Shown: positions 1 to 20,653 of the stretch, one piece after another
Position numbering within the stretch: position 1 is the first letter of the stretch
Layout of the letters: each line of letters starts with the position of its first letter
Virus record (IMG/VR): IMGVR_UViG_3300008217_000124
Location: 1-20,653 of that record
DNA length: 20,653 nt
Strand: one strand, 5' to 3'
Source: a virus
Program-made: the position numbers and the translations under genes
The notes under the pieces: model-generated
The model's database searches: none
What the model saw: only the letters and a program-made list of their open reading frames with translations
What the model was told of the DNA's origin: nothing

Positions 1-1
1 A

Positions 2-151
2 AATATTACATTAGACAAGCTGAATTTAGATGGAAATGACTGGGGAGAAAAAGGTCGTATGAAACTACACTGGACCTTCCCAGCTAAGAATAAAAACTTA
101 AATAAATCCGACACTGTTTGGGTCGAAGAAATTGAGGAGGCTACAGAATGA
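2..151 (+). CDS. C-terminal end of an unidentified protein (partial)
   Basis: An open frame enters from the left edge and ends at TGA 149-151, giving 49 residues. The tail includes RMKLHWTFPAKN and ends VWVEEIEEATE, which looks like a soluble protein with an acidic C-terminus. The stop overlaps the next start as ATGA (148-151), so the two genes are probably translationally coupled. It lies directly upstream of a lysis cassette, so a late structural or tail-associated product is plausible. I do not recognise the family from this fragment. Confidence 0.6.
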   Translation, partial: NITLDKLNLDGNDWGEKGRMKLHWTFPAKNKNLNKSDTVWVEEIEEATE

Positions 152-312
152 ACGAAAAAATTATTGGTGCACTTTTGGTTGTCTTGTTAGCACTTGGCGG
201 CTGGAACTTAAATCAAACATTTCAACTTTCTAAGGATATGGTTGAAATTAAAGTAAAAGTAGAAGGTATTGAAAAAGTAGTCGGTAAAAAGAAAAAGAAA
301 AAGAAGGATTAA
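148..312 (+). CDS. Small single-TM protein, possible holin or lysis accessory
   Basis: This 54-aa protein starts at ATG 148 and overlaps the previous stop as ATGA. Residues 5-18 (IIGALLVVLLALGG) form one hydrophobic segment that can span the inner membrane. A short amphipathic stretch follows (VEIKVKVEGIEKVV), then a lysine tract KKKKKKK near the C-terminus. Small one-TM proteins with a charged tail are common in phage lysis cassettes, and the next gene encodes a three-TM holin. The role could be a second holin, an antiholin or a lysis regulator. The call rests on topology and position only. The gene ends two bases before the next ATG. Confidence 0.6.
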   Translation: MNEKIIGALLVVLLALGGWNLNQTFQLSKDMVEIKVKVEGIEKVVGKKKKKKKD

Positions 313-314
313 TT

Positions 315-704
315 ATGTTTCATTTATTAATAAAGCCATTATTAGGTGTTGCTGGTGAAGCAATCAAAGGAGTGGTAGCTACTAAAAAAGCAAAGGCAGA
401 ACAGAAACTTACTAAAATTAAAGCGGATACTGCTTTGATGGAACAACAAATAGCAGGTAAAGTTGAATGGGAAAAAACTGCTGTCGGTCAAATGCAAGGA
501 TCTTGGAAAGATGAAGTAAGTCTTATTGTACTTTTATTTCCTGCTGTTCTCGTTTTTATTCCTGGATGTACTGAATTTGTAAAGAACGGATTTGTTGCTC
601 TCCAAGAGCTTCCTGAGTACTATCAACATCTTCTTTACATAGCTATCTCAGCGAGCTTTGGAATCAAGGGAGTATCAAGTGCTGCTAAAATGATGAAGAA
701 ATAA
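315..704 (+). CDS. Holin of the GTA-type three-TM superfamily
   Basis: This 129-aa protein has an N-terminal hydrophobic patch (LLIKPLLGVAGEAIKGVV), a charged coiled region rich in Lys, Glu and Ala, then W-(x)-K-DE followed by two hydrophobic helices near residues 69-83 and 105-122. The SWKDE motif just before a membrane segment, and the overall layout, match the holin family first described from gene transfer agents (GTA_holin_3TM). Such holins make the inner-membrane lesion that releases or activates endolysins. An AAGGA ribosome binding site lies just upstream, and the two neighbours are each two bases away. The adjacent M15 peptidase and glucosaminidase-like genes support a lysis role. 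I recalled the family from sequence pattern and did not search for it. Confidence 0.7.
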   Translation: MFHLLIKPLLGVAGEAIKGVVATKKAKAEQKLTKIKADTALMEQQIAGKVEWEKTAVGQMQGSWKDEVSLIVLLFPAVLVFIPGCTEFVKNGFVALQELPEYYQHLLYIAISASFGIKGVSSAAKMMKK

Positions 705-706
705 TT

Positions 707-874
707 ATGGAAACAAGAGAAAAACAAGTAGGAGTGTGTGATGACTGCAAACACATATGCCATTGTGGTAGAACAGATTGTGAAGGACCAGAGAAATGCA
801 AATGTAAAAATTGTCAATGCAATAATACAAACTACTGGATAGATGAAGAAAATAAACCTTATAACTTTGGATAA
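707..874 (+). CDS. Small cysteine-rich metallothionein-like protein
   Basis: This 55-aa protein has nine cysteines and two histidines packed into residues 11-38. The pattern is CxxC (11, 14), CxC (18, 20), C25, CxC (31, 33) and CxC (36, 38). A Cys/His-dense, Gly/Lys-rich core flanked by a short charged N-terminus and a YW-containing tail is what bacterial metallothioneins look like; these proteins bind Zn, Cd or Cu in thiolate clusters. A double zinc finger is the alternative, but nine Cys in 28 residues is dense for that. It sits inside the lysis cassette, two bases from the holin stop and two bases before the M15 peptidase start. Frame, tight spacing and composition support a real gene. The metal-binding role is inferred. 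Confidence 0.7.
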   Translation: METREKQVGVCDDCKHICHCGRTDCEGPEKCKCKNCQCNNTNYWIDEENKPYNFG

Positions 875-876
875 TT

Positions 877-1266
877 ATGAAATACTTTACAGAAGATGAA
901 TTAAAATGCCCTACTACTGGGCAATTTAAATTACAAGATGGATTTGGTGATGCTCTTGATGCTTTACGAGAAGAGTTTAATCAATCTATGATTATAACAA
1001 GTGGGTGTAGAACTGATGAACATAACGAATGGCTACAAGGTCGTGGCTATCCTGCAAGTTCAAATAGTTTCCATCTAATAGATAATAATAAATACGGAAC
1101 AGATACTTGCGCAGTAGATGTTAAAAGAAAAGATGGAGCGTATGCTGCCCAACTTATTAAGGTTGCCTTAAATAGAAATTTTAGTGTAGGTATAGCAAAA
1201 ACTTTTATACATATAGATTTACGAACTGCATATACTAATCTTCCTCAAGTTGTATATTCTTACTAG
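877..1266 (+). CDS. M15-family peptidase endolysin (peptidase M15_3)
   Basis: This 129-aa protein resembles zinc D-Ala-D-Ala carboxypeptidase/endopeptidase lysins that cut peptidoglycan peptide cross-links. N-terminal FTEDELKCPTTG is the usual opening of the M15_3 group. The zinc ligands can be read as H66 in SFH, D81 in AVDV and H112 in FIHID, matching the SxH...AxD...H pattern. The stretch between the first His and the Asp carries an extra YGTD-containing loop. The length is normal for a single-domain phage lysin with no wall-binding domain. It follows holin genes, so this is probably the main endolysin. Its 3' end overlaps an upstream TTG-extended version of the next gene. Confidence 0.8.
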   Translation: MKYFTEDELKCPTTGQFKLQDGFGDALDALREEFNQSMIITSGCRTDEHNEWLQGRGYPASSNSFHLIDNNKYGTDTCAVDVKRKDGAYAAQLIKVALNRNFSVGIAKTFIHIDLRTAYTNLPQVVYSY

Positions 1267-1303
1267 ATTTATTTTAATTTTATTATTATGGAGTCAAATT
1301 GTT

Positions 1304-2578
1304 ATGGCTGAAAATATTAGTGTTGGGCCACAGAAAGAATTTACAGTCAACGAACAGACTGATAAATTAATAGTTCCTACACCTATTCCTAAACCAGAAG
1401 ATTTAGCACCTAATTTAAATTATGAGCAATGGAAAAAAGATTTTGTAATAAATTCTAGTAAAACGATAGAAGATACTGTTAAAAGAGATTATAAGGATAT
1501 AATAAAAAATCCTAAAGCATTTTCTAATTTTCTTGCAACATTAATGGCAAATGAATCTGGATGGGGAGGATTTGAAGGTGGACCTACAGCAAAAAAAGCA
1601 AACAACTTTCTTGGAATGCATGGAAATAAAGAAACTGGTATTAGAACAATAAATGGAGATTCCGCCTATTTAAGACAATTTAATTCTTTTGAAGATAATA
1701 TTCATGGGTTTATTAATTTTGCTCTTTCTAGTGATAATATGATTCCTTTTAAAAATTCATTACTAACGGCAAATACAACAGAAGATTTTATAGATGCAAT
1801 AGGTCAAACAAAATATAATGAAAATCCAGGAAAATATAGAAGAACTTTACGCAGTCTTTGGTTTAAAAGAATAGAACCATTAAACTTACAATCACAAATT
1901 ATGGAGGGTGATATTACAATGGCAGAGAATGACATTAATAAACAAACAAATAATATGCTTGGGCAGGCTGGTACGCAAGTTTCAGCAGAACAAGCACCAC
2001 CAGAATTAACTGGTGAAAAACAATCCTATTTGGATTTTCTTTCAGGTGGATTTGATACAACTACAGCTGAAGGAAAGGATACTCTTAACCTTCTTAATTC
2101 ATTATCTTTACAGGATTTAAGAAATTTAGCAGAGGATACTACAACTACAAGTGACATACCTGTATTAGAATCTGATATTCCAGAAAGCGGACTTAGAAGT
2201 TCTGCACCACGTGCCGCTGGAGGTCTAGAAGGTGCAATAGTAAATCCTGCATTAAATAGACAATTAGATACTAGTCCAGGAATTGATAAAAGAGGAACAA
2301 CAGCATACGGAACTCCTATTGTTATTGGTGCATATCCAGGAAAACCTTATCTTAGATCAACGGAAACTACAGCTCCTGTACCTCAACCTAAACCTACAAC
2401 TCAAACAGTTACACCACCAGGTGCACCAGAGGTTGAAGAACAATCATTTCTTCCTACCAACATGGAAGGAGTATTTGTTGCATCAAATAAAACAGGAGGA
2501 TTATCTGATATAGTTATGGACAATCTGAAAAAATTAGGAATAAAAACACAAGATACGGGATTAACTAAACAAACTTAA
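1304..2578 (+). CDS. Glucosaminidase-like virion/lysis protein with a long disordered C-terminal region
   Basis: About 424 aa from ATG 1304. I chose this start because GGAG (1290-1293) lies 10 nt upstream. A longer frame opens at TTG 1250 and would add a signal-like stretch (RFILILLLWSQIVMA) but has no ribosome binding site. Residues about 60-190 resemble a mannosyl-glycoprotein endo-beta-N-acetylglucosaminidase (Bax/FlgJ-like) lysozyme fold. A likely catalytic Glu sits in MANESGWG, followed by NNFLGMHG and a final YRRTLRSLW segment. The rest is Pro/Thr/Gln-rich and predicted to be extended, with a PQPKPTTQT stretch, as in virion proteins. The enzyme could degrade peptidoglycan during entry or lysis. 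An internal in-frame start at 1919 may yield the tail part alone. Confidence 0.65.
   Translation: MAENISVGPQKEFTVNEQTDKLIVPTPIPKPEDLAPNLNYEQWKKDFVINSSKTIEDTVKRDYKDIIKNPKAFSNFLATLMANESGWGGFEGGPTAKKANNFLGMHGNKETGIRTINGDSAYLRQFNSFEDNIHGFINFALSSDNMIPFKNSLLTANTTEDFIDAIGQTKYNENPGKYRRTLRSLWFKRIEPLNLQSQIMEGDITMAENDINKQTNNMLGQAGTQVSAEQAPPELTGEKQSYLDFLSGGFDTTTAEGKDTLNLLNSLSLQDLRNLAEDTTTTSDIPVLESDIPESGLRSSAPRAAGGLEGAIVNPALNRQLDTSPGIDKRGTTAYGTPIVIGAYPGKPYLRSTETTAPVPQPKPTTQTVTPPGAPEVEEQSFLPTNMEGVFVASNKTGGLSDIVMDNLKKLGIKTQDTGLTKQT
1903..1921 (+). promoter_or_regulatory. Internal ribosome binding site and in-frame ATG
   Basis: GGAGG at 1903-1907 stands 11 nt before an in-frame ATG (1919) inside the glucosaminidase-like gene. 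The predicted product begins MAENDINKQTNN, and the main start at 1304 also opens with MAEN behind ATGGAG. It falls exactly at the boundary between the enzymatic domain and the disordered tail. A separate roughly 219-aa C-terminal protein, or a past gene fusion, is plausible. Confidence 0.4.
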
Positions 2579-2580
2579 TC

Positions 2581-4707
2581 ATGATTCCTTTTATTGTAAC
2601 TGCAGCAGGAAGATTTGCATTACCTATTTTAACTAAGGAATTAGCAAAACAGGGTGCGAAGAACTTTGCAAAAACGTATGGTAAAGAAACATTTACGGCA
2701 ATATCTGGATTGGGAATAGGAGGAGCTACATACAAAGGCTTAGAGTATATAGGAGGAATTCATGGTCCTAAAACTCAAGCCGAAAGAGAAACAGAAGAAC
2801 TCTTAAAAAAACCAGAAACATTTCCAGAAGAACAACCAGCAGATACTATATCCGCACTACCTCCTTCTATGCCACCTCCTCCACAAGAAGATGTAGATAC
2901 GGGATTACCAGTTCCTGTTCAAGAGAAAAAAATAGATCCAGGTTATGTTACTCCAGAAACACCTGATACTAGTATCTTGACACAGCAAGCAGAAAAGCCT
3001 ATAGAAAAACCTAAGTTCGGTGTATTAACAAAAACTGAATTGCAAACTGCATTGGCTCTTAAAGAAGATAAACCTGATTTTTATTCACGAGCTGTTGACG
3101 CTATTAAGACCGCTAAAGATGATAAATACACTAAAGGTAAATGGGCAAGTATTATTAAAAGCAATACCACTAGAGATGAAATGGATTACCTTGGTTTAAC
3201 TGAATTGTTATTTGGTAACGAAGTTATTAGCAAACAAGAATTATTAAAGTTAGTTGAGAAAAAAGATATAGCACCTGATATTATAGTTCGTTCTGTACCT
3301 GAAGAGGAAAGAAATCCTATGTATGCTGCGTATAGCTTGGGCAGAGGTCAAGAAGGAACTTCAGAAGATATAGTATTTCAAATAGATTATGAATCGCCCA
3401 AATGGAGGTATGACCCCGAAGACCCACCTCCACCTGAGACATTATTTAAATCAGCCCATTTTAATACAGAATATGGAACTGCAACTTTCGCCCATGCAAG
3501 AGTTCAAGTTGGATATGCTGATATGCCTGAATTAGACAACACTCAAATAATAGACGAGATACAATCAGATTGGTTGCAAAGACTTAGAACTGACGGAGCT
3601 TATGAAGACTACACAATTGGTTATGGTGAGGATCTTACTGACAATCAAAAATCTGCTGTAGTTGAGTCTTTCCGCCTACCAGAACAACCAAAGTATTGGC
3701 TGGATTCTTTTCCAGAAGAAATGAAGGACCGTTATTTTATTTTTAATAAAGAGGGGGAACTTCCAAGTTTTGCTAGGGCAGCCACATGGGATACATTTGA
3801 AGACACACAAAGAGTTTTACAAAAGTATGCAGCACCAGATTTTCCTATAAAAGAATCCAAAAGATGGGTTGAGTTAGTTTTAAATGAAATGATAAGAAAA
3901 GCCGTTAAGGATGGCAGAGATAGCATTGCTATTACTAATGGACAGATTCAATATAATCGCTATGAAGCACAAAGTGAAGAAAATAAACAGGGTAATAAGA
4001 AATTCTATGATGAAATTGTCATCCCACAGCTTGAGAAAATTGCAAAGAAATGGATGGGTCCTAATTTCTACCTTCAGAGAATAAATATTACTACTAAAGG
4101 AGACTTTGAATTTCAAGGAAGCCTGTCCATAGACCAGAAAATTAAAAAGGCAACGGATAATAATTATAAACTACAAAGAATAACCCTGCAAGAACTATGG
4201 GATAGAACTAAAGACGAAGATATTCCAGGACATGCTGCTTTATACACTAACGAAGGAAGAGGGCAAGGTCTTAATTACATTGAAAATTATATAAAAGGTC
4301 TAGCAGGTGATGACATTCAACAATTCGGTACTTATGATAGCCTTTGGAATAAAATAAGAAAAAATGAAGTATACGTTTGGAAAGAAGCGGAAGAAGATTA
4401 TGCCCTTCCCGAAGATCCAGAAGGTATAGAACCGCCAGCTGAAATAGTCTGGGAAATGCCAATTGTTCCTGTTAATGATATATCTGATATTTCTGCTGAT
4501 GATATGACAAATTATTCAAATTATCTTAAAGAGTGGAAAGATCCTAAAGGAGAACATGAAACACAAGGGGGAACAGAACAACTAATTAAAATGGAATTAC
4601 CAAAGAATCTTCAAAAGGAGATTTTAGCTAATTCAATTAAACTCACATCCATTGACAAGACAAAGAGTCTTCCTATAGATGATCAAACACAACAATTACT
4701 AGCATAA
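2581..4707 (+). CDS. Large polyvalent-type phage virion protein, probably ejected
   Basis: This 708-aa protein starts with a hydrophobic, Gly/Ala-rich N-terminus (about 1-60, including GLGIGGATYKGLEYIGG) that could insert in or cross a membrane. A Pro/Glu-rich linker (about 75-140) follows. The large C-terminal region contains HFNTEYG, FAHARVQ, IDEIQSDW, KRWVELVLNEMIRKAVKDG, SIAITNG and a Tyr-rich segment. EIQSDW followed by K-W-EL-x6-AV-x-G-D is a pattern I associate with large polyvalent phage proteins thought to travel in the virion. The biochemical activity is not known to me. It is the last gene before a strong terminator, starts two bases after the previous stop and lacks a clear ribosome binding site, suggesting coupled translation. 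Confidence 0.5.
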   Translation: MIPFIVTAAGRFALPILTKELAKQGAKNFAKTYGKETFTAISGLGIGGATYKGLEYIGGIHGPKTQAERETEELLKKPETFPEEQPADTISALPPSMPPPPQEDVDTGLPVPVQEKKIDPGYVTPETPDTSILTQQAEKPIEKPKFGVLTKTELQTALALKEDKPDFYSRAVDAIKTAKDDKYTKGKWASIIKSNTTRDEMDYLGLTELLFGNEVISKQELLKLVEKKDIAPDIIVRSVPEEERNPMYAAYSLGRGQEGTSEDIVFQIDYESPKWRYDPEDPPPPETLFKSAHFNTEYGTATFAHARVQVGYADMPELDNTQIIDEIQSDWLQRLRTDGAYEDYTIGYGEDLTDNQKSAVVESFRLPEQPKYWLDSFPEEMKDRYFIFNKEGELPSFARAATWDTFEDTQRVLQKYAAPDFPIKESKRWVELVLNEMIRKAVKDGRDSIAITNGQIQYNRYEAQSEENKQGNKKFYDEIVIPQLEKIAKKWMGPNFYLQRINITTKGDFEFQGSLSIDQKIKKATDNNYKLQRITLQELWDRTKDEDIPGHAALYTNEGRGQGLNYIENYIKGLAGDDIQQFGTYDSLWNKIRKNEVYVWKEAEEDYALPEDPEGIEPPAEIVWEMPIVPVNDISDISADDMTNYSNYLKEWKDPKGEHETQGGTEQLIKMELPKNLQKEILANSIKLTSIDKTKSLPIDDQTQQLLA

Positions 4708-4735
4708 AAAAAGGGGAAGCATTACACTCCCCCTT
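4706..4735 (-). terminator. Intrinsic terminator for the minus-strand block
   Basis: AAGGGG (4711-4716) pairs with CCCCTT (4730-4735), with two extra inner pairs beyond one mismatch. On the minus strand the hairpin is followed by seven T residues (complement of 4706-4712). It sits about 100 nt downstream of the last minus-strand gene, which ends at 4835. Confidence 0.7.
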
Positions 4736-4752
4736 CACAGGCAACACATAGC

Positions 4753-4780
4753 ATCCTCTGTTTACGCAGGGGATTTTTTT
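4753..4780 (+). terminator. Intrinsic terminator for the left plus-strand block
   Basis: ATCCTCTG (4753-4760) pairs with CAGGGGAT (4767-4774) through eight pairs with one G-T wobble. The 6-nt loop TTTACG separates the arms, and seven T residues follow (4774-4780). It ends late transcription after the 708-aa gene and stands back to back with the oppositely oriented hairpin at 4706-4735. Confidence 0.85.
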
Positions 4781-4834
4781 ATCCCTATATAAAAAGACTT
4801 AAGGGAAAAAATAATATGAATATAATTAAATCAA

Positions 4835-5077
4835 TCATGCTTTATTTATTATTTCTTTGATTTCACTTTCTAAACGTTTACAAACTGCATTACAATGATT
4901 TATAATTGCAGCACATATATTTGCATGGTATGGATAGTTTTCTAAATTCTTTTTAAGTTTATTAATTGGCTTTCCTCCATAGTCTAATACTATAGAATTA
5001 TACTTATTAATACCTATTTGAAGTTCAAATAGCTCTCCATTCTCTATAACACGATATTTATCCTTTTTGGCACTCAT
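4835..5077 (-). CDS. Hypothetical protein, 80 aa
   Basis: An AGGAG ribosome binding site precedes ATG 5077, supporting this start. The protein begins MSAKKDKYRVIENGELFELQIG, a beta-rich stretch, and ends in a helical region with three cysteines (HANICAAIINHCNAVCKRL) and a charged tail. I recognise no domain. It is the last gene of the minus-strand block, separated from the preceding gene by a 133-bp structured gap, and followed by the convergent terminator pair. Expression may therefore depend on read-through or on control inside that gap. Confidence 0.65.
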   Translation of the reverse strand: MSAKKDKYRVIENGELFELQIGINKYNSIVLDYGGKPINKLKKNLENYPYHANICAAIINHCNAVCKRLESEIKEIINKA

Positions 5078-5210
5078 TTCATACTCCTAAACTATAAAAC
5101 GTTAATTACGGGGTCTGAGAGGCCCTTAAAGAAGAGTTGTATATGGGGGGGTAGTCTATGGTCAGTAGCCCCGTTTAAATCACTGTACGAGGCTCTGACG
5201 CAATCTTTTT
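5078..5210. other. Structured, GC-rich intergenic region
   Basis: No gene is visible in these 133 bases, which are richer in G+C than their surroundings. ACGGGG (5108-5113) pairs with CCCCGT (5169-5174), reinforced by CTGA (5115-5118) with TCAG (5162-5165). A competing local hairpin is GGGTC (5111-5115) with GGCCC (5121-5125). A run of seven G lies between the long-range arms. No tRNA cloverleaf, promoter or T-tailed terminator fits well. It could act as a leader or processing element for the minus-strand gene that follows, or as a small RNA. Confidence 0.35.
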
Positions 5211-5456
5211 TTACTGAGCTGGTTTATTTTTGGCAGATTTCTCATCTTGTGGACGTTTTACAAAACTTGGACTAATATTAGGATCCAGTTGAGAAAGTCT
5301 AGCTAATATCGACATTAACTTTACAACTTCACCATATGGACGAGACATTAAATATCTCATAAGATCTTGTAGTACTGATCCAGATACTAAGTAAACTGGT
5401 TCTCGTACATCTGGTTCTGGTTTTGTTTTTGGTGCTGCTTTATTTATATCAGTCAT
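5211..5456 (-). CDS. Hypothetical protein, 81 aa
   Basis: This protein has a Lys/Pro-rich flexible N-terminus (NKAAPKTKPEPDVREPVYL), a helical middle (SVLQDLMRYLMSRPYGEVVKL) and a charged, probably disordered tail. The start overlaps the end of the DUF3310 gene by 8 nt, typical of coupled translation in this block. I recognise no family. The central helices could mediate oligomer formation, but nothing in the sequence points to a function. Confidence 0.6.
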   Translation of the reverse strand: MTDINKAAPKTKPEPDVREPVYLVSGSVLQDLMRYLMSRPYGEVVKLMSILARLSQLDPNISPSFVKRPQDEKSAKNKPAQ

Positions 5457-5697
5457 TATTTACCTCCTTGTTTAAACGATTTAGATACCATAATGCTTTA
5501 TCTAAATCTTTTTTTGGTTCACCTTTAAATCTAAATCTAGCAACATATTTTATAACGTTACCTTTTAAGTAACCAAGAAATTCATCTTTTGTCATAATAT
5601 CTTTTATGATTTCGATAGTTTCTTTATTACCTTTAAGATAATGTGCAGGTGCATTCACATCATCTTTAAAGTTTTTAGTTAGTCTATTTCTTACCAT
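5449..5697 (-). CDS. DUF3310 family protein
   Basis: This 82-aa protein matches the DUF3310 pattern throughout: V-N-A-P-x-HY near residues 14-20, a central helix, then FLGYLKGNVIKYVARF and a closing DLDKALWYLNRL. The family is widespread in phages and related to T7 gp1.7, which has been linked to nucleotide phosphorylation; no enzymatic role should be assumed here. The length is typical for the minimal domain. The start lies within the 3' end of the metallophosphoesterase gene (14-nt overlap), placing it in the nucleotide/DNA-processing part of the operon. Confidence 0.8.
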   Translation of the reverse strand: MVRNRLTKNFKDDVNAPAHYLKGNKETIEIIKDIMTKDEFLGYLKGNVIKYVARFRFKGEPKKDLDKALWYLNRLNKEVNND

Positions 5698-6442
5698 AGG
5701 TTCTCCTAATCTTATTGTATCTTATAGTTTCTAAATCGTATTCACCTTTATCCACATTACGTTTCACTATTAATCCACTCCACCACATTCGTTGAGTAGC
5801 AATAGCCCACGGCTCTTCATGATTTAAAAAACATCCAACAGATAAGCCCATAAGTTTTTTGCCAGATGGAGACGTAGATATTGCATAATCTAATAAATGA
5901 TTATGACCAACTGTACTTGATGTTTTATTTTTATTTAATAAAGACCTACCAACATTTTCTCCAGATATAGCTTTTCCAAGAACTCCATTTGGAAAGCAAT
6001 GACAATAATATACACCATCCACATTAACAGGAACCTGGTAATTATACACATCCCATCCAAATCTATCATATTCTAAATCATCAATACTAATTGCTCCATC
6101 AAGTTCTGGAGTATTATCTATAGCTCTATCAATTCTATCTTCATGATTTCCCAGTAGCATTATCCTTCTTTGTCCGTTTTTCTTCCGCCCATTTCCTAGC
6201 AGGCCACGATTAAATTTTTCCAACGCATCGTGTGCATGCTCTATGTCTTTTTTATATCTTCTTCCTTCAAAAGACTTCTTACCTTTATCATAACTTGAAA
6301 GAGAATCCATACTCGCAAAGTCTCCCATACAAATTATAACATCTGCTTTTATATCTCTAGCAAATTTTCCTGCCCATAGAAACCTATCATTAGGTGATTT
6401 AGGTGTACTATGAGGATCGCCTATTACTAAGTGTGTTGCCAT
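5684..6442 (-). CDS. Calcineurin-like metallophosphoesterase
   Basis: This 252-aa protein carries the full dimetal phosphoesterase signature: GDPH (D9, H11), GD at 40-41 in CMGDFASMDSL, GNHE (N99, H100), a later H148 in YCHCFPNG, and GHNH (H180, H182). These residues bind two metals, commonly Mn or Fe, and hydrolyse phosphomono- or diesters. Phage members include predicted nucleases and phosphatases, so the substrate is open. The start overlaps the preceding stop as TAATG, and two nuclease-like genes lie just upstream in the operon. DNA or RNA processing during replication is therefore plausible. All key residues are present and the length is normal. Confidence 0.8.
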   Translation of the reverse strand: MATHLVIGDPHSTPKSPNDRFLWAGKFARDIKADVIICMGDFASMDSLSSYDKGKKSFEGRRYKKDIEHAHDALEKFNRGLLGNGRKKNGQRRIMLLGNHEDRIDRAIDNTPELDGAISIDDLEYDRFGWDVYNYQVPVNVDGVYYCHCFPNGVLGKAISGENVGRSLLNKNKTSSTVGHNHLLDYAISTSPSGKKLMGLSVGCFLNHEEPWAIATQRMWWSGLIVKRNVDKGEYDLETIRYNKIRRTYGKK

Positions 6443-6789
6443 TAGTTTAAGTCCTCCTTTTTAAATTTACGTTTTTTTAAATACGACATAAAGTCAACCA
6501 GATTAGTCTTACTTACTCCTGCTAAATCGCCTTCTTGTATACCCAGTTCACTTGATCGCTTGCTATCCTCATGAAAACCTTTTATTCCTTCTAAAAATGT
6601 TTCATGCGGATTTCTAGTAGCCATGCGAATCATACCTCTTGCAATAGTTGTGCACATATGTTCAGACGGTGCGTCTAGTTTTCTATGAGTATCAACTAGT
6701 ATACCACATGCAAAGCCATCTTCTACAGGGCTAAGTAGAATCTTTATTGAATTAGTAAAATCAACATTAAATTTCTGTATTTTTTTCAT
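6442..6789 (-). CDS. Hypothetical protein, 115 aa
   Basis: A soluble protein with a beta-rich N-terminal half (MKKIQKFNVDFTNSIKILL, DGFACGILVDTHRKL). A helical segment follows with CTTIARGMIRMATRNPHETFL, then a basic C-terminus (KKRKFKKEDLN). The start lies 23 nt inside the resolvase-like gene and lacks a clear ribosome binding site; the stop overlaps the metallophosphoesterase start by one base. I recognise no family. Its position among nucleases suggests a role in DNA metabolism, but only by context. Confidence 0.6.
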   Translation of the reverse strand: MKKIQKFNVDFTNSIKILLSPVEDGFACGILVDTHRKLDAPSEHMCTTIARGMIRMATRNPHETFLEGIKGFHEDSKRSSELGIQEGDLAGVSKTNLVDFMSYLKKRKFKKEDLN

Positions 6790-7168
6790 TTAAATAATCA
6801 TATTTTACTCTCCAAGAATTTGTTAATTCAACAGAAGAGTGTAGTTCAAAAAATTTTTCAGCACTTAATATAACAAGTGGTTTTTTATTATTCATTTTTA
6901 TAAATACAAGTGGATTTAAAGATCCATGATTATTTGCCTGGTCATAGGCATCATATACTTTTTTCCACTTCTCATCATTTTTGCATTCTATATCATACGG
7001 AAAAATAGAATACGCTCTTTTTGATAATTTTATATCTGCACCACGTTCTCCCATAATGGCACACCGTATTTCATTACTGGTTAAGTCAGGGAGTAGACCC
7101 CTCAAACTATCCCTGACCCAATTCTGAAGCTTTCGCCCTTTAGCTTTACGACTTTTTATTGTAGTCAT
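6767..7168 (-). CDS. PD-(D/E)XK nuclease, Holliday-junction-resolvase-like
   Basis: This 133-aa protein has the compact layout of archaeal/phage Hjc-like or related restriction-fold nucleases. The N-terminus is basic (SRKAKGRKLQNWVRD). An acidic pair sits in MGERGADI (E41, D45), and ECKN (E61, K63) supplies the E-x-K half of the active site. A following helix carries Q77. Such enzymes cut branched DNA, which a phage needs to resolve replication and recombination intermediates before packaging. It overlaps the Fe-S exonuclease gene upstream by 23 nt. A different DNA substrate, such as a nicking role, is possible. Confidence 0.65.
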   Translation of the reverse strand: MTTIKSRKAKGRKLQNWVRDSLRGLLPDLTSNEIRCAIMGERGADIKLSKRAYSIFPYDIECKNDEKWKKVYDAYDQANNHGSLNPLVFIKMNNKKPLVILSAEKFFELHSSVELTNSWRVKYDYLNEKNTEI

Positions 7169-8054
7169 TATCTTCTCTAGGATTATTCACTTCAGTGTAC
7201 CAGACCCACTTAGGGTTTTTTCCTTGCGATTGTTGTTGTGGAAGCAACTGCAAGTTATTGCCCCAGCAAGGAACTTTGTATGGGCAATACGAGCATACCG
7301 TGCCCAACACTTTATTACCTGTAAGTTTTTTTCTATAGGTTTCATCAATTTCAGTATAACATCTTTTAAAAGGCTTATCATCTTTTATTGTTTTGTAATT
7401 TATATGAGCCTTTTCAATTGCCTCTTTTTTATATTCATCATCAACTAATGGAGTCTCACATACAGTCCATTCTCCTGTAGATTTATTAATTACAATCCAT
7501 CCTCCAAAGGGTACTTTCTCAGATTCAGAATATAGATATCCTTGCGGAACATAGCCGAAAGAATCTTCTTTTACTAATTCCATAAACCCACCCTTCTCTC
7601 CAAATTTATGTTCAAATGAATACGGAGATGCACTTTTTATATCCCAAATTTTTTCTTGATTCTCCTTTATTTTAACATCATAAGTACCGTCAATGGATCC
7701 ACCATTAAACTTATAGGATACTGGTTTTTGTTCTCCTGTTATATTTACGCCAGAAGATTTTAAAATAAACACTGCAAGAGCTTCTACCATATCACCAAAT
7801 GTATTTCTCATTTTTACATTATATGATTGGCCATCTCCCTTTACATTTTTAGCTTCCATTTGTAATTGGCAAGTAGGTCTTCCTGCATTACTCATGCGAA
7901 TGTGAAACTTATCTGCCCTTTGTTTAGAAAACTGTTTACGCAGGGCAGATTTACAAGCCTCTCCAAATTCAAATACAAGGCCATCAGATAATTTAACTGG
8001 TGATTTACTAGCTTTATCTAAATAGATTTGTACTTTTTGAAGTATATTAGTCAT
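7146..8054 (-). CDS. RecB/Cas4-like PD-(D/E)XK exonuclease with a probable 4Fe-4S cluster
   Basis: This 302-aa protein has active-site residues in order: E91 in GDMVEA, D122 in GSIDGTYD, D138 and K140 in WDIKSAS, and Q171 in PQGYLY. One cysteine precedes the nuclease core (C62 in GRPTC) and three follow it (C254, C257, C263 in CSYCPYKVPC). This 1+3 split is the hallmark of the iron-sulfur nuclease group that includes Cas4, AddB and Dna2. The enzyme probably resects DNA ends for phage recombination or host DNA breakdown. It overlaps neighbours by 1 nt (TAATG) and 23 nt. I see no Cas1/Cas2 genes, so a CRISPR role is not supported. Confidence 0.75.
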   Translation of the reverse strand: MTNILQKVQIYLDKASKSPVKLSDGLVFEFGEACKSALRKQFSKQRADKFHIRMSNAGRPTCQLQMEAKNVKGDGQSYNVKMRNTFGDMVEALAVFILKSSGVNITGEQKPVSYKFNGGSIDGTYDVKIKENQEKIWDIKSASPYSFEHKFGEKGGFMELVKEDSFGYVPQGYLYSESEKVPFGGWIVINKSTGEWTVCETPLVDDEYKKEAIEKAHINYKTIKDDKPFKRCYTEIDETYRKKLTGNKVLGTVCSYCPYKVPCWGNNLQLLPQQQSQGKNPKWVWYTEVNNPREDNDYNKKS

Positions 8055-8905
8055 TATGAAGTAGAAAGCATTTTTTCTGGGTTATCTAGTTCATCAACAA
8101 CTTTTGCATCAATTACATCTTTTGGTCCAGACGCTTTAGCTCTTGATTCTTTCCATAAATTAACAACCTCTTCATTTTCATCATGAATAATTTGTTGAAA
8201 AGAATTTAAAGTTTCTCTATCTTCATCATTAATAGACATATTTGCTTCAAGGTTTACTTTTATATCAGGAATATAAAAAGTATTTCCTCCTTTTTTTTGT
8301 TTCTTGCTATTAACTGTAAACACGCAAGAGAATAAAAGTTTTTTCTTTTTATCAATTTGCTCTAAAGCAGAACCCATTGGAGAAAAACTTGTTCCCGTAA
8401 CACGCCACAAAGAACGGCAATTTTCTACTTTGTATTGTTCACCATTTGCTCTAGCCCCATTCATAGAAACTAATCCATAAACTAGACGATAGCATCTTAT
8501 CTTTTTTTGCTCTGCTAGTTCTTCTGGAGTTAAAGAGTTTCTTTGTTTAAACGGTATTTTTCCGCAACGAACTCCGCCTTGGATATCTATAGCTTCGTCT
8601 TTCCAGTTTTTAAATATGATTGATCTATTTACATATTCTCCCTTCTCTGGTTCGTAGTGCATATATTGCATTGCACTTACAAATGGGCGAAAAGTAATAG
8701 GCTTACCATATATACTTTCTCCAGCATCAGCAACGTAAACAAAGAAATTACCTATAGGTAATCTGTTTCCATCATCATCTTCTGGAGATCTATTTATTCC
8801 AAGTCTAGGAATATTATTTCCAGATGATCCACCTGGAACTTGACCTAATGCCTTCATGATTTGATCATGAGACATTGTATCTAAATTAATAAGTTCATTT
8901 GTCAT
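8054..8905 (-). CDS. Possible single-stranded DNA-binding protein, 283 aa
   Basis: I place the start at ATG 8905 because GGAGG (8915-8919) lies 9 nt upstream; a longer frame runs back to 8995 but crosses the promoter. The protein begins MTNELINLDTMSHDQIMKALG and has a central beta-rich part with aromatic residues (NFFVYVADAGESIYGKPITF, SLWRVTGTSFSPMG). It ends in an acidic tail with VVDELDNP. An acidic C-terminus, aromatic-rich core and position between the polymerase module and the recombination nucleases resemble phage ssDNA-binding proteins. I cannot identify an OB-fold motif with certainty. It is the first gene behind a strong TTGACA promoter, consistent with high expression. Confidence 0.6.
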   Translation of the reverse strand: MTNELINLDTMSHDQIMKALGQVPGGSSGNNIPRLGINRSPEDDDGNRLPIGNFFVYVADAGESIYGKPITFRPFVSAMQYMHYEPEKGEYVNRSIIFKNWKDEAIDIQGGVRCGKIPFKQRNSLTPEELAEQKKIRCYRLVYGLVSMNGARANGEQYKVENCRSLWRVTGTSFSPMGSALEQIDKKKKLLFSCVFTVNSKKQKKGGNTFYIPDIKVNLEANMSINDEDRETLNSFQQIIHDENEEVVNLWKESRAKASGPKDVIDAKVVDELDNPEKMLSTS

Positions 8906-8935
8906 ATATAAAATCCTCCAAATTATAATTAAGTA

Positions 8936-8964
8936 TGTATAACATATTTGACCCGTTTTGTCAA
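8936..8964 (-). promoter_or_regulatory. Sigma70-type promoter with overlapping dyad
   Basis: TTGACA (8959-8964) stands 17 nt from TATACA (8936-8941), about 30 bp upstream of ATG 8905. The -35 box forms an inverted repeat, TTGAC-7 nt-GTCAA, within the promoter, which could be an operator. It would drive the 283-aa gene and the nuclease genes downstream. Confidence 0.65.
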
Positions 8965-8978
8965 TGGGTAAAATTGAA

Positions 8979-9104
8979 TTATATAAATAATTCAAAAATA
9001 GTTTTGCCTACAGAAAATACCACTACGCCACAAACAGCAACCACCCATAAAAAAAATAGTATCTCTCCAATGCCATCTAGTAATTTCCAAATAAAATATT
9101 CCAT
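8979..9104 (-). CDS. Small membrane protein, 41 aa
   Basis: This short frame starts at ATG 9104 after a strong AAAGGAG ribosome binding site. It begins MEYFIWKLLDGIGE and then has one long hydrophobic segment (ILFFLWVVAVCGVVVFSVG), ending KTIFELFI. It is a single-pass membrane peptide by composition. It lies 24 nt after the 82-aa gene and just before the promoter at 8936-8964. Function unknown; candidates include a holin-like peptide, a superinfection-exclusion factor or a replication membrane anchor, none supported by a motif. Confidence 0.6.
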   Translation of the reverse strand: MEYFIWKLLDGIGEILFFLWVVAVCGVVVFSVGKTIFELFI

Positions 9105-9128
9105 AAATTCTCCTTTATTTTCAATTAG

Positions 9129-9377
9129 TTAAATCAATTGTGTTTTCTTATTAGTAAGTTCAGCAGCTATTCCATGAGATCTAGCAAACCACATGAGATA
9201 GCTTTGAAGCTCATAGTCTTTATTTATCAAAAGCTTAATGGGCTTACGCACATCGCTACCATTATTAAATTCTTTTAATAGCTTCTCAAAAAAATCATAT
9301 GCTTTAACCTGCTCATCATCATATTCACTATCTATTGAATTGAATGATACATGAGGGGCTTCATCTTCGATATTCAT
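9129..9377 (-). CDS. Hypothetical acidic protein, 82 aa
   Basis: A consensus AGGAGGT ribosome binding site precedes ATG 9377, indicating strong translation. The protein begins MNIEDEAPHVSFNSIDSEYDDE, is acidic at its N-terminus and helical afterwards (YDFFEKLLKEF), and ends with AELTNKKTQLI. I recognise no motif. Small acidic proteins made during phage takeover often bind or inhibit host enzymes, but there is no direct evidence here. It lies between a 62-aa protein gene and a small membrane-protein gene, downstream of the DNA polymerase. Confidence 0.65.
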   Translation of the reverse strand: MNIEDEAPHVSFNSIDSEYDDEQVKAYDFFEKLLKEFNNGSDVRKPIKLLINKDYELQSYLMWFARSHGIAAELTNKKTQLI

Positions 9378-9394
9378 TATTTACCTCCTATTTG

Positions 9395-9583
9395 TTATAC
9401 TGGATCTCTATCAATTTCATGTTCTGATTTCCATACTTCTTCTATGGTACTTGTAAGAACAGGTATTTGCGAACCATTAATATTTACTGCAACGCCTTTA
9501 AGACTTTCTATATTATCTTCTAGCGATTTATCCCAGTCTATTAATTCATGAACCGACATGTAGTATGCTTTTACTGCACCCAT
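9395..9583 (-). CDS. Hypothetical protein, 62 aa
   Basis: A strong ribosome binding site (TAGGAGG) precedes ATG 9583, ten bases beyond the polymerase stop. The protein begins MGAVKAYYMSVHELIDWDKS and ends in an acidic tail, EEVWKSEHEIDRDPV. No domain is recognised. Its position immediately behind the DNA polymerase in the same operon suggests co-expression with replication. The Met at residue 9 has no ribosome binding site, so the longer form is preferred. Confidence 0.6.
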   Translation of the reverse strand: MGAVKAYYMSVHELIDWDKSLEDNIESLKGVAVNINGSQIPVLTSTIEEVWKSEHEIDRDPV

Positions 9584-9592
9584 AATATCCTC

Positions 9593-11644
9593 CTATGTTA
9601 TTGTTGTTAAATCTAACCAATTATACCCTGTCTTTAATTCTGTGTCAAGAGGCACATTAAAATTAATATCATAAATTTCTTTTAAAGACAAGATAACTTT
9701 TTGTGCTCCATCCTTCATAATTTCTTTCATTATATTTTCTTCTTCAGGATGTACATCTGCAATAACAGAATCGTGCACAGTATTAATTAATAAACTTTTT
9801 ACCTTTTTAGCTTTCATAATTTTCCAAATGTTAATACAAGTAATTGGAACTATGTCTGCTGTAGCTAACCCTTGTACTGGATAATTTTTTATTTGGGTTG
9901 AATAACTTGATCCCCCCCAAGGCATTCGTTCCGCATAGGGAAATGAATATTCTCTTCCCGTTGGTAATTTTATAATTTTAAATTCAATTGCGTTACTTTG
10001 CAGAACATCATGCCAATGTTTTATATCTTTGTATTTTTTTAAAAATTCAGAATAATATTTTTTTTCTTCTTCGGTTCCGCTCATGCCTCCATACAATGGT
10101 TTAAAGGTATGTGCTTTTGCATCCTGTCGTGATATACCTATTGTATCTGCAGTGTATTGGTGGACATCAATATTATTATCAATATCTTCCATCCCCTGCT
10201 TATCCTGGGCAAGGTAAACAGCTGTTCTAAATTCCAATTGAGAAAAATCTATTTCCATAATACTTCCACCATTCCATCGTGAGGTTACAACTTTTCGTAT
10301 AGGAAATGTTCTAGCTCGTGGCTGGTTTTGAAAATTGGGATCTCTACTAGATAACCTTCCAGTAGCCGTTACACATTGCATAAATTTTGGTCTAAGAATT
10401 CTAGTTTCTTTGCTAGTAAAATTTTTTATTCCAGATATAAAAGTATTTAGATAAGTATCAATAGCATTAAAACGAATTAAAGAATCTAATAATTCCTTCA
10501 GATCTCCTTGAGCATACGAGGCAATTTTAGTAAGAGTAATACGATCTGTTTTAAAACCTCCTTCAGATACATCCATAACTCCTCGTGGCTTTTGTCTAAA
10601 CCCAGCAACACTGGCCATATTAGAATACAAAAATCCTTCTCCATCGCATGAATCACACTTGCTATACTTTTTGTAAGGACTTCCGTCTCGTTTTATTTTT
10701 TTAATTATTCCTTTACCATTACAAGATGCACATTTAGATGCCGTTGTTTTATAGATTAACTCAGTATTTTCAGCTACAAGTTTACTAAGTTGAGTACGAG
10801 AATACTTTGGTCTTCTTTTTTTTCTTTTTGTAAATTTGTCTATACCAATATTAAAAATACCAGACCAGGTTTTTTTATCAATAACTTTTCTAGAGTAGAT
10901 AAGCCAAGATAATTGCTCTGGACTTGCTGGATTAATTCTAGTATCTCCCATTTTCTCATGCATCATCTTATTTATTTTTTGTTTTAAGAAACTAAATTCT
11001 GCTTTATATTCTTTTTCAACTTCATCTAAACAATCCAAATCAATATTTATTCCATTTCGTTCCATGTCACATAATACAATTAAAAATTGATTCATCATCT
11101 TTACAGTTCTTAAAAGCTTTTTATTTTTATTTAATTTAAAGTCAGCCATCTGAGCATTAAATAATTTTTTAGTAAGCTGAACATCTTTTCTACCATATTC
11201 TTCTACAAGTTGTAATGGAATAGATTCAAACGATATTCCCTTATCCAGATATTCTTTTATCTTATTATTTTTTTCTCCTAGCTTTCTTTTAAAACAAATT
11301 CCATCAAGAGACAATGTTTTTCTAAGTCCTCGTGATAAAATATACTCACCTATCATTGTGTCGTATACACTACCACTATACTTCAAACCAGTTTCAAGAA
11401 GCCACAGCAAGTCAAATTTAATGTTATGCCCCACAAGCAAAGTTGTTTTATCCAATACTTGTTGAATTGACTTAAAGGAATTTGGATCCTGTTTTTCATC
11501 GTGATTAAAAAAGAAATACTTATTTGTATTATTATAATCAACACCTACACTTACGAGAATATTTGCAGGATTAAATGGCAGTGGGTTAAATTTTCCATTT
11601 TGCTCTTTTACAAAAGAAGTTTCTACATCTAAAACTGTAATCAT
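9593..11644 (-). CDS. polA: Family A DNA polymerase with 3'-5' exonuclease and an inserted DnaJ-like zinc motif
   Basis: This 683-aa replicative polymerase has exonuclease motifs D6/E8, H73-N74-x3-D78 and Y150-x3-D154. Polymerase motif A is IDFSQLEFR (D466). Motif B is R506-x3-K510-x3-F514-x3-Y518-G. Motif C is VHDSV (H624, D625). F514 matches E. coli position 762, where Phe, Tyr or Leu affects nucleotide discrimination. Residues 305-337 hold two CxxCxGxG units (C305/C308, C330/C333), half of a DnaJ-type zinc domain, lying between the exonuclease and polymerase parts. I recall this insertion as a mark of HMO-2011-type marine podoviruses. The start overlaps the helicase stop as ATGA, so the two are probably coupled. 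All catalytic residues are present. Confidence 0.92.
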   Translation of the reverse strand: MITVLDVETSFVKEQNGKFNPLPFNPANILVSVGVDYNNTNKYFFFNHDEKQDPNSFKSIQQVLDKTTLLVGHNIKFDLLWLLETGLKYSGSVYDTMIGEYILSRGLRKTLSLDGICFKRKLGEKNNKIKEYLDKGISFESIPLQLVEEYGRKDVQLTKKLFNAQMADFKLNKNKKLLRTVKMMNQFLIVLCDMERNGINIDLDCLDEVEKEYKAEFSFLKQKINKMMHEKMGDTRINPASPEQLSWLIYSRKVIDKKTWSGIFNIGIDKFTKRKKRRPKYSRTQLSKLVAENTELIYKTTASKCASCNGKGIIKKIKRDGSPYKKYSKCDSCDGEGFLYSNMASVAGFRQKPRGVMDVSEGGFKTDRITLTKIASYAQGDLKELLDSLIRFNAIDTYLNTFISGIKNFTSKETRILRPKFMQCVTATGRLSSRDPNFQNQPRARTFPIRKVVTSRWNGGSIMEIDFSQLEFRTAVYLAQDKQGMEDIDNNIDVHQYTADTIGISRQDAKAHTFKPLYGGMSGTEEEKKYYSEFLKKYKDIKHWHDVLQSNAIEFKIIKLPTGREYSFPYAERMPWGGSSYSTQIKNYPVQGLATADIVPITCINIWKIMKAKKVKSLLINTVHDSVIADVHPEEENIMKEIMKDGAQKVILSLKEIYDINFNVPLDTELKTGYNWLDLTTIT

Positions 11645-12855
11645 ACTTGGTATCTACTTATCTCTGGATTGATTAGTGTTATGATATCACCATGATATCC
11701 TGTTATTTTATTTTTACTTATACATAATCTTCTTTCAATGTTGCCGACATCAATATCGCTTTTCATTCCTATTCCAATAATTAAATCTGCTTCCGCAGCT
11801 TTTCCAGTTTTTGAATTTTCCAACATATCAAAAGTTATAACTTGTCTATTATGTGCATCAGCAGATGCTTGTGATATACCTATTATACAACATTGTCTTC
11901 GTTTTGCAATCTCTCGTGTGCCTGTGTATAAACTTCTTAACTTCTCGTCTGTTCTAGCAAATTTTTCTGACATACTAACTTTATCTAATTGGTCTATTAT
12001 TAAAATATCTGGCTTATATTTTTCACAATGAGAATCAACATCAGATAAAGTCCAATCAACAGTGTCTAAAAGTGTAACATTATCTCTTATTTCAGACCAT
12101 TTTTCTTCAGCTTCTTTTATATTTTCTATAATTTCTGATCGTTTCATTCCTGTGTGAGCACTTATAACACGCATTTGTGTTCTCACCGCTGGTTCTTCGT
12201 TTATTAATGCATGTACATTTGCTCCTTGAGAAGCAAACCCATCTGGTCCGCCAACTAAATGAACCCAGAAAGCAGTTTTACCAGACTCTGGTCTAGCAAA
12301 TACTATAGCAAAATTTCCTGGCCCAAGACCTCCAACATATTGTCGCAGTGTTGAAATATTAAAAGTATATTTTGTTGTAACATCAAGAAGTTTTACAAGC
12401 TCATCAACACTTGATGTAACTTTATTTAAATCTTCTGTTTCTATTTCAGAATTATGATCGTCCATTATTTTTCTTATTTCTGAAAAATCTGCAGGACTGC
12501 CATTAAATATATCTGTAGCTTTTACTGCTATTTTTTGTGCTATATCTCTGTCATGAATAGTTTGAAGTATATCCTTTACAATTTCTTTATTTGGTTCATC
12601 TTCATTTCTTATTTCATCCATTAAAAGTAAAAAATTTTTTCGTGCCGCCTGAGTTATTGCAGGATTATATACATCAATGTGCAATGTTTCTATTTCATCT
12701 ATAGAAATATCTGAATTATATTCTTCATGTGCTTTTTTTATTGTATCATAAAGCATACCAGAGCCATTTGTAAAACTGGATTTGTCAATTTTAGATTTGT
12801 TGGCATTGTAAAAATCTTTTTTTAATAAAAGCCTAATCAGTTGTTTTTCTATCAT
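11641..12855 (-). CDS. Replicative DNA helicase, SF4/DnaB-like
   Basis: This 404-aa protein has an N-terminal helical domain (about 1-140) and a RecA-like motor. Walker A is ARPESGKT (K193, T194), the catalytic-Glu region is INEEP (about 220), Walker B is ILIIDQLD (D288), and GISQAS near 329 carries the motif 3 Gln. It should form a hexameric ring that unwinds DNA 5'-3' at the phage fork. Primase is encoded separately just upstream, so this is a split version of the T7 gp4 arrangement. An AAGGAGG ribosome binding site precedes ATG 12855, inside the small ArfA-like gene, and the stop overlaps the polymerase start by 4 nt. Confidence 0.88.
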   Translation of the reverse strand: MIEKQLIRLLLKKDFYNANKSKIDKSSFTNGSGMLYDTIKKAHEEYNSDISIDEIETLHIDVYNPAITQAARKNFLLLMDEIRNEDEPNKEIVKDILQTIHDRDIAQKIAVKATDIFNGSPADFSEIRKIMDDHNSEIETEDLNKVTSSVDELVKLLDVTTKYTFNISTLRQYVGGLGPGNFAIVFARPESGKTAFWVHLVGGPDGFASQGANVHALINEEPAVRTQMRVISAHTGMKRSEIIENIKEAEEKWSEIRDNVTLLDTVDWTLSDVDSHCEKYKPDILIIDQLDKVSMSEKFARTDEKLRSLYTGTREIAKRRQCCIIGISQASADAHNRQVITFDMLENSKTGKAAEADLIIGIGMKSDIDVGNIERRLCISKNKITGYHGDIITLINPEISRYQV

Positions 12856-12967
12856 ATACCTCCTTATATTTTTCTTTTCGTGTGTATTTTGTTTTATCTT
12901 CCACTATTCTTTTTTTGTATTTAGAAGTTCTTAAATCTTTCGCAATAGGATTTTTTTTATTTTCCAT
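12833..12967 (-). CDS. Small basic ArfA-like protein, 44 aa
   Basis: This short frame overlaps the end of primase (11 nt, different frame) and the first 23 nt of the helicase gene. The peptide begins MENKKNPIAKDLRTSKYKKR, continues IVEDKTKYTRKEK and is strongly basic. Its pattern N-x-I-x2-L-x4-Y-K-x-R-I-V-E-x-K...Y-x-RK-x-K lines up with the core of the alternative ribosome-rescue factor ArfA (from memory: LFRQRVEKNKKGKGSYMRK). ArfA places its basic tail in the empty mRNA channel of stalled ribosomes and recruits RF2. Length and basicity fit. There is no strong ribosome binding site; translation may be coupled to primase. Homology is inferred by eye. Confidence 0.55.
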   Translation of the reverse strand: MENKKNPIAKDLRTSKYKKRIVEDKTKYTRKEKYKEVYDRKTTD

Positions 12968-13760
12968 AAATTTTATGTACTATTTCTTCTTCATTTAAAT
13001 ATTTTAAATCATTTTCTAGGATAAGAACCTTAGTATCAACTCCATTAAATCTAAGACGTGAAACTATTTCAAAAGATTTAGTAGTTGCATCTCTATCTAA
13101 TGCAATTATAACTTTATCATAGTCTTTAATATATTTAATATATTCATCTGCAAAATCTGTACCTAATAAAGCCATACTACTTAATAAAAAAGAAACTGCA
13201 CAAGCAGATGCACAATCTTCTACTATAATTAAATTATTTCCATGCAACTTATTATAACGACTCGATCCTCCCTTAATCACAAATGGTATTTCCTTATCAC
13301 CATACATAAACCATTTTGGATATGTCTCTGAAGATAAAGCTCGACCAACTGCACCAACAACCTTATCATTATTTTTAATTAAAAAAACAATTCTTTCTTG
13401 CCTAACATCATACTGCACTTCTGCTTTTCCTTCAAGTATAGATTTTATTACATTGTTTTGTTTTAAATACTCAACGGCTTTTGCATTTGAATATATAGAT
13501 TTAAAACTATCGGGAACATAAAAAATTTTTTTTAGATTGCTTTTATTAAATACGGCATTTACATCATTCATATTTTTTTCTTTTCTTTTTTTGCCCTTCG
13601 CTTCACATGAAGCACGGAAACAATACCATGATAAAGTTCCATCTATTGTTTTTACTGAAAATGTATTTCTGCCAAGACAAAAAGGACAATCCATTCTCGT
13701 CTCTGTGTTAGACGGAATGGAAAGCCCTTCAACCACAACTAATTGTTGACTGTAATTCAT
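12957..13760 (-). CDS. DNA primase with zinc-binding and TOPRIM domains
   Basis: This 267-aa protein has an N-terminal zinc site, C25/C28 in DCPFCLG and C47/C52 in YCFRASC. A central polymerase domain follows, then a TOPRIM core with IIVEDCASA (E181) and ALDRDA (D222, D224). It makes RNA primers for the fork and is the primase half of a T7 gp4-like pair, with the helicase encoded next. The start at ATG 13760 lies only 5 nt after a promoter -10 box and has no ribosome binding site, so the transcript could be leaderless. A later Met (residue 23) would cut into the zinc site and is less likely. Confidence 0.88.
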   Translation of the reverse strand: MNYSQQLVVVEGLSIPSNTETRMDCPFCLGRNTFSVKTIDGTLSWYCFRASCEAKGKKRKEKNMNDVNAVFNKSNLKKIFYVPDSFKSIYSNAKAVEYLKQNNVIKSILEGKAEVQYDVRQERIVFLIKNNDKVVGAVGRALSSETYPKWFMYGDKEIPFVIKGGSSRYNKLHGNNLIIVEDCASACAVSFLLSSMALLGTDFADEYIKYIKDYDKVIIALDRDATTKSFEIVSRLRFNGVDTKVLILENDLKYLNEEEIVHKIYGK

Positions 13761-13765
13761 ATAAC

Positions 13766-13794
13766 TCTATATCAAAAAAATCACTTTTTGTCAA
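13766..13794 (-). promoter_or_regulatory. Sigma70-type promoter for primase, apparently leaderless
   Basis: TTGACA (13789-13794) is 17 nt from TATAGA (13766-13771). The -10 box ends 5 nt before the primase ATG at 13760, so transcription should start at or beside the A of ATG. The -35 lies inside the last codons of the upstream gene. Confidence 0.55.
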
Positions 13795-14164
13795 TGCTAT
13801 TTAAATAATAATCTTTTTTGAGTTCATCAAACAAATGTCCTCGTATTGTTATAGGTTCCCCTTTAGTATTTCGCCTATTTTGTCTGACCATTTTATCTAT
13901 GACTGCTTTTTGTTCTGCAATAGACTCACATTTTTGAAGTCGTTCAGTTATATCCAATGACCATTCATTGTACGCTGTAGAAAGTGCAGAATCTTTCTTT
14001 ACAAAAAAACGAACAGAGCATATCATAAGTTCTAATTCGTATAAAACATATTGCACCAGACAGTGTACATTACCTAAAGTAGGTAATCTAAAACTTATCA
14101 TTATGCCGTGCCTTCTGTTTGGTATGTTTTTCATCTCAGTCTCTATGCCCGTACCATTCAACAT
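13781..14164 (-). CDS. Hypothetical protein, 127 aa
   Basis: AAGGAG lies just upstream of ATG 14164, supporting the start. The protein has an N-terminal part beginning MLNGTGIETEMKNIPNRRHG, a hydrophobic middle (VHCLVQYVLYELELMICSVRFF), and a charged helical C-terminal half with TERLQKCESIAEQKAVIDKM. It could associate with membranes or have a buried core. The gene overlaps its upstream neighbour by 29 nt and its last codons hold the primase -35 box. No family recognised. Confidence 0.6.
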   Translation of the reverse strand: MLNGTGIETEMKNIPNRRHGIMISFRLPTLGNVHCLVQYVLYELELMICSVRFFVKKDSALSTAYNEWSLDITERLQKCESIAEQKAVIDKMVRQNRRNTKGEPITIRGHLFDELKKDYYLNSIDKK

Positions 14165-14423
14165 TTACTCCTTGCAAAATTACACATCCTAATGGACCTT
14201 CATCACAATTTGGCCAAGAAGGGCAGCCTATGTGAATATCACGCTCATGCCTTTCTATTTTTTTATTTTTATCTACGGTACTTTTGGTAGTAATATCACC
14301 AATACTTAACAAATCTTCTTTTAAAGATTTTTTATATGTTTTTTTAATTATTTTCATAGTATCTTCCCGTGCATTTCTTCCTTTAAACTTTATAGTCTTT
14401 TTATTTTTTTGATTTTCTATCAT
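14136..14423 (-). CDS. Hypothetical protein with a conserved-looking cysteine-containing C-terminus
   Basis: This 95-aa protein has a Lys-rich N-terminal half (QKNKKTIKFKGRNARE) and a compact C-terminal motif IGCPSWPNCDEGPLGCVIL, with C67, C73 and C80, ending VEWYGHRD. I have the impression of seeing this motif in other marine phage proteins but know no function; a metal site using the three Cys and nearby His is possible. The start overlaps the previous stop as TAATG. A shorter form from Met23 would keep the Cys region. Confidence 0.6.
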   Translation of the reverse strand: MIENQKNKKTIKFKGRNAREDTMKIIKKTYKKSLKEDLLSIGDITTKSTVDKNKKIERHERDIHIGCPSWPNCDEGPLGCVILQGVNVEWYGHRD

Positions 14424-14599
14424 TAATTTAATTTTGAAATTGCATAAAATAATAGACAGATTTGTATCTGTAAGATTATAAGCAGAAACCCCACCAATAA
14501 GAAAGACTCTCTTATTATCTTTTGTGATCGTGCCATTTTATCTTGTATGAATTCGGCTACGATTATTATTCTTTTATTTATTAATTCGACTGTTGTCAT
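14423..14599 (-). CDS. Small single-TM protein, 58 aa
   Basis: A strong AAAAGGAGG ribosome binding site precedes ATG 14599. The peptide begins MTTVELINKRIIIVAEFIQD, then has a basic stretch (KMARSQKIIRES) and one membrane span, FLLVGFLLIILQIQICLLFY, ending AISKLN. The basic side before the TM suggests a cytoplasmic N-terminus. It overlaps the previous gene in another frame and joins the next gene through TAATG. Function unknown. Confidence 0.6.
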   Translation of the reverse strand: MTTVELINKRIIIVAEFIQDKMARSQKIIRESFLLVGFLLIILQIQICLLFYAISKLN

Positions 14600-14747
14600 T
14601 TTTCCTCCTTTTAAATATTTCTGAATAAACTTCTTTGACTATCGACCTAAATTGTTCTTGTGAGTATGCTTTTATAAGTATATCAGATACTACGTTTTTA
14701 AAAAGAACAATTTTTCTTGCCATTTTTATTTTATTATCTTTACTCAT
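14574..14747 (-). CDS. Small basic helical protein, 57 aa
   Basis: This frame begins at ATG 14747, which overlaps the 3' end of the 70-aa gene by 8 nt, and runs to TAA at 14574. The product begins MSKDNKIKMARKIVLFKN, is helical (VVSDILIKAYSQEQFRSIV) and ends in a basic tail, FKRRKNDNSRINK. Its last part overlaps the ribosome binding site and start of the TM protein, so the two are probably coupled. No family recognised. Spacing and overlap are the main support. Confidence 0.5.
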   Translation of the reverse strand: MSKDNKIKMARKIVLFKNVVSDILIKAYSQEQFRSIVKEVYSEIFKRRKNDNSRINK

Positions 14748-14952
14748 CTTCTTTAATACCCCCTTTTGTTAGCAAGCTTTCTTCTTTTTTAAATTTTTTT
14801 ATAGCTTTTACTTCTTTGAAAGCTTTAACTATTGAAAATGGATTCAAATATTTTGAGTACCCCTTTTTACAATTATGTTTCCACATTTTGCAGGTGTACT
14901 TAATTGTATCTATAAAATTTAAAAACTTGTCTAGCAATTTTGTTCCTATCAT
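14740..14952 (-). CDS. Small lysine-rich protein, 70 aa
   Basis: I place the start at ATG 14952, directly after AAGGAGG; an upstream ATG at 14985 lies in the promoter region and lacks a ribosome binding site. The protein is Lys-rich and helical, with FLNFIDTIKYTCKMWKHNC early and VKAFKEVKAIKKFKKEES late, and ends KGGIKEDE. High basic charge suggests nucleic acid or ribosome contact, but no domain is recognised. It is the first gene after a TTGACA element. Confidence 0.6.
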   Translation of the reverse strand: MIGTKLLDKFLNFIDTIKYTCKMWKHNCKKGYSKYLNPFSIVKAFKEVKAIKKFKKEESLLTKGGIKEDE

Positions 14953-14975
14953 TTTTTCCTCCTTCAAATAAGAAT

Positions 14976-15004
14976 AGCCTATCATATTCGGCTTACAATG
15001 TCAA
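14976..15004 (-). promoter_or_regulatory. Putative sigma70 promoter, weak -10
   Basis: TTGACA (14999-15004) is 17 nt from TAGGCT (14976-14981), which is preceded by TGA like an extended -10. It lies just past the stop of the Gp88-like gene and about 25 bp upstream of ATG 14952. The -35 is perfect; the -10 is poor. Confidence 0.4.
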
Positions 15005-15007
15005 GCC

Positions 15008-15661
15008 TCAATGCTGTTCGTAGCTTATATTTTTTTCTGATTTATTCCAACATAAACGGCAGTCACCACATTTATGTGTGCCAGAAGTTATAGCTGGACA
15101 ATTTTTTCCAATCCATTTTTTTTCTTTTGTATGGACTGTGCTAGTGTATTTCCAAAATGTTGGTGGCTTTCCATTTACTTTGACTGCACTTAATCTTATT
15201 GTAAGATTATCTGGAATATAAACTTCTCCATATTTTTTTATAAAAGCATCAACTATTTTGTATTCTCTGGTAGGCAACCAATGTTTTATATCTATTGTTC
15301 TCCATGCTATGTCACAAATTTTTTTAAGCATTTCAACACTTTGCAAATCTCCAGAATCAAACCATCTGAAATATCTTTTTTCTTTTGGCAACCTTTTATA
15401 TTTTAATTTAAGCATATGAGTCATGCCACTTACATAATATTCATTGCTCATAACCTTTAATCTTTTTCTGTGTGAAAACTTAACAGGCTTAAAGGAATAA
15501 AAACCTTTCATAGCGTAACAGTTATAACAGGTTGTTCCTTTTATTTTTGCTAGCTTTGAACCTACCTTACAATCAAACGCAGAAATACCCCAACTAAATG
15601 CAGGCATTTTTGATACATTACCTAGCTTGTATCCTAGCTTTTCAAGATTTTTAATTTTCAT
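15008..15661 (-). CDS. Gp88-like phage protein
   Basis: This 217-aa protein has a cysteine/aromatic pattern that I associate with the Gp88 phage family. It shows TTCYNCYAMKG (C45, C48), then FSHRKRL, FRWFDSGDLQS, HWLPTREY, LTIRLS and a C-terminal cysteine cluster (C188, C198, C201, C204 in CGDCRLCW). The paired Cys groups suggest a metal or Fe-S site. GDLQS and LPTRE are likely active or binding loops. The biochemical role is not known to me. The start is two bases after the previous stop. The length fits a complete single-domain protein. Confidence 0.6.
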   Translation of the reverse strand: MKIKNLEKLGYKLGNVSKMPAFSWGISAFDCKVGSKLAKIKGTTCYNCYAMKGFYSFKPVKFSHRKRLKVMSNEYYVSGMTHMLKLKYKRLPKEKRYFRWFDSGDLQSVEMLKKICDIAWRTIDIKHWLPTREYKIVDAFIKKYGEVYIPDNLTIRLSAVKVNGKPPTFWKYTSTVHTKEKKWIGKNCPAITSGTHKCGDCRLCWNKSEKNISYEQH

Positions 15662-15662
15662 A

Positions 15663-15872
15663 TCACATCCATTTTTTAGGTTTGTCTTTTTCTAATTCGG
15701 CTGATGCATAAAGTTTTATGTCCGATTTCATTTGCCCAGCATTGCTATCCCAAGTATCATAAACCCAGTCTATGTGCCAAATTTCTGGCTCGTTTCTCTT
15801 GGGGCAATGCAATTGAATAGCCATGTATCTGGCTACTTTAAATAAAAAAGTATGTTTGTATTTAATTTTCAT
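15663..15872 (-). CDS. Hypothetical protein, 69 aa
   Basis: The start overlaps the preceding stop by one base (TAATG at 15872-15874), consistent with coupled translation. The protein begins MKIKYKHTFLFKVARYMAIQ and contains IWHIDWVYDTWD, an aromatic-rich beta-like stretch, then a charged end (ELEKDKPKKWM). No known domain is evident. Confidence 0.55.
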   Translation of the reverse strand: MKIKYKHTFLFKVARYMAIQLHCPKRNEPEIWHIDWVYDTWDSNAGQMKSDIKLYASAELEKDKPKKWM

Positions 15873-16204
15873 TATGGTTTTTCTAGCAGTCGTTCTATTA
15901 TGGTTGGTAATGTCATCTTTAATTTTATAAGACTACCATTATTTCTAGCCCTTGTCAATCCTTCATATAGTGTTCTTGCATACTCTGGTTCTATTCCTGC
16001 CATATCGCACCAAAGTTCATAGCTTTTTACTTGAGCAATATTTTTCTTTTCAAGGTAAAACTTAGACCTTTCAAGTTCAGCTGTTGTATCATTATGAGTA
16101 ATGCGGATTCCAAAACTATCCAACCATATTCTTGCTATGACTGCTCTTGCTAATCTCTGTTCTGGAATATTTATTTTTTTAAAGTCCATTTTCTCTATTG
16201 ACAA
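15872..16204 (-). CDS. Hypothetical phage protein with a WCDMAGI motif
   Basis: The frame can start at TTG 16204 (110 aa) or ATG 16189 (105 aa); neither has a strong ribosome binding site. It has a helical N-terminal half (PEQRLARAVIARIWLDSFG), then ERSKFYLEKK and SYELWCDMAGIEPEYARTL. The WC-x-MAGI-x-P-x-YAR motif recalls small proteins in alphaproteobacterial phages and prophages, perhaps helix-turn-helix-like. I cannot name the family. If it binds DNA it may be a regulator. A 61-bp gap with a run of six G lies upstream. Confidence 0.6.
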   Translation of the reverse strand: MSIEKMDFKKINIPEQRLARAVIARIWLDSFGIRITHNDTTAELERSKFYLEKKNIAQVKSYELWCDMAGIEPEYARTLYEGLTRARNNGSLIKLKMTLPTIIERLLEKP

Positions 16205-16265
16205 AAATTAAAAAATATGTTAAGCTGACTCGTCCATTGCGGGGGGTAATATATATACATATACA

Positions 16266-16769
16266 TTAATTTCCTACCTTATAAAACCACTCTGGTTTTT
16301 TTCTTCCCTTCTTCCACTCAGCAAAATATTTCTTTTCATGTACATAAAATTCTCTGTATGCAGTTACATAATCTTTATCTCTGAATCTATCTGGCATACA
16401 TTGAGGAGGGTCTGTAAATTCTTTGTCTGGAAATTTATCCAACCAATCTATGTGTTTTATAAAACGATTAGTTATGTGAGAAGATTTATGAATTTTTGGA
16501 TAGCCCAAACTATATCTAAGAGTAAATTCTTCACCAATCCAATCAGCCAAATCAAGTGTCCACCTAAAATTTTCTACTGATTCTCCAACCCACTTAGTCA
16601 TAGGGTGATGAGGGTACGCTATTTTATATAAGTCCTCACACTCTCCTACATTTTTTTGATATGCTGTAGATAACATTTGAGTTGTTTCCAATAACATTTT
16701 TGGTACATGCTTATCACAAAGATATTGTGCTGAAAGCATTGAAGTTTTATCTAAAAAAAATATATTCAT
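16266..16769 (-). CDS. Conserved phage protein, pyrimidine-dimer-glycosylase-like by pattern only
   Basis: This 167-aa protein opens MNIFFLDKTSMLSAQYLCDK, then HVPKMLLETTQMLSTAY, HHPMTKWVGESVENFRW and a conserved end with CMPDRFRD and AYREFYVHEKKYFAEWK. I recall this arrangement from a family common in phages, sometimes annotated as related to pyrimidine dimer DNA glycosylases; that link is weak and the family is better called uncharacterised. The MPD and W-x-K motifs near the C-terminus are the strongest marks. AAGGAG precedes ATG 16769, which overlaps the stop of the basic 42-aa gene as ATGA. Confidence 0.6.
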   Translation of the reverse strand: MNIFFLDKTSMLSAQYLCDKHVPKMLLETTQMLSTAYQKNVGECEDLYKIAYPHHPMTKWVGESVENFRWTLDLADWIGEEFTLRYSLGYPKIHKSSHITNRFIKHIDWLDKFPDKEFTDPPQCMPDRFRDKDYVTAYREFYVHEKKYFAEWKKGRKKPEWFYKVGN

Positions 16770-16894
16770 TTTTTTCTTCTCCTTTTCTTTTTTCTTCTAT
16801 TTTTTCTTCGTCTGTTTTTTCTTTTTCTTGAACCAATCTTTCTTCTTCCTTTACCATAAGCGTGAAGCCCAGTTCCTCTTCTTCCATGACCCAT
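16766..16894 (-). CDS. Protamine-like highly basic peptide, 42 aa
   Basis: ATG 16894 follows a good GGGAGGT ribosome binding site that sits in the stop region of the preceding gene. The peptide begins MGHGRRGTGLHAYGKGRRK and continues as an almost unbroken Arg/Lys tract. It has 24 Arg or Lys in 42 residues, plus 2 His and no acidic residues. Its TGA overlaps the next ATG (16766-16769). Such composition indicates binding to DNA or RNA; candidates are DNA compaction, a ribosome- or RNA-binding role, or a virion nucleic acid binding peptide. The codons are A/G-rich, so a low-complexity non-coding stretch is the alternative, but the ribosome binding site and overlaps argue for a gene. Confidence 0.6.
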   Translation of the reverse strand: MGHGRRGTGLHAYGKGRRKIGSRKRKNRRRKNRRKKKRRRKK

Positions 16895-16899
16895 GTTAT

Positions 16900-17250
16900 T
16901 TACCTCCCTATGCCTAGTGCCTTCAATAAATCTTCAAATTTAATTGTAGATATAAAATATTCCTCTCCATCAGCTTTTATTGAATTAATTGTATCATATT
17001 TTATATTACGAAATCCTCTTTTAGCCAGATCGAAAGCTATAAGATATTGGTCTGGGTTAGTTGTTCTTTTACCGCCAGCTAGCTTTTTTTTAGTTCCATC
17101 TTTTTCTTTCCATTTTTGAACTCCAAGTCTAAATTCACCTTTTCTTGGAACATCAAATACTCCAGTCTTTGGATTCTTCTTTTTCCACTCAATATGAAAT
17201 ATCTTTTTACCTATAAGCTCTCGTACTTTCTCTTGATATGCTTTTGTCAT
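16900..17250 (-). CDS. WYL_2/SH3-like beta-barrel phage protein
   Basis: This 116-aa protein begins MTKAYQEKVRELIGKKIFHI and contains FRLGVQKW, then YLIAFDLAKRGFRNIKYD and TINSIKADGEEY. The order of R-x-GV, a V/A-FD-x2-K-x-G-F/Y-R-x-I and a final I-x-SI-x-A-x-G matches small phage proteins predicted to have an SH3-like beta-barrel (WYL_2/DUF2693 type). The function of these is unsettled. It is the first gene of the long minus-strand block, behind the divergent promoter region, and may be expressed early. A CTATAATTT-type AT-rich leader precedes ATG 17250. Confidence 0.6.
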   Translation of the reverse strand: MTKAYQEKVRELIGKKIFHIEWKKKNPKTGVFDVPRKGEFRLGVQKWKEKDGTKKKLAGGKRTTNPDQYLIAFDLAKRGFRNIKYDTINSIKADGEEYFISTIKFEDLLKALGIGR

Positions 17251-17282
17251 AATTTTTCTCCTATAATTTAATTATTGTTTTA

Positions 17283-17311
17283 ACAATACAGCAAAATAGG
17301 CAATAAGTCAA
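17283..17311 (-). promoter_or_regulatory. Sigma70-type promoter for the minus-strand block
   Basis: TTGACT (17306-17311) is 17 nt from TATTGT (17283-17288), about 33 bp upstream of ATG 17250. The -35 forms part of the 10-bp-arm inverted repeat at 17303-17339. Confidence 0.6.
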
Positions 17312-17339
17312 GTCCTATTGACCCTTAAGCTTGACTTAT
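17303..17339. repeat. Inverted repeat, candidate operator between divergent promoters
   Basis: ATAAGTCAAG (17303-17312) and CTTGACTTAT (17330-17339) are perfect 10-bp inverted arms separated by 17 bp. Each arm contains a -35 TTGACT facing outward, so one protein bound here could repress both the left and right transcription units. The spacer holds a third TTGACC (17318-17323). Confidence 0.65.
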
Positions 17340-17359
17340 CAATACATATGTGGTACTCT
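17331..17359 (+). promoter_or_regulatory. Candidate promoter for the right plus-strand block
   Basis: TTGACT (17331-17336) is 17 nt from TACTCT (17354-17359). The alternative is TTGACC (17318-17323) with AATACA (17341-17346). Both -10 boxes are weak, so activation or a phage factor may be needed. A start near 17366 would give a leader of about 42 nt. Confidence 0.45.
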
Positions 17360-17368
17360 CTTACTAAC

Positions 17369-17388
17369 GATTGGAAATTAATCCAATC
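17369..17388 (+). repeat. Dyad or leader hairpin upstream of the 379-aa gene
   Basis: GATTGGA (17369-17375) and TCCAATC (17382-17388) are perfect 7-bp inverted arms with a 6-nt spacer. It lies just after the expected transcription start and 9 bases before the AAAGGAG ribosome binding site. It could be a DNA operator or an RNA hairpin. Confidence 0.55.
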
Positions 17389-17407
17389 CGAACATAAAGG
17401 AGAAAAT

Positions 17408-18547
17408 ATGAAAAAGCAAAGATTTAACGCCAAAAGGCGTTTAAAGCTTAAAGAAATTGCTATCAGTAATCTGGATAATAAGCTCAAGGAGAGGGATATT
17501 TTTTCAGACTTTAAGACAGTAAGAACTAAGTTCATGAATTATCATATTCCTGAAGCAAGAAAGGTAGTAGCCAAATATGTAGAAGCTATGTACCCACCAA
17601 AGAAGGCTCATGAGTTTGCTGAGTTTCTTAATAAAGGAGGTACTAACCAAGCAGATGAGGCTATGCACTATGACAACTGCTTTAATATGGTTAATCAAGT
17701 AGGAGTCAAAAAGCCTGTAAACATGATGGAAAGAGATACTTGGAACAATCTGGAAGAAAAAGATAGTCCTATGGAATTTCATTATGCAGATTCGTTTAGC
17801 GACAGGCATGGGGTTGCTTTTCGTAGAGGCGATTCTTCTAGTCAGAATACTGTGGACTTAAGTTTATGGAATATTCTTAAGTTTGATGAACTGGAAAAAC
17901 TGGAACTCGACCCGTTTGTATCCTTAGAGTATAACCCGTATATTGGTAACACTAATCCACACTCTAACGAAAAAGCTAATGCTTTGGATAAGAACGAAAG
18001 GGATTGGGAAGAAAAAAGGTCTGGTCGTACAGTTAAAGAGCAATACAGTAATCAACGAGTTTTGCCAGAATCTCCCTCTAATCTTATTAAGTATTCAGAT
18101 TTGAAAGGAGAGCATAATGGGTGGAACTGCCTAATCCCTTGTTTTGGATATGGGTGTCATTCAAGAAGGTATGGCATCACTGAGCAAAAGGATTGGAATA
18201 TTCTTATGGCTTATAAAGACGCTAGACAAACTTTGATTCAAAAATTTGAAATGTATTTTGAAACAAGGGCAGATGGAAAGACTCGTATCAGCAGGCAAAT
18301 TCCAAAGCTTGAAACTAGAGAGGACATGGAAATGCGTAACTTTGTGCCTGATTTTGTTTCTAAGGAACAGGCAGATTTGTTATGGTCAGATATGAATACC
18401 TGTAAGGATCTTACTGTTACAGATGCTCAAGACTATAATGTACTTGCTAATCTTTTTGGAGTTGAAAGAAACGAAAAAACTAAAATATCGCCACCTACCA
18501 TTAATATTGGCATAGTAAATACAAAACCTGTTATTAATAATAACTAA
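17408..18547 (+). CDS. Hypothetical protein, 379 aa
   Basis: The start is ATG 17408, with AAGGAG 5-6 nt upstream; a longer frame from TTG 17318 would run through the promoter and dyad and is rejected. The N-terminus is basic (MKKQRFNAKRRLKLKEIA), followed by helices and a mid-region with FHYADSFSDRHG, RRGDSSSQNTV and NCLIPCFGYGCHSRRYG, the latter holding three cysteines. The end is Asn/Ile/Pro-rich. I recognise no family. As the first gene right of the divergent control region it may be an early-expressed host-takeover or regulatory protein, but the sequence does not show which. Confidence 0.7.
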   Translation: MKKQRFNAKRRLKLKEIAISNLDNKLKERDIFSDFKTVRTKFMNYHIPEARKVVAKYVEAMYPPKKAHEFAEFLNKGGTNQADEAMHYDNCFNMVNQVGVKKPVNMMERDTWNNLEEKDSPMEFHYADSFSDRHGVAFRRGDSSSQNTVDLSLWNILKFDELEKLELDPFVSLEYNPYIGNTNPHSNEKANALDKNERDWEEKRSGRTVKEQYSNQRVLPESPSNLIKYSDLKGEHNGWNCLIPCFGYGCHSRRYGITEQKDWNILMAYKDARQTLIQKFEMYFETRADGKTRISRQIPKLETREDMEMRNFVPDFVSKEQADLLWSDMNTCKDLTVTDAQDYNVLANLFGVERNEKTKISPPTINIGIVNTKPVINNN

Positions 18548-18555
18548 ATAACAAA

Positions 18556-18587
18556 TCCCACGCTATGCTCTTTAGTGTAGCGTGGGA
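18556..18587 (+). other. Strong 14-bp stem-loop just before a ribosome binding site
   Basis: TCCCACGCTATGCT (18556-18569) pairs fully with AGTGTAGCGTGGGA (18574-18587), with two G-T wobbles and a CTTT loop. It is followed directly by AGGAG (18588-18592), not by a T-run, so it is not a standard terminator. It lies between the stop at 18547 and ATG 18601. Possible roles are translational control, transcript processing or 3' end protection. Confidence 0.75.
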
Positions 18588-18600
18588 AGGAGATTTTAAA

Positions 18601-18927
18601 ATGATAAGAATAATAAAAAATATAGAAACAAAAAGCCTTGCTTGTCTTAGGTGTGGGGGGAAACTTAAAAAATATGGTTGGGGGGCTTGGCAATTTACTG
18701 CTGAACAGTATGGACACGATATCGCTGGAAGGTATGACCAATATACAGATGGTTTACCACCAGTAAAATCAGAAACATACGGATATGGTCATGATGGCAC
18801 AGATAGATTTTGCACTAATAGATGTGAACGAAAATTCGCAAGAAAAAACTTTGTTGCTAACCTAGAACTTAAACCTTACGACAAGGAAAACGATAACTCA
18901 GAAAAGAAATGGAATACAATTATATGA
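18601..18927 (+). CDS. Small zinc-ribbon-like protein, 108 aa
   Basis: The start is ATG 18601 behind AGGAG; the frame is open upstream, but that part lies in the stem-loop. The protein begins MIRIIKNIETKSLACLRCGG, with C15/C18 paired with C71/C75 in RFCTNRCERKF, giving a CxxC...CxxxC zinc site. The region between is rich in Gly, Tyr and Trp (YGWGAWQFTAEQYG), and the tail is Lys/Asn-rich. Zinc-ribbon proteins of this size often bind nucleic acid or proteins. The function is unknown. The 3' end overlaps the next gene. Confidence 0.65.
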   Translation: MIRIIKNIETKSLACLRCGGKLKKYGWGAWQFTAEQYGHDIAGRYDQYTDGLPPVKSETYGYGHDGTDRFCTNRCERKFARKNFVANLELKPYDKENDNSEKKWNTII

Positions 18928-19301
18928 CCAGTGATTATAAAGAGTGGGCGAACAGACTTTATTTTCTTTCCTATGAGATAGGAAATACAGGAGTTAAAAA
19001 GTATTCGTCAGCTTACATACAAGAACTTCAAACAATAATAAAAGAAATGCAAAAAGCATATCCAGACTTAGATAAAACACACACCGAAATTGAAATTTAT
19101 AAATCACAAGGAAATGATTTTAAAATTACAAAAGATATAAAGCATGACTATCATGTACTTGTTCCTCTTGCGGAAAGTGCTAATAGGTACTGCGTAGCAT
19201 ATCTTAGTGACTATTTTTCTGATGGGTTTTATAAAATTCCAGATGACGCTGTAGAAAGTGTCAAAAAGTCTATCATAAATTTTGGGCTAGAATTTCAATA
19301 A
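18924..19301 (+). CDS. Hypothetical protein, 125 aa
   Basis: I prefer ATG 18924, which overlaps the previous stop as ATGA; ATG 18909 in the same frame would add five residues. The protein begins MTSDYKEWANRLYFLSYEIG and has a helical stretch, YIQELQTIIKEMQKAYPDLD, then DYHVLVPLAESANRYCVAYL and an acidic end. No domain is recognised. It ends the first right-block transcript segment; the next gene has its own promoter. Confidence 0.6.
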   Translation: MTSDYKEWANRLYFLSYEIGNTGVKKYSSAYIQELQTIIKEMQKAYPDLDKTHTEIEIYKSQGNDFKITKDIKHDYHVLVPLAESANRYCVAYLSDYFSDGFYKIPDDAVESVKKSIINFGLEFQ

Positions 19302-19313
19302 AATCTATGTATA

Positions 19314-19359
19314 TCAATGCCTTACGGGTATTGACTTTACACCCCCTATATGCTACTAT
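19314..19359 (+). promoter_or_regulatory. Promoter with an inverted repeat over the -35
   Basis: TTGACT (19331-19336) is 17 nt from TACTAT (19354-19359), which is preceded by TGC as an extended -10. TCAATGCC (19314-19321) pairs with GGTATTGA (19327-19334) over a TTACG loop and covers most of the -35, suggesting an operator. It would transcribe the 119-aa gene at 19485 after a leader of about 118 nt. Confidence 0.55.
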
Positions 19360-19367
19360 AATAGAAG

Positions 19368-19421
19368 CTATAACTTTAATTTATATTAATTAACAACAGG
19401 AAAACTTTAGCGAAGTTATAG
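19368..19421 (+). other. Leader with two mutually exclusive pairings
   Basis: CTATAACTT (19368-19376) pairs perfectly with AAGTTATAG (19413-19421). The same right arm can instead pair locally, AACTT (19403-19407) with AAGTT (19413-19417). Competing helices in a leader between promoter and gene resemble an RNA switch or attenuator, although no clear terminator stem with a T-run follows. The rest of the 19302-19484 gap has no gene. Confidence 0.45.
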
Positions 19422-19484
19422 TTGCTTGTTTAATAATACTAGCTAGAGTTTACTGAATTTTAATTTTTTTATAAGGATATTTTT

Positions 19485-19844
19485 ATGGATAATATGGATA
19501 ATACAGAAGATATACTGCACATTAGTATATTCACGAAATGGGCAGATGGCGAAATGGTTTGCAAATCTGGTAAAGATACTGCTGACACAGGGCTTGACTA
19601 TGACATTAAAATTACTGGCGGGCTTGATAAGTTGAGTACAACAGAGAGGCTAGACTATTTAACTGATTTAAAATGGTTTATAGACCACAAAATTGATGAG
19701 GTTCATAAAGAAATGAGTCCTCGTCAGAGTGCTGTAGCTACTGCTATTCTAGGTTGCCCCCCAAGTTTTGAGCAACGCAAAGCAATGGATAAAGGTAAGT
19801 TAGCTACAGATTTAATAGATGATGCTGATAAGAATATTAATTAA
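19485..19844 (+). CDS. Hypothetical protein, 119 aa
   Basis: An AAGGAT site precedes ATG 19485. The protein begins MDNMDNTEDILHISIFTKWA, a Met/Asn/Asp-rich start, then a likely beta-rich part (DIKITGGL), followed by helices (TERLDYLTDLKWFIDHKI) and an acidic C-terminus. An in-frame Met4 start is also possible. No family recognised. It has its own promoter and long leader, so it may be regulated separately from the 379-aa and zinc-ribbon genes. Confidence 0.6.
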   Translation: MDNMDNTEDILHISIFTKWADGEMVCKSGKDTADTGLDYDIKITGGLDKLSTTERLDYLTDLKWFIDHKIDEVHKEMSPRQSAVATAILGCPPSFEQRKAMDKGKLATDLIDDADKNIN

Positions 19845-19846
19845 AG

Positions 19847-19935
19847 TTTCCCTATAGGGGAAAGACGGCTTGGGTAGTGCCAAAGGTATGACATTGTCTT
19901 AAGATACAGATTGTTTAATACCAAAACCACCCATT
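19847..19935 (+). other. Structured leader RNA upstream of the DUF932-like gene
   Basis: A small hairpin, TTTCCC (19847-19852) with GGGAAA (19858-19863), comes first. It is followed by nested pairing: TGGGT with ACCCA as the outer stem, extended by GT with AC across one mismatch, then GGTAT with ATACC inside, separated by short A-rich internal loops. The 119-nt gap between the two genes otherwise shows no gene. It could regulate translation of the gene at 19963. I find no match to a riboswitch I know. Confidence 0.45.
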
Positions 19936-19951
19936 TAACTAACTAACTAAC
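19936..19951 (+). repeat. TAAC tandem repeat, four copies
   Basis: Four perfect copies of TAAC sit immediately before the AAGGAG ribosome binding site of the next gene. Because the unit is four bases and contains TAA, it places stop codons in all three plus-strand frames, which would halt read-through translation before the next start. Confidence 0.7.
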
Positions 19952-19962
19952 AAGGAGAAAAT

Positions 19963-20653
19963 ATGCTACAAGAAATAAGCGAAAGCTGTAATATCAAAAT
20001 AGATAGACGACCAACACTTACGATAAACAATGAAGGTGAGCAAGAAAAAGTACCAGATAAAATTTCATTATATAATTCTGAAAATCAAAAGTATTTATCT
20101 ACCATTAGTAAAAAAAGTTCTGAAAATCTTAGAACTTATGAAGAATTTGCTACTATGCTAAATGAAGGTATAGGAGATACGCTAGGAGAAGGACAGGTAG
20201 AGGACAGGCTTTGGGGTGATGCTATGTTTAGTAGAATAGTACAATTTCCAGAGCATAAATTTACATTTGGAGTTAAAAAAGGAAATGAAGATACCTTTAA
20301 TCTAACTTTATGGGCTTGGACTTCCTATAGTTTAAAATGGGCAGAACGATTTATATTCGGTGCAATCTGTGTTCGCTGTTTAAATGGTATGTATAACTCT
20401 AAATGGTCTATTAAAGGTATGTCTAAGAAAAACTGGACTAGCAAGGCTAATTTAAAATCTTCAGATATAACTAAAGCTGTTGAAGCTTTTAGTAAATACC
20501 CAGAAATGCTAGAGCCTATGTGCCGTTCTAAAATTGACGGAGAGCAAGTTGAAAAGCTATTCAAAGTTACTCTTGCTTATAGAAAAGGTTCTTTTGACAG
20601 CAAATCATTTTCCGAAAAAGACATGAAAGAATTAGCTAGCCTTTGGACAAAAT
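19963..20653 (+). CDS. DUF932-like protein (partial, runs off the right edge)
   Basis: This frame starts at ATG 19963 behind AAGGAG and stays open to the end of the window, giving at least 230 residues. It begins MLQEISESCNIKIDRRPTLT. The middle has KFTFGVKKGNEDTFNLTLWA followed by FGAICVRCLNGM, which resembles the DUF932 signature of a beta-rich phage/plasmid protein with a C-x-NGM motif. DUF932 members occur on phages and plasmids with unknown function. The C-terminus is missing. Its structured leader suggests dedicated control. Confidence 0.6.
   Translation, partial: MLQEISESCNIKIDRRPTLTINNEGEQEKVPDKISLYNSENQKYLSTISKKSSENLRTYEEFATMLNEGIGDTLGEGQVEDRLWGDAMFSRIVQFPEHKFTFGVKKGNEDTFNLTLWAWTSYSLKWAERFIFGAICVRCLNGMYNSKWSIKGMSKKNWTSKANLKSSDITKAVEAFSKYPEMLEPMCRSKIDGEQVEKLFKVTLAYRKGSFDSKSFSEKDMKELASLWTK

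Follow-up and report, generated by a model that had tools for sequence, protein, structure and literature searches.

What does a phage gain from a 42-residue peptide in which 24 residues are arginine or lysine and none is acidic? Such a peptide is encoded in the window, the whole 20,653-base virus record analysed here, which holds phage replication and endolysin genes. Several functions are conceivable for it, and they are weighed here from the conservation of the gene, its relatives and its surroundings.

A basic gene in the replication block

The microprotein, MGHGRRGTGLHAYGKGRRKIGSRKRKNRRRKNRRKKKRRRKK, starts with ATG and contains 14 Arg, 10 Lys and 2 His but no Asp or Glu (57% Arg/Lys); the total of 24 Arg/Lys and the lack of acidic residues are as the preliminary description had them. 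The gene and the features around it are as follows.

16266..16769, minus strand: downstream 167-aa gene, Pyr_excise-like / phrog_624 (Pfam and PHROGs matches)
16766..16769, minus strand: ATGA, in which the microprotein gene stops and the 167-aa ORF begins (sequence)
16766..16894, minus strand: basic microprotein gene, bS22-like candidate, 42 aa (ORF, composition, family, codon-level selection)
16805..16852, minus strand: conserved core, residues 15-30, KGRRKIGSRKRKNRRR (two family alignments; common to the planctomycete family)
16900..17250, minus strand: upstream 116-aa gene of unknown function, in the same block (Pfam and PHROGs searches)
16903..16908, minus strand: GGGAGG Shine-Dalgarno motif, 8 nt ahead of the microprotein ATG and inside the final codons of the 116-aa gene (sequence)

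The good ribosome binding site noticed earlier is thus present, and of the stop/start overlaps described on both sides, the one on the 3′ side holds; on the 5′ side the stop of the upstream ORF (16900-16902) is separated from the microprotein ATG by a 5-nt gap. The downstream gene matches PF03013 at 25.2 bits (cut-off 23) and phrog_624 at E 9.5e-46, and the upstream gene matches no Pfam family and has weak PHROG matches (best E 0.0005). The microprotein gene lies outside any tRNA operon, in a minus-strand block that encodes DNA polymerase, a DnaB-like helicase, primase, a Cas4-type nuclease and a RusA-like resolvase, a placement that fits the intracellular role suggested previously. At 15008-15661 on the minus strand the window also encodes a member of the Gene product 88 family (PF17338, E 1.3e-20), a family with no assigned function.

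Evidence for a translated gene

The same DNA is open in an overlapping acidic frame (16747-16887, 46 aa), so that preservation of the basic frame mattered. Under one alternative the basic ORF would be a by-product of A/G-rich DNA, with the slightly longer acidic frame, or neither frame, being the real gene. Three sets of observations make this extremely improbable. The window holds a single ORF that is 40 aa or longer, contains 50% or more Lys/Arg and lacks Asp/Glu, and no such ORF arose in 300 order-1 or in 300 order-2 Markov genomes. Across 16 core codons compared between the window and nine distinct peptides, 263 codon pairs were identical, 379 differed synonymously and 78 were nonsynonymous, which indicates that this gene within a phage genome is under purifying selection and that distant homologues keep the basic frame. 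The nine peptides came from loci fetched through a neighbouring gene, with L015 and L025 dropped as duplicates, and were first found by composition, although all fit the core pattern too. Among 119 distinct family genes, the +1 frame is open in 42 and the +2 frame in none. As to translation itself, a Shine-Dalgarno-like motif stands ahead of the start codon in 88 of the 133 family genes counted, whereas a control stretch lying farther upstream has one in 6 of 133; this count left out 3 of 136 genes that lie near the end of their locus and used start codons picked by script. The earlier impression of a translated gene is therefore supported by a conserved frame, mostly synonymous change and Shine-Dalgarno-like motifs.

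A family of phage peptides

The window peptide belongs to a family of phage peptides of ~27-43 aa that share the core KGRRK[IV]GSxKR, and the conservation of the basic tract in related phages, which had been put forward as a check, is borne out. At least 110 distinct peptides from at least 136 loci are included; the 136 loci, among them the window's twin, are non-redundant by flanking DNA and are not independent viruses. The downstream gene retrieved the best 80 of >599 matching stretches, and a composition scan of those 80 loci gave 11 with a 37-49-aa ORF sharing the window core KGRRK[IV]GSxKR[KR]NRRR; pattern scans of viral contigs then enlarged the family. An unrelated 29-aa basic ORF in L011, L039, L040 and L041 also came out of the composition scan. 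Among the matches listed, the family takes forms such as MPHPHKNRPRKGRRKIGSTKRKARRLKGKKGK, MSKADLKRKGHKGRRKVGSKKRRNRRRIRLGLKIRRK and MAARTGLKKYGKGRRKIGSKKRKNRAMNRKH, the last of which is 61% identical to the window peptide and among the nearest to it in the alignment, and the source contigs reach 173 kb. The Gly and Ser of the core are invariant in the family alignment, partly imposed by the search pattern, and are invariant also in the 10 sequences of the codon analysis.

A phrog_624-type gene directly adjoins the peptide gene in seven of the 125 loci for which the peptide was the sole query. In L112 it lies downstream, the order seen in the window, with 2 nt between the peptide gene and the ATG of the phrog_624-type gene; in L083, L084, L087, L089, L090 and L104, several of which represent related viruses, it lies upstream. 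The search with the upstream 116-aa gene found one locus, on a contig that shares 99.92% identity with the window across 7,554 bases and is uninformative on selection.

Searches of family libraries gave no convincing match. With 42 family members as queries, neither Pfam nor NCBIfam returned a family at E up to 1, and in PHROGs three families were each hit weakly by one member (best E 0.08). The family is short enough to have escaped these libraries. With the peptide and three relatives as queries, tblastn against annotated phages gave no match; the low-complexity filter probably masks such queries. No cultured carrier came to light among the few records scanned: the core pattern and the family profile were absent from all eight named ones, of which seven were picked by a GIY-YIG-like neighbour (470 matched) and one by DNA similarity (6 matched), the profile search being run without a positive control. 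This GIY-YIG-like neighbour (L225 3001-3417, L226 2920-3414, L229 3926-4411) matches phage genes annotated as "NAD synthetase" in many records, a label that looks like a propagated misannotation.

Some members of the family lie among tRNA genes. Fourteen of the 136 peptide genes are within 200 nt of a tRNA, whereas the random expectation for these loci, from 200 draws, averages 4.7 and never exceeds 10. Any tRNA at all is held by 36 of the 136 loci, and most members have none in their locus. Of 12 of the closest loci in which the layout was inspected, six (L132, L147, L161, L171, L205 and L212) place the peptide between tRNA-Leu(UAA) and tRNA-Gly(UCC) on one strand. In L113 (1891-12945, minus strand) a family member is embedded among 27 tRNA genes on one strand. 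A literature search that mostly lacked subscription papers found nothing on viral tRNAs accompanied by small proteins.

A homologue in Planctomycetota

One pattern scan of a species-genome collection returned 25 matches, of which 22 are titled Planctomycetota or one of its genera or families and two, with the same type of peptide, are titled only "bacterium." The remaining match is a 3.3-kb contig of a beta-proteobacterial metagenome-assembled genome (MAG), in which tRNA-Leu(UAA) is followed by a phage-type peptide (L251 2377-2572); this contig is probably phage DNA that binning assigned to the MAG, and among 299 genomes of the phylum of this MAG, it alone matched the phage profile.

The planctomycete form, exemplified by MGTKKTGKGRRKIGSKKRRMRAKIRHRKK, is related to the phage family (z 13.7 against the phage profile, reached by 0 of 250 column shuffles). 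It is single-copy in 49 of 392 Planctomycetota genomes, and in 32 of 195 in another search. No neighbourhood is conserved around it, with no neighbour cluster common to more than 8 of the 55 loci from the planctomycete search, and the 14 neighbour clusters shown were not phage-like by eye. The planctomycete homologue thus looks like a resident gene.

Comparison with small ribosomal proteins

Of the very small, strongly basic proteins that have a stable role in cells, the best fit is the group formed by bS22, mS38 and eL41, which is described in parts of PMC10618245, PMC10085706, PMC7005279 and PMC6582356 as a single small peptide occupying the h27/h44/h45 pocket. The bS22 of Bacteroidota and Borrelia, mS38 and eL41 resemble the window peptide in size class and in being 55-65% basic (the range given for bS22s in a section of PMC10085706), and by prediction the window peptide may share with them an extended N-terminus followed by a helix. 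Members of the group measure ~25-37 aa, and the window peptide, slightly longer than the described bS22s at 42 aa, falls with them in size and basicity. It also shares with the Bacteroidota/Borrelia bS22s the register K-[IVM]-x-[STK]-x-K-R. The core itself differs, however, being KGRRKIGS in the family as against HKVATHKR or KISTHKR in bS22.

In the AlphaFold2 prediction for the window peptide, the N-terminus is extended and residues 23-41 form a helix (mean pLDDT 78.3, pTM 0.45). This is the plan given for archaeal eL41 in a portion of PMC7005279 and may correspond to that of the group as a whole, in which an N-terminal extended peptide precedes one, often bent, helix; no bend was resolved in the prediction. 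Foldseek found no match to the predicted model, as may be expected of a single helix.

Sequence statistics were obtained against nine bS22 sequences, three from the PDB (7jil, 9i5v and 8fmw, of the Bacteroidota/Borrelia type) and six planctomycete matches. The latter were found with a profile built from the three: of 199 Planctomycetota genomes searched with it, 6 (L289-L294) have a bS22 of this type, for example PCGRKRRRRKIAKHKRDKRRRADRHKKKLR. Against these nine, the window peptide scored z 4.4 (p 0.0027, composition-preserving shuffles), and a hand count on the alignment with PCGRKRRRRKIAKHKRDKRRRADRHKKKLR gave 15 identities in 23 aligned residues. Six other family members gave p 0.005 (the planctomycete L286), 0.04, 0.07, 0.07, 0.12 and 0.19. 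The phage profile against the bS22 profile gave z 2.8, a value reached by 4 of 250 shuffles, or by 3 of 200 with the three bS22s alone, and the comparison of the planctomycete profile with bS22 was not significant (60 of 250 and 112 of 200). No similarity was seen between the actinobacterial bS22 of M. smegmatis and the window peptide (p 0.54) or between actinobacterial bS22 and the phage profile (123 of 250). For scale, actinobacterial bS22, a protein of the same ribosomal site, did no better than 48 of 250 against this bS22 profile. The statistics therefore favour a relationship between the window peptide and bS22 but cannot settle it for the family, for which the support from sequence is marginal.

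Yeast eL41 gave p 0.012 with the window peptide, and bTHX and bL34 were rejected as relatives (p 0.68 and 0.67). Position-specific tests against bS22, bTHX, bL34, eL41, bL36 and uL3 were mostly nonsignificant; Borrelia bS22 gave p 0.03-0.06 in three settings and 0.046-0.52 in others, and the rows obtained with a basic background, in which partial overlaps won, were not relied on. PDB sequence searches with the window peptide and L286 found no match. In PDB profile searches the planctomycete profile had none and the phage profile had one, at E 9.1, to an archaeal uL3 loop, which was taken as a chance match.

PF08213 (COX24_C) and NF047430 (ribo_bS22) match neither the window peptide nor the family, and in five planctomycete genomes PF08213 gave one weak match (E 0.10), to a sequence different from the peptide. 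Since the bS22 of F. johnsoniae, known from a ribosome structure, also fails both models, a match to them is not truly defining for bS22. The bS22 type was detected in 7 of 392 Planctomycetota genomes (one weak, with an in-frame stop), compared with 49 for the planctomycete family, and never together with it; co-occurrence was expected in only ~0.9, so that the absence of overlap is not evidence. The family differs from bS22 in being phage-encoded, in being missed by both models and in lacking similarity to actinobacterial bS22. Because homology is not settled and ribosome binding is a prediction, the window peptide is not filed here as a member of bS22.

A proposed ribosomal role and its alternatives

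We consider it reasonably probable that the window peptide is a phage-encoded ribosomal protein that attaches to the small subunit and acts in the manner of bS22, mS38 and eL41. The binding, its site, an effect on translation and a host without such a protein are inferred. During infection, the extended N-terminal half of the peptide would enter the h27/h44/h45 pocket of 16S rRNA and the basic C-terminal helix would reach toward the subunit interface, and host ribosomes might thereby be stabilized or retuned in favour of phage messages. Passages of PMC6582356 propose that bS22 acts on the mRNA channel close to the anti-Shine-Dalgarno exit, and mS38 on selective initiation. More tentatively, we suggest that well over 100 uncultivated phages, their genomes ranging from small and podovirus-like to contigs of >170 kb, carry an overlooked bS22-type microprotein, sometimes in tRNA operons, which would be inserted into the ribosomes of hosts lacking the protein, beneath the mRNA channel, and would steer initiation to phage messages; the same peptide would be an unannotated ribosomal protein of part of Planctomycetota.

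The other readings share the starting point of a short, basic peptide. Protamine-like DNA-condensing peptides have a very high Arg/Lys content, and the 57% Arg/Lys of the window peptide, its lack of acidic residues and the position of its gene in the replication block would all suit a general nucleic acid-condensing or RNA-coating peptide, protamine-like or an RNA chaperone, that acts in replication or is packaged with the genome. In such peptides, however, the Arg/Lys tracts have no conserved motif, in contrast to the conserved core of the family with its invariant Gly and Ser. The strict motif, which is under codon-level selection, the single-copy homologue in part of Planctomycetota and the placement of some copies in tRNA operons are none of them predicted by a protamine, so that the DNA compaction or neutralization of genome charge envisaged in the preliminary description is not supported, and the condensing peptide as a whole seems unlikely. 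Binding of RNA by the window peptide, which was proposed at the same time, is plausible. A short arginine-rich peptide with a predicted helix, encoded beside DNA-metabolism genes, could also be an RNA-binding regulator of transcription or mRNA, for which lambda N is the comparison; the solitary chromosomal homologue in Planctomycetota stands against this, and we regard such a regulator as very unlikely.

The remaining alternative concerns the same pocket. A ribosome-targeted inhibitor would occupy it to shut down host translation, and this is a serious rival because, according to the pertinent section of PMC10085706, 80 uM of C. acnes bS22 lowers cell-free translation in an E. coli system by 80%; in addition, ribosomes with viral bS21 kept ~5% activity in vitro, as given in part of PMC6375957. 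A plain inhibitor would not, however, be predicted to be kept as a single-copy gene by 49 of 392 Planctomycetota genomes, and we judge inhibition quite unlikely compared with a peptide that works as a ribosomal protein.

Phage ribosomal proteins and viral bS22-type genes

A known parallel is phage bS21, a small, basic protein of the small-subunit type found in aquatic uncultivated phages (portions of PMC6375957 and PMC9723584). The present family is shorter than bS21 and unnamed. Phage bS21 has a host counterpart, for which it presumably substitutes; the present family could add a protein that many hosts lack, and the added protein would sit in the heart of the small subunit. The peptide family is widespread among phages; it most resembles the small ribosomal protein bS22 and may serve to alter host ribosomes, not to pack phage DNA. 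For part of Planctomycetota, a ribosomal protein that is as yet unannotated is predicted, and a peptide of 42 residues would make phage control of the ribosome testable.

The term "bS22" is absent from the main text of the phage ribosomal protein paper (PMC6375957) and of the phage bS21 paper (PMC9723584). In a literature search with subscription papers mostly outside its reach, no report of a phage bS22 was apparent, no paper on bS22 in Planctomycetota was found and the string KNRPRKGRRKIGS did not occur. A query with E. coli bS21 had no match in the 136 peptide loci.

Clear bS22-type genes of the Bacteroidota/Borrelia kind were found on two viral contigs, on the larger by a bS22 profile search and on the smaller by the degenerate pattern described below.

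L302, 9139-9182, plus strand: bS22-type gene on a viral contig of 297,623 bases
L301, 8839-8882, minus strand: bS22-type gene on a viral contig of 18,050 bases

The gene on the larger contig encodes MSGAKKKKPSKISTHKRKKQSRKNRHKTKK, which suggests that this contig is a jumbo phage with its own bS22. The degenerate pattern K[IV]x[ST]xKRKxxxRKNR, drawn from both families so that its matches are partly by construction, occurs in only four stretches of the viral collection: the two bS22-type genes on the 297,623-base and 18-kb contigs, the family member MPHPHKNRPRSGRRKIGSKKRKARARKNRK and the window's twin. As there were no other matches, the pattern shared by the two families is not common by chance.
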